Source: Planctomycetia bacterium (GTDB taxonomy: Bacteria; Planctomycetota; Phycisphaerae; Phycisphaerales; SM1A02). From it: a stretch of 64,000 nt of DNA. The notes below the pieces were generated by a model that was given only the letters and a program-made list of their open reading frames with translations, did no database searches and had not been told where the DNA came from. A program made the translations under genes and the position numbers. The DNA lies in contig SXUI01000057.1 of NCBI GenBank assembly GCA_005790605.1, positions 1 through 64,000 on the forward strand, in the 5' to 3' direction. The number at the start of each line of letters is the position of its first letter. Within the stretch, counting starts at the first letter, position 1. Shown here piece by piece: positions 1 through 64,000 of this stretch.

Positions 1-1425
1 AGCGTAGATCAGCGCGTTGGGCGGCGTTCCAACCGGAAGCGCGAAGGCCCAGCTTGCCGCGAACGCTGCTGGAATCACCAGAGTCTCCGGCGCGACGCCG
101 AGCCCAGGCGCGAGCGCGCCGACGATTGGCACCGCCATCGCCGTGAGCGTTGTATTCGATGCGACCTCACTCGCAAGCACGAGTGACATGACGAGAATGA
201 TGAGCACTCCAATCTGTGGAAGTGTTCCTGCCTGAGCGATGATCGCGCCAAGCGCCGTCGAGAGCCCCGTCCGTTGCATCGCCGCAGCGAGGCAGAGCCC
301 GCCTCCGAACAACATCAACACGCGCCAGGGCACTTTGCTCACCGCGCTCGGCTCGAGAATCTGTTGACCGCGACGCGCCGCGCTTGGCAAGAAAAACAAC
401 ATCGCAGCCGCCGCAACCGCGATGGTCTCCTCTGTGACACCTGGGACAACCTTCCCATAGATCGGCTGCGTGACCCACGCGAGAACCGCAAATCCAAACA
501 CCGCGAGCGCGCAATATCCATCGCGTCCGACCGCCGTCTGCTCAATGGTCAAACGCACGCCCTTCAGTGCTCGGGTTGGAAACAGCCACAACCCGAGTAT
601 CACGATGGCAAGGGGAAGAAACACGAGCGTGGTCGGCACGCTGAAGTAGAGCCAATCGTTGAAGGTGAAGGAAACCCCATTCTCTCGAAGCCAATTCACC
701 GCGATGGGATTGGGCGGGCTTCCAAGAATGGTGAGAGCGCCGCCGATACTCGCTGCGAATGCGACACCGAGCAGCAGCGATGTGAGAAACCGCCCCGCCG
801 CTGCGCGTTGCTCTTCGCTCTTCGCGGCATGTTTCGCTTGGCGGCCGAGTGCAAGCGCGAGCGGCATCATTGTGGCTGCGGTTGCGAGGTTGGAGACAAA
901 CGCGCTGAGCATTGCCGTTCCGACCATGAGCGCCGCGAGCACTCGAAACGGAGAGTTCCCTGCGATGTCGATCAGGATCGCGGCAAATCTTCGCGACACC
1001 TCAGTTCGCTCAAGTGCAAATGCCATCAGCGCGCCACCGCCGAAGAGGAACATCACATCGTTGGCGTACGGCGCGGCAATCTCCGCAGGCGTCCCAATGC
1101 CGAGCACCGCAAGCAGTACGAACGGAAGCAGCCCCGTGATCGCTGGATCAATCGCAAGCGTAATCCACCATGTTGCCATGAGCGCGAGGAGACCGAGGAC
1201 GCAAGATGCTTGCGAGGAAAGTCCGCCTACGCCGCCGAGGTCGGGGTGCGTGACTCCCACCGCAACAAGCGCAAGAATCGGACCAACCACGAGCCCAATC
1301 CGCCGAGCGCGCAAGGAACCATCTTCGATCTCTTCGTCGAGTTCTTGCTCTACAACCAACTCCACACCGCTCGGCGACTGATCACCCGTGCTGCTCGGTG
1401 TTGAAGGGCGCGATGGGTGCGTCAT
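1..1425 (-). CDS. SLC13/DASS-family anion:sodium symporter, C-terminus cut by window edge
   Basis: Reading the minus strand from an ATG at 1425 gives 475 residues with no stop before the window edge, so the 3' end is missing. The protein is a polytopic inner-membrane transporter. After a roughly 40-residue acidic cytoplasmic tail come many hydrophobic helices. Two copies of the family's Ser-Asn-Thr-type motif are visible: SNLATAATMMPL near residue 179 and SNTTLTAMAVPI near 423. The signature VGTPPNALIYA lies at the cut end. These are hallmarks of the divalent anion/sodium symporter family, which imports dicarboxylates, citrate or sulfate. The substrate cannot be told from sequence. No obvious Shine-Dalgarno precedes the start. 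A strong hairpin separates it from the upstream gene, so it is probably transcribed alone. Confidence 0.88.
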   Translation of the reverse strand, partial: MTHPSRPSTPSSTGDQSPSGVELVVEQELDEEIEDGSLRARRIGLVVGPILALVAVGVTHPDLGGVGGLSSQASCVLGLLALMATWWITLAIDPAITGLLPFVLLAVLGIGTPAEIAAPYANDVMFLFGGGALMAFALERTEVSRRFAAILIDIAGNSPFRVLAALMVGTAMLSAFVSNLATAATMMPLALALGRQAKHAAKSEEQRAAAGRFLTSLLLGVAFAASIGGALTILGSPPNPIAVNWLRENGVSFTFNDWLYFSVPTTLVFLPLAIVILGLWLFPTRALKGVRLTIEQTAVGRDGYCALAVFGFAVLAWVTQPIYGKVVPGVTEETIAVAAAAMLFFLPSAARRGQQILEPSAVSKVPWRVLMLFGGGLCLAAAMQRTGLSTALGAIIAQAGTLPQIGVLIILVMSLVLASEVASNTTLTAMAVPIVGALAPGLGVAPETLVIPAAFAASWAFALPVGTPPNALIYA

Positions 1426-1504
1426 GCGTTGAAGAATACCGAATGCGCTGCGCGGTCTCACTTCAGCAATCGCGCAGCCCGAAGAAACGCCGAGCGTGAC
1501 GAAA

Positions 1505-1544
1505 CGAAACCGTTGCGCGAGCAAACGCCCGCGCAACGGTTTCG
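1505..1544. terminator. 15-bp perfect hairpin between two minus-strand genes
   Basis: Bases 1505-1519 and 1530-1544 are perfect inverted repeats (cgaaaccgttgcgcg and its complement) around a 10-nt loop. It lies 65 nt past the stop of the secreted lectin/beta-helix gene and 80 nt before the transporter start. There is no clear T-tract on either strand, so it could act as a factor-dependent terminator or an mRNA-stabilising 3' structure rather than a classical intrinsic terminator. Confidence 0.55.
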
Positions 1545-1609
1545 ATGCAGTTCGGAGCACGCTCTCGGAGCTAGAGCACGAAAGAAACTGTCCAACTACT
1601 CAATGTGGA

Positions 1610-3892
1610 TCACGGAGTGCACGCGCCCCATTCGGAGAGCATGATCGTGAGGTCCGCGGCATCCACGACGCCGTTGTGGTCAACATCACCAGCGCCGCTC
1701 GGAAGCGTCAGGCCCCAACTGTTGAGGAGAATGCCCAAGTCGGCGCCGTTCACTGTGCCATCGCGAGTGAGATCAGCGAGACAATCGCACACTTGCGCCT
1801 TGCCTTCGAGGGAAAATGGTCCCTCAATGTTGTACTGCGTGTTTGAGCACACGCTCGTGCTACCGCTCAGGATGCACGCTTGCATGCCGCCGATGTTTCG
1901 GATGCCGCCTGCGAAGGAGCCCGAGTGGTTGTTGATGATGCTGCTGTCGTTGACGCGCAACACACCGGCAACTCCCTCGACATCTTCATAGTGCTCAATT
2001 GCTGCGCCACCGACCACGCTCAGACCATTCTGCATCGTGCAAGAATCAATTGCGATGACGCCATTGACCGTCAAGGCTCCCACTGACTTGAATGCGTTTC
2101 CGCCCGCTTCGGATTTCGTGCCGCTGCTGTTGCCGTCAAAGAGCGTGCCAGTGATGGAGCCCGCGCATCGGAACGCCATGATGCCACCCGCGTCAATCTG
2201 GCTTGTGTTCGAAATGAAATCGCAGTTCGCAATGTCAAGCGCGCAACCGAAGCAATACACCGCGCCGCCGACGCGAGCACGGTTTGACCCGAAGCGACAG
2301 TTGTGCAAGAACGCGCTTGAGTTCATGGCTAGCAGCGCGCCGCCGGCAGGAAAGGGCGAGTTCGGATTGATGATCGTTCCCGCGATGCCGTTCCTGAGCA
2401 CGAGGTTTTCGAGTCCCGCCGTCGCAGGTTCGCCGCCAGTGAAACGCGCGATGGAAGTCGTGAGGTCAGTGCCGTCGATGATCGTCGCGAGTTTGCCACT
2501 TCCGCGCACGACTACATTCTTTCCGTTCAGCATGAACGCTTCATTGAAGGTGCCAGCGGCGACTTGGACGATGCCGAACGCCGCAGCGGGAACAGCGTCG
2601 ATTGCGGCTTGAATTGTCGGGTACTCGGATGGGACGGAGTAACTGCCTTCACAAGCGTCTGGTTCTCCATCGCTGTCGCTGTCAACGAGCGAGCCATCGA
2701 GTAACTGGCCGTAATCAACGATACCGTCGTTGTTGCAATCAGAGGACCATTCGATCAGACTCGTTTGTACCCACGAAACCGGCACATCGTTCCAGAGGTT
2801 TGTCTGCACAGGGTCGACCGCAAACTGCACAGCGCAGTCGATTGATTGAAAACCCCCACTTGGCTCACCAGGCGCCCAGTTCGTGTAACCACTCTGCTCT
2901 CCCGTCACCCAGTGGTATCCGTTGGGATCCATGCAGTTTCCCGGCGCCGCGCGTGCTCCAAGCCATGCCGTTCCCGTTGGAGAGCGTGGGTGCATAAAAG
3001 ACCAGAGGAACGCACTCGTCGTGGCGGAGGTCGCGGTCGCAAGATCACCACCCTCAGCTATCGCGCTCTCGCGCGCCGCATCCCATGTGAGCAGTGAGGT
3101 GTTCCATCGATACCAATGTCCATTTCCGCCGTCTTCCACCCGCCAATGAGTCGCACCGGGTACTAAAGTCGGACTGGTTCCGCTTGTTCCGAGATTGCAG
3201 ACCCAATGGTTCGCCGACTCGTCATACACGGTCGTGGCGTTCTCGGCGTCATGAAACTTCAGCAGCAATTGAGTAGAGGCGTCTGCGTGCACGGCACTTT
3301 CGAGGGGCGGGACAAAATTGTCCGTGTAAACGGCTCCGGAACTCACGCGGATCCAGTCCATGTCCCCAATGAACGAGTCCTCTGTAGGACCAAACGCGTA
3401 GAACATCTTACCGATGCACCAGACAGACCCAGTCGAGTCCGTCGTGCAGTGCATCTGTGAATTCCATGACTGGGCAAGCGTCCCATCGATGTACAACTTC
3501 GATGTTCCGGCAGCGCGAACCCACGCGATGTGATGCCACTGTCCCGAGATTGGTGTTGCGAGTGCGGAGTGATTCACATCTCCGCACATGTGTCCACGCA
3601 CTATGTCTCCGTAGAAGAAGGAGGGCGCAAGACGGATGCCCTTGTGTTCAACTGAGTCCCTCTGCTCCGTAATCACAGCGCCGCCTGGCGGCGAACTAGG
3701 CGACAACCGAATGCGCACCTCGTACGAAAAATCGTCCCCCGAGAAGACGGTATTCCCAAGAACGCGAATTGTGTCCGTCGCGACCGAAAACTGAGCGTAA
3801 CCATTCGGTGTCTCGTCCGCGTGCGCGAGTCCGCCCGCGAGCACGACGCTGCACATGGCCAACCACGCAGTCATTCCTCTGGACACTCTCAT
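1610..3892 (-). CDS. Secreted LamG/C-type-lectin/beta-helix protein with paired dockerin-like C-terminus
   Basis: The start at 3892 is chosen because it opens a clean signal peptide (about residues 1-25, cleavage after GLAHA) and has AAAGGTGG upstream; a longer frame upstream adds non-signal sequence. Of 760 residues, about 30-210 look like a concanavalin-A/LamG fold. About 255-385 is C-type-lectin-like, with WDAARE...AWLGAR and a NWAPGEP calcium/sugar loop. About 385-416 carries Asp-rich calcium loops. About 418-690 is a right-handed beta-helix beginning PTIQAAIDA. The last 55 residues hold two dockerin-like repeats, DLTRDGTVNGADL and DVDHNGVVDAADL. It is probably an exported carbohydrate-binding or adhesive protein; no catalytic residues are identifiable. 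Related tails occur in three other proteins in this window. Confidence 0.85.
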   Translation of the reverse strand: MRVSRGMTAWLAMCSVVLAGGLAHADETPNGYAQFSVATDTIRVLGNTVFSGDDFSYEVRIRLSPSSPPGGAVITEQRDSVEHKGIRLAPSFFYGDIVRGHMCGDVNHSALATPISGQWHHIAWVRAAGTSKLYIDGTLAQSWNSQMHCTTDSTGSVWCIGKMFYAFGPTEDSFIGDMDWIRVSSGAVYTDNFVPPLESAVHADASTQLLLKFHDAENATTVYDESANHWVCNLGTSGTSPTLVPGATHWRVEDGGNGHWYRWNTSLLTWDAARESAIAEGGDLATATSATTSAFLWSFMHPRSPTGTAWLGARAAPGNCMDPNGYHWVTGEQSGYTNWAPGEPSGGFQSIDCAVQFAVDPVQTNLWNDVPVSWVQTSLIEWSSDCNNDGIVDYGQLLDGSLVDSDSDGEPDACEGSYSVPSEYPTIQAAIDAVPAAAFGIVQVAAGTFNEAFMLNGKNVVVRGSGKLATIIDGTDLTTSIARFTGGEPATAGLENLVLRNGIAGTIINPNSPFPAGGALLAMNSSAFLHNCRFGSNRARVGGAVYCFGCALDIANCDFISNTSQIDAGGIMAFRCAGSITGTLFDGNSSGTKSEAGGNAFKSVGALTVNGVIAIDSCTMQNGLSVVGGAAIEHYEDVEGVAGVLRVNDSSIINNHSGSFAGGIRNIGGMQACILSGSTSVCSNTQYNIEGPFSLEGKAQVCDCLADLTRDGTVNGADLGILLNSWGLTLPSGAGDVDHNGVVDAADLTIMLSEWGACTP

Positions 3893-4126
3893 CACCAACC
3901 ACCTTTCTCTATAACTGTTCATCCACGACCACGAACCCGCACGAGACAACCCCGAGTGGCTTCCTGTGTATGCGCGAGGGATCTCCAACCACCTGCCACA
4001 AGATCTTCCAACTCCCTAGAAACTCGGCGATTATTGGTATCCTTCGGACTCCTCGACATCGAAAGGATTCACCTGCTTAGATCGCAATCGCGACTTGACC
4101 CGCCAACCCGCCCGCAGCGATGCGGA

Positions 4127-5389
4127 TTGCTGCAGTTCACGAGGGTGCTTAGCGCGTCGTGTGCACTCTTTGTTCTTTCAGCCTGCGCAACTTCCTGGCG
4201 AGCGAACGGATTCCCCCTTCGGATCGCGCCGGTCGCCCCCGCAGACGCGGCCACTCGCCCCTCAGAGAAGGCAACCTTCGAAGCGCTCTACTGGGCGGAG
4301 CGCGTTCGCGGCGAGAGTGGCGCGATGGAGTTTCGAATCGTCGCGGCGGAAGATTCCCCTGCAACCGCGCACGCCTGCGCTGCACGATTGACGGCGAGCA
4401 TCCCTCCTTGCGTGCAACACATCGACATCGCCGCAGACAAGGATTGCTACGACCTCCGCGCGAATCCGAGCGGAACTGGCGCGTCGCTTTGTGTCAGCGA
4501 GTGGTATGTAAAGAATGAATTGGATTGCCTTGTGGTTTGGCCTGTGCTCGATGGGAATTCGACACCGCTCTACTTTGACACGCCCGGCCGCTGGCTCAGC
4601 GATCACCATGTTGTGCTCACTGGAGAGCAGCCAACAGTCATCGATGTGCGCGAACCTGAGCGGAGGTTTGCATTTCCTGGAGCAATGGCGCGCGATCTTC
4701 GCGTCTCTCGCGATGGCATGTGGCTGGTGATCGGCGTGAGTGGCGATGTGGAATACGGGCAGCTCGATGCCGCAAATCCGGATTGGCGCAAACCGTGTGG
4801 GTTCGTTCCGATCGCTGCGGGGTCGAAGGTTTGCGATGGAGTGCTCTTCGGCGACGGGAAAGTGTTCGTCACGCAGGAAATCTCAAATGCAGAAGTATTC
4901 GACGATGCGCCTGCCTACATTCGTGCGTATCGATTCGAAAACGGCGCTTGGACGAAGACATCAGAAGTCAAGGCATGGTGGCTGCTTCCGCACATGGTGA
5001 AGGAAGTTCGATTGCAAACGGGCAATCAATTCATGGAAGGTGCCGCGAGCATCGGCATCGGAGATTGGCGTTTGCGCACAGCGTTTGCGCCCAATCCGTA
5101 CCAAAGACTTCGCGTGAACGACGCAGGAATTCTCGAAACAACACCGTGGGAAGCGCTCGGGCTGCGAGGGTGGGAGAAGCCGTACAGCATCTCTCCCTCG
5201 GGTCGCTTCGCAAAGGCCAAGTCATTTATCGGCTACATCGTTCCTTACGATCGGCAGCGTTGTGTGCGCATCGGTCCACTTGCGAAGGGTGAGTCGCGTG
5301 AGCTTCCCAATCCGCACACACCCGAGATCGAAGCATGGCTCTGCGTGAAGTCTGCTCCCGCGTTGCGCGAGCAGACTTCACTGCGATAG
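4127..5389 (+). CDS. Putative lipoprotein of unknown function
   Basis: The open frame extends upstream into the divergent neighbour's leader, which is not credible coding. The sequence becomes protein-like at a TTG (4127) or GTG (4145) that opens a short lipoprotein signal ending in the lipobox LSAC. I use the TTG; the start is uncertain and there is no convincing ribosome site. The mature part (about 400 residues) has no family I recognise. It is rich in short beta-like segments (for example RDLRVSRDGMWLVIGVSGD, SISPSGRFAKAKSF) that resemble propeller blades. The final codons lie inside a 13-bp hairpin. It is predicted to be outer-membrane or periplasm anchored. It is divergently arranged with the large secreted lectin gene. 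Confidence 0.6.
   Translation: MLQFTRVLSASCALFVLSACATSWRANGFPLRIAPVAPADAATRPSEKATFEALYWAERVRGESGAMEFRIVAAEDSPATAHACAARLTASIPPCVQHIDIAADKDCYDLRANPSGTGASLCVSEWYVKNELDCLVVWPVLDGNSTPLYFDTPGRWLSDHHVVLTGEQPTVIDVREPERRFAFPGAMARDLRVSRDGMWLVIGVSGDVEYGQLDAANPDWRKPCGFVPIAAGSKVCDGVLFGDGKVFVTQEISNAEVFDDAPAYIRAYRFENGAWTKTSEVKAWWLLPHMVKEVRLQTGNQFMEGAASIGIGDWRLRTAFAPNPYQRLRVNDAGILETTPWEALGLRGWEKPYSISPSGRFAKAKSFIGYIVPYDRQRCVRIGPLAKGESRELPNPHTPEIEAWLCVKSAPALREQTSLR
5345..5381. terminator. 13-bp hairpin embedded in the last codons of the lipoprotein gene
   Basis: gtgaagtctgctc (5345-5357) pairs perfectly with 5369-5381 around an 11-nt loop. The stop codon follows at 5387-5389, so the stem is coding. No T-run follows. 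It may be a 3' stabiliser or terminator overlapping the coding end. Confidence 0.45.
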
Positions 5390-5390
5390 T

Positions 5391-5474
5391 TTGAGCGCTC
5401 GTGCAAGATTCTCACCCGCGACGAACGAAATCGATGCACTCGCTTTGGAATGCGCTGGGGCGAGTGAATCGCCT
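5391..5474. repeat. Dispersed REP-like repeat, degenerate copy
   Basis: The copy begins TTGAGCGCTC (5391-5400) and ends in GGGGCGAGTGAATCGCC (5457-5473). Both modules recur at 6869-7205 and 40222-40333 in the same order. It fills most of the space between the lipoprotein stop and the S4 protein start. The middle has diverged. The hairpin core here is only ggcga/tcgcc around gtgaa. Confidence 0.6.
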
Positions 5475-5548
5475 CCATCGCATGGCGAACTCAGTGCGGC
5501 GGATGGCGTCCTTTTAGCGCGCGCGCTCGCGGATACGATCCGGATCCC

Positions 5549-5776
5549 ATGAACACGATTGAGTTCACCTTGAAACAAGAGCACATCGCGCTCTGCGATC
5601 TACTGAAAGCGACAGGCCTCGCGGAGTCCGGTGGGCAAGCAAAGGAACTCGTCGCGAGCGGAAGCGTGCTCGTCGACGGACAGGTTGAATCTCGAAAGGC
5701 CGCCAAGATCCGCGCCGGTCAGGTCGTGCACTTCGAAGACAGCGTCGTGCGGGTGCGTGCTGCAGCCCAGTCCTAA
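5549..5776 (+). CDS. S4-domain RNA-binding protein, YbcJ-like
   Basis: This 75-residue protein is almost entirely one S4 domain: DLLKATGLAESGGQAKELV then GSVLVDGQVESRKAAKI. That is the alpha-L RNA-binding motif, with the conserved turn that positions basic residues (ESRKAAKIRAGQ) on RNA. Length and order match the stand-alone YbcJ group, cytoplasmic proteins thought to bind structured RNA, probably rRNA. The ATG at 5549 is the only sensible start. The next gene begins 68 nt downstream on the same strand, so the two may be co-transcribed. Confidence 0.88.
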   Translation: MNTIEFTLKQEHIALCDLLKATGLAESGGQAKELVASGSVLVDGQVESRKAAKIRAGQVVHFEDSVVRVRAAAQS

Positions 5777-5844
5777 GCACCCTTTCCTACTCGCAATCGT
5801 GCCCCCGCGCCTCCAAGACGGTTCCTGCTATACCTCCCGATCCT

Positions 5845-6897
5845 ATGGCCGCCCCATCGCTACCGATCCTCGAGTTCGTCGCCCGCAACTACAAGAACTT
5901 CAACGCTCGCGCGACACGCGATGCGCTGTTCGCGTACTGGGATCACATCCACGGTGGCGGCAAGATGTACTGGGCCGTGGCCGGTGCGATGAGTTCCGCG
6001 CAACTCGGCATCACGCTCGCTCCAGCGATTCGTGCCGGCCTTGTGCATGGTCTCTCGGTGACTGGTGCCAACCTCGAAGAGTCGCTGTTCCGCCTCGTCG
6101 CGCATCACAGTTACAAAGACTTCCCCGACTACCGCTACTTCACCAAAGAGGACGACACCAAAATCCTCAAGCAGCGCATGCGTCGCGTGACCGACACGAG
6201 CATCCCTGAGGACGAAGCGTTTCGCGCGGTGGAAAAGATCCTCGTACCGATGTGGAAGAAGGCCACCGCCAACGGCGATCGTCGATTCTGGCATGAGTAC
6301 TTCTACGAGTTGATCCTCTCGATTCCAAAGAAGCACTACGAGGGAAACCCCGATGAGTGCTGGCTCCTCGCGGCTGCGAAAGCGAAGGTGCCGATGGTGG
6401 TGCCGGGACACGAGGACTCAACATTCGGCAACATTTTCGCGTCGCATGTGAAGTTCAACGAATGCAGCGCGAGCATCGTGAAGAGCGGCATTGAGTACAT
6501 GGCCAATCTCTACGACGACTACAAGGTCCTCTCGAAGGGCAAGGGCGTTGGTTTCTTCCAGATTGGCGGCGGCATCTCCGGAGACTTCCCGATCTGCGTG
6601 GTGCCGAGCATCAAGTATGACTTGCAACAGTCAGTGAAGCCCTGGGCGTACTTTTGCCAGATCTCCGACTCCACAACTTCGTATGGTTCCTACTCCGGTG
6701 CGACGCCGAATGAGAAAATCACTTGGGACAAGCTCACCGAAGACACCCCGATGTTTGTGATTGAGTCGGACGCGACCGTCATCGCCCCGCTCATGCTTTC
6801 GGCGTTACTCGAGTGTGCCGAACAACCCAAGAAGGCGGACGCGCTCATCAAGGCGAGTCGCGCGAAGCTTGAGCGCTCGCGACTTGCGATGCGTTGA
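5845..6897 (+). CDS. Deoxyhypusine-synthase-like protein
   Basis: This 350-residue cytoplasmic enzyme matches the deoxyhypusine synthase fold along its length: GGGKMYWAVAGAMSSAQLG near the N-terminus, VTGANLEESL, and the C-terminal NAD/spermidine region. The stretch SGATPNEKITWDKL aligns with the human SGARPDEAVSWGKI segment, placing Lys296 where the human catalytic lysine (Lys329) sits. The eukaryotic enzyme moves the aminobutyl group of spermidine to eIF5A. Bacteria lack eIF5A, so the acceptor is unknown and homospermidine-type chemistry is an alternative. The last nine codons (LERSRLAMR) are encoded by the start of a dispersed intergenic repeat, suggesting that a repeat insertion replaced the original C-terminus. 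Confidence 0.85.
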   Translation: MAAPSLPILEFVARNYKNFNARATRDALFAYWDHIHGGGKMYWAVAGAMSSAQLGITLAPAIRAGLVHGLSVTGANLEESLFRLVAHHSYKDFPDYRYFTKEDDTKILKQRMRRVTDTSIPEDEAFRAVEKILVPMWKKATANGDRRFWHEYFYELILSIPKKHYEGNPDECWLLAAAKAKVPMVVPGHEDSTFGNIFASHVKFNECSASIVKSGIEYMANLYDDYKVLSKGKGVGFFQIGGGISGDFPICVVPSIKYDLQQSVKPWAYFCQISDSTTSYGSYSGATPNEKITWDKLTEDTPMFVIESDATVIAPLMLSALLECAEQPKKADALIKASRAKLERSRLAMR

Positions 6898-7205
6898 GAC
6901 CCATCCGCGGTCGCTGCGATAGGCGCATCGCCTCGCTCGCTTTCGACTGCGCGGGGGCGAGTGAATGACGAGGAAATCTCGAGCCTAACGAATCTTGATC
7001 GATGGTCCGGCGTCCATTCGGGTACTGACGGACTGAGCCCGATCTCCGACCGTCGCGATTCATTCGCGCGGTCGGAGTCCAAAGCGAGTGCAGCGTTTTT
7101 GCGGCGCTGCGCCGCAAGAAACCTGACACGAGCGCTCAAGGGATGCGCCGGGGCGAGTGAATCGCCCTCGGCGCAATTCAAGCGCCCATGGCTTGAGCGC
7201 TCAAG
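6869..7205. repeat. Composite REP-like element between two convergent genes
   Basis: This is about 337 bp bounded at both ends by inverted copies of TTGAGCGCTC (left at 6869-6878, right inside the perfect 14-bp palindrome at 7192-7205). Bases 6869-6898 are identical over 30 nt to 40222-40251, and 6916-6941 over 26 nt to 40269-40294. Bases 7143-7176 are identical over 34 nt to 40300-40333. The last module folds into a hairpin, tgcgccg-gggcga, loop gtgaa, tcgccc, bulged t, cggcgca. Another stem pairs ctccgaccg at 7044-7052 with 7069-7077. Left and right ends contain the stop regions of the two convergent genes. No other gene is visible in this gap. Confidence 0.75.
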
Positions 7206-9042
7206 GCAGGCGCCTCGCGCGAAGCCAGAGTTCGAGGATCAGCATCGGCCAGAGTCGATAAATCGAGAAGTGATTCGGGTCGCGTTGCTCAAGGACAAAT
7301 CGACTGAGGGCATCGCCGTCGAGATGGTTGCGCAGCGCCGCATCGCGGCCAAGTGAATCCTCGGCGAGTTTCAATAGCTCAGACTGCGACCAGCAGTCTG
7401 ACGGAAGTCCAAACCCCATCTTGCGCCGCTCCATCCACTCGCGTGGGAGATACTCTGCCGCGAGTTCTTTCAAAATGCGCTTTGTTCCAGTTGGCGGCTC
7501 CCAGAGCAATGCGTCGGGAAGAGTCGCCGCGAAAGATCCAAGCTCATGATCCAACAGTGGGCATCGCACCTCAAGCGAGCACTGCATGCTCATGCGATCA
7601 ACCTTTGGCAACACGGCGCCGGGCATATAGGTGTAGGCATCGAGTGCGCGCATTCGCTGCATCGGCGTGCGTGATTCATCACTCAAGAGTTCGCGCCAAT
7701 CCTGAAGGTGTCGCGCGGCCGTTGCAGGGAGAGGCGTGCCGAGCAACTCTTCGACGCGTTCAGGCTGGAACATCAGCCAGCGCGGCCCGAGGTAACGATC
7801 CGCGACCGTTGTCACGCGATCTCCCTTGGCGAGCAGCTTCAGTCGAGTGAGATACCCAACCCCATCAGCCGCAGTCTCATTGAGTGTGTCTTTGTAGCGG
7901 CCGTAGCCGCCGAACAGTTCATCGCCCCCATCGCCACTCAGCGCAACCGTGACGAACTGCCGCGTAAACCGCGACAACAGGAGCGTGGGCAGGCATGATG
8001 AGTCGCCATTTGGCTCATCGAGCCTCGCGGCGATGTCAGGCAACATCCGCATCGCGTCAGGCGTCAACACATCATCGCGGTGGTTCGTTCCGAGCATGCG
8101 CGCCGTATCGCGAGCAAACAAGTGCTCGGTCGCATTCGGATCGTCAAAGCCCATGGAAAAGGTGTCAACTTTTTTCCCGAAGTCCTTCGCCATGATGGCA
8201 ACCACGAGTGAACTGTCGACACCGCCCGACAGAAACGCGCCGAGCGGAACATCACTTTCAAGCCGCTTCTCAACCGCGCGACGAACCAATCGACGAAGTT
8301 CATCCTTTACCTCCGTTGGCGTGCGCTTCGTTTCCCCACTGCGCTTGGGGGAGAAAGAGTAGAAGCGCTCAGTCTTGCGCTGCCCTGATGCAAGATTGAT
8401 CGACATCGCGTGGCCAGGCGGAAGTTTGCTGAGACCTTCGTAGATACCGAGTTCAACCGGCATGTACTGGACCAAGAGATACGCCGCGATTGCGTCGCGC
8501 GAGACTTTCCGATTGAGAAACGGCAGCTGTTCGAGTGCGCGAAGTTCACTCGCGAAAGCCACGAATCCTCCGCCCTCGGCGATGAACAGCGGCTTCTTTC
8601 CGAAGGGATCGCGTGCGAGCACAAGGGTTCGGGCGCGCTCGTTCCATGCGGCAAAGGAGAACATCCCGTCAAGGTCCTTGCACTGCACAAGCTTGGGATC
8701 TTCAAACATGTGCACGAGCACTTCGGTGTCGCTGTTGGAACGAAACGCGTGCCCCTTCGCTTCTAACTTCGCTCTCAGATCATGGTGGTTGTAGATCTCG
8801 CCATTGAACACAACCTGCACAGAGCCGTCTTCGTTCGCCATCGGTTGTCGACCATGCGCGCGGAGATCGATGATCGAGAGCCGCCGATGCGCAAGCGCGA
8901 CGCGTCCATCTTCCGACACCCAAGTCGCGCCGTCATCCGGACCTCGATGCGTCATGCTGTCACGCATCCGAGTGGCGAGCCGCGAGATCTCTTCTCGGCC
9001 GAGGCCAAGACCGATGTCAAGAAGTCCAGCGATGCCACACAT
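7201..9042 (-). CDS. asnB: Glutamine-hydrolysing asparagine synthase-type amidotransferase
   Basis: This 613-residue enzyme has both halves of the AsnB family. The N-terminal class II glutaminase begins with the nucleophile Cys2 (MCGIAG) and carries THRGPDD, RRLSIIDL and NGEIYN. The synthetase half has the ATP PP-loop SGGVDSS at 272-278 and SGDGGDELFGGY near 369-380. It transfers glutamine-derived ammonia to a carboxylate activated by ATP. The substrate may be aspartate, but homologues beside glycosyltransferases often amidate sugars or surface polymers, and here glycosyltransferase, methyltransferase and Wzt-like genes follow. It lies 40 nt downstream of a small membrane-protein gene on the same strand. 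Its stop codon falls within a repeat palindrome. Confidence 0.92.
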   Translation of the reverse strand: MCGIAGLLDIGLGLGREEISRLATRMRDSMTHRGPDDGATWVSEDGRVALAHRRLSIIDLRAHGRQPMANEDGSVQVVFNGEIYNHHDLRAKLEAKGHAFRSNSDTEVLVHMFEDPKLVQCKDLDGMFSFAAWNERARTLVLARDPFGKKPLFIAEGGGFVAFASELRALEQLPFLNRKVSRDAIAAYLLVQYMPVELGIYEGLSKLPPGHAMSINLASGQRKTERFYSFSPKRSGETKRTPTEVKDELRRLVRRAVEKRLESDVPLGAFLSGGVDSSLVVAIMAKDFGKKVDTFSMGFDDPNATEHLFARDTARMLGTNHRDDVLTPDAMRMLPDIAARLDEPNGDSSCLPTLLLSRFTRQFVTVALSGDGGDELFGGYGRYKDTLNETAADGVGYLTRLKLLAKGDRVTTVADRYLGPRWLMFQPERVEELLGTPLPATAARHLQDWRELLSDESRTPMQRMRALDAYTYMPGAVLPKVDRMSMQCSLEVRCPLLDHELGSFAATLPDALLWEPPTGTKRILKELAAEYLPREWMERRKMGFGLPSDCWSQSELLKLAEDSLGRDAALRNHLDGDALSRFVLEQRDPNHFSIYRLWPMLILELWLRARRLP

Positions 9043-9082
9043 GCGTGTGGCAGAGTACGAAATCCTGCGGCTTACGCACTGC

Positions 9083-9439
9083 TCACGCCTTCGGTCGCCG
9101 CGCCCAAATCGCGGCTACCGCGAGTACCCAACTTGGGAACATCCCAACCATTGGGATGGCCTCAAGCACCGTTGCGAACAAGAGCTCGACGCGAAACCCA
9201 AGAATTGCGAAAAGCACGAGTCCGACGCAGACATCAAAGACGACGACACCAATCTCGCCGAATGGGATTCCAATGGTGTCCGCAATTGCCGCAACTCCGA
9301 GTGCGAGGGAGAGGCGCACCATCGAGAGGCCGACGATCTTCGCGACGGGCGGCGGAGGTGAAGGGACTGCGCCGGAAGGGCGTAGCGCTGGCGCAGCGCG
9401 TTCGAGCGACTTGTCTTGGTCACGATTCAATTCTGACAT
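9083..9439 (-). CDS. Small membrane protein of unknown function
   Basis: The start is set at 9439 by a strong GGAGG (complement at 9444-9448) five nt upstream. The longer open frame reaches into the divergent methyltransferase and is discarded. The 118-residue product has a charged, proline-rich N-terminal tail (residues 1-32, ending PSPPPP). Two to three hydrophobic segments follow, the clearest near 36-55 and 60-100, and a basic end (WARRPKA). I do not recognise a family. It sits 40 nt before asnB on the same strand, so the pair is probably one transcript and the protein may belong to the polysaccharide cluster. Confidence 0.7.
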   Translation of the reverse strand: MSELNRDQDKSLERAAPALRPSGAVPSPPPPVAKIVGLSMVRLSLALGVAAIADTIGIPFGEIGVVVFDVCVGLVLFAILGFRVELLFATVLEAIPMVGMFPSWVLAVAAIWARRPKA

Positions 9440-9569
9440 CTTGCCTCCAAGAGATCGTCCGATGGACCAAGGTCGCGCGAACTCAACCCGATCGCATGAC
9501 CCGAACCTCCGCAGCATATCGTGCGCTGGGTTGTGGCGCGCAACACAGCAGACCGTTACCCTGCTCCAG

Positions 9570-10745
9570 ATGTCGAGTCCATCAAGTTTGCAAGATCCAT
9601 CGGAAAGCAAAGGGCTTGATGAGTCGCTCCGATTTGGCTTCGGCCGAAACTGGTCAGACTTCATCGAACAGCACTTTTCCGAGGCGCGCGTCGAATCGAG
9701 TCGCGAGCATCTCCTCAAGGCACTCCGGCGCAAATCACTCGACGGGCTGTCGTTTCTCGACATCGGGTGTGGCAGCGGATTGCATTCGCTCGCAGCGTTG
9801 CGCTCTGGCGCAACGAGCGTGATGAGTTTCGACTACGACGAAAATGCCGTCGAGACGACCAAAAAGGTCAAGGAAATGGCCAGCGGAAACGATGCGCGAT
9901 GGACCGTCGAGCAAGGATCGGTGCTCGATGCTTCGCGCATGCAGCACTTACCGAAGTTCGACATCGTCTATTCCTGGGGCGTGCTTCATCACACCGGTGA
10001 ACTCTGGACCGCGATGGATAACGCCATCATCCCGCGCAAGCCCGACAGCGTTGTCTACTTGGCGCTCTACTCGAGCGATCAGTATGTCGAGCCCCCAACC
10101 GGTGAATGGGTCAAGATCAAGCGCGCGTACAACGAGCGTGGATACTTCGGCAAACGCATGATGGAATGGAGACATGCCTATGGCCTCTTTCGCAGCGGGT
10201 TGCGCTGCAAAGAATGGCCGTGGGAGGTCATACGAAAGTACAACACACGCGGGATGGACTTTTGGACAGACATCAAGGATTGGCTCGGAGGCTGGCCGAT
10301 TGAGTTCGCGTCCTATGCAGAGGTTGAAGCGTGGGGTAAGCGCCATGGTCTCACGATCGTGAACGCGATCGTCGGCGAGGGCTGCACCGAGTACATGCTC
10401 GCCGACCCAAAGCACAACACACAATGGGCCGACGAAGAGACGCGACGACTCGCCTCACGCAAGCCGCTGCCAACACCTTTCATCAAGCGCGATGGACTCT
10501 CTTGGACCGCGCAACTACCTGATCTCGTCGGGCAATGCGATCAATGTCTTGCGCCGCGAGGTTCTCGCATGATGCTCTACGACGGCGACCGCCCGATTGG
10601 TCTCACCCACTTCATGCATGCACACATCGTGCAGTACGGAAATGGTCGGTTCGCGCATTGGCAGGACTATGTGCTGTTTTCCACCACAGACGGCAGCGAT
10701 CCAAACACCGATGCCTCGCGTTACTCGTACATCGCCGAGTACTAG
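9570..10745 (+). CDS. SAM-dependent class I methyltransferase
   Basis: From ATG 9570 the product is 391 residues. Motif I, LDIGCGSGLHSL, lies at 63-74, followed by FDYDENAVE (acidic residue for the ribose) and DIVYSWGVLHHTGE, the motif IV region typical of the Methyltransf_11/25 fold. The second half (about 190-390) is not a standard methyltransferase part and may recognise the acceptor. It is followed after 14 nt by a Wzt-like ABC ATPase, so the two are likely co-transcribed. Wzt systems often pair with methyltransferases that cap O-polysaccharide chains, so a chain-terminating methylation is possible but inferred from context only. Confidence 0.82.
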   Translation: MSSPSSLQDPSESKGLDESLRFGFGRNWSDFIEQHFSEARVESSREHLLKALRRKSLDGLSFLDIGCGSGLHSLAALRSGATSVMSFDYDENAVETTKKVKEMASGNDARWTVEQGSVLDASRMQHLPKFDIVYSWGVLHHTGELWTAMDNAIIPRKPDSVVYLALYSSDQYVEPPTGEWVKIKRAYNERGYFGKRMMEWRHAYGLFRSGLRCKEWPWEVIRKYNTRGMDFWTDIKDWLGGWPIEFASYAEVEAWGKRHGLTIVNAIVGEGCTEYMLADPKHNTQWADEETRRLASRKPLPTPFIKRDGLSWTAQLPDLVGQCDQCLAPRGSRMMLYDGDRPIGLTHFMHAHIVQYGNGRFAHWQDYVLFSTTDGSDPNTDASRYSYIAEY

Positions 10746-10759
10746 CACCGCAACAAGCC

Positions 10760-12022
10760 ATGCAAGACGAGCGACCAGCCCTAAAGATCACTGAAGTCTC
10801 GAAGCAGTTCGAGATCTATGCCTCGCCTGCGCAGATGCTGCTTGAACTCGTTGGATTCGGGACGCGGCATGAGAAGTTTGCGGCGCTCACGGACATCAGC
10901 CTCGACATAGGGCGAGGCGAAGTGGTTGGCGTCATCGGTCGAAACGGCGCCGGCAAGTCCACGCTGTTGAAAGTCATTGCGGGCACGCTTGCCGCCGACA
11001 AAGGGCGCGTGGAAGTCGACGGCCGCATCTCTGCGATCCTTGAACTTGGTACCGGATTTCATCCGGATTACACCGGTCGAGAAAACATCATCATGGGGGG
11101 GCTCTGCTTAGGAATGTCCCGCGAGGAGATCCTCGCGAAACAAGAAGAGGTTGTCGCGTTCAGCGAACTTGGCGAGTTTATCGATCGACCGTTTCGCACT
11201 TACTCGAGCGGCATGCAGGCGCGTCTCTGCTTTTCCACCGCACTCGCGTGCGAGCCAACGATCCTGATCATCGACGAGGCGCTCGCGGTTGGCGATGTGC
11301 GGTTCCAACGCAAGTGCTTCGCGCACTTCGAAGCACTGCGCGCACGCGGCACCACCATTCTCCTTGTCTCCCACGAGATGAACGCGGTTGCGCAGTTCTG
11401 TGACCGCGCGGTCTGGCTTGAGCGCGGGCGAATAGTTGCGATGGGCAGCGCGAAGGAAGTCTCCGAAAGCTACCTCCGCGCGATGCTCACTGATACAGCC
11501 GCTGCAGCAGCGCAAGCCCCAAACGCGCCTACCGCATCGGCGACTCTTGGCGGCGACATTGCTCCAGAGATGCGATATGGCTCCGGTGCGGCATGCATCG
11601 AGCATGTCGAGGTTGTCGATGGCGCAGGTCATGCCGCGCAAGTTCTCCAGCCTCGTTGTAGTTACGCGATTCGCGCACGCATTCGCGCGGTGCAACCGCT
11701 TGAAGACTTGCATGCTGGGTTCTCCATTCGAACCGTCCGCGGAGTCGAAGTGTTCTCCATCAACCCTCGCCCGCAACAGGTCGCGCCTGTCCCACTCGCG
11801 CCAGGGGAATCGGTCGTTGCTGAAGTTGCGCTCACGAACCACCTCGCACCCGGCGACTATTTCCTCACCGTTGGCGCATGGGGACTCCACGCCGATGCGC
11901 ACCATGATCGCCGAGTGGATGTCCTGCAGATTCGCGTGACGGGTGACATCGGTGCATTGCCGCAGTCGCTCGTGGATCTCGACGCGAAGTACAGCTTTCA
12001 TGCAATCGAACGAGATGCGTAA
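10760..12022 (+). CDS. Wzt-like polysaccharide-export ABC ATPase
   Basis: The 420-residue product starts at ATG 10760. It has Walker A GRNGAGKST at 61-69, the ABC signature YSSGMQ near 148, Walker B ILIIDEAL near 168-175 and the switch His in SHEMNAV. LELGTGFHPDYTGRENI is characteristic of the polysaccharide and teichoic-acid exporters (Wzt, TagH). Residues about 265-415 form a separate beta-rich domain resembling the Wzt carbohydrate-binding domain that reads the chain-terminal cap. It would energise export of a finished glycan through a Wzm permease. No permease gene is present nearby, which is unusual because wzm normally adjoins wzt. The next gene is convergent and 14 nt away. Confidence 0.88.
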   Translation: MQDERPALKITEVSKQFEIYASPAQMLLELVGFGTRHEKFAALTDISLDIGRGEVVGVIGRNGAGKSTLLKVIAGTLAADKGRVEVDGRISAILELGTGFHPDYTGRENIIMGGLCLGMSREEILAKQEEVVAFSELGEFIDRPFRTYSSGMQARLCFSTALACEPTILIIDEALAVGDVRFQRKCFAHFEALRARGTTILLVSHEMNAVAQFCDRAVWLERGRIVAMGSAKEVSESYLRAMLTDTAAAAAQAPNAPTASATLGGDIAPEMRYGSGAACIEHVEVVDGAGHAAQVLQPRCSYAIRARIRAVQPLEDLHAGFSIRTVRGVEVFSINPRPQQVAPVPLAPGESVVAEVALTNHLAPGDYFLTVGAWGLHADAHHDRRVDVLQIRVTGDIGALPQSLVDLDAKYSFHAIERDA

Positions 12023-12036
12023 CGTACCCTCTCGGC

Positions 12037-14760
12037 CTAGGGCGCTCGATAGAGAGCATCCGTCTCCACGACCATCCGTTGCAGATCGAAGCGCTGCCTC
12101 GCGAATGCGCGTGCCGCGGCAGAGAAGCTTTGGCGCAATGCGCTATCAAGAAAAAGTCGCGCGAGACTTGAGGCCATTCCATCTACATCCTCGCCGTCAT
12201 GGAGAAAACCCGTCTCTCGATCAAGGAATGTCTCGCGTGCCCCACCCGCGTCGCTCGAAACAACTGGGCAACCGAGGTACTGCGCTTCGATAAGCACATT
12301 GGGAAATCCCTCAACCCTCGAACAAAGGAGTGTCGCGTCTGCTGCGGCGTAGATCGTTGAGACATCGCTTCTTCGGCCGAGCAGTGTGAATGACTCGCGG
12401 ATGTCCTGCGTGGCTTCTTCCATGACTTCACGCATCGGTCCATCCCCAGTGATGACGATTCGCGCGTTAGGAACCCTGTCAAGCAGACGCCGAGCGATCT
12501 CGATGAAATGCAACGGGCGCTTTTCTTCAGCGAGCCGAAACGCACCCACGAGGAGTGGACGGCCAACCGCGTTGAGTTCCGCGCGTAGGTTTGCAACGCA
12601 CTCAGCGTCCGTGTCTGTGAACTGCGCTGGATCAATGCCATTGTTTACCACCTTGATGCGCGATGCATCCATGCCAATCCAACGGGCATAGTCTCGCGCG
12701 CCATTGTGGGAGTTCGCGACGAAACGCACGCGAGGACTCCCAGCGAGTGCCTGATACCACGAATGCATCCACGGTCCGTACCACGCCGGAAAGTTGGGAG
12801 GCGAAACAGAACGGAGCGAGAACACAACGCGTTCAACCCCGAGCGCGAGCGCCGCGACGCCAGCAAGAATATTGCTGTGGTCAAGCCAGGTGTGAACGAC
12901 ATCCGCTCGCGCGGAGAGGATCGCGCTGACAAATGCGATTGGTTCTGGTCCGAGTTCAGGCGGAATCGAACACATGCGCGCGCGTAACGCGCGATCCGTT
13001 CGAAGCCTTTCGACCGCGTTGGCTGATGCAGGGTCGGCGAGCGCGCGGACATCCACACCTGCTGCTTGCAGTAATGGACAGAAAAAAGCGCCAGACCCAA
13101 CGGCCGGGTGGAAGGTCACGATCGTGTGCCTTGCGAGCCCGCGGGCGTGGGATGCGGCGGCATATGTCGAGAGCTGTCGCTCGGCTCCTCCTGGAGTCAA
13201 GCAACCGATGACATGCACAACTCGGGGCACAGAGGACACGGCGCAGCGGGCAGGAGGATCCCGCGATTCAATGCAATCGAGCGCTTCCATCGCAGGTCGG
13301 ACGATCCGCAAGAGATTGCTCGCATGACTCGCTCTCGAGTAACACGAGAGCGACCGAAGCACCATCGTCTCAAGCGCGAAGTTGCGAGCGACAAATTTCT
13401 GGGCTCGCGCAGAGAGACAATCGCGTAGAGCACGATCACGAAGGAGCTGCACGGTGCGCCTCGCTAGACCCTCCGCGTCTCCGATGGGAAGCAGGTATCC
13501 CGTCACCTCATGCAGCACCGCGTCGACTGTCCCACCTCCCATCGTCGCCACCACAGGACATCCCAACGCTTGCGCCTCAAGTAATGCGTTCGGCGTTCCC
13601 TCTTTCCGTGAAGTGTGCATCACAACATCTGCAAGTGTCATCAGCGCCGCGACATCCTCGCGTCGTCCGAGCAAACGAAATCGAGTCGCGTCGAGATCGC
13701 GCGAATGGCGCTCGACCTCCTCTCGCATCGGACCATCTCCCGCGAGCAACACACACGCCTGCGGCTCCTTCTCAAGGACAAGCCTTGCGGCCTTGACGAA
13801 GTCCAGTGGCTCTTTTTCTTCCGAAAGCCGAAAGACTCCCAACACGACCTGCTTCCCGACAAGCTGTAGCGAACGACGAAGCTGCTCCAACTCTTCTGGG
13901 CTCGTCACTTCCATCACATTTCGGTCTATTCCATTCGGAATGACAGCGAAACGCGATGGCGCAATCCCAATCCATCTTGCGTAATCCTCCGCGCCGATGC
14001 GCGAGTTCGCGATGAATTGCACTCGCGTTGTTCGCGCAAGCCTCTGGTACCACGCGAGGAGGTATGGCGAATAGATGTTCGGAAAATTCGTTGGATTGAC
14101 ATTGCGAATCGAGAGCACCAAGCTTGGTACCCCTGCGATCAATGCTGCGATGCCGCTCCAAATGTTGGCGTGATCAAGCCATGCATGCACAACATCGGGC
14201 TGCAGCCGTCGGAACTCGCAAGCAAGTTCCGTGACATATGCGCGATAGGACGGATCGACTGCGGCAAGCCGCCGCTGGAAGTCAGCGTCATTCCGAACGC
14301 CTTCGCGTGTTTGTTCGTCACAGGTCTCACCCGCGACCTCGACGGTCACACCTCCGGATTGCGCGAGCGGGAGATAATGCGCCGCATTCCCCGTGAGCGG
14401 ATTCGTGAGCAACACGCGCGCGTCGATTCCGCCCAGACGCAGCGACTCGCGCGCGAGGTACACCAGCTGGCGCTCCGCGCCTCCGGGGCCAAGACTCCCG
14501 ATGACATGCACAACCCTCGGCCTGGCGCGAACAGGTGTCGCGAGAGGTTGAATCGCCAGCAGCTCTTCTGCGAAAACTTCTTCGCCATGCCGCGCGTCAT
14601 TTCGTACCGATGCAATCTCCACCCGCGGCGTAAACTTCACGGTTCCGCGGAGGAAGCGCAGTCGGTCGAGTTCGCTTGTGTAACAACCCATAGCAAGCAG
14701 AGTGGAGGCATGCTCAGCCAAACGAGTCGGACGCGCAGGCATCCTAATCGACGAACGCAT
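12037..14760 (-). CDS. Tandem double GT4 glycosyltransferase fusion
   Basis: The frame is open from 14916, but upstream it overlaps the kinase/receiver gene, so I start at ATG 14760 (907 residues). Two complete GT-B, family-4-like units lie head to tail with near-identical landmarks. PRVVHVIGSLGPGGAERQ near 80 and PRVVHVIGCLTPGGAERQ near 511 are donor-side glycine loops. DVVHAWLDHANI and DVVHTWLDHSNI, AEDYARWIG and ARDYARWIG, and the C-terminal ExxG motifs KEGTPNALLEAQALG and VEGFPNVLIEAQYLG also pair. This is an internal duplication of about 430 residues. Each unit should transfer a sugar from a nucleotide donor, so one polypeptide may add two consecutive residues to a surface glycan. It has no signal peptide and is likely cytosolic or membrane-peripheral. 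Confidence 0.88.
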   Translation of the reverse strand: MRSSIRMPARPTRLAEHASTLLAMGCYTSELDRLRFLRGTVKFTPRVEIASVRNDARHGEEVFAEELLAIQPLATPVRARPRVVHVIGSLGPGGAERQLVYLARESLRLGGIDARVLLTNPLTGNAAHYLPLAQSGGVTVEVAGETCDEQTREGVRNDADFQRRLAAVDPSYRAYVTELACEFRRLQPDVVHAWLDHANIWSGIAALIAGVPSLVLSIRNVNPTNFPNIYSPYLLAWYQRLARTTRVQFIANSRIGAEDYARWIGIAPSRFAVIPNGIDRNVMEVTSPEELEQLRRSLQLVGKQVVLGVFRLSEEKEPLDFVKAARLVLEKEPQACVLLAGDGPMREEVERHSRDLDATRFRLLGRREDVAALMTLADVVMHTSRKEGTPNALLEAQALGCPVVATMGGGTVDAVLHEVTGYLLPIGDAEGLARRTVQLLRDRALRDCLSARAQKFVARNFALETMVLRSLSCYSRASHASNLLRIVRPAMEALDCIESRDPPARCAVSSVPRVVHVIGCLTPGGAERQLSTYAAASHARGLARHTIVTFHPAVGSGAFFCPLLQAAGVDVRALADPASANAVERLRTDRALRARMCSIPPELGPEPIAFVSAILSARADVVHTWLDHSNILAGVAALALGVERVVFSLRSVSPPNFPAWYGPWMHSWYQALAGSPRVRFVANSHNGARDYARWIGMDASRIKVVNNGIDPAQFTDTDAECVANLRAELNAVGRPLLVGAFRLAEEKRPLHFIEIARRLLDRVPNARIVITGDGPMREVMEEATQDIRESFTLLGRRSDVSTIYAAADATLLCSRVEGFPNVLIEAQYLGCPVVSSDAGGARETFLDRETGFLHDGEDVDGMASSLARLFLDSALRQSFSAAARAFARQRFDLQRMVVETDALYRAP

Positions 14761-14791
14761 GCAATCGAACACGAAGGTTCGCTCTGTGCGG

Positions 14792-15879
14792 TCAAGATGT
14801 CGAAGCAGCGTCGGCGACAACTCGCGCGATGACCCGCTGGAGTTCTGACGGATCAACAGGCTTTGTAAGATGCGCGACAAAGCCCACTTGCATACTTCGA
14901 GCGCGAGAAGGTTCATCAGCGAGTGCGCTCAGTGCAACCATTGGGCCTCGGTATCCGCACTTTCGCAATGCCTCAGCGGTCTGATGCCCGCTCATGCCAG
15001 GCATCTGCAGGTCAAGAAGGACGCAATCGACCTGAAGACCGCAGTGCACGGCGTCAAGGAGGTCGCTCCCAGAGATGAACGCCGACACTGTGGCGCCTGT
15101 GCCGCGTAACAGATGACCCGTGATCTCGCGAGCCTCGGCATAGTCGTCCGCGAACGCAATTCGGAGCCCCGCGAGAGGAGTTGCAGAGAGATCAGTCCCA
15201 CCTCGTCTCTCCGTTACTGCTTCAACTTCCTGTACCGGAGCAGACTGATCGGTTTCAACCCAAGGCGGCGCGGGAATTCGAACTGAAAAGACAGATCCCT
15301 TCCCGAGCTCACTCGTCAATTGAATTGTTCCGCCAAGTGCCTCCACAATTGTCTTCACGACCGTGAGTCCGAACCCAGTACCGGAACGAGGCGCGCCTTC
15401 TGATCGTTTCTCCCGATAGAATGGCGCGAACACTTTCGCTCGGCCCTCAGGTGAAATCCCGATTTCTGTGTCCGACGCCGAGATTTCAATCTCTCGCGCG
15501 GACGAAGAAGCGTCACCGGACAATGCAGAAAACGACGCACGAGGCCGTAGACAACGAGGGCGTTAAAAAGGTCAGCAAGGCCAAGCGACCCAGAGACAAG
15601 CAGCGACCGCGCGTCAAGCGTTTCCAGCGGAACTCCATCCTGCAACAGGATCAGCGCATCTGCGATACCTGCCCCAATGAGGAGTCCGGGCCACGCTGCG
15701 ATGCCTCGAGCGAGAAACCAGCCGATCCCGATTCCTGCGAGCGGATGAAAGATGTTCGATCCACCTTCGGGACCGAGCACTGTCATTCCGACGAACTGCA
15801 CGGTCACAATGAGCGCGGCGAGGAGTGCGCACTCCATGGCTGACTGTCGCAATGTGGCCGGAGGCTCGTGCACACTCAC
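14792..15879 (-). pseudogene. Wrecked MASE1 histidine kinase-response regulator
   Basis: Two frames on the minus strand make up one gene remnant. From a GTG at 15879, about 110 codons encode the beginning of a MASE1-like membrane sensor (HPLAGIGIGWFLARGIAAWPG). The sense then jumps frame near 15520-15560 straight into the last third of a histidine-kinase ATPase domain. There DTEIGISPE stands where DTGxGIxPE is expected, followed by GTGFGLTVVK. A receiver domain follows with DD, the phospho-Asp in LLDLQMPGMSG, and Lys in TKPVD. The rest of the sensor, the His phosphorylation helices and the ATPase N-box are absent. The piece from 15523 could still be translated as a 243-residue receiver protein, but it cannot be a working kinase. 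Confidence 0.7.
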
Positions 15880-15894
15880 GTGCCTCAGTCTACA

Positions 15895-16182
15895 TCACGC
15901 TTCATGAGAACGCGATTCTTTCCTCGCTCCAAAGTACTTTTCGCTTCGGTATCGCAGCCAGATTCGCAGTGCTTGTGGAACCTGCTCTCGCTGTATCGGG
16001 GTAAGTGTCTCGTAAAGTTCCATCGCCTTCATGCGCTCTCCTCGACAGGCCGCGTTGTTGTGCGCGTCCCATAGAACCCGAGCGGCTCGAATTCGGCGGC
16101 ACACTTCTTTGACGAGCAGCGCTCCAGTCAAGGACTCCGTCGATTTCGTGTTCAACTTCTTCTTCGCGGGCACGCGCTGCAT
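15895..16182 (-). CDS. Small basic protein of unknown function
   Basis: The product is 95 residues from ATG 16182. The N-terminal stretch is Lys-rich (RVPAKKKLNTKS). The C-terminal part looks helical: MKAMELYETLTPIQREQVPQ, then LRIWLRYRSEKYF. It has no family I recognise. The choice of this frame rests on its protein-like composition and on the clean divergent arrangement with the VF530-type gene starting 22 nt away. A longer frame in another register covers the same DNA and looks like a shadow. Confidence 0.5.
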   Translation of the reverse strand: MQRVPAKKKLNTKSTESLTGALLVKEVCRRIRAARVLWDAHNNAACRGERMKAMELYETLTPIQREQVPQALRIWLRYRSEKYFGARKESRSHEA

Positions 16183-16204
16183 TAGACTCGCTCTCGCGAC
16201 GACT

Positions 16205-16447
16205 ATGGAACACAATCCGCGCGACCCACTTCACGGGCTTACGCTCGAAGCCATCCTCACGACGCTCGTCGAGCGACATGGATGGGAGGCACTTGGCGCT
16301 CGCATCAACATTCGATGCTTCACATCGAATCCGAGCATCAAGTCAAGCCTCACATTTCTCCGCAAGACCCCTTGGGCGCGTCAAAAAGTCGAAGCGTGGT
16401 ATCTCTACGATCGGCGAAACAACCGCCGCTCGCCCGAGGGGGACTAG
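16205..16447 (+). CDS. VF530-type (DUF2132) DNA-binding protein
   Basis: This 80-residue protein matches the VF530 family almost end to end: DPLHGLTLEAILTTLVERHG, INIRCFTSNPSIKSSLTFL, RKTPWARQKVEAWYL. These are the conserved segments of this small helical fold, known mainly from a structural-genomics model with suggested DNA binding. It is cytoplasmic and the physiological role is unknown. The start at ATG 16205 is fixed by family length. Longer frames upstream overlap the divergent neighbour. Its end touches the convergent DUF4139 gene, with the two stop regions overlapping by 4 nt at 16444-16447. Confidence 0.9.
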   Translation: MEHNPRDPLHGLTLEAILTTLVERHGWEALGARINIRCFTSNPSIKSSLTFLRKTPWARQKVEAWYLYDRRNNRRSPEGD

Positions 16448-18264
16448 TCTGGGATTCCTGTGGTCTGCGTTCCTTTCGGCTTTGAAACGATCAGTTTCCA
16501 TGCAATCGACTTCTTCGCTGGCACGCCAGCTGTCGTGACTGCAGGAACCTCCACCATCCACTTCAAGAGGCCTTGGGGTTTCTCATCCGCGACGTACCGG
16601 GCATCTGTCGCGAGCGCTGCGCCACCCTGCGCAGCATCACACATGAAGTCGACTTTGATCTGCTCATTCTGAGAAACCGGCACTCGATCGAACACCTCAA
16701 CGAGCACAGGTTTGGTTTCGGTGGACTCAAGGTCGATGCGATAGTCCCACTCCGTCACATCCGACTTCCCAAACATCCCCTTCTCGCTCGAGTCTTTCTT
16801 CACAAGCACGCGCTTCGCTTGCATACGCCGATCGGTCCCGAGCCAGAAGGTCATCTCTGCGCCGGGCGCAAGATCGCCGATGGAAGTCGACCCGACTGAA
16901 TCCGCACCCAAAAACACGGTCGCCGGTCCTGCAAGGAATTGGTAACTCGACGCGTTCGCGGCAACCGCCTTGAGGTAAACCGCGCTCTCGACGAGGGGAC
17001 GCGCAACATGGACGAAGATCGGCTTCGTCTCAATCGTCGCGATCCGCAGCTTTCGAGTTCTCGCCGCGTCGCTCGCGATCGTTGTCGCGCGAGGAATTGG
17101 GAAGGTCACAACCGTACCGGTCCGCGCAGCGATTGAATCATCGTAGAGCATCTTCAGGCCGAGGTTTTCGATCACCGGTTCGTCTGCCTGATCCGCTTCC
17201 ATACCGCTCGGTTTGCGATACAGCATGTCTCCCCGCGGGCGACCGGGCATTTTCTTATCACGCAGATCCGCATCCCCTAACTCACCGAGCGTCGAAGCCG
17301 GCGATGCTGGAGCCATCACTGGTGGTGGAACATAGAGGTCTACGAAAAGAGGCGAGACATCCGCGGGCGTTGCACGCTGCGTCGGCTGCGCCGTTGAAAG
17401 GGTGAGAGGTACGGCGTTCCAGTCCTCTCCGGAGGCCTGCCGAATCTCTGCGTCGTACTCAATCGTGAGTGCATGCGATTCAAGATCCGCGCGAATCGCG
17501 TATCGAGGAGTCCAGCCGGCATCACGCACGAGGTATCGCAGCGTGACCTGTGCCTCAGTCGCGCTTGACTTGCCGATCGTCACGACCGCGGCGCGCTCCG
17601 TCTTAGTCGCGCCACCGAGCGATTGCACCTTCGCTTGCAACGCGTGGACACTCGCGGTGTTGTCCCGCACTGATGCGTCCAACTTCACGCGATCATCCAT
17701 CCACCGACTCTGCTCACCGTCCATAAACGCGATCTGCTTCGCGAGCGCTTCCGGAACGAGATCCTTCGTGCCTAGTTCCTTCGCTGATTCAGTCGCAGTC
17801 TTCTGCCGAATCGCCGCGAGAAGCGCCTGCCGATCGGTCAGCGCGACAAGTTCCATTGCATTCCGCTCTCCGACGCGTTGCGCAAGTTCAAGCGCGTCAA
17901 TCGCTGCTCGCAACTCTGGGTTGTTCGTGACATTCGCAGCCGTCACCTTCTCCTCGTATCGAACATCGAGCAGCTTCGCGCCGCCGTGAGTCGCATGGAC
18001 CGTCGCTTGGAGCGAGTCCGACTCAAGCGTGCTTGGGAGTCCCTCAAATCGAATCTCGATCGTCCCTTCTCGAGCGGGAGCGCCGCTCGTCCGAGCGATC
18101 ATCGCACGCCCCTGATAGAGCGTCACAGCCGAAATCGTCGCATCCGCGATGACTGTTTCTGTTGAAGGCATCGCGTCTTGAGGAACGCTTGCCATGAGCG
18201 ATGGCGGCGATGCGAACACAAGCAAAGTAACGAGTGGAGACACGACGGCATGTTGGAATCGCAT
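16444..18264 (-). CDS. MuiA-like DUF4139-domain protein
   Basis: Start ATG 18264 opens a signal peptide (residues 1-25, VVSPLVTLLVFASPPSLMA), giving 606 residues exported to the periplasm. The N-terminal part (about 45-220) is the DUF4140-like region with IADATISAVTLYQGRAMI, then a Glu/Lys-rich helical stretch. The C-terminal half carries DUF4139, with LRYLVRDAGWTPRYAIRAD, GEDWNAVPLTLSTAQP and the terminal WDYRIDLESTETKPVLVEV...DRVPVSQNEQIKV. Relatives are called mucoidy inhibitor MuiA-like, but the molecular function is not established. The gene appears monocistronic, between a small DNA-binding gene and a desaturase. Confidence 0.85.
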   Translation of the reverse strand: MRFQHAVVSPLVTLLVFASPPSLMASVPQDAMPSTETVIADATISAVTLYQGRAMIARTSGAPAREGTIEIRFEGLPSTLESDSLQATVHATHGGAKLLDVRYEEKVTAANVTNNPELRAAIDALELAQRVGERNAMELVALTDRQALLAAIRQKTATESAKELGTKDLVPEALAKQIAFMDGEQSRWMDDRVKLDASVRDNTASVHALQAKVQSLGGATKTERAAVVTIGKSSATEAQVTLRYLVRDAGWTPRYAIRADLESHALTIEYDAEIRQASGEDWNAVPLTLSTAQPTQRATPADVSPLFVDLYVPPPVMAPASPASTLGELGDADLRDKKMPGRPRGDMLYRKPSGMEADQADEPVIENLGLKMLYDDSIAARTGTVVTFPIPRATTIASDAARTRKLRIATIETKPIFVHVARPLVESAVYLKAVAANASSYQFLAGPATVFLGADSVGSTSIGDLAPGAEMTFWLGTDRRMQAKRVLVKKDSSEKGMFGKSDVTEWDYRIDLESTETKPVLVEVFDRVPVSQNEQIKVDFMCDAAQGGAALATDARYVADEKPQGLLKWMVEVPAVTTAGVPAKKSIAWKLIVSKPKGTQTTGIPD

Positions 18265-18301
18265 GTCGCGCAGCGTATTCCATCCGCGATCGCGTGCGGC
18301 T

Positions 18302-19309
18302 CTAGGCAATCGCCGATTCTTCTGATGCTGCAGCGGCGACAGCGTGAGGCTCAAGGACCGCTGCAACAGCCACGCCGAGTGACGCGTCGATTGGCTGCTT
18401 CAATTCCATACTCAAAGCTATTCGCTTGTGGCGAGGGGGCGTGATATCCGTCGCCAGTCCAATCGCGCCAAGCCCAAGGATGAGGTAATAGGTCACATCG
18501 ATCTCCCACCAACGATGCTGGTTGCTCGCGCTCGCGGGATCGTGATGATGGTTGTTGTGCCAACCTTCGCCGGACGCGAGCAAGGCGACGAGCCAATTGT
18601 TGCGGCTGTGATCTCCAGCGCCGTAGTTCGCGTAGCCAAACATGTGCGTGAAGGAGTTCACGCTCCATGTGATGTGCCATACGACAACCGTGCGTACAAA
18701 GACGCCCCAAACAAGCAGACTCAAACCCAACTCGACGCTCTGAATCAGTCCGACCGCGAAGTAAATGGCAGCGTGAGCAACATAGATCCACACCCAAATC
18801 GTGGACTTCTCCAACTTGAGGTAGAACGGATCCTCAAGCACATCCCGTGCATACTTCTGATATGTACCGATGTTGTGCGTGGCAGGGTTATAGATAAAGA
18901 GCCACCCGACATGAGCCCAGAGAAAGTTCACGAGAGGACTGTGCGGATCGGGATTCTCGTCTGAGTGCGCGTGGTGGAATCGATGCGTCGCAACCCACCG
19001 ACCTGGCGTGTCCTCAAGGCTGCAGAGCGCGACGATCACGAGGCATCGTTCAAACCACTTCGGCACCTTCGCGCATCGATGGGTGAGCAATCGGTGATAG
19101 CAAAGAGTGATGCCCTGTCCAAACACGAACACGCTCGCGAGCATCACTGCGACGCCGGTCCAACTGAAGAAAGCGGGAACGAAGACGAGCAACGCAAGGG
19201 CGTGGATGACGACGATCGGCACGAGATACACCCAATCAATTTTCCCTGGCGTCACGGAGTCTGGCAGTGAGAGTCGTCCATCGCTTGCATTCGAGGACGC
19301 ATCGTGCAT
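18302..19309 (-). CDS. Membrane fatty acid desaturase (delta-9 type)
   Basis: The 335-residue integral membrane di-iron enzyme starts at ATG 19309. All three histidine boxes are present: HRLLTH at 72-77, HRFHHAH at 109-115 and HNNHHH at 251-256. EDTPGRWVATHR and SVNSFTHMFGY fit the acyl-CoA/acyl-lipid delta-9 group. It introduces a cis double bond into fatty acyl chains using O2 and electrons from a ferredoxin or cytochrome, adjusting membrane fluidity. The alanine-rich C-terminal tail (about 295-335) is extra. A second desaturase lies 7 kb away; the two share architecture but not close sequence. Confidence 0.92.
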   Translation of the reverse strand: MHDASSNASDGRLSLPDSVTPGKIDWVYLVPIVVIHALALLVFVPAFFSWTGVAVMLASVFVFGQGITLCYHRLLTHRCAKVPKWFERCLVIVALCSLEDTPGRWVATHRFHHAHSDENPDPHSPLVNFLWAHVGWLFIYNPATHNIGTYQKYARDVLEDPFYLKLEKSTIWVWIYVAHAAIYFAVGLIQSVELGLSLLVWGVFVRTVVVWHITWSVNSFTHMFGYANYGAGDHSRNNWLVALLASGEGWHNNHHHDPASASNQHRWWEIDVTYYLILGLGAIGLATDITPPRHKRIALSMELKQPIDASLGVAVAAVLEPHAVAAAASEESAIA

Positions 19310-19561
19310 CGACAGAGTGTAACTGAAAGCGACATCGCGCACGCATGCAACAGGCCCCGCGGAACGCGCATTTCTCGCTTTCTCTCCTCCATTTGTCGAG
19401 AATCCTGTGTTCACTCCAATCGAAGTCGAATCGGAACAGAACGATGAGCAGTGCGCAAGGACTCGTCGATGTTCACGATGGTCACACGGCACGGAGCGTG
19501 CGACCAGCACTGCCTCTTGGCGAAACACGCCGGCAGTCATGCACCTCGAAAGGACAGTCCC

Positions 19562-21841
19562 ATGTCACGCATCTTGCACGCAGTTCCCACAACTCGCAGT
19601 TCGTCGGATTGGCTTCGGCGGTCGTTGCGCGGCACTCTCTGTACAGTTTTCTTTGGAATTCAAGGAGCAGGGTTCGCGAGCGCGCAATCCAGCACGATCG
19701 CTCCCGCAAGCACCACCGCCGTCTCCGCACCCGACATTGTGCGCGGCAGCGTGCCGGCGTCCTCTGGAGAATTCACTCCGCCACCTCTCAAGGCGCGCAG
19801 CAGACCAGCGTTCGGCGCGGATGCGGGCGTCGCTCCTCCCGCACCTGAGATCGAGCGAGCCACCGCTGTGGACGAGACCCTCTTCTGGTCATTTAGCGTG
19901 GGCGCATGCGTGGCGTGTGCGGGCATGCTCGCCGTCATCGTCCGATCCGCCCGCGTTCGACGAGAGGATCAGACGACGGCGCTCGCAGCGACACTTGGCG
20001 TGAAGCTGTACAGCGGCTTCGGGATTCTCGCAGTCGGAATTCTCGTCATCGCGGCGGTCGCGACCCGCGCGACGAATCAGATCTCGCACACGCTCATGAT
20101 TAGCGGCGAGCGCGGAGGGGCGAGCCTCACCGCTGCTGGGTTTGAATCGGCATCAACCTCCATGCAGAGTGCTGTGCGGAGATTTCTTCTCGATCGATCA
20201 GATGCAGCTCTGCATGATTTTTCGCTGAACGCGGCCACCTGTGAGGCTCAACTCGCACGCCTCCACCAGGTCTTGGGAAACTCGTCGCAGGCCGCCATGC
20301 AGCGATTGGAAGAAGACCTCTCGAAGTATGAAGCGTGCTTCACGAAGCTGGTCACGGCCACCGACGCACGCGACGCCGTCACGGAATCGCAGTGCTTCCC
20401 TGCGGCAAACCGCGTGACGCTCCTCGTCGAATCGCTTGTTCAAGCGGACAGTATCCTCGCGAACTCGGAAGCACGCAGCGCGACCTCGGATGCCAACAGC
20501 GCACTGATGCTCGCACGGATCAGTTTCTTCAAGTATCTCCTGTTTGGAACGCCTGCCCTCGAAACAGCGGCGCAAGAATCTGCTCGCACCGCGTCGCAAG
20601 CGCTCGCGAAGGCGAGTTCGCAATACCAAGAAGGCCCAGAGCGTCGCGCTTACGCTGAGTCATCGCAGGCGATCGAATTCTGGGCGAGTCAGATGTTGAT
20701 TGGATCGGAGTTCAGACGCACGCGCGACAAACTCGCGGATGAAACACTTCCTCAACTTGGGACGCAACTCTCGGCCTCTGCTGCGAACATCGGTGCAGAG
20801 CTTGAAGCAAGCCTAATCGCAGCGCGTGCTGACGCGTCGAAAACCGCAAGCGCCGGGCTCTCGATCATCGGTTGGTCATCCGGAGTCGTCGCCCTAGGAG
20901 CACTCCTCGTGGCATTCTTCATTACCAAGAGTGTGACAAGCCCCATCGCGCGCGTCGTCGAATCCATTCAGCACATCGCGAGCGGTGATTTGACGCAGCG
21001 CACTCTCGAGGCTCGCGCACATGACGAGGTCGGTCGCATGACACGAGCGGTGAATGGCATGTCGCGATCGCTTGCGTCACTCGTCGGAGAAGTTCAATCC
21101 GGTGCTGGGCAAATCGATGCCGGCGCAGCGCAGATTAGTGCTGCGAGTCAGTCGCTCGCGGTCGGCGCGTCCAACCAGGCTGCCAGTTTGCAAGAGGTGA
21201 GTGCATCGATGGAGCAAATGGCCGCAATGACTGATCGAAGTGCAGCCCAAGCCCGTGAAGCATCGAGCATGAGCGATGTCTCGCGAGATGCCGCCAACAA
21301 AGGCCAGGCGGAGATGAGGCAAATGGCGCAAGCGATGACCGACATCAAGGATTCGAGCAGCCATATCGCAACGATTTTGAAGGAGATCGACGCCATCGCG
21401 TTCCAAACCAATCTCCTTGCGCTCAATGCAGCGGTCGAAGCAGCGCGCGCAGGCGATGCTGGCGCGGGATTCGCTGTCGTCGCTGAAGAAGTTCGCAGCC
21501 TTGCACAACGATCGGCGGACGCAGCAAGATCAACCGCCACGATGATTGGCGAAGCGACGAGCCGCGCGGATCGGGGGCAGCAAATTGCTGCTCGGGTCGA
21601 TACCGCGCTGGGGGAAATCACTGCTGCGACGACGCAGGTCAACGCCATGCTCACCGGGATACTCGCCGCGTCCGATGAGCAGGCGAAAGGCATCTCTGAG
21701 GTGAACGCTGCAATTACTTCGCTCGATCGCGTCACGCAGCAGACTGCAGGCAATTCCGAAGAACTTGCAGCCGGCGCAGAAGAAACCGCCGCGCAAGTGA
21801 CCTCCCTGAAGGAGCTCGTCTCCCGATTCAAAGTCGGCTAA
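19562..21841 (+). CDS. Methyl-accepting chemotaxis protein with four N-terminal hydrophobic segments
   Basis: The start at 19562 has AAAGGACAG upstream; 759 residues result. Hydrophobic segments lie near 24-41 (signal-like), 105-127, 148-168 and 432-454. The roughly 260-residue loop between the last two is the likely periplasmic sensor. HAMP spans about 455-507. The signalling coiled coil follows, with the conserved hairpin tip [20 protein letters not shown] near 612-631 and [17 protein letters not shown]. It should control CheA in a receptor array. No che genes are in the window, and no C-terminal CheR-binding pentapeptide is seen. The extra N-terminal membrane segments and the Pro/Ala-rich linker (about 45-100) are unusual. 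Confidence 0.9.
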
Positions 21842-21889
21842 CTTCACGCCAATCGATCAACGCGTCCGCGTTGCAGGATGCGTCCGAGT

Positions 21890-22606
21890 TCAATGTTCCC
21901 AAACGACTTTGACCTGCACGCCTGAACGAAGCGAATTCTGCAACGCCGCCTGGAGCAAGGCCTCGATCTTCGGCGCGGCTTCTGATTGAACTTCGCGCAC
22001 GAATGCAGACGCGCTCGCTTGCTCGACGACCTTCTCCCGAATCGCATGCTTCGCCTCGTCAACGCCGTCACCTTGCCAGACGAAGACATTTGCGAGCCAC
22101 TGATCGTCTACTTCTGCTTCGATCCTTTTTGGATCGGTTTGGACAGACACCATGTTCGAATCCACGACGGGCGCGGGAAGATGCACAAGCAGAGCGCCAC
22201 CCTGCTCCGTCCCTACGAATTCCCACGATTCCTCCTTCGACACCGCCTCAAGCGGGACGATGTACTGCACGCGATTCCCCATCACCTTGACGCGGGTAAC
22301 TGTCGTTCCGACAGGGATGCCCACCCAGGTTGTCTCCCTCGTGCGCTCAACGATCGCGTCGACCTCACGCTCCCCCACTTTCAGTTCGAACTTCGGATCG
22401 AGACCACGGACGGCATAAACGATTGCGTCTCGGACAGTGACCTGAGGCAGAAATGCTCCAGCTATCCCCCCCATTTCGTCCATGCAACTCTTGGCGACAA
22501 TCACACATCCAACGACCACTGAGATGATCGCCACGGAAAGCACGATTGCCACAGTGGAACGAGCCGAACGCGCTGATTGATTGTTTTTGTAGGTCAATTC
22601 ACTCAT
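21890..22606 (-). CDS. Membrane-anchored DUF4230-like protein
   Basis: I start at ATG 22606 (238 residues); a GTG further up would add 14 residues. One transmembrane helix (about 17-40, TVAIVLSVAIISVVVGCVIVA) is followed by a periplasmic domain. The pattern WVGIPVGTTVTRVKVMGNRVQYIVPL, then LVHLPAPVVDSNMVSVQTDP, then a helix with AKHAIREKVVEQASASAF and PKIEALLQAAL, resembles DUF4230: hydrophobic strands, a PxPxI/V turn, then an Ala-rich C-terminal helix. The function of that family is unknown and the assignment is by eye. Confidence 0.65.
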   Translation of the reverse strand: MSELTYKNNQSARSARSTVAIVLSVAIISVVVGCVIVAKSCMDEMGGIAGAFLPQVTVRDAIVYAVRGLDPKFELKVGEREVDAIVERTRETTWVGIPVGTTVTRVKVMGNRVQYIVPLEAVSKEESWEFVGTEQGGALLVHLPAPVVDSNMVSVQTDPKRIEAEVDDQWLANVFVWQGDGVDEAKHAIREKVVEQASASAFVREVQSEAAPKIEALLQAALQNSLRSGVQVKVVWEH

Positions 22607-23123
22607 GTTGTTGAGAACTGTACCAAAAGACAGATTCCAACCATGCACTTCGCTGTTTGCGTGTCGTTGCTAACGATCGGGATTGCCGTCAGTCCCGAGT
22701 TGACTTAGCGAGAACCACCGTTTCGTCTCACAATCCTCGAGTTGGAAACGGCGCCCTGCGACACTGTGAACGCGGGCGAGCTGAACAACTCTTCACGTGC
22801 CTCGACACCGCGATGCGAGAGACCTTCAGCGGAGAGACACCCAGCATGATCGTCAAACGCGCCGCGGATGCTAATGCGCTCGCCCTCCTCCAGCGGCGAC
22901 TCCATTCGCGGTCTGTCGTCTAGGCCGCCTGACACTCGCATCCGCGCAAGGCGCAGGCTCTTCGCCGCCTGCTCATCGGCAGCGACGCACGCACCATCAC
23001 CGATTTCATCACGCAAGTCGCAGCGGCAACCAAAAATGCGAAGTTCGAAGCCGACGCCGTCGCGTACCGCGCAACGCTGCAGTGATCGCCCTACACTGAG
23101 GGCGACACGCAGGAGTACACGAC
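22607..23123. other. 517-bp gap: weak stem plus a decayed reading frame
   Basis: Between the divergent DUF4230-like gene and the sulfur dioxygenase-type gene I see a weak stem (tcggga at 22677-22682 with 22693-22698). The only other feature is the interrupted frame described at 22846-23085. Promoters for both flanking genes must lie here, but I cannot place -35/-10 boxes with confidence. Confidence 0.4.
22846..23085 (+). pseudogene. Decayed small reading frame with two in-frame stops
   Basis: ATG 22846 reads 25 protein-like codons (MIVKRAADANALALLQ...), stops at TAG 22921, and meets TGA 22930. It then continues in the same frame for 50 codons (RKAQALRRLLIGSD, ITDFITQVAAATKNAKFEAD) to TGA 23083. 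The composition downstream looks like real protein, suggesting a gene remnant of about 79 codons. I do not recognise a family. It could also be chance coding-like sequence. Confidence 0.35.
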
Positions 23124-24569
23124 ATGTTTTTCCGACAGCTCTATGACGAGAAACTCGCGGTTGCCTCCTATCTGATCGGATGCCAGAAGACAGGTGAGGC
23201 GATCGTCGTCGATCCGCAACGCGACATCGATCGATACGAAAAACTCGCCGCCGCCAATGGGCTTCGCATCGTTGCTGCTGCAGAGACGCACATTCACGCC
23301 GACTTCATTTCCGGAGCGAGAGAGTTCGCGCACAAGGGCGTGAAAATCTATGTCTCTGACGAGGGTGGCTCTGAGTGGCGATCAGAGTGGCTCGCGAACT
23401 CGAAAGGAGCAGACGCGTACGCGCATCAGTTATTGCGAGACGGCGATCGATTCCAAGTCGGCGGCATCGCGTTTCGAGTGATCCACACTCCAGGTCACAC
23501 GCCCGAGCACATCTGCTACGAAGTTACGGATCGCGGCGGCGGCGCCACGAAACCGATGGGGGTGCTGACTGGGGACTTCATCTTTGTCGGTGACCTTGGT
23601 CGGCCCGATCTTCTCGAGTCTGCGGCGGGATTTGCTGGAAAAGCGCTTCCATCAGCGCAACGACTCTTTCACAGCGTGCAGAAGTTTCTCACTTGGGAGG
23701 ACTACCTCCAGATCTGGCCAGCACATGGAGCGGGCAGCGCCTGTGGAAAGGCGCTCGGCGCGGTTCCTCAGAGCACCGTTGGATACGAGAAACTGTTCAA
23801 CCCCGCAATTCTTGCGGCGCGCGAAGAAACGGCGTTCACCGACTTCATTCTCGATGGTCAACCTGAACCGCCGCTTTACTTCGCGCAGATGAAGCGAGAC
23901 AACAAGGTTGGCCCGCGCGTCCTCGAAGGTGTTCCGCGTCCGCGCGAACTCAGTATCGAACTGATGCACACTGCGCTGCAGAAGCAAGGATTACTCATCG
24001 ACACTCGCGTGTGGGCAGCGTTCAAGCCAGCGCACATTGCGGGCTCCCTCTTCCTCCCGCTCACGAACTCGTTCAACACCGACGCGGGGTCATTCATCCG
24101 CGACACCGATGTGATGCATCTCATCGTCGAACCGGCGCGCCTCGACGAAGCAGTGCGCGATCTCATTCGAATTGGTCTCGATCGCTTCTGTGGGTGGTTC
24201 GACGCAAACGCGATCGCTGCGCTCGGAGCGCATGAGTCTGAGCATGGCGGAGGACTCGCCACGACGCCAGAAGTGAGCGTTGAAGACGCGCGAGGCATGA
24301 TCGACCGCGAAGCGGTGTTTGTACTTGATGTTCGACGCGCAGCAGAGTTTCAGTCCGGGCACATCGCAGGTGCGCTCAACATTGCCCATACGCGGCTTCT
24401 CAATCATCTCAGCGAACTCCCGAGGGGCCGATTGATTCTCGTGAACTGTCACAGTGGCGGACGGTCCGCCCGCGCGTGCGCGTTACTTCAACGACACGGT
24501 TTCGATGCATGCAACCTCGCGGGCGGGATGACCGCGTGGAAGCAAGCGAATGAACTCGTTGCACACTGA
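23124..24569 (+). CDS. Metallo-beta-lactamase/double-rhodanese protein (persulfide dioxygenase-like)
   Basis: The 481-residue cytoplasmic protein has an N-terminal metallo-beta-lactamase domain (1-240). THIHADFISG is the ETHE1-type variant of HxHxDH with Phe at the last position, followed by HTPGHTPEH, LTGDFIFVGDLGRPD and WPAHGAGS. These are ligands for the mononuclear iron of persulfide dioxygenases, which oxidise glutathione persulfide to sulfite. Two rhodanese modules follow. The first (about 265-365) lacks the catalytic Cys. The second (about 380-478) has NCHSGGRSA with an active-site Cys. A sulfide-detoxification role is inferred. The next rhodanese gene begins 10 nt downstream. Confidence 0.88.
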   Translation: MFFRQLYDEKLAVASYLIGCQKTGEAIVVDPQRDIDRYEKLAAANGLRIVAAAETHIHADFISGAREFAHKGVKIYVSDEGGSEWRSEWLANSKGADAYAHQLLRDGDRFQVGGIAFRVIHTPGHTPEHICYEVTDRGGGATKPMGVLTGDFIFVGDLGRPDLLESAAGFAGKALPSAQRLFHSVQKFLTWEDYLQIWPAHGAGSACGKALGAVPQSTVGYEKLFNPAILAAREETAFTDFILDGQPEPPLYFAQMKRDNKVGPRVLEGVPRPRELSIELMHTALQKQGLLIDTRVWAAFKPAHIAGSLFLPLTNSFNTDAGSFIRDTDVMHLIVEPARLDEAVRDLIRIGLDRFCGWFDANAIAALGAHESEHGGGLATTPEVSVEDARGMIDREAVFVLDVRRAAEFQSGHIAGALNIAHTRLLNHLSELPRGRLILVNCHSGGRSARACALLQRHGFDACNLAGGMTAWKQANELVAH

Positions 24570-24579
24570 GGATCTCAAT

Positions 24580-25179
24580 ATGGATCAGAGCACTGGAGCG
24601 CGAGGGTTCACAGAAGCAAGTCCAACCCAGGTCCGCGCCTGGCTCGCCGACAACGCGTGTGTCCTCGTCGATGTGCGCGAAGCAGATGAGTTTGCGCACG
24701 AACACATCGAAGGCGCTGTCCTCAATCCTCTCTCGAAGTTCGACCCTCGATGTGTGCACGCCGCGCAAGCGACGCGGCGCATCGTGTTCCACTGCAAGGC
24801 CGGCCGTCGCTCGGCGGACGCTGCAGCGCGCGCGTTGACCACCGCGAGCACCGACATCGAAGTTGTCTCCATGGCGGGCGGAATTGACGCATGGAAGCAG
24901 GCGTCCTTTCCGGTGCAGTCCAACTTGAACACGCCACGCGCAACGCGTTTCATGAGCGTGATGCAGCAAACCCAGTGCGTCATTGGCGGCGGTTCACTTC
25001 TCGGTTCCGCGCTCGCGTATCTCGTGCATCCTGCATTCGTCGCGATCCCCGCTTTCTTCGGTGCAGGCCTGCTGTTTGCGGGCATCACCGGAACTTGCGG
25101 GCTCGCGGTGCTCCTCGCAAAAATGCCTTGGAACAAGTCACTTTCACCGACCTGCGCGTCTGGCTCGTGCTCGAAGTAA
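24580..25179 (+). CDS. Rhodanese fused to a DUF2892-type membrane domain
   Basis: The start at 24580 is chosen over an in-frame ATG at 24550 because TGAGGA lies just upstream; 199 residues result. Residues 10-105 are a rhodanese domain (VLVDVREADEFAHEHIEGA) with the active Cys in FHCKAGRRSAD. Residues about 120-190 contain two hydrophobic helices (IGGGSLLGSALAYLVHPAF, GLLFAGITGTCGLAVLL) typical of DUF2892. The C-terminus carries extra Cys (TCASGSCSK). It probably accepts or transfers sulfane sulfur at the inner membrane and is co-transcribed with the preceding dioxygenase-type gene. Confidence 0.88.
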   Translation: MDQSTGARGFTEASPTQVRAWLADNACVLVDVREADEFAHEHIEGAVLNPLSKFDPRCVHAAQATRRIVFHCKAGRRSADAAARALTTASTDIEVVSMAGGIDAWKQASFPVQSNLNTPRATRFMSVMQQTQCVIGGGSLLGSALAYLVHPAFVAIPAFFGAGLLFAGITGTCGLAVLLAKMPWNKSLSPTCASGSCSK

Positions 25180-25192
25180 GCGGATCCTGCAT

Positions 25193-26332
25193 TCAGCCGC
25201 GCCGCGCGGCGAGTCGCTCGGGCGAAGGAAGACGAACTTTTTTCGCGAGCCCAATTCGTTCGAGCGAGCGGATGATGAGCCAACTCATATCGAGTTGCCA
25301 CCAACGCAGTCCGTGACGAGCGCTCGCAGGAAACGCGTGATGGTTGTTATGCCAACCTTCACCGAATGCGAGAATACCGAAGATCGGATTGTTCCGACTG
25401 TGATCGCCCGAGGCGTACTCGCGCGCTCCCCACACATGGCATACGGAGTTGATGCTCCATGTCACATGATGAAGAACGAAGATGCGAACCACGCCGCCCC
25501 AAAGCGTGCCGAGTAGAGCACCCATCCAACTCGCGGTGATCAGCCCACCAACGATGCCCGGAAGAAGAATGCCCGCGACCACAATGTAGGGAAACGCGTT
25601 GTTGATCCGCACCGCCGTCGCATCCGCGAGCAGATCGGGGACATAGCGTCGCAAGTCTGCGCGCACATCGGCGAACAACCAGCCCGCGTGCGCATGGAGA
25701 AATCCACGCACGCTTCCAATCCACCCCGCCGCTCTGCCTGCGTGAGGTGAATGCGGATCTTGCTCGCGATCGGAGTGTTGATGATGCGCGCGATGCACCG
25801 CCGCCCACCAGATGACGGGACCCTGCGCCGACATGCTCCCGCAAATCGCAAAGAACGCCGCGATCGGACCGCGCGTCGCAAACGACTTGTGCGTATAGAG
25901 ACGGTGAAACCCGATCGTGACCCCAAGCGCAGTGAGCACATACATCGATCCGAGCAACGCCAAGTCGACACTCGTCATCCAACCTCCCCACGCAAGCAGC
26001 ATGACGCCAACGACCGCAAGCGGCGGCACCGTCACCGCAAGCATGGTGAACACTCGAGTGGCGTAGAGAGGACGCAGCAGCTCAACATGCTCGGTCCCTG
26101 TGCTTTGCGGCTCATGGCAACGCTCGGCGGGTCTCACCGCATCACCATCGGAGGCGATATCGAGCGTTTGCAGAATGGAGTCATCGAGCGCGAGAGCGGG
26201 TTTAGCGGAAATCGTGTGCAGCAAGAAAACTCCGGAGCGCGAGAGATAGAACGGACGTTCACCGGAGTCTAGCCTCAATGCGAGGAGCAGATCATCGCTT
26301 CGAGCGCAGAGTTTGAATTGAGAAGCCGACAC
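25193..26332 (-). CDS. Second membrane fatty acid desaturase (delta-9 type)
   Basis: The 379-residue product begins with GTG at 26332, only 2 nt after the upstream gene's stop, suggesting coupling; no internal ATG fits better. Histidine boxes HRLYTH, HRAHHQH and HNNHHA are present with GEGWHNNHH. WWAAVHRAHHQHSDREQDPHSP is the delta-9 acyl-lipid/acyl-CoA signature. The first 85 residues are an unusual hydrophilic extension with no recognised domain, so the true start may be different. It has three to four transmembrane spans. It is convergent with the rhodanese gene, 13 nt apart. Confidence 0.88.
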   Translation of the reverse strand: MSASQFKLCARSDDLLLALRLDSGERPFYLSRSGVFLLHTISAKPALALDDSILQTLDIASDGDAVRPAERCHEPQSTGTEHVELLRPLYATRVFTMLAVTVPPLAVVGVMLLAWGGWMTSVDLALLGSMYVLTALGVTIGFHRLYTHKSFATRGPIAAFFAICGSMSAQGPVIWWAAVHRAHHQHSDREQDPHSPHAGRAAGWIGSVRGFLHAHAGWLFADVRADLRRYVPDLLADATAVRINNAFPYIVVAGILLPGIVGGLITASWMGALLGTLWGGVVRIFVLHHVTWSINSVCHVWGAREYASGDHSRNNPIFGILAFGEGWHNNHHAFPASARHGLRWWQLDMSWLIIRSLERIGLAKKVRLPSPERLAARRG

Positions 26333-26334
26333 GT

Positions 26335-27375
26335 CTAGTGCGATTGTTTGAGATGCGCACGCAACGCATCTCCGCCGAAGTTGGCATTTGGATCGCTCCA
26401 GACGCAGTGCACATGACTCGGATCGTTGTTTGTGCAGTCATACTCAATAGTGAAGCAAGGCGAGGTCAAACGGTAGTAATGCGGTTTCGCGAGATCTGCC
26501 TCGCCCACGAAGCCGAATGCGAGTTGACCGGCGTACTTGGATCGCCACTCCTTCAGTTGATTGTTCGCGATTTCCTCATCCAAAAGTCCAGCATGCACGG
26601 CAAGCAACTTGTCGACGAGTTGCTGTTGCTCAGGTGTCATCGATGCACGCGTCACGCCGCGCATGTCAGGTGCCTGCCCATCCGCCCCAACCGCAAACAG
26701 CACATCCGCAGGAGTGCCTTCGAGGATGCGCGCCGATTTCCGCTGCGCGTCATCCAACGAACGAGCGAGTGCAAATGCGGCCTCGACTGCCGCGCCGAGT
26801 GGCCGCTTGCCTGCATCGGGACCGCTCTTGACCACAACCGGATACGCGCCAGTGAACGCGGGCGTGACCGTCACGACTCCGTCGCAACCAGCAATGTTCA
26901 GAACGAAGTGATGCCCTTCGATTTGCATCGCGAAAGCTCGTTCCCACTTGGTCGTAAAGAGGATGAAGCTGTAGAGATCGGTGCCGTAGGTCGGAGGGTT
27001 CACACCGGCCTTTGCTTCATCCTGCGCGTTTAGCGCCTCAATCACACGAATCAGTCGCCACTGCTCGCGACCCGATTCGGACAGGCAGCTTTCAATGACT
27101 TTGACGGCGGCGGCGCGCGTATCTGCGTCCATGTCACGCAGGAAGAGCCCGGGACGCGGGCCGCGGACATACTGCCACTGCGTGCGTTCCGAGTCCTCCA
27201 GAAGACGAATGGCCGCCGAGCGTTCCGATTCAGAAAGGGTCTTTCCGAATGCTGTCACAGCTGCAGCCTGTTTCGTTTCGCGCGAGGGTCGCATGCCGGC
27301 GGCGACAAGAAGCGAGCAACTCGCAACCAATACGGCGATGAGAGTTCCGACCGTGGAGAAGGATCGAATGCGCAT
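26335..27375 (-). CDS. Secreted DUF3500-domain protein
   Basis: ATG 27375 opens a signal peptide (TVGTLIAVLVASCSLLVAAG), giving 346 residues. The body follows the DUF3500 pattern: YGTDLYSFILFTTKWERAFA, then IEGHHFVLNIAGCDG, VTVTPAFTGAYPVVV and, at the end, YYRLTSPCFTIEYDCTNND with HVHCVWSDPNANFG. The pattern G-H-H plus H-x-H near the C-terminus is conserved in the family, whose biochemical role is unknown. Export is expected. Its stop is 2 nt from the following desaturase GTG, so the two are likely co-transcribed, although no functional link is evident. Confidence 0.85.
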   Translation of the reverse strand: MRIRSFSTVGTLIAVLVASCSLLVAAGMRPSRETKQAAAVTAFGKTLSESERSAAIRLLEDSERTQWQYVRGPRPGLFLRDMDADTRAAAVKVIESCLSESGREQWRLIRVIEALNAQDEAKAGVNPPTYGTDLYSFILFTTKWERAFAMQIEGHHFVLNIAGCDGVVTVTPAFTGAYPVVVKSGPDAGKRPLGAAVEAAFALARSLDDAQRKSARILEGTPADVLFAVGADGQAPDMRGVTRASMTPEQQQLVDKLLAVHAGLLDEEIANNQLKEWRSKYAGQLAFGFVGEADLAKPHYYRLTSPCFTIEYDCTNNDPSHVHCVWSDPNANFGGDALRAHLKQSH

Positions 27376-27391
27376 GACAACATGATGACAG

Positions 27392-27417
27392 AAAACGCGC
27401 CGAGCAAGCTCGGCGCG
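27392..27417 (-). terminator. Intrinsic terminator of the DUF1579 gene
   Basis: Read on the minus strand, a 10-bp GC-rich stem (complement of 27396-27405 with 27408-27417) is immediately followed by TTTT. It lies 49 nt past the stop of the DUF1579 gene. This is the best rho-independent terminator in the window. Confidence 0.75.
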
Positions 27418-27465
27418 CCGTGAGTCGAAGGACGGATGAAGTTCGATGAGCCTCAGCGCGCGAAA

Positions 27466-28194
27466 TCAGTGCGCGTTGTCATTTCCTTCAGCATGCGCAG
27501 CATGCGTCGCTGGCTTGCTCGTGCGGGCGTAGACAGTTTCCATCATCTTGTACTCCTCGCCTGTCTCCGCAGTGGTCCACATGCGCATCGTCTTGGTTCC
27601 GTTGTCGTTATGCGTGTAGGTCTGACGGAAGACACAGTTCTTCTTCGCCATCGGGCAGAAGTAGCTGTAGTTGATTGTGAGTTCCTTCTTGTCGGAAGAC
27701 AGCGTTCCTGTGCCGTACATCATGCCCGTGCCCATGTTGTCGGCCCAGCTGGCTTGAAACTCACCCTTGGCATTGTCATAGCCAATCATGCCGAGCCCTT
27801 CGAACGCGCCCCACTCCGCCATGTCACCGTTCGCGACTTGCTGCACAAACCGACCACCAAGTACCGGAGTCACCGTGAGCTTCGTCTTGCTCGTCGTCGG
27901 AGGAGCCGATGGGGCCATCCACATCGTGCAAGCGCCAATCCATTCACCGGCGTCCTCACAGAGGTAAGCCTGCATCGGACCAGGGGAACCGGCCTTCATC
28001 ATTTCTTCCATCATTTCAGGAGTCATACCGGGTGGCAACTGCGACTCTGGAGGTGCCGCTGGCGCAGGAGCAGCTGCCGGAGTTGTCGTGGGCTTGGAGG
28101 CGTGCTGCTTCTTTGTGTCCTGCGCGAGGAGCGCAGCGGTGCAAAGTGCGAGCGAGCCGAGAGCGATGCTGCAAACAAGACGCGTGCGATGCAT
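27466..28194 (-). CDS. Secreted DUF1579-domain protein
   Basis: ATG 28194, with CGGAG upstream, opens a signal peptide (SIALGSLALCTAALLAQ). The product is 242 residues. After an Ala/Pro-rich linker (about 30-55), the domain has GEWIGACTMWMAP, GGRFVQQVANGDM, FEGLGMIGYDNAKGEFQASW and MMYGTGTLSSDKKELTINY. This is the DUF1579 beta-barrel pattern. A Met-rich patch (PPGMTPEMMEEMMKAG) precedes it. The function of the family is unknown. It is divergent from glycyl-tRNA synthetase, with 186 bp between, and has its own terminator. Confidence 0.85.
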   Translation of the reverse strand: MHRTRLVCSIALGSLALCTAALLAQDTKKQHASKPTTTPAAAPAPAAPPESQLPPGMTPEMMEEMMKAGSPGPMQAYLCEDAGEWIGACTMWMAPSAPPTTSKTKLTVTPVLGGRFVQQVANGDMAEWGAFEGLGMIGYDNAKGEFQASWADNMGTGMMYGTGTLSSDKKELTINYSYFCPMAKKNCVFRQTYTHNDNGTKTMRMWTTAETGEEYKMMETVYARTSKPATHAAHAEGNDNAH

Positions 28195-28380
28195 AGAAGT
28201 ACTCCGAGAAGAGAGTGAGTTTGGAACCAACCGAACGGGGCGACGAGTGTAACCAAGCGCGTCGCTTCGGAAGAGTGATCAAACGCATGCACGCGCTGTG
28301 CCCGCTCGTATTCCATTGAAAACGGGGTTCGCGCCTACCGATATCCTCCTCGCTCTCTGTTCGAAAGTGAGTTCTCCACC

Positions 28381-29937
28381 ATGTCTGACGCATCCCCTGC
28401 ATCGAATTCTGCCGCCGCTCCAAAGAAGATGGATGACATCGTCGCGCTGTGCCGTCGACGGGGCTTCATCTTTCAATCATCCGAAATCTACGGAGGCATC
28501 AACGGATTCTGGGATTACGGCCCGCTTGGTACTGCGCTCAAGCGCAATCTCAAGAACGCATGGTGGAACGATGTCGTCGAGCGCGAACTCATCGGTCCAG
28601 ATGGCACTGCGATCGACATCGTTGGTCTCGATTGCACGATCATCATGAACCCAAAGACTTGGGTCGCGTCTGGACATGTTGGGGGATTCAACGACCCGAT
28701 GGTGGATTGCAAGGAGAGCAAGTCCCGCTATCGCGCCGATCACTTAGTCGTGCTCGGCTCATTGTCCACCGGTGCGCGCCTCTATGCCGTTGTGCAAGGC
28801 GACGAGGCGCAGATGGCTGCCGCGTCCAAGGCGCTCACTCGATATGAAAAACGCGACACGCTCGATCCAACCGTCCATGTGGTCCGCGCATTCACAGCGC
28901 TCACCGCGGAGGAGCGCGCACGCACGATGGGACCGCACGCGAAGGAAGTTGGCACGCTGACGGAGCCACGCCAGTTCAACCTCATGTTCGAGACGCACTG
29001 TGGTGCGATTCGCGACGAGAACTCACTGGCCTACCTCCGACCCGAAACCGCTCAGGGCATATTCGCGAACTTCTGGAATGTGTGCGATTCCACGCGTGTT
29101 CGTGTGCCCTTCGGCATCGCGCAGATCGGCAAAGCATTCCGGAACGAAGTCACGCCGCGAAACTTCACCTTCCGCAGCCGCGAGTTTGAGCAGATGGAGA
29201 TTGAGTTCTTCATTCGACCAGACAGCGCCAACGAGTGGTACAAGTGGTGGCGCGACTGGCGCTTTGCGTGGTGGCAGAAGATCGGACTCACGAGCGAAAA
29301 CCTGATTCTGCGCGAGCATGATCGTGATGAGCTCGCGCACTACGCGAAGGCTGGCGCCGGGACGAGCGATATCGAGTACCGATTCCCCTTTACCGCGCCG
29401 GGCTATGGCGAACTTGAAGGCATCGCGCATCGAGCCGACTTCGATCTCAAGGCGCACGCCACGCACTGCGGAAAGGGCGACAAGATGCGCTACTTCGACC
29501 AAGAGAAGAATGAGCGCTACTTCCCGCATGTAATCGAACCATCGGCGGGCGCTGACCGCGGCGCGCTTGCATTGCTCTGCGAGGCGTACACCGTCGATGC
29601 CTCGCGCGCATCGGGTGTGTTCATGCGATTCGATCCACGCATCGCGCCGGTGAAAGCCGGTGTGTTCCCGCTCGTGAATAAGGACGGACTTCCGGAAATC
29701 GCGGAGCGAGTCTTCCGCGACCTTCGCAAGCACCACTCGGTCGAGTTCGATGAGAAACAATCGATCGGGAAGCGGTACGCTCGCATGGACGAAGCAGGCA
29801 CGCCATTCTGTATCACGATTGATCACGATGGCGCAGCCAACGGAACCGCGACGGTTCGTCACCGCGACACGCAAGCGCAAGAACGAGTGGCGCTTGACCA
29901 AATCCCCCGCTTTGTTGCTGAGCGAGTCGGAGGCTAG
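28381..29937 (+). CDS. glyS: Glycyl-tRNA synthetase, homodimeric type
   Basis: The 518-residue class II synthetase charges tRNA-Gly. It is the alpha2 form rather than the alpha2beta2 form. Landmarks are GFIFQSSEIYGGINGFWDYGPLG at the N-terminus, motif 2 FRNEVTPRNFTFRSREFEQME, and the ETAQGIFANF segment. The C-terminal anticodon-binding domain begins RIAPVKAGVFPLVNKDGLPE and ends with a redox-neutral tail. The length is typical of the family. Position 28381 is the natural ATG. It is convergent with the M28 fusion gene, and the two coding ends overlap by 4 nt (29934-29937). Confidence 0.95.
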   Translation: MSDASPASNSAAAPKKMDDIVALCRRRGFIFQSSEIYGGINGFWDYGPLGTALKRNLKNAWWNDVVERELIGPDGTAIDIVGLDCTIIMNPKTWVASGHVGGFNDPMVDCKESKSRYRADHLVVLGSLSTGARLYAVVQGDEAQMAAASKALTRYEKRDTLDPTVHVVRAFTALTAEERARTMGPHAKEVGTLTEPRQFNLMFETHCGAIRDENSLAYLRPETAQGIFANFWNVCDSTRVRVPFGIAQIGKAFRNEVTPRNFTFRSREFEQMEIEFFIRPDSANEWYKWWRDWRFAWWQKIGLTSENLILREHDRDELAHYAKAGAGTSDIEYRFPFTAPGYGELEGIAHRADFDLKAHATHCGKGDKMRYFDQEKNERYFPHVIEPSAGADRGALALLCEAYTVDASRASGVFMRFDPRIAPVKAGVFPLVNKDGLPEIAERVFRDLRKHHSVEFDEKQSIGKRYARMDEAGTPFCITIDHDGAANGTATVRHRDTQAQERVALDQIPRFVAERVGG

Positions 29938-32390
29938 TCCAAGCACACGCCGGTGCAAAGATCGTTGCCGAACGCATCCCAGTCATCGAGCATCCACACG
30001 ACACGCTTGTCGCGTGTGGCCTCGATCATCTGAGGGTTGTCGCGACCGGCATGTGTGTTGCCGAACACGATGTTTCCATTGGGCATGACTTGCAGTGTGG
30101 TCACCCAGCAGAGGTGAATCGGACGCCCATCTGGACGCCGCAACTCGTCGCGTTCAACCGACCAAACGGTTTCCTTCTTCGGGTTCACTTCGAACACACG
30201 GTTGTTGTTCCCCCCAGCAATCAACGTGTTTCCACTCTTGAGGCGAAGTGCGTTGAAGACACTCGTGCCATGTCCATCATGACCCCCAGTCGCGGGCTGG
30301 TCATGCAGATCGAGCTTGTACTCCCACACGATTGCGCCTTTTTCGTCGTACTCGCGCACAAGGCCAAGTCCCTCATGGCAAACGAGATAGGTCCCCGCAT
30401 CAGTCTTTCGAACTCTGCGCGTGTCACGGTGGGAGTCTGGTTGCTCCACCGTGAGTGGCACATTCTTCACTATCTCGCCCTTTGCGTTGACCTCGAGAAC
30501 TCGAAGGTTCCCAGTTTCTGCGATGAGCGTATTGCCATTACTCAGCCGCTCAAATGCGTGAATCTCAACGCGCCCCGCGTAGGGCGGGACAGGCACGCTC
30601 TTCCACTCCCACACAAGGTCGTTCATCGGCGTCACTTCCATGATGCGGTCAGGCGCAGGATGGAGCAGGACATTGCGGTTGGGAAGCGCGGCAAGGTCGT
30701 GCGAATTGTGAGGGCAGTCCAGTTTCCATGTCACTGCGCCCGAGGCCTCGCGAATCACAACGCGACCCTTGTCCTGACCGATCACGCGATGCTCGATGAA
30801 ACCGTACTTCGATCGAATCTTCTTGAGCGTGCCGTCTGCTTCCATCGCCACCAACTCCGCCGAAACGCGCTCCGCGATTGAGGCGTCTTGCTTTCGGAAT
30901 GCATACACACTTGATTGCGGCTCAAGCAGGAGTGCCTTGACTGTCGAATCACGCTTCGCCCGAACAGTTGCCGCGGCGTAGTCCATGATGAAGGCGTCGA
31001 GCTTGCCCTGAGCGAGCCCACTGACGATCGCGCCAATGGGTTCACCCGATGCATATCGGGAAGCCTTTGGAAGCTGCGCCTGTGTCCATGTATCAAAGCC
31101 GCTCGATGGAGCAGCAAACACGCGTGCCCCATCAAGCGAGGCTCGCGTCCACGCCGCATCGGCCTTGACAAGCGCGCCGACGCCATCCGCACAAAGGTAC
31201 GGCGTCGTGCATGCAATCTCGTCAGCCCGAGCATGCATGGCGAAGAAACCATCCGCGATCACATCAATCTCGCCGTCGCGCAGCGCGGACTCTTCTCCGA
31301 GTGGAGACACGAACTTCGCGTCGACGGTCCAGCCCAACCGCTTCGCGAGCTCATCCCAGACCTCCGCATCTATGCCGCGATCACGTTGTCGACGCGAGGT
31401 TGCGTTCCAAAATGGCGCGGCCTCGCGTGGTCGGCCCAATCGAAGCGTGCGCGTCTTCGCATCGAGAGCCGATGCGTCGAGAGGCGACTTGTCGAATCGC
31501 GGCGGCATCTCCTTCGCGTAGGCACGCACAGCGTTCGTGACAAGGGTCGCGACCTTCGCCGCAAGTCCGCAGTCTGCGAGTGCCGCCTCATCACTCACCT
31601 TGTGATAGTCCTCGTGATCCTCGCAACTAAAGAGAACGGCGGGAATCCCTACCGAAAGAAACGCGCCCTGATCGCTGCGCTGCAACCAATCCGGATGCGT
31701 ATCCACGACCATCGGCAACTGCGCATCGGGAGCGAGACGCGTGAGCAAGTCAACGAGCACCTTTCCTGTCGGTCCGCCGTCGAGTCGGATCGCGCCATCG
31801 GGTGCGCGCGAGATCATGTCCATGTTGAACACCGCTCGAATTCGCGCGAGCGGAAGAATCTCCTCTTCCACAAACGCGCTACTTCCAACGAGACCTGCCT
31901 CTTCTCCGGTGAATCCGACGAACACGACACCAACGCTGAGCGCGTCTTTCTGCAGGGCCTGAGCGACCGCGATCATGCCGCAGACCCCGCTCGCGTTGTC
32001 GTCCGCGCCGTTGTAAATGCGATCCTCACCGCTCTTCGCATTCGAAAGATGGTCGTAGTGCGCAGTTACGAGGATGAACTCACCCGAAGAAGGTTGATCG
32101 GTCGCGCTCGGGGGGAGCCATGCAACGACATTGGGACTCGCCGCAGGTTGGCGTGCGATTGGAATCAGCATGGAGTCCCGCTCGGAGATGGGCTTCGCCC
32201 CAGCCGCTGCAAACTTCGCGGCGACCCACGCAGCGGCGCGCTTTCCATCTTCGCTGCGATAGGAGCGCCCATTCATCGCGTCGCTCGCGAGGTCCGCAAG
32301 ATCGGCGCAGATGCGAGTGGAATCAGGCGCAGCCGACGGTGGTGTGACCTGCGAGAGAACGAGTGCAACACACGCGAGAATCTGCAGCAT
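29934..32390 (-). CDS. Secreted M28 peptidase / solute-binding / beta-propeller triple fusion
   Basis: The 818-residue exported protein has a signal peptide at 1-20. Residues 24-295 are an M28 zinc aminopeptidase with a full ligand set: H111 (TAHYDHLS), D130 (GADDNASG), E163 as base and E164 (FTGEEAGL), D191 (NMDMIS), H263 (DYHKVSD). Residues about 325-530 resemble a type-3 extracellular solute-binding domain: LAKRLGWTVDAKFV, GEIDVIADGFFA, TTPYLCADGVGALV. Residues about 540-818 form a repeat propeller (NRNVLLHPAPDRIMEVTP, NGNTLIAETGNLRVLEVN, SGNTLIAGGNNNRVFEVN), similar to arylsulfotransferase/PQQ propellers. I know of no standard family with this order. It probably releases and binds amino acids or peptides outside the cytoplasm. 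Confidence 0.82.
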   Translation of the reverse strand: MLQILACVALVLSQVTPPSAAPDSTRICADLADLASDAMNGRSYRSEDGKRAAAWVAAKFAAAGAKPISERDSMLIPIARQPAASPNVVAWLPPSATDQPSSGEFILVTAHYDHLSNAKSGEDRIYNGADDNASGVCGMIAVAQALQKDALSVGVVFVGFTGEEAGLVGSSAFVEEEILPLARIRAVFNMDMISRAPDGAIRLDGGPTGKVLVDLLTRLAPDAQLPMVVDTHPDWLQRSDQGAFLSVGIPAVLFSCEDHEDYHKVSDEAALADCGLAAKVATLVTNAVRAYAKEMPPRFDKSPLDASALDAKTRTLRLGRPREAAPFWNATSRRQRDRGIDAEVWDELAKRLGWTVDAKFVSPLGEESALRDGEIDVIADGFFAMHARADEIACTTPYLCADGVGALVKADAAWTRASLDGARVFAAPSSGFDTWTQAQLPKASRYASGEPIGAIVSGLAQGKLDAFIMDYAAATVRAKRDSTVKALLLEPQSSVYAFRKQDASIAERVSAELVAMEADGTLKKIRSKYGFIEHRVIGQDKGRVVIREASGAVTWKLDCPHNSHDLAALPNRNVLLHPAPDRIMEVTPMNDLVWEWKSVPVPPYAGRVEIHAFERLSNGNTLIAETGNLRVLEVNAKGEIVKNVPLTVEQPDSHRDTRRVRKTDAGTYLVCHEGLGLVREYDEKGAIVWEYKLDLHDQPATGGHDGHGTSVFNALRLKSGNTLIAGGNNNRVFEVNPKKETVWSVERDELRRPDGRPIHLCWVTTLQVMPNGNIVFGNTHAGRDNPQMIEATRDKRVVWMLDDWDAFGNDLCTGVCLD

Positions 32391-32444
32391 TCACACAGCG
32401 TACATGAGACATCCTTCGCAAACAGTCATTGCGTGCGAGGACCG

Positions 32445-33908
32445 TCAACTCCTGACCTCATCCCAGATTTTGTGCTGATGCGTCTCTTTCAAGAACACGC
32501 AACCCACAACGAATGTCAGTGCCGCGATGCCCATCGGATAGTAAAGCCCCGCGTAGATGTCGCCAGTCGTCGCGACGATGGCGAGACCGATGAGAGGAAG
32601 AAGTCCGCCGAAGATGCCGTTGCCGATGTGGTACGGAAGCGAGAGCGCCGTGTAGCGAATGCGCGCGGGGAACGCTTCAACGAGGTATGCGGCGATGGGG
32701 CCGTACACCATCGCAACGAAAATGAGCTGCACAAAAATGAATCCAACGAGCATCCACGCCGAGGAAGTCGCGAAGAGCGTCGAGAGGCCTTCATAGGGGA
32801 GCACTTCAGACGCGTTCACCAACGCGCCGTCAACACTCGATTGCGGAGTCAACCGCACGGCGCCAGTTACTGCGTCGCGAACGGAGGTCACCGTTGACAC
32901 CTGCGAGCCTGCCGCCCACTGCATGCCCTTGTAGATAGGAATATAGAAACATACTGCGAGAAGGCATCCCGCCATCATGATCTTCTTGCGGCCGATCCGA
33001 TCGGACAAACTCCCGAACAGAATGAAGAGCGGCATGCCGAGCAACAGCGCAACAGCGACGATGCAATTTGCGCTTGTGGAGTGCACCTTGAGAATCGTCT
33101 GGAGATAAAAGAGCGCGTAAAACTGTCCCGTGTACCAAATCACGCCCTGCCCCGCGGTCGCCCCAAACAGTGAAATGAGCACGCGCTTGAGATTGGCCCA
33201 CTGCGTGAATGCTTCTTTGAGCGGAGCACTTGATGTCATCCCCTTTGTCTTGAGATGGTCGAGAATCGGCGACTCTTGCATTCGCATTCGAATGTAGAGC
33301 GAGATGCCCACGAGGAAGATGGAAATCAAGAACGGCACGCGCCATCCCCAGGACTTGAAGGCCTCTACTCCAAGCATGCTCTGCACGAAGAAGATGACAA
33401 TGAGCGAGAGAAAGAGGCCAAGCGTTGCAGTGATTTGTATGAAGCTCGTATAGAACCCGCGCTTGTTGTCGGGCACATGTTCGGCGACATACACAGCAGC
33501 GCCGCCGTACTCGCCGCCGAGCGCAAAGCCTTGCATCACGCGGATGAGCAACAGTGCAATCGGCGCTGCATAACCAATCGTCGCGAATGTCGGGAGCACG
33601 CCGACGACTGCTGTCGCGCCACCCATCACAATGAGCGTGACGAGAAACGCGTACTTGCGGCCGACCACATCGCCGATGCGGCCGAAAACAAGCGCGCCAA
33701 AGGGCCGGACAACGAATCCAACAGCAAAGGTCGAGAGATACGCGACGAGCGCCCAAGTGTCATTCCCGCTTGGGTAGAAGAGAGGAGCGATGATCGTCGC
33801 GAGACTTCCAAAGATGTAGAAGTCGTACCACTCGATCATCGTCCCGACCGAAGAGGCTGCGATGACCTGCCAAAGACGCGCGCGTGAGACCGTAGATTCG
33901 GATGGCAT
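32445..33908 (-). CDS. MFS metabolite:H+ symporter (MHS family)
   Basis: The start at ATG 33908 (487 residues) replaces an upstream GTG frame. It has twelve transmembrane segments. Hallmarks are SSVGTMIEWYDFYIFGSLA in helix 1, the loop GRIGDVVGRKYAFL, RVMQGFALGGEYGGAA, and SLSDRIGRKK between helices 8 and 9. These define the ShiA/ProP/KgtP branch, which imports organic acids, osmolytes or amino acids with protons. An insertion of about 55 residues in the second half (VSTVTSVRDAVTGAVRLTP...) forms an enlarged extracytoplasmic loop, seen in some relatives. The substrate is unknown. Confidence 0.9.
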   Translation of the reverse strand: MPSESTVSRARLWQVIAASSVGTMIEWYDFYIFGSLATIIAPLFYPSGNDTWALVAYLSTFAVGFVVRPFGALVFGRIGDVVGRKYAFLVTLIVMGGATAVVGVLPTFATIGYAAPIALLLIRVMQGFALGGEYGGAAVYVAEHVPDNKRGFYTSFIQITATLGLFLSLIVIFFVQSMLGVEAFKSWGWRVPFLISIFLVGISLYIRMRMQESPILDHLKTKGMTSSAPLKEAFTQWANLKRVLISLFGATAGQGVIWYTGQFYALFYLQTILKVHSTSANCIVAVALLLGMPLFILFGSLSDRIGRKKIMMAGCLLAVCFYIPIYKGMQWAAGSQVSTVTSVRDAVTGAVRLTPQSSVDGALVNASEVLPYEGLSTLFATSSAWMLVGFIFVQLIFVAMVYGPIAAYLVEAFPARIRYTALSLPYHIGNGIFGGLLPLIGLAIVATTGDIYAGLYYPMGIAALTFVVGCVFLKETHQHKIWDEVRS

Positions 33909-33997
33909 GCATCCGAAGTCTAATGCGACGACACTCTTCCGCGTGTGCAAGGCTCATGCGGAGTCCGAACCCAGGAAGTCTTCATTCGTTCGGTCAG

Positions 33998-35584
33998 TTA
34001 GCTGCACGGCCCCCACGCGCTGAGCAGAATTGCAAGGTCAGCCGCGCCCACGAATCCGTCGCAATCAAGATCAGCGACGCAGGCCGACTTTCCACACGGT
34101 CCCCATGAAGCGAGCAGGATCGAAAGATCCGCGGCAGCCACAGCACCGTCGAGATCAAAGTCCGCGAGGCAAGAGGGCGCAATGGGAATAAGGACATACG
34201 CGACTCCTGGCAAGTAGTCCTCCGGCGCCGCAGTCGCGATGATCCATCCGTCTGCGTTGACGCCATGTGCCTGCGTCAGATTGAGATCAGATCGGCCCGT
34301 CAATTCATCGAGCGCGACGCCAGTCCAAACTCCAGTATCAGGTGAGAGAAGCCATCGAACCGCCTTGCGACGCGAAGTCTGCGTTGAGTCGATCTCAGTC
34401 AGCGTGCCGACTGCGGTCTCGCCTCGGATCGCGCCATCGAGAACATCGTTGCTCACAAATTTCGCTCCCTGCACAGTGCTCGCCTCGTGCTCGTACCCTG
34501 AGGCGACAGGAAGGTGGCCGAGGTAAACCGGTGAAGTGCCAAGCGAGTTCCACACCGTCGCGTAATCCTCGCACTGATCACACGCTCCCGAATCGATATT
34601 GCATGTGAGATCCCACGGCGCTCCGTATGGATCTACACCTCCGCCCTGCGCGTGACCGTAGAGATGAGGCGTGGAGCGCGCGAAGATCGCAACACCGCGA
34701 GGCGTGTCTAGTTCGCCGTCGCTGGAACATCTTGTCCACGATCCGTGCGGAACAACATGCCTTGGTTCGCCTCCATCGTAGACGAGTCCCCACTCCGCAT
34801 CGAAACAGAGAGAAACGGTGGTGCCTTCGCCTTCACACAGCGTTGGATCTTCGCATCGATAACCGTAACCAATACCGGCGGGATCGCCATGCTCCCGCGC
34901 GAGAAGCGCGTGAGCGGTGGTTGCCGCATTTTCTGAATAGTGGATCTCGGATCCACCGCCATCGAGTCTCGTGCCGCCGGACAACGCAAGCGGCCCATCT
35001 CCCGCCAATAGGCTCCACTTTGTGCCTCGCCGAGGCCGAATCGCTGCGCACTTCCAGCGCGCGGTCCCAAACATTGTTTGCCCGTCATCAGCAATCGCGA
35101 ATGCCGCACTTCCGAGCGCGCCAATCGCCGGCATGCTCCAATCTTCCTCCGAGCGCCACGCAGCTGCGATGGGCTCAAAACCTTGGCCTCCGCCACCGAT
35201 GTATCCAACCACGACCGGATCTATACCTTCCGATAGGTCGCACGAAGTTGTCATCAATCCACCGGCAGTGAGTGGAATCGCAAGTGGGTATGTCACGCAG
35301 TGGGCCGAGATCGTCGGGAACACGATCTCGGCGAGCCGAATCCCCGCGCTCTCGGGCAAGTTGCCGGAGATGATCCCGTGGTCATTGATCGCCCATCGCC
35401 CCTGGTCCATGCCGAACTCGCCGCTGTAGACCGCCTGCTCCATCGCAGGGCCGAGTTCGACGACCCGATACTGCTGTTCAGCTACTGCGCCGCTCGAGTT
35501 TGCGAGAAGTGTGAGGATGATCGATCCAGCGGCGGGAGAGCAACGCCAACAACTCAAGAACCGATGTGGAATCTGTGCATCCAT
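33998..35584 (-). CDS. Secreted protein with paired dockerin-like C-terminus
   Basis: ATG 35584 is preceded by GAAGGATGG. The 528-residue product has a signal peptide (IILTLLANSSGAVA) and a long region with autotransporter/HAF-like motifs: WAINDHGIISGNL, AFAIADDGQTMFGTA, AHGVNADGWIIATA. The last 65 residues carry two dockerin-like loops, DFDLDGAVAAADLSILLASW and DLDCDGFVGAADLAILLSAW, ending WGPCS. A Cys just before the first loop and one after the last could form a clasp. No catalytic residues are evident. Its function is probably surface display or cell-envelope association. Confidence 0.75.
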   Translation of the reverse strand: MDAQIPHRFLSCWRCSPAAGSIILTLLANSSGAVAEQQYRVVELGPAMEQAVYSGEFGMDQGRWAINDHGIISGNLPESAGIRLAEIVFPTISAHCVTYPLAIPLTAGGLMTTSCDLSEGIDPVVVGYIGGGGQGFEPIAAAWRSEEDWSMPAIGALGSAAFAIADDGQTMFGTARWKCAAIRPRRGTKWSLLAGDGPLALSGGTRLDGGGSEIHYSENAATTAHALLAREHGDPAGIGYGYRCEDPTLCEGEGTTVSLCFDAEWGLVYDGGEPRHVVPHGSWTRCSSDGELDTPRGVAIFARSTPHLYGHAQGGGVDPYGAPWDLTCNIDSGACDQCEDYATVWNSLGTSPVYLGHLPVASGYEHEASTVQGAKFVSNDVLDGAIRGETAVGTLTEIDSTQTSRRKAVRWLLSPDTGVWTGVALDELTGRSDLNLTQAHGVNADGWIIATAAPEDYLPGVAYVLIPIAPSCLADFDLDGAVAAADLSILLASWGPCGKSACVADLDCDGFVGAADLAILLSAWGPCS

Positions 35585-35743
35585 TCGAGACCATCCTTCG
35601 TGTTGAAAATTCTGGGAGCTTGACTACGAAGACCACCGCGTCTGCCTCACCTGTGACGATCCGTACTCGGACCGCCACTCACCTGCCATCAGTGTCGCGG
35701 CTTCCCTACAAATCGCAAGTGAAAAAGTTTGACTTCTGATCGT

Positions 35744-36589
35744 TCAATCCCGCGACTGCGTCAATTCAATGCCTGGAGTGAGGAAGGTGATCTTGCGTGC
35801 CTTGAAGAGCGCGCCGAGTGCTTGTTTGAATGCCTTTTTGCTCACGCCAAAGCGCGCGCGAATCGCATCGGGCGAACTGTCATCATCGAAGTTCAACCGC
35901 CCACCTGCCTTGGAGAGTTGATCGAGGATCTGCTCCGTCAACGGGGCTACGCGCGCGTAACCCGCCTTATCCAAACGGAGATCGATTTTCCCGTCCTCGC
36001 GCACCTCCTGCACGAAGCCGCGCATTCGCGCGCCGATAGACAACGGCGATGCGAGCGTTGCGTTGTAGATCAGTCCGCGGTGCGCGTTCTCAACTATGAC
36101 TCCAAATCCGAGCGGCGATTCCTCAAACACCAAGAGGTCCACTTCTTGATCGATCGCATACGCGGGCTTGGTGCGGCTGAAGTGCCGAGTGATGAGCGAC
36201 GAGGCGATGATGCGGTCCGTCTCTTTGTCATGCAGCACTCTGACGACGACCTTCTCCCCAACTTCGACATCTCGCCTCTGCTCTCGGTACGGAAGCAGCA
36301 AATCTTTCGACAGTCCCCAGTCCAAAAAGGCACCTGCGCGCTCGTGGATGTCCTTCACTCGCATACACGCGAACTCATCGACGCATGCAAGCGGTGTCTC
36401 CGTTGTCGCGACCAAGCGATCTTCCGAATCTCGATACACAAACACTTCGATCGTGTCTCTGATCCGAAGAGTCCGCGGAATGAACTTCCCCGGAAGCAAG
36501 ATCTCGCCGAGCGGTCCGCCATCGAGATAAATCCCAGGCTGTGCCTCGCGAAGAGCCGTGAGAATATTGCGCCTACCCAGTTGTGCCAT
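35744..36589 (-). CDS. CvfB-like S1 RNA-binding protein
   Basis: The 281-residue cytoplasmic protein matches the CvfB/YitL layout. There are several S1-like OB folds (GGPLGEILLPGKFIPRTL, GAFLDWGLSKDLLLPYREQ with EVGEKVVVRVLHD, and FGVIVENAHRGLIYNATL). A C-terminal winged helix follows, FDDDSSPDAIRARFGVSKKAFKQALGALFKARKITF. Family members bind RNA and influence virulence-gene expression in staphylococci, but the general role is not settled. ATG 36589 is the natural start. It is divergent from the sdh operon. Confidence 0.92.
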   Translation of the reverse strand: MAQLGRRNILTALREAQPGIYLDGGPLGEILLPGKFIPRTLRIRDTIEVFVYRDSEDRLVATTETPLACVDEFACMRVKDIHERAGAFLDWGLSKDLLLPYREQRRDVEVGEKVVVRVLHDKETDRIIASSLITRHFSRTKPAYAIDQEVDLLVFEESPLGFGVIVENAHRGLIYNATLASPLSIGARMRGFVQEVREDGKIDLRLDKAGYARVAPLTEQILDQLSKAGGRLNFDDDSSPDAIRARFGVSKKAFKQALGALFKARKITFLTPGIELTQSRD

Positions 36590-36611
36590 GCCACGCTAGC
36601 GTACGAGAATT

Positions 36612-36668
36612 CGCGGAGATTCCGCGCCGCCGTGGATGAATTCGCACTTATGCATGCATGGATGCATG
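36612..36668. promoter_or_regulatory. Palindromic elements upstream of the sdh operon
   Basis: In the 133-bp divergent space between cvfB and sdh lie a hairpin, cgcgga-gat-tccgcg (36612-36626), and the palindrome catgcat-gg-atgcatg (36653-36668). There is also a direct repeat gaattcgc (36607-36614 and 36638-36645). The palindrome is a plausible operator. No regulator gene is nearby. Confidence 0.35.
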
Positions 36669-36722
36669 TGCGAGGACGCGCTATGCTTCTCCCCCTCGCG
36701 ACGAGGCATACGAGACAAGTCC

Positions 36723-37565
36723 ATGACGAAGATTTCACTTCCGCAAGCCCGTGGTTTTCTGCAGACGAATCGCAAGGACCTTTGGTGGCTCCAGCCGCTC
36801 GTGGTGCTCCTCGGATTTGGCGCGTTCATCGTCTACTCGACTTGGGCGGCGCTCCAAGGCAGTCACTATTTCATCGGCGGACCGAGCGACCCCGGCGCGC
36901 AGCAACTCCTCTCGCCGTTCTACTCGCCTGTCGTTTGGGATGCCGCGAATCTCAAGTCTGGCCATGCGTGGTTTGAAGGACTTCCCGCATGGTGGCCCGC
37001 GTGGATGATCTTCTCTCCCGCGCTCTTGATTCTTCCATTCCCAGGTCTGTTCCGATTCACTTGCTACTACTACCGCGGCGCGTACTACAAAGCGTTCTGG
37101 GGTGATCCGGTGAGCTGCGCAGTTGGCGAGCCAAAGTTTCGCGGCGACAACTACCGCGGCGAAGAGAAGTTCCCTCTCATATTCCAGAATGTGCATCGCT
37201 ATGCGCTCTACATCGCGATCGTGTTCATATTTCTCCTGGCGTTCGACGCGTGGACCTCATTGTGGAACGTTGACTCGACTGGCGCAAAGCACTTCGGCGT
37301 GAGCGTGGGGTCGCTTGTCCTCACTATGAATGTCGTGCTCTTGGGCGGATACACCTTTGGGTGCCACTGCTGGCGTCACCTTGTCGGCGGCAAGCATGAC
37401 TGCATGTCGTGCAGCAAGATGCGACAAAACGCCTACTCGCGCGTGAGTTGGCTGAACGCCCGGCACATGCTCTTCGCTTGGATGAGCCTCTTCTGGGTTG
37501 GTTTTACCGATGTCTATGTGCGGCTCTGCTCCATGGGAGTCTGGACGGACTACAGGATTTTCTAA
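36723..37565 (+). CDS. Succinate dehydrogenase membrane anchor, large single-subunit type
   Basis: The 280-residue integral membrane protein starts at ATG 36723. It has five or so transmembrane helices, among them LVVLLGFGAFIVYSTW, MIFSPALLILPFPGLFRF, ALYIAIVFIFLLAFDAW and SLVLTMNVVLLGGYTF. Candidate haem or quinone ligands include His in NVHRYALY and the cluster CHCWRHLVGGKHDCMSC. The stop codon directly abuts the flavoprotein start, and SdhA and SdhB follow. The large single anchor resembles the actinobacterial Sdh1 type rather than the short SdhC/SdhD pair. It anchors the complex and passes electrons to quinone. Confidence 0.85.
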   Translation: MTKISLPQARGFLQTNRKDLWWLQPLVVLLGFGAFIVYSTWAALQGSHYFIGGPSDPGAQQLLSPFYSPVVWDAANLKSGHAWFEGLPAWWPAWMIFSPALLILPFPGLFRFTCYYYRGAYYKAFWGDPVSCAVGEPKFRGDNYRGEEKFPLIFQNVHRYALYIAIVFIFLLAFDAWTSLWNVDSTGAKHFGVSVGSLVLTMNVVLLGGYTFGCHCWRHLVGGKHDCMSCSKMRQNAYSRVSWLNARHMLFAWMSLFWVGFTDVYVRLCSMGVWTDYRIF

Positions 37566-39386
37566 ATGAGCGCACTCGATAAATACATTGTCACGGACCA
37601 CGATGTCCTCGTCATCGGCGCAGGCGGCGCAGGACTGCGCGCTGCTATTGAGGCGAGTGGCCATGGCGCGCGAACCGCGGTGATCTGCAAGTCATTGCTC
37701 GGCAAAGCGCACACCGTGATGGCCGAGGGTGGCATGGCGGCCGCGATGGGCAATGTCGATGACCGCGACAATTGGGAAGTGCACTTCTCCGACACGATGC
37801 GCGGAGGCGGCTACCTCAATAATGCGACGATGGCGGAGCATCACGCACGAGAAGCGCCCGCGCGTGTTCGCGAACTTGAGGCGTGGGGCGCCGTCTTTGA
37901 TCGAACCAAAGATGGCAAGATCCTCCAGCGCAACTTCGGTGGTCACCGCTACCCGCGACTCGCGCATGTTGGTGACCGCACCGGACTCGAGATGATCCGC
38001 ACGCTGCAGGATCACGGCGTCCATCAGGGTCTTGACATCTTCATGGAGATGACTGTCGTCGCGCTCCTGACGAACGCAGGCCGCGTGGTCGGCGCGCTCG
38101 GTTACGACCGCGAACGCGGACGCATGCGCGTTTGGCGAGCGGGCGCGGTAGTCCTCGCGACAGGCGGTATCGGGAAAGCATTCCGCATTACGAGCAACTC
38201 TTGGGAATACACCGGCGACGGCCAGTCCCTCGCCTATCACGCGGGCGCTGCGCTGATGGACATGGAGTTCGTTCAATTCCATCCCACAGGCATGGTCTGG
38301 CCACCAAGCGTGCGCGGCATTCTCGTGACCGAAGGTGTTCGCGGTGAAGGCGGCGTGCTTCGCAATAGTGAAGGTCGTCGATTCATGTTCGATGACATTC
38401 CAGAGCTCTACAAGAACCAAGTTGCGAAGGATGAAGAAGAAGGCTGGCGTTATGTCTGCGGTGACAAGCACGCACAGCGACCGCCAGAACTCCTCACTCG
38501 CGACCATGTTGCACGGTGCATCAACCGAGAGATCAAGGCCGGTCGCGGCTCACCGCACGGTGGCGTGTTCCTCGACATCGGTTGGATCAAGGAAAAACTT
38601 CCGAACGCGCGCGAGCACATCAAAAAGAAGTTGCCCAGCATGTACCACCAATTCATGCAACTCGCGGGCGTCGATATCACGACGGAAGCGATGGAGGTCG
38701 GTCCGACCACGCACTATGTGATGGGCGGCGTGCGCGTGGATGGGGATACGCAAATGTCCAATGTGCCCGGCCTCTTCGCGGCAGGCGAAGTTGCGGCGGG
38801 ATTGCATGGTGCGAATCGCCTCGGCGGCAACTCGCTCAGCGATCTCATCGTCTTCGGTCAACGCGCCGGCGAACACGCTGCAAAGTTTGCGAAGAGCGCG
38901 CCGAATCGAGAAGTAGACCTCGCGCAAGTCGAAGCGGAAACACGCCGCGCACTCGAGTCCTTCGATCGACCCAATGGCGAGAATCCATACGCGATTCAAC
39001 ACGACTTGCAAGACACGATGCAGGATCTCGTCGGCATCGTGCGTACGCAGAGCGAGATGGAGCTGGCGCTCGAGAAGATCGCCGCGCTCAATGCTCGTGC
39101 GGCGAAGGCAGGCGTCGCGGGACACCGTGAGTACAACCCAGGCTGGCACACGGCGATCGACCTTCGCAATCTGCTGACCGTCAGCGAAGCCGTGACGCGA
39201 TGCGCGATTGAGCGGAAGGAAAGCCGCGGCGCGCAATTCCGCGAGGACTTCCCGAACAAGTCTGACGAATGCTCGAAGTACAACAATGTCGTTCGCAAAG
39301 CCGCAGATGGCTCCATGATTCTTGAGCGGCAACCGATTCCCGCGCTCCGTGCCGACCTCAAGGCGATCATCGAGAAAATGAAGTAA
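37566..39386 (+). CDS. sdhA: Succinate dehydrogenase flavoprotein subunit
   Basis: The 606-residue subunit begins immediately after the anchor stop (TAA-ATG, zero spacing), indicating translational coupling. It has the FAD Rossmann motif VIGAGGAGLRAAIEA near 16-30, the FAD-linking His in GKAHTVMAEGG, EFVQFHPTGM, TEGVRGEGG (dicarboxylate-binding Arg) and HGANRLGGNSLSD. It oxidises succinate to fumarate on the cytoplasmic face, passing electrons to SdhB. Length and motifs are complete. Together with the anchor and the iron-sulfur subunit it forms complex II of the TCA cycle. Confidence 0.96.
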   Translation: MSALDKYIVTDHDVLVIGAGGAGLRAAIEASGHGARTAVICKSLLGKAHTVMAEGGMAAAMGNVDDRDNWEVHFSDTMRGGGYLNNATMAEHHAREAPARVRELEAWGAVFDRTKDGKILQRNFGGHRYPRLAHVGDRTGLEMIRTLQDHGVHQGLDIFMEMTVVALLTNAGRVVGALGYDRERGRMRVWRAGAVVLATGGIGKAFRITSNSWEYTGDGQSLAYHAGAALMDMEFVQFHPTGMVWPPSVRGILVTEGVRGEGGVLRNSEGRRFMFDDIPELYKNQVAKDEEEGWRYVCGDKHAQRPPELLTRDHVARCINREIKAGRGSPHGGVFLDIGWIKEKLPNAREHIKKKLPSMYHQFMQLAGVDITTEAMEVGPTTHYVMGGVRVDGDTQMSNVPGLFAAGEVAAGLHGANRLGGNSLSDLIVFGQRAGEHAAKFAKSAPNREVDLAQVEAETRRALESFDRPNGENPYAIQHDLQDTMQDLVGIVRTQSEMELALEKIAALNARAAKAGVAGHREYNPGWHTAIDLRNLLTVSEAVTRCAIERKESRGAQFREDFPNKSDECSKYNNVVRKAADGSMILERQPIPALRADLKAIIEKMK

Positions 39387-39402
39387 GCGACCGATAGAAG
39401 AA

Positions 39403-39423
39403 ACGCGCTTCTCCAAAGCGCGT
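39403..39423. other. Hairpin in the sdhA-sdhB spacer
   Basis: acgcgctt (39403-39410) pairs with 39416-39423 around a 5-nt loop, with no T-run after it. It sits upstream of the sdhB ribosome site TTAGGAG. It may be an mRNA-processing or stability element that tunes the subunit ratio. Confidence 0.35.
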
Positions 39424-39448
39424 CCGAAGTCATTTAGGAGTAGCTCAC

Positions 39449-40225
39449 ATGTCTTCCGCCCCCGCAGGCACCACATCCACTGAAACCCGCATCATGAACT
39501 TCCGCGTCTGGCGCGGCGATGCAAATGGTGGAGCGTTCGTGGAGTATTCCGTTGAAGTCACGCCAGGCATGGTGGTGCTCGATTGCATCCACAAGATTCA
39601 AGCAGAGCAGGCACAGGATCTTGCGTGCCGCTGGAACTGCAAGGCCGGCAAGTGCGGCTCTTGCTCGGCAGAAATCAACGGCAAGCCAAGCTTGATGTGC
39701 ATGACCCGCATGGACACGCTGCCCAAGGACGAGACTGTCATGGTCGAGCCCATGCAGGCGTTTCCAATTCTGCGAGATCTCGTCACGGATGTCTCTTGGA
39801 ACTACGAAGTCAAGAAGAAGATCAAGCCGTTCAAGCCACGAGCACCCGACAACGCCGATGGCACTTGGACGACTTATCAAGTCGATGTGGAACGGGCGCA
39901 AGAATTCCGCAAGTGCATCGAGTGCTTCCTCTGTCAGGATGTCTGCCATGTCCTTCGTGACCACCACAAGCACGATGAGTTCATCGGCCCTCGATTCCTC
40001 GTGTTCACGGCTGCGTTGGAAATGAATCCGCTTGACACCGAGGATCGCATCGCCGACCTCAAGAAGCGCGACGGCATCGGTTACTGCAACATCGGCAAGT
40101 GCTGCACCAAGGTCTGCCCCGAGCACATCACGATCACCGACAACGCGATCATTCCGCTGAAGGAGCGTGTCGTGGATGAGTTTTACGACCCGATTACGCG
40201 ATTGTTCAGGATGTTCAAGGGTTGA
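39449..40225 (+). CDS. sdhB: Succinate dehydrogenase iron-sulfur subunit
   Basis: The 258-residue subunit starts at ATG 39449 with TTTAGGAG upstream. A 2Fe-2S ferredoxin domain carries CRWNCKAGKCGSCSAEING (Cys spacing typical). A helical domain follows, with CIECFLCQDVCHVLRDH and CNIGKCCTKVCPEHI for the 4Fe-4S and 3Fe-4S centres. It relays electrons from SdhA to the membrane anchor. The short N-terminus and cluster motifs fit the Sdh1-like group. Its stop codon lies in the first bases of a dispersed repeat that also ends the deoxyhypusine-synthase-like gene 33 kb away. Confidence 0.95.
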   Translation: MSSAPAGTTSTETRIMNFRVWRGDANGGAFVEYSVEVTPGMVVLDCIHKIQAEQAQDLACRWNCKAGKCGSCSAEINGKPSLMCMTRMDTLPKDETVMVEPMQAFPILRDLVTDVSWNYEVKKKIKPFKPRAPDNADGTWTTYQVDVERAQEFRKCIECFLCQDVCHVLRDHHKHDEFIGPRFLVFTAALEMNPLDTEDRIADLKKRDGIGYCNIGKCCTKVCPEHITITDNAIIPLKERVVDEFYDPITRLFRMFKG

Positions 40226-40333
40226 GCGCTCGCGACTTGCGATGCGTTGAGCCATGTGCGCTGCTCGCGCGATAGGCGCATCGCCTCGCTCGCTCCTGTA
40301 TGCGCCGGGGCGAGTGAATCGCCCTCGGCGCAA
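40222..40333. repeat. Dispersed REP-like repeat, second full copy
   Basis: The copy overlaps the sdhB stop. Three blocks are identical to the 6.9-7.2 kb element (30, 26 and 34 nt, at 40222-40251, 40269-40294 and 40300-40333). The last block forms a 13-bp hairpin with loop gtgaa and one bulge. The remaining roughly 120 bp before the transporter start show nothing else. Confidence 0.75.
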
Positions 40334-40440
40334 GTCGAGTGTTGCGGAACGGTCTGCGGCTCTCCTCCGACTATCGCGAACTGCTCGCTCGGCACCGTGA
40401 TATTCAACGACAACTCATCCGTGAGCCGATGCGGTGGCTC

Positions 40441-40445
40441 GGAGG
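40441..40445 (+). promoter_or_regulatory. Shine-Dalgarno that fixes a GTG start
   Basis: GGAGG lies 6 nt before the GTG at 40452, which is therefore preferred over the upstream in-frame GTG at 40434 for the NCS1 transporter. Confidence 0.75.
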
Positions 40446-40451
40446 TTTTCC

Positions 40452-42002
40452 GTGCACGATCCGAATCTCACCCGCGAAGCGCTCGCAGAGTTACCGCCTG
40501 ACATCGCATCGAGCCCGCTCTTCAACGGCGACCTCGCACCGACGCCCGCGGGCCGACGGACTTGGAGTACCTACAACTTCGCCGCGCTTTGGATCGCGAT
40601 GGCGCACTGCATTCCCACTTACATGCTCGCTGGGAGCCTCATCGCGATCGGGATGAACTGGTGGCAGGCGCTCCTCACGATCACCTTGGGCAATCTCATC
40701 GTGCTCATTCCGATTCTCTTGAACGCCCACCCTGGCACGAAGTACGGGATTCCATTTCCGGTACTCGCGCGAAGCAGTTTCGGTACGGTCGGAGCGAATG
40801 TGCCAGCGCTGCTCCGCGCGTTCGTCGCTTGTGGATGGTTCGGCATCGGCTGCTTCATCGGCGGCGAAGCGATTCGCATTTTCCTCATCTCGATTTGGCC
40901 GTCCTTTGCCGAGATTGGTGGCGGAACGGACCTCATCGGGCTTGGCATTCCGAGCATGATCACCTTCCTCGTGTTTTGCGCGATCAATCTCTTGATCGTG
41001 CTGAGAGGCATCAACGCCATCCGCGTCTTTGAGAACTGGTCGGCGCCGCTCATTCTTCTCATGGGATTGTGGCTGCTTGTGTGGATCGTCATGCGAGCCG
41101 ATGGATTCGGACCTATGTTTGATCGGCCTTCGGGCTTTGCGACGAATGCTGACTTCTGGAAAGCCTTTGGCCCGGCGCTCACCGGCATGGTTGGATTCTG
41201 GGCAACCCTGAGCCTCAACATTCCTGACTTCACGCGGTTCGGAAAGAATCAGAAGCAGCAGATGATCGGTCAGGCGCTTGGGCTCCCAACGACCATGCTG
41301 CTCTTCAGCGCGATGGCGATCATCATCACGAGCGCCGCTGAGACAGTGCTTCACGGGTGCCCGCCCGCATCGCTCTGGGATCCAGTCGTCGTGCTTGGCC
41401 ACATGACGAGCACAGCGCCGCCTCCAGGGATGGATGCGCCGATCATCGCGGACACAACCACGCGCATGATCATTGCCGTACTGAGCCTCGTCAGCGTAGC
41501 GATTGCGACGATCAGCACAAACATCGCGGCCAACATGGTGAGCCCTGCGAATGACTTCGCGCATCTCTCCCCGCGACGGATCTCGTTCAAGACTGGGGCG
41601 ATCATCACCACTGTCCTCGGCATCCTCATCATGCCGTGGAAACTGCTCGCGAGCGCCGACACCTACATTTTCAACTGGCTCATTGGCTACTCCGCGCTCC
41701 TCGGCCCCATCGCGGGCATCATGATCGTCGACTACTGGATCATTCGACGACGATCGCTCGATGTGCCGGACCTCGATCGATCCAACGGCCGCTATCCGCG
41801 CGTGAACTGGATCGCGATGCTCGCGCTTGTGATCGGCGTCGCGCCGAATATCCCCGGATTCCTCAAGAGCGTGCATGTGATCAAGGGAGATCCAAACTTC
41901 CTCGACGCGATCTACACCTACGCGTGGTTCACGGGAGTCATTCTCGCAGGCTTTCTCTATTGGGCACTTAGCAAGCGGCCTCGGCGCGCCTTGAACCACT
42001 GA
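40452..42002 (+). CDS. NCS1 nucleobase:cation symporter
   Basis: The 516-residue, twelve-helix transporter starts at GTG 40452. NCS1 landmarks are NGDLAPTPAGRRTWSTYNFAALWIAM, the helix 1 region that forms the substrate pocket, then HPGTKYGIPFPVLARSSFGTVGANVPALLRA, GFWATLSLNIPDFTRF and NIAANMVSPANDF. The family imports uracil, cytosine, allantoin or hydantoin with H+ or Na+. It faces an operon that degrades uracil and thymine, the ends being 15 nt apart. A pyrimidine or hydantoin substrate is therefore inferred from context. Confidence 0.93.
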   Translation: MHDPNLTREALAELPPDIASSPLFNGDLAPTPAGRRTWSTYNFAALWIAMAHCIPTYMLAGSLIAIGMNWWQALLTITLGNLIVLIPILLNAHPGTKYGIPFPVLARSSFGTVGANVPALLRAFVACGWFGIGCFIGGEAIRIFLISIWPSFAEIGGGTDLIGLGIPSMITFLVFCAINLLIVLRGINAIRVFENWSAPLILLMGLWLLVWIVMRADGFGPMFDRPSGFATNADFWKAFGPALTGMVGFWATLSLNIPDFTRFGKNQKQQMIGQALGLPTTMLLFSAMAIIITSAAETVLHGCPPASLWDPVVVLGHMTSTAPPPGMDAPIIADTTTRMIIAVLSLVSVAIATISTNIAANMVSPANDFAHLSPRRISFKTGAIITTVLGILIMPWKLLASADTYIFNWLIGYSALLGPIAGIMIVDYWIIRRRSLDVPDLDRSNGRYPRVNWIAMLALVIGVAPNIPGFLKSVHVIKGDPNFLDAIYTYAWFTGVILAGFLYWALSKRPRRALNH

Positions 42003-42017
42003 ACCTGAGAGGTCGAG

Positions 42018-43367
42018 CTACCCCTCGAAGACAGCATCAACGAGATCGAGCCCTCGATCAATGATGTCGAACGACTCTTGCAGTTGCGCGGCGTTGATCG
42101 TGAGCGGCGGATTGCACATGACAGTGCCCCACTGCAGCACGGTGAAGAGACCGTTGTCGCGCAAGAATCTTCCGAGCTGCGCCATCACCGGATGGGTACC
42201 CGCGTAAGGAACAAGCCGTTCTCCCGCTGCATTTTTGCGAAGTTCGATCAAACCGAAGAGCCCGATGTTGCGGTAGACGCGGACGCAGCGATGCTTCTTT
42301 GCCAATCGCTCCATATGCGCGTGCATGAGTTCACCCATGCGCGCTGAGTTTTCGACAAGCTTTTCATCGACAATCACGTTGACCGCTGCAAGGGCGCACG
42401 CGAGACAAAGCGGATGCGCGTTGTACGTGAGCCCGCCCCAAAACACATTTTCGCGGAAGTGCTGCGCGATGGGATCACTGACAGCCATCACACCGAGTGG
42501 GAGGTAGCTACTCGTGAGCCCCTTCGCCATCGTGCAGATATCGGGAACGATGTCGCCGTGCTCGAACGCAAACAGTTTTCCTGTGCGTCCCCAACCACAC
42601 ATCACTTCGTCGCACACGAGCAGGATGCCGTACTTCTGAAGCAGCGATTGGAGGCCCTTGAGATATCCCTTCGGCGGCGGAAGGATGCCATTCGTCCCCG
42701 TCGTTGTCTCGATGAACATCGCGGCGATGTGCTTGGGTCCTTCATACTGAATGACCTCTTCGAGATACCGGAGGTTGTTCGCAACGATCTCCTCTTCACT
42801 CGACCCGAAACTGAACTCGTACGGATGCGGATCCATGACCCGCACGACGCCCGGCATGCCAGGTTCGGTTGGCCAGCGCCTTGGATCACCGGTCAGCGAG
42901 ATCGCGCCGTTGGTCGCGCCGTGGTAACTGCGATATCGAACGAGAATCTTGTTACGACCGGTGTAGAGACGCGCGGCCTTGATCGCGTTCTCGTTCGCTT
43001 CCGCTCCACCGAGGGTGTAGAAGAAAGTGTTGAGGTTTCCAGGAACAAGTTCTGCAAGGCGGAGCGAAAGTCGCGCGCGAATCTCGGTTGCCATCCCCGG
43101 GTACGCATACGCAAGAGTCGCTGCCTGCTCCTGAATCGCGCGCACAACTCTCGGATGCGCGTGGCCGATGTTGACGCTCATGAGCTGACTGTTGAAGTCG
43201 ATCCAGCGCTGACCTTCAGGGCCGTAGAGATAGATGCCCTCCGCGCGAGCGATCGGCATCGGATCAACCTTGCCCGTCGCGCTCCACGAGAAGAGGCTGT
43301 GCTGCATGCACGCATCGATCATCTCGCGCGAGCCCATCGTGCCTACTGAAGGAATTGCGTTCGTCAT
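42018..43367 (-). CDS. Class III omega-aminotransferase (beta-alanine-type)
   Basis: The 449-residue PLP enzyme has GGAEANENAIKAAR and the PLP-contact His in YRSYHGATNGAISLTGD. The ring-stacking Asp is in VCDEVMCGWGRTGK, and the Schiff-base Lys in CTMAKGLTSSYLPLG. It fits the aspartate aminotransferase family class III group that includes beta-alanine:pyruvate transaminases. As the last gene of the pyrimidine operon it should transaminate beta-alanine or beta-aminoisobutyrate to the semialdehyde, supplying the dehydrogenase encoded 4 nt upstream. Confidence 0.92.
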   Translation of the reverse strand: MTNAIPSVGTMGSREMIDACMQHSLFSWSATGKVDPMPIARAEGIYLYGPEGQRWIDFNSQLMSVNIGHAHPRVVRAIQEQAATLAYAYPGMATEIRARLSLRLAELVPGNLNTFFYTLGGAEANENAIKAARLYTGRNKILVRYRSYHGATNGAISLTGDPRRWPTEPGMPGVVRVMDPHPYEFSFGSSEEEIVANNLRYLEEVIQYEGPKHIAAMFIETTTGTNGILPPPKGYLKGLQSLLQKYGILLVCDEVMCGWGRTGKLFAFEHGDIVPDICTMAKGLTSSYLPLGVMAVSDPIAQHFRENVFWGGLTYNAHPLCLACALAAVNVIVDEKLVENSARMGELMHAHMERLAKKHRCVRVYRNIGLFGLIELRKNAAGERLVPYAGTHPVMAQLGRFLRDNGLFTVLQWGTVMCNPPLTINAAQLQESFDIIDRGLDLVDAVFEG

Positions 43368-43371
43368 CGGG

Positions 43372-47254
<3,883 letters not shown>

Positions 47255-47267
47255 GAGTGCCTCGGAT

Positions 47268-48536
47268 CTAGTGCACGCCCTTCTTCGGCCGAATGCTCGC
47301 GCCTTCCTGACAGTGCTTGTTCCAACTCGTCTCAACGCGACCATTGTCGACCGCAGTCATTTCAATACAACCCTCCACAGGGCAGACGATTTCGCAAAGA
47401 TTGCAGCCGACGCACTCGTCCTCGTCGATCGTTGGAACGCGAGTGCCTTCGACCGGATGAATGCACTGGTGCGCGCCGTCGTGGCAAGCCGCAACACAGA
47501 GTTGGCAACCGATGCACTTCGTCGCATCAATGCGTGCAACCGTTTCATAGTTCAAATCAAGATCGCCCCATTCGCTGAAGGCTGGAACCGCGCGGCCCAC
47601 GATCTGTGCGACGGACTCAAAATTGTGCGCCCGCATGTACTCCTGCAGGCCGTCAAGCATGTCGTCCACCACGCCGTATCCGCGAAGCATGACTTCCGTG
47701 CACACCTGCACGGTGCTCGCGCCGAGCAGGAGGACCTCCACAGCATCTCGCCAGTTGGTGACGCCACCGATGCCGCTGATCGGAAGACCGAACGACTTCT
47801 CCCGGGCGAGTGCCGCGACCATGTGCAATGCGATCGGCTTCACAGCCGCTCCGCAATATCCGCCGTTCGTGCTCAAAGCACCGACGCGAGGATGAGGAAC
47901 GAATCGATCGATGTCGACCGAGATAATGCTCTTGATCGTGTTGATGAGTGACACGCCGTGCGCGCCACCACGCTTGGCCGCGAGTCCGTGCGGGACAATG
48001 TCACTGACATTGGGAGTCAACTTCACGAGCACCGGAACGGTGCTGTGGCGGACCGCCCAAGACGTAATCCGTTCATTGAGTTTCGGTTCTTGCCCGACCG
48101 CGCTTCCCATCCCTCGCTCACACATGCCATGCGGGCAGCCGAAGTTGAGTTCTAAACCGTCCGCGCCCGCATCGATGGATCGTTTGATGAGATCGCGCCA
48201 CTCATCCTCGCTTTCACACATGAGTGACACAATGATTGGATTGCGGGGGAAGAGGCGCTTTGTCTCCGCAATCTCCTTCAGATTGACTTCAAGCGAGCGA
48301 TCGGTGATCAGCTCGATGTTGCTGAATCCCGCGCCTTTGACGCCGTGGATCGTGTGCCCACCGAATCGGCTCGAAACATTTTGAATTGCAACGCCGAGCG
48401 TTTTCCAGACTGCTCCGCCCCAACCCGCTTCGAACGCGCGCTGGACTTGAAGCCCGCTGTTCGCGGGCGGCGCGCTCGCAAGCCAGAACGGGTTGGGCGA
48501 CCAAATGCCCGCAGTGTTTGTGCTGAGATCAACCAT
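47268..48536 (-). CDS. preA: Dihydropyrimidine dehydrogenase subunit PreA
   Basis: ATG 48536, with AAGGGGGAA upstream, gives 422 residues. An FMN TIM barrel carries LELNFGCPHGMCERGMG (catalytic Cys). LVKLTPNVSDI, NTIKSIISVDID and GIGGVTNWRDAVEVLLLGAS are hallmarks of dihydroorotate/dihydropyrimidine dehydrogenases. A ferredoxin tail has CIGCQLCVAACHD and CVGCNLCEIVCPVEGC for two 4Fe-4S clusters. With PreT it reduces uracil or thymine with NADH. It overlaps the preT stop by 8 nt (48529-48536). Confidence 0.95.
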   Translation of the reverse strand: MVDLSTNTAGIWSPNPFWLASAPPANSGLQVQRAFEAGWGGAVWKTLGVAIQNVSSRFGGHTIHGVKGAGFSNIELITDRSLEVNLKEIAETKRLFPRNPIIVSLMCESEDEWRDLIKRSIDAGADGLELNFGCPHGMCERGMGSAVGQEPKLNERITSWAVRHSTVPVLVKLTPNVSDIVPHGLAAKRGGAHGVSLINTIKSIISVDIDRFVPHPRVGALSTNGGYCGAAVKPIALHMVAALAREKSFGLPISGIGGVTNWRDAVEVLLLGASTVQVCTEVMLRGYGVVDDMLDGLQEYMRAHNFESVAQIVGRAVPAFSEWGDLDLNYETVARIDATKCIGCQLCVAACHDGAHQCIHPVEGTRVPTIDEDECVGCNLCEIVCPVEGCIEMTAVDNGRVETSWNKHCQEGASIRPKKGVH

Positions 48537-49866
48537 GATGAATTCCCCCTTGGAGTGCAGCATGGATCGCATGCGCGGCGCGCTTGCCCTCAGCAACCGC
48601 GTTGACGACTTCCTTGCCGGCATTCGTGCAGTCTCCTCCTGCAAACCAGCGCGGGCGACCCGTGAAACCAACAGCGTCCACGCGAAGACGACCTTCTTCG
48701 AACTCGATTCCCTCGAATCCCGTAAACATGGTCGTCAGTTTCGATTGACCGACCGCGACGAGCACGAGATCGGCTTCCACTTCGAGATATCGCTCTCGCA
48801 GATTGGGCACCCGGTGATCCTCAAACTGGCCGCACGCTACTATGTAGAGGCGTGACGGGTCCGCCGCGAAAGGATTGCCACTTATCTCACGCGCGTTGCA
48901 CTGCCATTCGACGCGCACGCCCTCGCGCATGGCGGCATCGAATTCGTGCGCGTAACCTTTCATAACTTCGCGAGTACCCCTGTAGAGGAGCGTGACCCAA
49001 GGGATGCCTAACCCCTTCACCTCCCGTGCAGCGTCGAGCGCGGTATTGCCACCGCCGATGACGACTGCGCGCTGAATCTTCGAGAGATCGAGCGACCTCA
49101 GTTTCATCTGCTCAATCCAAGCAACGGCGCCATGCACGCCATCAAGTTGCTCGCCTGCAATTCCGAGCGAACTGTCCTCGCCGAGTCCGACGCCAACGAA
49201 CACGGCGTCAAATGCGCTATCGAGATCCGCGAGTGAAATGTCTACGCCGACGGTCACGCCAGTCTTGACCTCAATTCCCCCGATGGAGAGCACCCACTCG
49301 ACTTCCGTCAACGCACGATCGGCCTTCATCTTGTACGGCGCAACACCCGTGGTGTTCAGCCCTCCAATCGTTGTGCGTTGCTCGAAGATCGTGCACGCGT
49401 GACCGAAACGGCGAAGTTCATGCGCCGCAGCAAGGCTCGCCGGTCCCGCACCAATGAGCGCCACTCGCTTGCCTGTACTCGCACCAGCCGTGAAGAACTC
49501 CCAGCCCTCTTCATACGCGCGGTCGGTTGCGTAGCGCTGCAGTTTCCCGATCGCAATCGGCGGCTGGTCCACTTGGTTGTACACACACGCGCCGACGCAC
49601 AGCACTTCAACTGGGCATACGCGCGCGCAACTCATCCCGAGAATGTTGGACTCGAAAATCGTCTTCGCCGAACCGCGCACATTGTCGCTCGCGATCTTGC
49701 GGATGAATTGCGGAATGTCGATCTCCGTTGGGCACGCTTGTATACACGGCGCGTCATGGCAGAAGAGACAGCGCGTTGCCTCCGCGATCGCTTCGCCACG
49801 CAAGAGCGGCAGTTTGAAGTCTTCGAACGCCGTCTCAGAACGACTACTTGGGAGTTGAATCGTCAT
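48529..49866 (-). CDS. preT: Dihydropyrimidine dehydrogenase subunit PreT
   Basis: ATG 49866 gives 445 residues; a longer frame upstream has non-protein-like sequence. The N-terminal Fe-S domain has CLFCHDAPCIQACPTEIDIP and CARVCPVEVLCVGACVYN. FAD and NADH Rossmann motifs follow: LIGAGPASLAAAHELRRFGH near 135-155 and VVIGGGNTALDAAREVKGLG near 260. It takes electrons from NADH to PreA. As first gene of the operon it probably carries the promoter upstream, in the space that also holds a large stem at 49944-49990. The Shine-Dalgarno is weak. Confidence 0.93.
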   Translation of the reverse strand: MTIQLPSSRSETAFEDFKLPLLRGEAIAEATRCLFCHDAPCIQACPTEIDIPQFIRKIASDNVRGSAKTIFESNILGMSCARVCPVEVLCVGACVYNQVDQPPIAIGKLQRYATDRAYEEGWEFFTAGASTGKRVALIGAGPASLAAAHELRRFGHACTIFEQRTTIGGLNTTGVAPYKMKADRALTEVEWVLSIGGIEVKTGVTVGVDISLADLDSAFDAVFVGVGLGEDSSLGIAGEQLDGVHGAVAWIEQMKLRSLDLSKIQRAVVIGGGNTALDAAREVKGLGIPWVTLLYRGTREVMKGYAHEFDAAMREGVRVEWQCNAREISGNPFAADPSRLYIVACGQFEDHRVPNLRERYLEVEADLVLVAVGQSKLTTMFTGFEGIEFEEGRLRVDAVGFTGRPRWFAGGDCTNAGKEVVNAVAEGKRAAHAIHAALQGGIHHG

Positions 49867-49943
49867 TCGCGGGTGGGATCCGGGTCTACCTCGGTGCGAT
49901 GCACAAGCACGCAGGTTACCCGCAGGATCAGTGCGCAAATGGC

Positions 49944-49990
49944 AGTGCGCTCCCTTCCTGAAGCGAACTGCTTCAGAAAAGGAGCGCACT
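49944..49990. terminator. Long two-part hairpin upstream of preT
   Basis: agtgcgctcc (49944-49953) pairs perfectly with 49981-49990, and inside it ctgaagc pairs with gcttcag (49958-49964 and 49970-49976). It follows the stop of the PAPGA-tailed gene at 50044 on the same strand and precedes preT, so it is probably that gene's terminator. It could also be a leader structure in preT. Confidence 0.55.
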
Positions 49991-50043
49991 CCTTGAGTGT
50001 GCGTGCCCATGCTTGACGCACCGCTCAACCGCCCAGCGACAAA

Positions 50044-50676
50044 TCAGCGTCGACGGCGGCGAGACACCAAACCCGCCAGTCCGCAGAGCGCGAGCGCGCC
50101 AGGGGCTGGAACTGCATCGGTGAAGACGCGAAGTTCACCCATTCGATTTGGAAATGCGGCACCGCCGACCCACAGATTGAAGTGAAGATGATTGCCGGAA
50201 ACCTGCACAACAGACTGCCAGAGTGATGCGCCGTAGCTGCGGAATGGATCACCGGTTGGGTAGGTTGTGCCTGGAGCACCCCAAGTTGCATCGGTATTGT
50301 CGAGCAGCACATTCGTGTAGATCACGGCTCGAATCGCGCTTGAGAACCACACATCTCCGAACGCCGCCGCGACACCGGAGGATGCGTCGAAATGCACGAT
50401 GTGAGAATCGAAAGTTCCAGACACCACGCCAGTCCACGGCGCCGCACCGGTGTAGGAACCTGGACCAGCAATGTTCACATTCATGGCCGTCGTTGTGATG
50501 CCTGATTGTTCGTTCCAGCAATATGCGGGAAGGCCCGGAAGCGCTCCATAGACGGCTGAAGGGGGCGGCGCGATCTGCACTGCTTGACCTGCAGTGGCGA
50601 TGATTGCACTGAATGCGCTTGAAGAGAGTGTTGCGGCGAGGGCACTCACGGAAACGAGAGTCGAGATCTGCTTCAT
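50044..50676 (-). CDS. Secreted protein with PAPGA-type C-terminal sorting tail
   Basis: ATG 50676 has ACAGGAA upstream. The 210-residue product has a signal peptide (TLVSVSALAATLSSSAFS) and a beta-rich body with no family I recognise. The end is VPAPGALALCGLAGLVSRRRRR: a PEP-like motif, a hydrophobic helix and a basic cluster, the PEP-CTERM layout in the variant common in planctomycetes. It is expected to be processed by an exosortase-type enzyme, none of which is in the window. It lies downstream of the ATP-grasp/sulfotransferase/FGE operon, 162 nt after FGE. Confidence 0.8.
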   Translation of the reverse strand: MKQISTLVSVSALAATLSSSAFSAIIATAGQAVQIAPPPSAVYGALPGLPAYCWNEQSGITTTAMNVNIAGPGSYTGAAPWTGVVSGTFDSHIVHFDASSGVAAAFGDVWFSSAIRAVIYTNVLLDNTDATWGAPGTTYPTGDPFRSYGASLWQSVVQVSGNHLHFNLWVGGAAFPNRMGELRVFTDAVPAPGALALCGLAGLVSRRRRR

Positions 50677-50838
50677 GACTGGGATTCCTGTTCTTAGGTC
50701 GTCGCTTGGCGACGGTTGGGAGTACTGCGGCGCACATCGCGCCTCACTTGCCTCCTTCCGCGCAGGACAACCACTTCTCGCACCGCTTGATAGAAGGTAG
50801 GAATCCTCCCCCCGCTCACTCTCGCGTAGTACGTCGAA

Positions 50839-51864
50839 TCAGCGCGAAGACGCGGGCGCAGGCGCATTCTGTACGCAGCGGAAACCAAGATGCTGCAGCC
50901 CGGTATCGGGCGTACAGGACATTCGCGCACTCGGTCGGTAGCTCGAACAGTAACTCGCGTGACAAAGATACGAACCGCCGCGATGCACACGACTCTCCGG
51001 CGCATCAGGATTGCGAGGATCTGCGCTGTCGTTCGGACCGGTTGGGTTCACTGTGACTCCAGTCGGTCCTGCCTGCGCCACTTGACGCGCGTACGAGTCA
51101 GCGCGATACAAGTCGCTCGTCCATTCCCACACATTGCCTGCCATATCGAAGAGACCGAACGCATTCGGTGCGTACTGCTTGACTGGTGCGGTTCGCGCGT
51201 ATCCGTCTTCCATGGTGTTCTTCTGCGGGAACTCGCCCTGCCAGATATTGGCGCGTTTGGCCTCAAGCGCTTCGTCTCCCCAAGTGAACTGCTTTCCCAA
51301 CAAACCGCCGCGGGCTGCGCACTCCCACTGCGCTTCGGTTGGTAGTCTCTTTTTCGCCCAGGCGCAGTAGGCAAGCGCATCCTCGAACGCAATGTGGACA
51401 ACGGGATGATCTGCCTTTCCATCAAGATTGCTCGATGGACCTTCAGGATGTTGCCAACTCGCACCTGTGACCCACTGCCACCACTGCCCAGGATTGTCGA
51501 GTCGCACGGCTTGCGATGGTGGAGTAAACACGAGCGATCCTGGCTGCAACATCTCGTCCGGTGGCTTCGGTGTTCCAGGCGGACACTGTTTGCGCAGGAC
51601 TTCCCAATCAATGGCACGCTCCGCCACAGTCTTGTACTTCGTTGCGTCAACGAACTTCCGAAACTGCGCGTTCGTCACTTCCGTGACATCCATCCAAAAC
51701 CCGTCAACCCGCACCCGATGAGCGGGTCTCTCGTCAGGTCGCGCGTATGACGCGTCGCTTCCCATGACGAACTCGCTTGGTGGAATCCACACCATGCCCT
51801 CTGGCGGCGGTGCGGCGGCACCCACGGATTGCTGCAAGATCGTTGTCGCGAGAACGCACCACAT
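50839..51864 (-). CDS. Formylglycine-generating enzyme (SUMF1 family)
   Basis: ATG 51864 begins 9 nt after the sulfotransferase stop; 341 residues with a short signal-like leader. Family motifs are GMVWIPPSEFVMGSD, DVTEVTNAQFRKFV, LPTEAQWECAARGG, GNVWEWTSDLY and HRGGSYLCHASYCSSYR. The two Cys of the active site are present (301 and 306, CHASYC), so it should be catalytically competent. It binds copper and oxidises a sulfatase Cys to formylglycine, or modifies another Cys/Ser target. No sulfatase gene is in the window. It shares a transcript with the sulfotransferase and ATP-grasp genes. Confidence 0.9.
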   Translation of the reverse strand: MWCVLATTILQQSVGAAAPPPEGMVWIPPSEFVMGSDASYARPDERPAHRVRVDGFWMDVTEVTNAQFRKFVDATKYKTVAERAIDWEVLRKQCPPGTPKPPDEMLQPGSLVFTPPSQAVRLDNPGQWWQWVTGASWQHPEGPSSNLDGKADHPVVHIAFEDALAYCAWAKKRLPTEAQWECAARGGLLGKQFTWGDEALEAKRANIWQGEFPQKNTMEDGYARTAPVKQYAPNAFGLFDMAGNVWEWTSDLYRADSYARQVAQAGPTGVTVNPTGPNDSADPRNPDAPESRVHRGGSYLCHASYCSSYRPSARMSCTPDTGLQHLGFRCVQNAPAPASSR

Positions 51865-51873
51865 CACAACAGC

Positions 51874-53295
51874 CTAGAGACCTTCCCAAGAACTGTCGAA
51901 CGCAAACTCGTAGTTCTTCCATCGACCGATGGAAGTTGCATTGATCGGCCGACGCACTTGTTCGTGACTGAGCGTGAAAACCGCGCGCGTGTTGGACTCT
52001 GGCGCAAGGACTTTCGCGTCCATCGGAAGCGAAAGCGCCTCGAGCGCGCGAATCGCGTGCGCTTCCGGTTGCGCGACCAATTCCTCGTACACAACATCCT
52101 GATGCTTCATCCCAAGTGCCACAAGCGCGCTCGGAAGGAGTTCTCGCTCTGCCGCAATCACACGCTGAATCGACCCTAGATTTCCCGTCCATCCCTTCAA
52201 CTGCGGATGAAAGTAAGACAAGAACATGCTGAGCGCCATGTCGCGAGGCTCGCGTGTGACTCGAAAGAGCACGGCTCCCGGAAGAACCTGTGCGACTGCG
52301 ACAATCCAGCGCCAACCTTCGAGCGTCTTGTCAAAGGACCAACTCGCTTCCGATCGCTTGAGTCGCGATGCGCCGTGGAGGTATCGCGTTTGCAGCGCCA
52401 GAAGTTGCTCGCGAGGCAGCATGTGCAGCCCCTTAGGCCATCGCCCACTACTCACGACGCCCTCTCCGATGCGATCGATACCCTCGTACTCGCCAATCCC
52501 CGCAATCGCCGGATGTCGATCGAGCATCTGTTCAAGGAGCGTTGTGCCTGATCGAGGAAGCGCGGCGATCAGTGCCACGCCTTGCACTGGGTCAATGCGA
52601 GGCGCACAGCGCTGTGGATACTGCTCTATCAACGACTTCTGCATCCTCACATCGCCAATGAGTCCTTCGACATCAAACGGCGGCGTCAACTCGCGATGCA
52701 GTCTCGTCGCGAGATCGAATGCCTCTCTATATCTCCCCGCTTTGTCGAGCAGTTGCACTGCTTCGAATCCAGCGACTCGTCGAAGAAGAGGACTTGCGCC
52801 ACTCCCGACCATGCGCAGAAGCGTCGCGATGGCTGCAGCCGCATCCGATCTCGCCTGCACGCGCGCAAGCATCATCGCGCCGCGCGGATCTGTGCTCCAC
52901 GCGCCTCCCTTCTGCACAAACGCCGCGAAAGCGTCGCGACGATGCGCAAAGAAGAGTGTTTCGCCAAGTGCGATTCCCGCCTCGATCGCCTGAGGCGAGG
53001 CGCCATCCGCGAGCCGCGTCAAGCGATCGATCGCCGGATCAACACGACCAAGTCGTTGTTCAACCATCCCGCGGAGGAGATTCGCCTGCGGATCGGCGGG
53101 CGACAATCGCAACGCGTGCTCAAGATCCTCATCGGCATCGATCAGTCGACCAAGATTCAGATTCGCGCTCGCGCGACCAAGCCACGCATTGAAGTTGCGC
53201 TTGGATTGCGCGAGCAGTTCGTCCGCCACCGAGAGCGCGCGCTCAAACTCACCGCTCGATATGCATCGCTGAAGTGTTGAGAGCAGAGGTTCCAT
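51874..53295 (-). CDS. TPR-sulfotransferase
   Basis: The 473-residue protein has N-terminal TPR-like repeats (about 1-230, for example ALSVADELLAQSKRNFNAWLG and DEDLEHALRLSPADPQANLL). A sulfotransferase domain follows, in the tyrosylprotein/heparan group. The 5' phosphosulfate loop ALPRSGTTLLEQMLDRHP spans about 245-262, and the 3' phosphate-binding segment is FRVTREPRDMALSMF. It would transfer sulfate from PAPS to a protein or glycan. It begins 21 nt after the ATP-grasp gene and ends 9 nt before FGE. The target is unknown; the TPR part may recognise a peptide. Confidence 0.88.
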   Translation of the reverse strand: MEPLLSTLQRCISSGEFERALSVADELLAQSKRNFNAWLGRASANLNLGRLIDADEDLEHALRLSPADPQANLLRGMVEQRLGRVDPAIDRLTRLADGASPQAIEAGIALGETLFFAHRRDAFAAFVQKGGAWSTDPRGAMMLARVQARSDAAAAIATLLRMVGSGASPLLRRVAGFEAVQLLDKAGRYREAFDLATRLHRELTPPFDVEGLIGDVRMQKSLIEQYPQRCAPRIDPVQGVALIAALPRSGTTLLEQMLDRHPAIAGIGEYEGIDRIGEGVVSSGRWPKGLHMLPREQLLALQTRYLHGASRLKRSEASWSFDKTLEGWRWIVAVAQVLPGAVLFRVTREPRDMALSMFLSYFHPQLKGWTGNLGSIQRVIAAERELLPSALVALGMKHQDVVYEELVAQPEAHAIRALEALSLPMDAKVLAPESNTRAVFTLSHEQVRRPINATSIGRWKNYEFAFDSSWEGL

Positions 53296-53316
53296 AGCAA
53301 TGTGATTCTTCGAGGA

Positions 53317-54159
53317 TTACTGCTGCCTCAACCACGCAGCAAGTTGCATCGCGCCGAGGGGAGCGTACTCAAATCCAAGCGAAGGCTCGAAAATCTCGAG
53401 CTCCATGAGGACCGGGTTTCCGCTCGAGTCATTCGCAAGATCAACTCGCGCATACGCAAGCGCACCGAAACCGAGCGAATCCACATAGGCAAGCACGCGA
53501 CCCGCAACCGCATGCTCCGCCGCCGTTGGTTCCACGCGGCCCGTCACGCCATTGGAGTCCCCACTCCACCGCGCGCGCTTCGTCGTCGTGTGCGCGTACT
53601 GCCCGCCAAGAAACACGAGATTTCGTTCGCCCTGAACGAGAACATCTCGCAGCAGCGGCTGAACCAAGAAATCGCGCTCAATGTGTTCCTGTCGGTGAGC
53701 CTGAGCGCAGGGTTGCTCATGCGCTGCAACTCGAATCGTTCCAAAGGAACCCGCGGAGATTGCTGGCTTCAAGACGAGCTCCGGTGCTCGGGCAAACGCA
53801 CTGTTCCAATCACAGTGATTGCCTCGCTCAACGAGTTCGGTTGGCACCACCGGAATCCCCGCGCGGTGAATCTCCAGGAGGTACTTCTTGTGCATGTTCC
53901 ACCGAATCGCGGGAAGCGGATTCAGAAGCCGAGTTCGCGTATCCACGCATGCCAACCAACGCTCGAACTCCGTCATTCGCGCGACATAGTTCCAAGTGGA
54001 GCGAATAAGTGCGATATCGAAGCTGCCCCAATCGATCGCGGTGTCTTCCCAACAACATGTTTCGGTTGAAATCCCAAGCGCCTCACACGCGTGTGCGAGA
54101 GGAACGAGGTCGTGATCGGCGTGCGGGAGTTCGCTTGAAGTGACAAGGGCAATCCGCAT
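53317..54159 (-). CDS. ATP-grasp ligase, DcsG-like
   Basis: Start ATG 54159 gives 280 residues. Landmarks of the ATP-grasp group that includes the cycloserine ligase DcsG are IALIRSTWNYVARMTEFERWL, LLNPLPAIRWNMHKKYL and ELVLKPAISAGSFGT. The metal-binding end ALAYARVDLANDSSGNPVLMELEIFEPSL has Glu and Asn-type residues. It joins a carboxylate to an amine or alcohol using ATP. Homologues occur in amino-acid-derived natural-product pathways. As the first gene of a tight operon with a sulfotransferase and FGE, it may act on the same substrate. The substrate is unknown. Confidence 0.85.
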   Translation of the reverse strand: MRIALVTSSELPHADHDLVPLAHACEALGISTETCCWEDTAIDWGSFDIALIRSTWNYVARMTEFERWLACVDTRTRLLNPLPAIRWNMHKKYLLEIHRAGIPVVPTELVERGNHCDWNSAFARAPELVLKPAISAGSFGTIRVAAHEQPCAQAHRQEHIERDFLVQPLLRDVLVQGERNLVFLGGQYAHTTTKRARWSGDSNGVTGRVEPTAAEHAVAGRVLAYVDSLGFGALAYARVDLANDSSGNPVLMELEIFEPSLGFEYAPLGAMQLAAWLRQQ

Positions 54160-54252
54160 CGGATCGGCAAGCGTACAGGACGCACAAACAATCACCGGCA
54201 CCATGCGATCAGGGTGCCGGTGGCGCGAAAACTGAGTGGCGTTCCTTCGTGA

Positions 54253-54936
54253 TCAGCAGGATCGACGACGGCGAGACGCCATCCCTGCAACCGCAAGAAG
54301 CGCGCACGCGCCAGGTGCAGGAGTAATCGAGAAGTTCGTCATGTCGAAATGCCCGTCGATGTTCTGTCCCGCAAGCGCAGTTGGAACGACGAACCCGAGT
54401 TGCATCGCCCCAACATTCGAAAGCACGGTCGCGTAGTTCGAACCCTCGAACGACACCCACTGCGCGCTCGCGGCGGAGAGATCGAAAGAGACGGTCGACC
54501 ACACATTCGGAGCAACAGTGACGGAGGCAAAGGCCGCCGCGCCGGGATAGTTTTGAGGCGTGGCGACACGCAGCGTGATCGTCAACGCTTCAGAGAGGTC
54601 GTGCCGAAAGTCGAAGGTGAGATTCGTTGCACCTGCGTCAATCCAGTTTCCCGCGAAGCCGCCGCCGCTTGAACCGAGCGAGGTCGAAGCGCGGAACACG
54701 GTCGCCGGATATCCGCCAGCGCTCGTCGAGCTCAAGTTGAGCAGGCTCGAAACATACGAGCCATCGCTTGGGCCACCTGCGCTCGACCAGTTCAACAGCG
54801 TCGTGCTCGACGCGCCGCGCCAGTTGGAAGTGCCCGTGAGAAACGACTCGTTGAAGTCAGTGATGCTCGCCTGCACAGTACTTGCGGCAGCGATGATGGC
54901 GGTGGTGGAGAGCGACGCGAACAAATGGGTACGCAT
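54253..54936 (-). CDS. Secreted protein with PAPGA-type C-terminal sorting tail
   Basis: ATG 54936 opens a signal peptide (LFASLSTTAIIAAASTVQA), giving 227 residues. The beta-rich middle has SSTTLLNWSSAGGPSDGSY and NLTFDFRHDLSEALTITLR, a jelly-roll-like pattern as in many secreted planctomycete proteins. The end TPAPGACALLAVAGMASRRRRSC is the same variant sorting signal as in the gene at 50044, here with an extra final Cys. It is 93 nt upstream of the ATP-grasp gene on the same strand. Confidence 0.8.
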   Translation of the reverse strand: MRTHLFASLSTTAIIAAASTVQASITDFNESFLTGTSNWRGASSTTLLNWSSAGGPSDGSYVSSLLNLSSTSAGGYPATVFRASTSLGSSGGGFAGNWIDAGATNLTFDFRHDLSEALTITLRVATPQNYPGAAAFASVTVAPNVWSTVSFDLSAASAQWVSFEGSNYATVLSNVGAMQLGFVVPTALAGQNIDGHFDMTNFSITPAPGACALLAVAGMASRRRRSC

Positions 54937-55237
54937 GAAGTGTCTCAGTTCGAAAGAACCCGATTCGCGCACAATGTGGGCACGAGGGAAATCGGGCGGG
55001 GAAAACAGGTGCCACAAACCTATTCCAATCTCGTGTGCGGATCCAATCGCGAGAGCGATTCCGCACGCGATCGTCCATATTTTTCACCCAGCAGCCGCGT
55101 CCACGAAAGCACGCGATCCGAGAAACAATCCGTGGCAATCAAGTTCCCAAAAATCTTGAAATCGGCAGTCCCGAGCCACGTTCCTGAGGCAATCTTGTTC
55201 AGTCCCTCTGCGTGACGCCGACCATTGCGAGTCTGAA
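54937..55237. other. 301-bp divergent spacer with a hairpin
   Basis: The only structure I see is a bulged hairpin. gtgcgg (55035-55040) pairs with ccgcac (55061-55066), and inside it aatcgc (55045-55050) pairs with gcgatt (55055-55060). A short T-run (55079-55083) follows at a distance. It separates two genes for secreted proteins. No coding sequence is apparent. Confidence 0.4.
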
Positions 55238-56386
55238 ATGCGACCAAACTCCCACGCGACCATCACCGTCATCACGCTTTGCGTGAGCGCGCTTGCATGC
55301 AGTGCCTCCGCCCAAACGCTCACCCCCGTCGTGACGAATTGGAAACTGAACCTCACTGGACAGACTGGCTATGGCGGGATTGCAGCTGATGTGCAGCAAG
55401 TGCTTTACTCCACCAGTTTCGTCTATGTGAAAAGCACGAACATTCCGTCGTACTCGATTGGCCCATGGCCTGGCAATCCAAACACTCCGTCGAATCAGAA
55501 TTGGACCTTCAAGTTTCCGAAGACACCAACCTACGCCGCGACGGGCGTTGCAGTCGGACTAGGCCATGTGGGGGTGTTGCTGAATGGCGTTGTCTTCTAC
55601 AACGCGCTCGACGCGATGAGCTACAACAACCAGAACATCTGGCATCAGTCTGCGGTGTATTTCGAAGCCGGATCGTTTGACTCGTGCAAAGGACATCCCG
55701 CGCCAAACCGTGCGTATCACCCGCATCAGTTTGCGACATGCCTCGGAACGAACGACCCGACCAAACACTCAACGATCATTGGATTTGGATTCGATGGCAT
55801 TCCGATCTACGGCGCATACGGCTACTCCAATGCTGACGGCACTGGCGGAATCCGACGCATGCAGAGCGGCTATCAAAAGCGCGCCATCACGGTGCGGACG
55901 ACGCTTCCCAATGGCACGGCTCTCCCTCCCAATCAATACGGCCCACCCGTCAGTGCGACCTATCCGCTCGGTTGCTATCAGGAGGATTACGCGTTCGTTT
56001 CCAAGGGGAGCGACCTCGATGAAACGAATGCGCGCTTCTGCGTCACCCCCGAATATCCCAATGGAACATGGGCGTACTTTGCGCCGATCGATACGAGTGG
56101 AAACCCTGCATATCCGTTCCTCATCGGCGCGCGCAACCGCGGCGTTGTGGTTGCGGGAAACACAGGCCCCGCCGGTGGGCACTTCACCATCACTGAGGCA
56201 ACAACCAGCTTCACTTCAACTCCATGCCTTGCAGACCTCAATGGCGACCGCGTCGTCGACGCGGCGGACCTCGCGATCATCCTGAGTCGTTGGGATTTGG
56301 GGGGCGGACTCGGCGATCTCGATCGAAATGGCCAAGTCGGCGGCGGCGATCTCTCGATCCTGCTCAACGCGTGGGGAAGTTGCTAG
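55238..56386 (+). CDS. Secreted YHYH-domain protein with paired dockerin-like C-terminus
   Basis: The 382-residue exported protein has a signal peptide (TLCVSALACSASAQ). The YHYH domain is visible as GVVFYNALDAMSYN, RAYHPHQFATCLG and GFGFDGIPIYGAYGYS, the conserved histidine/aspartate pocket that gives the family its name. The function of YHYH proteins is unknown, though they often occur in copper or redox settings. The C-terminus has two dockerin-like loops, DLNGDRVVDAADLAIILSRW and DLDRNGQVGGGDLSILLNAW, ending WGSC, with Cys before the first loop (PCLADL). ATG 55238 is the only reasonable start. Confidence 0.85.
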   Translation: MRPNSHATITVITLCVSALACSASAQTLTPVVTNWKLNLTGQTGYGGIAADVQQVLYSTSFVYVKSTNIPSYSIGPWPGNPNTPSNQNWTFKFPKTPTYAATGVAVGLGHVGVLLNGVVFYNALDAMSYNNQNIWHQSAVYFEAGSFDSCKGHPAPNRAYHPHQFATCLGTNDPTKHSTIIGFGFDGIPIYGAYGYSNADGTGGIRRMQSGYQKRAITVRTTLPNGTALPPNQYGPPVSATYPLGCYQEDYAFVSKGSDLDETNARFCVTPEYPNGTWAYFAPIDTSGNPAYPFLIGARNRGVVVAGNTGPAGGHFTITEATTSFTSTPCLADLNGDRVVDAADLAIILSRWDLGGGLGDLDRNGQVGGGDLSILLNAWGSC

Positions 56387-56436
56387 CGCGTGGAGAAGAG
56401 TGCTGAGGCGAACACTGCGCTGAGTAGAGTCCCCGC

Positions 56437-58164
56437 ATGCTGCTTGCTTCGACGATCTGTATCACGGTCATGACTGCGCCACCACAGTGGAGCGATGTCG
56501 CGCCGATCCTCACGCGAAGTTGCACACCATGCCATGCCGGCGACGGCGCGGGCGCGTATCCGCTTGCCTCTCCCGCTGAGCTGCGTCGCAAGCGAACCAC
56601 GGTTGCTGAGGTTCTCGCCGATCACTCCATGCCGCCGTGGTTACCGTCTCAGGTGGATGGGACTTTTCTCCACGAATTGAAGATCAGCGATGCCGATCGA
56701 GAACTCTTGAAAGCGTGGGTCGCGGACGGATGCCAAGCACCCAGCGACGATGCGCGGACCAAGCCTGTTCCGCGAAGCCTCACTGGCAAGGTGTCAGCGA
56801 GCGCTGATGTCGCGAGTCAGTGGACTGCGGGGCGCGAAGAGCGTGATGCCATGAGAAGTTTCGCCGTTCCGCTCAACAATGCCGAGCCACTTCGCATTTC
56901 CGGTTTGTACGCGCACTTTGTGAAGCCAGGTCATGTTGGACATGTGACCTTCGCCGCCGATAGTTCCGGCGAAGCGGAGCGTCTCGACGCGCTTGATGGA
57001 GCGAGCGGATTCAAACTTGCCGGGGATATCGGCAATGTCTCAAGTGGCTCCCTGCTTGGCGTCGGCGCCGACGGTTGGTTCGAGTTGCCTCATGGCTATT
57101 GCATTCCTGTGCCGAAGCACGCCACGCTCGTTGCTGAAGTGCATGCGAGTGGTCGTGGGCGAGTTGAGGACGCGGGATTTGCACTCGAGCTCTTCGAGGC
57201 GCCTGCCGATGCAATCGCACTCTCCGCCATGCCCGTCGGTTCACACGGCTCGATTCGCCTGCCGAGCAAGACAAGTGACACGATCGTCGCGCAAACAGTC
57301 GCGCTCGAACACTCGTATGAGATCGTCGCTGCGATCGCGCGCCCGGGTCGACTCGCGACTGCACTCGACCTCACCGTGCAAGCTCAGGGCGCAAGCGAAG
57401 CACGCGCGCTTCTCACGATCCCGCGCTACAACGGCCATCGAGATCGGCCGTACGCATTTGCGAAGCCAGTTCGAGTCGAGCGCGGGAGTCGACTCCAACT
57501 CACGACCACGTTTGAAACACCGCTCGCTGCAACGCAATCCACGCCTGAGTGCGTGCTGCTTCTTCACCGCATTCCGAGCGATTCGACAAGCGCAACGCCT
57601 GCGACTCCAGTTTCCCTCCCAAGTACTCCCGAGCAGCAAGCATGTGTGCAGCAATTCTCCCTACTTCCGTGTTCCGCCGCGCTACGCGTGTTGCAGGACG
57701 AAGTCAGCGCGAAGCAGTATGCACTGCTGCTCGACCGTCCATGTCTACCGCAAACAAGTGCAAGCCTTGCAGCCGGTGCGACCTACTTCGATGCTGCACT
57801 CTGGTGTAACGCCGCGAGTGCTGCGATCGGAAAGCAGCCGTGCTACCTCATCACACAGCCACAGCATGATGACAATGGTCATACCGTCTCCGCGCTGGTG
57901 CAGCCCATTGAGGGAGATGGGTTTCGGCTTCCCACAAGTTCAGAGTGGAGCGAATTCGCGTCGCTCAGTGAGATTCGTAACGCGGCAGGAGGTGTGTGGG
58001 AGTGGTGCGAAGACTCAATGGGCGAGGAGCGCGTGGTGCGCGGAGCGTCTTGGGCTGACCCCGAGGCACGCCGACGCGTCGAAACTTTGGAGAGTGTTCC
58101 GCCAAGTGCAACCAGCGAGCTCTTCGGATTCCGCGCTGTCATGGGCCCGCGCGCGAAAACCTAA
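56437..58164 (+). CDS. Cytochrome c / copper-monooxygenase-like / FGE-like fusion
   Basis: In this 575-residue protein, CTPCH at 29-33 is a haem c attachment site in a planctomycete-type cytochrome domain (1-110), preceded by only a short leader. The middle (about 130-360) resembles the C-terminal half of ascorbate-dependent copper monooxygenases (LYAHFVKPGHVGHVTFAAD, LLTIPRYNGHRDRPYAFAKP). The copper ligands are not clear. The end (about 480-575) has the SUMF1 core, FRLPTSSEWSEFA, GGVWEWCEDSMG, RVVRGASWADPE, ELFGFRAVMG. It lacks the Cys pair, so it is not catalytically competent as an FGE. Its role is probably a redox or recognition module, and this is inference. Confidence 0.7.
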   Translation: MLLASTICITVMTAPPQWSDVAPILTRSCTPCHAGDGAGAYPLASPAELRRKRTTVAEVLADHSMPPWLPSQVDGTFLHELKISDADRELLKAWVADGCQAPSDDARTKPVPRSLTGKVSASADVASQWTAGREERDAMRSFAVPLNNAEPLRISGLYAHFVKPGHVGHVTFAADSSGEAERLDALDGASGFKLAGDIGNVSSGSLLGVGADGWFELPHGYCIPVPKHATLVAEVHASGRGRVEDAGFALELFEAPADAIALSAMPVGSHGSIRLPSKTSDTIVAQTVALEHSYEIVAAIARPGRLATALDLTVQAQGASEARALLTIPRYNGHRDRPYAFAKPVRVERGSRLQLTTTFETPLAATQSTPECVLLLHRIPSDSTSATPATPVSLPSTPEQQACVQQFSLLPCSAALRVLQDEVSAKQYALLLDRPCLPQTSASLAAGATYFDAALWCNAASAAIGKQPCYLITQPQHDDNGHTVSALVQPIEGDGFRLPTSSEWSEFASLSEIRNAAGGVWEWCEDSMGEERVVRGASWADPEARRRVETLESVPPSATSELFGFRAVMGPRAKT

Positions 58165-59516
58165 CTCCAATTCGAGAGCACGACCGCGATGTCCGCGCCG
58201 TTCACGACATTGTTTCCGTCGAAGTCGCCTGCATCGCGCACGCCCGCAGGAACCGCGCCCCAACCCGCGAGCGTCGACGCAAGATCTGCTGCGTCAACCA
58301 TGCGATCGCCGTTCGTATCACCAGGACGAAGTTCCGTGAGGAGATACGGCTCTCCATTGAAACCAAGATTCACCAAGATCTGTCGCGATGCATTCGCCGC
58401 CACCACGATGTACCCTTCGGTCGTCGCTGGTGGATTGACGACAACAGTATCGAGACGTCGCACTGTGTCGCCGAGCGACCACACAAACCCGAGCGGTTGA
58501 TAGAGCGGCGTAAACCCGAGGCCGACCATGTAATCCGCGCGCGGGGCCGCGACGACTTCTAGCATTTGCGCTTGCGCGGACGCATCGATAGGACCAATGT
58601 CGACGGCGTTGAGCATGCTGTTGGAACGAATGAATCGCGTGCTGTTGTACGCCGTCCCAAAGACAGAAAACCCCAACGGATCCATCGTCAACGGGCTACC
58701 CGCCATATGGGTTGCAACGCTTGCACTTCCGACGGGCATCATCGAAATCGGGGTTCCGTTGAACCACCATGCGGCGCGTCCATTGCACTGCCCAACGATG
58801 CTGTCGTCATACGCAATGCCGCGCGCGTGCGAACTTGTTCCCGCTTCAATTGATGGCAACACGCTGGTCACGCCGTCCGCGCCCCATCGAACCGCGCGCT
58901 GTTGATTCGAAATGTATGCGCTTCCAACCGCGGTACCGCTCAGATTGACCGCACTCACATACTCTCCCCATCCCTTTGCAACATCGAGCGCTTCTACCGT
59001 CGCGTCGGGGCGAAGTCGGTATGCACTCGTCGTGCTCGTGCCTCCATACCCCACTGCCCAGCCAGCTTCGTTCGCGTCCTCACATGTCGAACTCGTCACA
59101 CTAGATCCACCAAGCACTGTCAACGATGCGCTGCCGTCCGCAATCGCGAGCGCTGTAGTGCAAGTTCCATTCACCGGCGGGCACCAGTTTCCAATCAACA
59201 GATACTTCGTGCCGCCAAGAAACGCGGCGGGCTCCGTGAAGGTAAAAGTCCCGTGCGGAAGTTCAGTCACACTTCCATTTGGCTCGGTGAGATAGGCGCG
59301 CGAACCGCCGGTTGTCGAGCCGCAACTCGCGTGACCGAGGACGCGACCGTCTTGCGCAATTGCGACACCAACGATCGGCGCGTTCGTCCCAAAAATCGTG
59401 CACGGCCACACCAGGCCAGGAACCGGCGTCGCGAAGTATCGAGGCGGGGATGCGAATGCCGCCGAACTCAGCAGGAGCGGAGTGACGACTTGGGTGATGC
59501 GCGCGAGATTCTGCAC
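58161..59516 (-). CDS. Secreted protein with paired dockerin-like C-terminus
   Basis: GTG 59516 opens a signal peptide (TQVVTPLLLSSAAFA) in this 451-residue protein. It contains repeated motifs such as GVAIAQDGRVLGHASCG and GIAYDDSIVGQCNG, the extracellular HAF-like repeat type. The final 55 residues carry two dockerin-like loops (DTNGDRMVDAADLASTLAGW, FDGNNVVNGADIAVVLSNW). Unlike the other three it lacks the Cys clasp. It is convergent with the cytochrome fusion, the coding ends overlapping by 4 nt. Confidence 0.75.
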   Translation of the reverse strand: MQNLARITQVVTPLLLSSAAFASPPRYFATPVPGLVWPCTIFGTNAPIVGVAIAQDGRVLGHASCGSTTGGSRAYLTEPNGSVTELPHGTFTFTEPAAFLGGTKYLLIGNWCPPVNGTCTTALAIADGSASLTVLGGSSVTSSTCEDANEAGWAVGYGGTSTTSAYRLRPDATVEALDVAKGWGEYVSAVNLSGTAVGSAYISNQQRAVRWGADGVTSVLPSIEAGTSSHARGIAYDDSIVGQCNGRAAWWFNGTPISMMPVGSASVATHMAGSPLTMDPLGFSVFGTAYNSTRFIRSNSMLNAVDIGPIDASAQAQMLEVVAAPRADYMVGLGFTPLYQPLGFVWSLGDTVRRLDTVVVNPPATTEGYIVVAANASRQILVNLGFNGEPYLLTELRPGDTNGDRMVDAADLASTLAGWGAVPAGVRDAGDFDGNNVVNGADIAVVLSNWS

Positions 59517-59596
59517 GACAGCATCATGCCACAGGACACCATCACATCAACCAAGTCTTCGTCGATCGGCACCTGAGAGAGGTCCCGTAGGGGTCG

Positions 59597-59791
59597 ATGT
59601 CTCCAATGCCGCCCTCAAAAGTGCGATTTTCGGGCGTGGGTGATGGGGCAACTGCTCCACATGCAGGGAAAACGGCGACTTCGCCGATCCCTGATCCTAT
59701 CTTCTCTCGTATGAGTGGGAAGACCCCGTTCATGGATCTTGGGCGGTTGGACGAAAAAGGGATGCAGCCTGAGGATCGCCGCGGAAAGTGA
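59597..59791 (+). CDS. Possible small protein
   Basis: ATG 59597 has TAGGGG upstream and reads 64 residues (GDGATAPHAGKTATSPIP, then MSGKTPFMDLGRLDEKGMQP). It is not a recognised family. The composition is plausible, but it could be a chance frame. It ends just before the large bidirectional hairpin at 59810-59849. Confidence 0.35.
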   Translation: MSPMPPSKVRFSGVGDGATAPHAGKTATSPIPDPIFSRMSGKTPFMDLGRLDEKGMQPEDRRGK

Positions 59792-59809
59792 CCCTCGGGA
59801 TGCGAACAC

Positions 59810-59849
59810 GAACCGGCAGCGCGTGATGCAAATCACTCGCTGCCGGTTC
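59810..59849. terminator. Bidirectional 18-bp hairpin with a GNRA-type loop
   Basis: 59810-59827 pairs with 59832-59849 (gaaccggcagcgcgtgat and its partner, one mismatch) around the tetraloop GCAA on the plus strand. It lies between the small plus-strand frame and the end of the transglutaminase/esterase gene. The downstream T-runs are short. It is a strong candidate for a bidirectional terminator. Confidence 0.7.
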
Positions 59850-59875
59850 TCATTGAGCTACGAATCGCCTGCGGC

Positions 59876-62098
59876 TCACTTCTTCCGATCGAGCGAGACT
59901 TTGATCTCTGCAGAGAACACGCCAGTTGGATCGTTACGCTCTTCGAGCGTTGCTTTGATCGTCGCGAGCGAACGCGGAACAATGCCCTCATACAGCGTGC
60001 TTCCATCCATCTGCACGCGAACGGGCTGATCGAGGTCGAGCATTGAGTCATCGAGGCGAATCGCCAACTCCTTCACGCCACTTGCCTCCTCAATCGTGAT
60101 GACTTGGGCGTTGCGACTCACCACCACACGCTGCCCACCCTGCGGCTCTGCAATCGCAAGCCAATAGAAGCGCTGCTCCGTCACATCGTCCTGCAACCAC
60201 ACGATTTTCTTCGGTCGCAAGTCGCGTGTGTACTGCGCCATCCACGCGACGGCGACTGCGTCTTCGCGATCCATCCAGTGTCCCTTCCCCTCGTGGATGA
60301 CGACCTTGTGCGGATATCCACCAAGATCCTTCGCAGCGCAATCATCGAGCATGGTCCCCCACTGGCGACCAATCTCGTTCCGCTTGAAGGCTGCATCCTT
60401 GCCACCCATGTGAAGTGTGAAAGGAAGATTGCGTAGTCCGTCCGGTTTCGTCTCGTTCGGATGACCGGCCATCATCGCCGCTGCGGCAAACCGATCCGCC
60501 ATGCGTGGCGCCAACTGAAAGACCCCATCCCCGCCCGCGCTGTATCCCATGAGATAGACGCGATTCGGATTCACGCCTTCAAACAAGACCATGTCTTGAA
60601 TCAGCTTGTCAAAGAGCGGATCAATATGACCCTCATGCCAGAGATTCCATGTGTTCGTTGGCGCACGAGGGGCGACATAGACGCCTTCCGCGGGCCGGTA
60701 GAGCTTCTTCTGATTCTCCCACTGCTGGTCGTTCACTTCTTTCGGAGCGCCGCCGCCGCCGTGCATCGAGATGAACAGGCTTCGACCGCCTGCTGGTTTC
60801 TCTCCATAGACCGCGAACCAAAATGGCATCTCAAGCGCATCCTGTTTGAGCACGCGAGCCTTGAACTCCGCTTCTCGGTCGGCTCGTGCTGCGGTGTCCT
60901 TTGCCTGTACCAGCGTCGTGATCGCCTGCTCCGCTTCGCGCTTCGTCAACGCATCTGCGGGAGGGGCTCCGATGAGCAAGCTCAACGTTGCACCGTCGGG
61001 CGGCGCCGAAAAACTCTGGAAGGCGGTGGGGTCATCCACCTCAAAAACGAGCGATGGATTGATTGGAACGCGAAGCTCAAGGTGATCATTGAGATCACTG
61101 CGCTCATCCCTCGACTGACCTCGCGCGAGTTCGACACCATTGGCATCCTTGCACACAACGTTGCGCGCGACACGCGCATCGGTGTATCGATCACGCACCA
61201 CGATCCGCACGAGCCGCTGCCCATCCGGAAGCGCCGATGCGACGCTCTTGTATCGACTCGTCACATCGACCGCATCAACCTCGGGCGCGCCCTCAGCAAA
61301 TCGCATCGGAAACGCGATGCCAGTGTCGCGCCATGTCACTGCGTAAATGCCATGCTCAGGCTTCGCGTTGTCCTGCGTCGCTGCCCGCGCGGTGAACCAA
61401 CCCTCATCCAATCTCTCACCACTCGGCTCCGCTGCTCCAGTGAAGTGCCACGCGGCACCATCCCAAATCTCAACCCATGAGTGATTCCCGCTTCCATCCA
61501 TCCACATGGGAACTCCCACGAATCGCGCGGGAATCCCAACACTTCGACAAGCATCGATCAACAAAATGGAGAGGCCGCTGCACGATGCAACGCCACTCTC
61601 CATCGACTCGCTCGGAGACTGATCGGCGCGCTTACGCTTCGTCGAGTACTTCACCTGCGTGTCCGCGAAGAGCTTCTGATTCAACGCGGCCGCGGCTGCG
61701 TAGGGAGTCTGTACCCCTTCGATCATCGGCGCACACTTCGCGCGAAGTGGTTCGATCCACAACTCACGCTTCTCGGAAATCGAAGCGTACGGAAGAATCG
61801 CCTCGCGAAACATGACCTCGTCAATCACATCGTGCCACGGCGCCTGCTCCCAAGCCTTCGTCGCAGCTGCGACATGCGCGAGCAAAAACGCAGCATCGAG
61901 CGTCTCTCGATCTTCGCGAGGCATGTGCTCAAGCAGCCACTCCATACTCGAACGCTGCGCCGCAGGGACCGACGCAAGCGCGAGTTCTAGCTCCGTGCGA
62001 TTCGCGACGACATCGCTGAGGTCAGGCGGCACGGCCGCGGCGCTCGAAAAACAAGCGACGAGCGACACTCCGCCACGAAAAATCCATCGAGTCAGCAT
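59876..62098 (-). CDS. Transglutaminase-like / alpha-beta hydrolase fusion
   Basis: Start ATG 62098 gives 740 residues with a signal peptide (GGVSLVACFSSAAAV). Residues about 80-290 are a transglutaminase-like protease fold with Cys173 (SGVASCSGLSILLIDACRSVGIPARF) and His206 (GNHSWVEIWDGAAWHFTGA). Residues about 430-640 are an esterase of the PHB-depolymerase/feruloyl-esterase type. It has HGGGG near 446, nucleophile Ser520 in MGYSAGGDG and His607 in HEGKGHW. The remaining part is beta-rich. It probably acts on an extracellular polymer or protein, combining amide and ester chemistry. The substrate is unknown. Confidence 0.8.
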   Translation of the reverse strand: MLTRWIFRGGVSLVACFSSAAAVPPDLSDVVANRTELELALASVPAAQRSSMEWLLEHMPREDRETLDAAFLLAHVAAATKAWEQAPWHDVIDEVMFREAILPYASISEKRELWIEPLRAKCAPMIEGVQTPYAAAAALNQKLFADTQVKYSTKRKRADQSPSESMESGVASCSGLSILLIDACRSVGIPARFVGVPMWMDGSGNHSWVEIWDGAAWHFTGAAEPSGERLDEGWFTARAATQDNAKPEHGIYAVTWRDTGIAFPMRFAEGAPEVDAVDVTSRYKSVASALPDGQRLVRIVVRDRYTDARVARNVVCKDANGVELARGQSRDERSDLNDHLELRVPINPSLVFEVDDPTAFQSFSAPPDGATLSLLIGAPPADALTKREAEQAITTLVQAKDTAARADREAEFKARVLKQDALEMPFWFAVYGEKPAGGRSLFISMHGGGGAPKEVNDQQWENQKKLYRPAEGVYVAPRAPTNTWNLWHEGHIDPLFDKLIQDMVLFEGVNPNRVYLMGYSAGGDGVFQLAPRMADRFAAAAMMAGHPNETKPDGLRNLPFTLHMGGKDAAFKRNEIGRQWGTMLDDCAAKDLGGYPHKVVIHEGKGHWMDREDAVAVAWMAQYTRDLRPKKIVWLQDDVTEQRFYWLAIAEPQGGQRVVVSRNAQVITIEEASGVKELAIRLDDSMLDLDQPVRVQMDGSTLYEGIVPRSLATIKATLEERNDPTGVFSAEIKVSLDRKK

Positions 62099-62137
62099 GG
62101 TCGCAGTGTACTCACGCACCGCGACTTCTTGAGCGTC

Positions 62138-63289
62138 TCAGGTCGACACGCTCGCTTCATCGAGGATGACAACAATCCAGGTGAGAAAGAGCAGCACATG
62201 GATGAATCCGTGAACGATGTTGACTCGACCACGCGTGAGATTGAAGGACGCGAGAAAGAGCGTCGCCACAAGTAAGACCAGATACGGCGCCTCGAGACCG
62301 AACTCAGGATTTCGACCGCTAATCCTTCGCACAACCATGATCGCTGGGAAAGTCAACCCAATCGTGGCAAGCGCACTCCCAAGGAGCACATTGATAGACC
62401 GCTGCATGTCGTGCCGTCGCGCGGCGCTGATCGCAGCAAGAGCTTCAGGCGCGAGCACCAGCAGCGCGATGAACACTCCACCAATCGGCGCGGGTAGCGT
62501 GGCTCGTTCGAGAACTCGGTGAATCGTGGGCGCGAGGCCTTCCGCGAGGAGCACGACCGCGACGAGGGCAAAGATGAGCAGCACGACCGGCCGCAATACG
62601 CCGCGCTCCGCGGGCGCATGATGGTGCACTGCCGCGCGATCGCTCTCCCCCTCGCGGTACTCGAAGAATTCGCGATGCCGTGAGGACTGCGCCCAGAGGA
62701 ACGCGATGTAGATCAGCAGGCCTGTGACTGCGACGAACCACTCCATCGGGTTGCTCATCCATCCGCCGGGTGCCGACCGGGTGAATCTTGGCAGAATGAG
62801 CGTGATCGTCGCAAGCGCAACAATCATCGAAAGGTAGTTCCCCGCCGACTGCAGATTGAACTTCGCTTCCGTTCGTCTCCATGCCCCTATGAGAATGACC
62901 ACTCCGATCAGCAGATTGAGAATGATCATGAGCACCGCGAACATCGCATCGCGCGCGACAGTCGGCTCGCCATCCGCACCAAGCATGAGTGCACAGACCG
63001 CGGCGACCTCAATCGTGATCGCGGAGATCGTGAGAATGATCGTGCCAATCGGCTCACCAAAGTGCTCCGCAAGCGACTCAGCATGCATCATCGCGCGCAT
63101 GGACGACGCCAAAATGCACGCGACGAGGAAGAGCGACCAGAGAACGCTTGCCGACTCCTCTGAGGGTGACGGGTGCCAATGCCCGAGAACAGCCCCGCCC
63201 GCGCACAGCGCGATAATCACGGGAATCTCTTTGACGATCCAATGAGACTGCTTCGCTGAGGCGGCACCGTGAGCATGAACCTTCGTCAT
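62138..63289 (-). CDS. chaA: Calcium:proton antiporter, ChaA-like
   Basis: The 383-residue membrane protein has about eleven transmembrane helices and the two CaCA acidic repeats. These are GEPIGTIILTISAITIEVAAV (helix with the first Glu) and PIGGVFIALLVLAPEALAAISAARR (second). It exchanges Ca2+ (or Na+/K+) for H+ across the inner membrane. ATG 63289 is the natural start. It is divergent from the acyl-CoA dehydrogenase, 116 nt apart. The N-terminus begins with a His-containing hydrophilic tail (MTKVHAHGAASAKQSHW). Confidence 0.9.
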   Translation of the reverse strand: MTKVHAHGAASAKQSHWIVKEIPVIIALCAGGAVLGHWHPSPSEESASVLWSLFLVACILASSMRAMMHAESLAEHFGEPIGTIILTISAITIEVAAVCALMLGADGEPTVARDAMFAVLMIILNLLIGVVILIGAWRRTEAKFNLQSAGNYLSMIVALATITLILPRFTRSAPGGWMSNPMEWFVAVTGLLIYIAFLWAQSSRHREFFEYREGESDRAAVHHHAPAERGVLRPVVLLIFALVAVVLLAEGLAPTIHRVLERATLPAPIGGVFIALLVLAPEALAAISAARRHDMQRSINVLLGSALATIGLTFPAIMVVRRISGRNPEFGLEAPYLVLLVATLFLASFNLTRGRVNIVHGFIHVLLFLTWIVVILDEASVST

Positions 63290-63405
63290 TACGGAGCAAT
63301 GTACGGTGAAGTGGCATTTCCCTTCCTCGCCAGGAAGAGGCTTCTCCCGCGCGGCGCTCTACCCTCGCTACTATGACGAACCCATCTGATTGAGGAAGCC
63401 GAAAC

Positions 63406-64000
63406 ATGAGTTCAACCGCTACCGCGTCCACCTGCTGTTCCACCACCGCTTGCACTGACACGTTCTCGTGTGAGGACCGCGCACGCCTGAAGGCCGATGT
63501 TGAGGCGTACTGCCAGGAGTTGCGCCCGATTGAGGAGATCTGCTACCTCGAACACCGCTTCAATCCTGCGATCGCAGACCTCGCGAAGAAATACAACATC
63601 CTCGGAATGCCTGTACCGAAGAAGTATGGCGGCCGTGGTGCAGACGCCGTGACCTACGCCCGCGCGCTCTCCCGGATCAATCGAGAAGGATCTGGACCGC
63701 GCACCTTTTTCTCGGGGCAAACATCCATCGGTCAGTATCCGGTCACGCGCTACGGCACCGAGGATCAGAAGCAGCGCTACCTCCCCGCTTCCTGCGCGGG
63801 AACTTGCACGATGGCATTCGGCCTCACGGAACCAGAGGCTGGCTCCAATCCGCTTGAGGGCACAACGACCTATCGCCGCGAAGGTGACAAGTTCATCCTC
63901 AACGGCGTGAAGTATCTCATCTCGAACGGCACGCTCGCAGACGCCATCGTGCTCTTCGCATTTCCAGAGGGTGCAACCGGCGCCGCGCGACGTATGAGCG
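63406..64000 (+). CDS. Acyl-CoA dehydrogenase, C-terminus cut by window edge
   Basis: ATG 63406 has TGAGGAAG upstream and reads 198 residues to the window edge. The N-terminus is unusual: Thr/Ser/Cys-rich (STCCSTTACTDTFSC). It then continues as a typical acyl-CoA dehydrogenase, with ILGMPVPKKYGGRGAD, GQYPVTRYGTEDQKQRYLP, the FAD/substrate motif TMAFGLTEPEAGSNP, and FILNGVKYLISNG. It oxidises acyl-CoA to trans-2-enoyl-CoA with FAD. The substrate class cannot be told without the C-terminal half. Confidence 0.92.
   Translation, partial: MSSTATASTCCSTTACTDTFSCEDRARLKADVEAYCQELRPIEEICYLEHRFNPAIADLAKKYNILGMPVPKKYGGRGADAVTYARALSRINREGSGPRTFFSGQTSIGQYPVTRYGTEDQKQRYLPASCAGTCTMAFGLTEPEAGSNPLEGTTTYRREGDKFILNGVKYLISNGTLADAIVLFAFPEGATGAARRMS

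Follow-up and report, generated by a model that had tools for sequence, protein, structure and literature searches.

What might a peptidase, a solute-binding domain and a beta-propeller achieve together on one polypeptide? This question is raised by a gene on the minus strand (29934..32390) of the window, the 64,000-nucleotide stretch of contig SXUI01000057.1 analyzed here, which encodes a protein of 818 aa with the order M28 peptidase, SBP_bac_3 domain, and six-bladed propeller. The reading we put forward, and to which we give even chances, is that of an exported M28 zinc aminopeptidase serving extracytoplasmic peptide scavenging, in which the type-3 solute-binding (SBP) domain senses or holds the reaction product while the propeller binds substrate or a partner.

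Three domains in one reading frame

The gene forms a single frame of 818 codons, just as an earlier note on this DNA had claimed. It runs on the minus strand from the ATG at 32390 to the stop at 29934, and neither a stop nor a frameshift lies between its domains. Since the codon immediately 5' of the ATG is a TGA stop, a longer in-frame start is excluded. All three domains are backed by Pfam, by PDB matches and by AlphaFold2/Foldseek, with Pfam domain matches well past chance level. The domain searches and structure prediction suggested in the note thus support the M28, the SBP_bac_3 and the propeller part alike, while the mutual placing of the three domains in the predicted model is of moderate certainty (pTM 0.68). 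No named family with this order was known to the note's author; indeed, no model in Pfam or NCBIfam spans all 818 aa, and no paper describing an M28-SBP-propeller fusion was found in the open-licence library searched. The protein consists of known parts in a new order.

Residues 1-21 (32328..32390, minus strand) resemble a signal peptide. Read by eye, they comprise a hydrophobic core and small residues ahead of a likely cut, the start of the N-terminus carries no positive charge, and the AlphaFold2 model predicts a helix at residues 2-11. Judged from these sequence features, an exported location is plausible.

We found the three-domain order in at least eight genomes, namely those of the window, G001, G002, G003, L002, L003, L004, and L005, and a two-domain M28-SBP form in two more (L006 and G071). 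This survey was based on the best 80 of 598 matched stretches, with two candidates scored per genome in the rows listed, so that fusions that are incomplete or more remote could have escaped it. The L005 copy lacks its 5' end at a contig edge, and L007, whose contig ends inside M28, was kept out of the fusion counts. The G002 copy is frame-split and was read in separate frames; the cause appears to be a small duplication inside the region that encodes the SBP, or else an error of the assembly, and the split is taken as a local exception. An assembly artefact joining separate genes was considered as well and is ruled out, because the same order, which the note had proposed to look for in relatives, recurs in the assemblies of at least seven other related genomes (one of them frame-split).

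The peptidase and propeller domains

The M28 di-zinc aminopeptidase domain comprises residues 27-296 (31503..32312, minus strand) and matches PF04389 with 117.9 bits (5.9e-34; curated cut-off 21.3). Its metal-site residues, comprising the ligands and the catalytic Glu, are H111, D131, E163, E164, D191, and H263. In the alignment to 1amp, H111 corresponds to H97, D131 to D117, E163/E164 to E151/E152, and D191 to D179, while H263 was placed as metal ligand through the alignment to 2ek8. These residues make up the zinc site of 1amp, with D117 as the bridging aspartate. All residues of the zinc ligand set given in the earlier note (H111, D130, E163, E164, D191, and H263) are therefore present, but the bridging ligand is D131 and not D130, since it is D131 that aligns with D117 of 1amp. 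D130 and D131 are both invariant throughout the 24 aligned M28 rows. Within the family, H111, D130, E163, E164, and D191 are kept in all eight members holding that part and H263 in all nine, the window included in both counts and L005, which lacks the 5' part, counted for the residues present in its sequence.

One might suspect a glutaminyl cyclase instead of an aminopeptidase, as M28-type cyclases are structurally near, including 7d1b (Z 30.5 in VIA-align) of Fimbriiglobus ruber, which is a planctomycete. However, the structural ranking favors aminopeptidases (2ek8: Z 33.8, rmsd 2.0, 254 aligned), the sequence ranking does the same (1amp 6.8e-09 versus 0.0023 for the sole listed cyclase), and none of the residues aligning to the di-zinc ligands is lost. 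We thus consider a cyclase improbable.

Residues 534-818 (29937..30791, minus strand) form a beta-propeller according to Pfam, the predicted strands and the match to 3no2. It is closed by a C-terminal strand, and the number of six blades is our reading of the model strands. The propeller claimed for this part is upheld: its fold is of ASST type, and the Mala_s_1-like model is matched over its cut-off (PF22701, 45.7 bits versus 27.5), but Arylsulfotran_2 stays under its cut-off in the window (22.4 versus 27 bits). L004 does pass this cut-off, as do the propellers located downstream in L002 and L003. An arylsulfotransferase activity, as raised by Pfam and the fold, seems less likely, since T764 stands where Cpz4 has the His of its WQHD motif, which we take to be the catalytic His, although this stretch of the alignment is weak (i-Evalue 0.16). 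For EcAST, a review names His436 (PMC13426309).

Several polar residues are near-invariant in the D-A and B-C loops of the propeller. Across 25 rows, the count of polar residues (Trp included) kept at 85% or more is 12 of 103 for D-A plus B-C loops, compared with 4 of 55 for A-B plus C-D loops, while mean loop identity amounts to 0.715 (A-B), 0.702 (B-C), 0.589 (D-A), and 0.513 (C-D). As the contrast between the faces is modest and A-B identity is close to that of B-C, a conserved propeller face is suggestive only.

The solute-binding domain and its genomic context

The type-3 solute-binding domain claimed for the middle of the protein was recovered at residues 313-531 (30798..31454, minus strand), both by SBP_bac_3 (PF00497, E 3.6e-18, 66 bits versus a cut-off of 26.4) and by Foldseek (6svf, E 3.1e-13, TMt 0.79). 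Among the best 50 matches listed by VIA-align for the whole model no SBP chain is present, and the fold assignment rests on Foldseek. In the alignment with GlnH (4f3p) and HisJ (1hpb), R388 and D470 fall on the residues by which amino-acid SBPs contact the carboxylate and the amino group, respectively, of their ligand. The pocket threonine of GlnH is replaced by F383. In a comparison of nine members, which includes the window and leaves out G002, the Arg is found in five and the Asp in eight. R388 is missing in L002, L004, L006, and G071, the alignment of L004 being less sure at this position because of an insertion.

Consequently, ligand binding may not be general, since R388 is missing in four of nine members and no other part of the protein evolves as fast as the SBP domain: its identity to G003 is 66%, versus 86% and 85% for the flanking domains, and among the four pairs for which dN/dS was obtained, the L003-L005 pair gave 0.31 for the SBP domain versus 0.20 and 0.17 for the other two. 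One might speculate that the domain is a spacer losing ligand binding, with peptidase and propeller as the working parts, which would fit its having the lowest identity and the highest dN/dS of the three domains, the missing Arg, and a loop (324-337) that is poorly predicted in the AlphaFold2 model. However, the three pairs within the window's genus gave SBP dN/dS values of 0.12-0.24, indicating a domain still under selection, and R388 and D470 are both kept in the three intact members of this genus and readable in the frame-split G002 copy. We therefore regard a mere spacer as somewhat unlikely.

Polar-amino-acid ABC permeases are the usual partners of type-3 SBPs, and the domain might capture released amino acids and pass them to such an importer, as its SBP_bac_3 fold and the R388/D470 pair would allow. 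The corresponding permease (TIGR01726) was found in none of the five genomes G000-G003 and G071, the window's own included, and in two of the five genomes of a further set, which includes G071 once more, namely the genomes of L004 and L006. Of the nine distinct fusion genomes covered here and in the S46 search below (G000-G003, G071, L002-L004, and L006), seven thus gave no match, while 11 of 14 control genomes did in the same search; the window assembly is rated 99.02% complete. Both permease-positive genomes are among the four whose SBP lacks the Arg, the other two of which gave no permease. An importer receptor hence appears highly unlikely, despite the permease in two fusion genomes and although polar-amino-acid uptake systems are common in lake planctomycete genomes according to a genome study (PMC6461901). 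The window genome contains only one further SBP_bac_3 match (E <= 0.001); the ORF concerned encodes 385 aa, carries a TVGYGD motif and appears channel-like from its sequence.

Directly upstream of the gene, at a distance of 54 bp and on the same strand, an MHS-type MFS metabolite/H+ symporter is encoded (32445..33950, minus strand), whose TIGR00883 match (9e-103, 344 bits) is under the cut-off of 443. This arrangement is found in four of four genomes of the window's genus, with gaps of 21-54 bp. Together with the lack of matches to the usual-class ABC permease in the genus genomes searched, it could mean that the SBP hands its amino acid to the symporter as the receptor of an SBP-dependent MFS carrier. 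Yet no symporter-matching ORF was seen in L002-L007, the immediate neighbors in G071 encode an asparagine-synthase-like and a DNRLRE-domain protein, and we know of no MFS carrier that needs a binding protein. Hardly any credence can be given to such a relay.

In L002 and L004, an S46 dipeptidyl-peptidase gene lies directly upstream of the fusion (Pfam 8.9e-72 and 1.4e-192; the start of the contig truncates the L002 gene). This pairing points to the scavenging of peptides. The gene is the sole S46 in each of these two genomes, the only positives among the nine fusion genomes searched: none of the four genomes of the window's genus has a match, nor do three of the five others. The upstream gene of L003 differs, while by ORF comparison an ORF at the equivalent place in L007 has an N-terminus in common with the L004 S46. 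A protein encoded upstream of the symporter (33998-35584) shows, by eye, dockerin-like repeats at its end; it has no Pfam match at E 0.01 and stands outside the 67 dockerin_GC matches of the genome. Because dockerins are common in this genome, its adjacency means little.

Proposed role and known systems

Taken together, we envision a protein that would be exported by its signal-like N-terminus and whose M28 domain would trim the N-terminal residues of peptides, while the loop face of the propeller might present substrate or a partner protein. The SBP domain might clamp an amino acid set free by the peptidase, or some similar carboxylate, as a product sensor or holder and not as an ABC importer receptor, and uptake could proceed through other carriers such as the adjoining MHS symporter in the window's genus. 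The earlier note had suggested that peptide hydrolysis is coupled to product capture at the cell surface or in the periplasm. An exported location is plausible, but the capture is weakened by the fast evolution of the SBP domain, the Arg kept in five and missing in four of nine members, and the lack of a permease match in seven of nine genomes; product retention or sensing is possible.

Glutamate-receptor-type SBP domains gate channels. By analogy, the domain could be a built-in Venus flytrap whose closure on the amino acid set free would switch the aminopeptidase of its own chain, an idea we consider unlikely: if it were true, both type-3 SBP matches found in the window genome would be effector-fused sensors (one with a peptidase, one channel-like) and neither a transport receptor. 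If the SBP binds an amino acid, an exported peptidase would read its own product, and the fold of a transport receptor would have been reused without its transporter. The genome study mentioned above proposes cohesin/dockerin complexes for peptide degradation in lake planctomycetes and several amino-acid auxotrophies in one lake planctomycete family (PMC6461901). For possible peptide use by the planctomycetes that carry it, the fusion offers a defined and testable protein.

Compared with known systems, the M28 domain has its fold and metal-site residues in common with the leucyl aminopeptidase of Vibrio proteolyticus (1amp) and the Aneurinibacillus aminopeptidase (2ek8), both of which, to our knowledge, lack SBP and propeller parts. 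The middle domain shares the PF00497 fold of GlnH and HisJ and aligns R388 and D470 to their contacts, but unlike them it is fused to a peptidase, in a genome where the usual-class permease was not found. Planctomycetes also have propellers that belong to the family of the present one, with identities reaching 54%, yet these stand alone or are fused to PSCyt1, PSCyt2, PSD1 or DUF2231 and not to a peptidase; modules of these types were present in all four long-ORF propeller members scanned with Pfam. The propeller fold is also common to the arylsulfate sulfotransferases Cpz4 (9kf4; Z 23.1, rmsd 3.0, 257 aligned) and AssT (3ets; Z 21.7). The best propeller match, in sequence as well as in fold, is BACCAC_01654 of Bacteroides caccae (3no2; profile E 1.7e-31, Z 30.2, rmsd 2.3, 259 aligned), a lone domain without assigned function, whereas the propeller described here is joined to an M28 peptidase and a solute-binding domain.

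Architecture and predicted fold of the fusion protein

The M28-SBP-propeller gene spans positions 32390 to 29934 on the minus strand (818 codons). A TGA codon directly precedes its ATG, and the gene shares four bases with the end of a convergent open reading frame (ORF) at 28381-29937. Pfam searches assigned residues 87-286 to Peptidase_M28 (5.9e-34), residues 319-529 to SBP_bac_3 (3.6e-18) and residues 601-778 to a Mala_s_1-like domain (8.1e-12), while NCBIfam delivered partial matches, all below cut-off, chiefly to amino-acid SBPs and aminopeptidases. Each part is matched by PDB sequences as well: 1amp and relatives, glutamine- and histidine-binding proteins, and 3no2.

An AlphaFold2 model based on 48 window and locus sequences reached a pTM of 0.68 and a mean pLDDT of 88.5, with residues 324-337 as the sole run of at least three residues with pLDDT below 50. 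Its top Foldseek matches span all three parts: 3no2 (7.2e-21), 1amp (9.1e-16) and the arginine-binding 6svf (3.1e-13). Using VIA-align, the M28 part was superimposed on 2ek8 (Z 33.8, rmsd 2.0, 254 aligned) and residues 533-818 on 3no2 (Z 30.2, rmsd 2.3, 259 aligned); no SBP chain was among the 50 VIA-align matches listed for the whole-protein model. Modelled by itself, the propeller gave a pTM of 0.90 and a pLDDT of 94.1, and by our reading its strands make up six blades, with the C-terminal strand closing the propeller. After 3no2, it matched the sulfotransferases Cpz4 (Z 23) and AssT (Z 21.7), followed by designed and NHL propellers. The WQHD motif of Cpz4 pairs, in a weak alignment, with W762-V763-T764-T765, and judged from this pairing the propeller may be no sulfotransferase.

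For the M28 domain, the earlier note had proposed H111, D130, E163/E164, D191 and H263 as zinc ligands. Alignment to 1amp pairs H111 with H97, E163/E164 with E151/E152 and D191 with D179, while H263 pairs with a His of 2ek8. These ligands stand, whereas D130 is to be read as D131, because it is D131 that pairs with D117 of 1amp. The metal-site residues are invariant among family members holding them, and by sequence the domain is very likely catalytic.

Distribution and descent

The three-part order is common to the window, three further genomes of its genus (G001, G002 and G003, the latter taken as the genome of locus L001) and the relatives' loci L002, L003, L004 and L005, the L005 copy having its 5' end cut by the contig. 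The copies in locus L006 and in G071, a further genome of the phylum, end after the SBP domain. A frame break in the SBP-coding part splits the G002 copy (L107:9098-11772, minus strand) over two frames; one residue stretch is read in both, a pattern that either a short tandem duplication or a fault in assembly would leave.

A search of 392 genomes from the phylum yielded 59 with a match to the fusion protein at E 1e-40. With two candidates scored per genome among the matches listed, M28 plus SBP was matched only in the window genome and G071, M28 alone in two (G030, G433), and the other 55 matched by the propeller side. By this survey, the propeller family occurs widely across the phylum. All four long-ORF members scanned carry PSCyt1 (Pfam), two with PSCyt2 and PSD1 and two with DUF2231; propellers of this family joined to such planctomycete cytochrome-type modules lie at L112:7628-12016, L146:4433-9442, L147:5901-8120 and L149:3505-6957. 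A second, distant propeller (30-36% identical) lies directly downstream of the fusion gene at L002:3376-4146, L003:5178-5957 and L005:1974-2720, and the ORF at L004:8469-8939 has a similar SRCPFF motif without a propeller match.

In tree analyses, all seven fused propellers included cluster together (100/99), and in the M28 tree the two two-domain forms branch beside L004 (97/93). The simplest reading would be a single gain of the propeller, followed by one later loss.

The SBP domain and its genomic setting

Between the window and G003, the SBP domain is 66% identical, compared to 86% for M28 and 85% for the propeller. Within the genus (three pairs), its dN/dS is 0.12-0.24 versus 0.04-0.08 for M28 and propeller, all rough values because synonymous sites are near saturation. 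R388 is retained in five of nine aligned rows and D470 in eight; the GlnH threonine is F383 in the window domain. Searches for a polar-amino-acid permease domain were negative in all four genomes of the genus, in G071 and in the L002 and L003 genomes, but gave one each in the L004 and L006 genomes. The window genome does have other types of ABC permease (9 BPD_transp_1 matches).

In all four genomes of the genus, an MHS-type symporter is followed by the fusion gene; the symporter matches TIGR00883 at 9e-103, but below cut-off. The 528-aa ORF at 33998-35584 (minus strand), which lies upstream of the symporter ORF across a 47-bp gap, shows two dockerin-like C-terminal repeats by eye; Pfam yielded no hit for it at E 0.01, and it is absent from the dockerin_GC matches of this 3.0 Mb genome (67, with 29 marked above cut-off). 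In L002 and L004, an S46 dipeptidyl-peptidase precedes the fusion gene and is the sole S46 found in either genome. None was found in the four genomes of the genus, in G071 or in the L003 and L006 genomes; in each of the two S46 searches, two of 14 controls were positive.

The M28 domain likely serves peptide scavenging, while any roles of the SBP domain and propeller are inferred. The MAG ZH-13MAY13-plancto44, which is the isolate name of L002, is named in a study of lake planctomycetes; for its family Nemodlikiaceae, that study reports a larger number of uptake components for amino acids and oligopeptides, together with additional amino-acid auxotrophies (PMC6461901). It also describes uptake systems for polar amino acids as common in both lake classes, a statement hard to square with the absent permease model here (PMC6461901).

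The sole other SBP_bac_3 match of the window genome lies in a 385-aa ORF (G000:C73; L155:3956-5113, minus strand), in which two SBP-like halves flank hydrophobic stretches with TVGYGD (one half by Pfam, the rest by eye). Its make-up is that of GluR0-type channels, and the ORF resembles a prokaryotic glutamate-receptor-type potassium channel.
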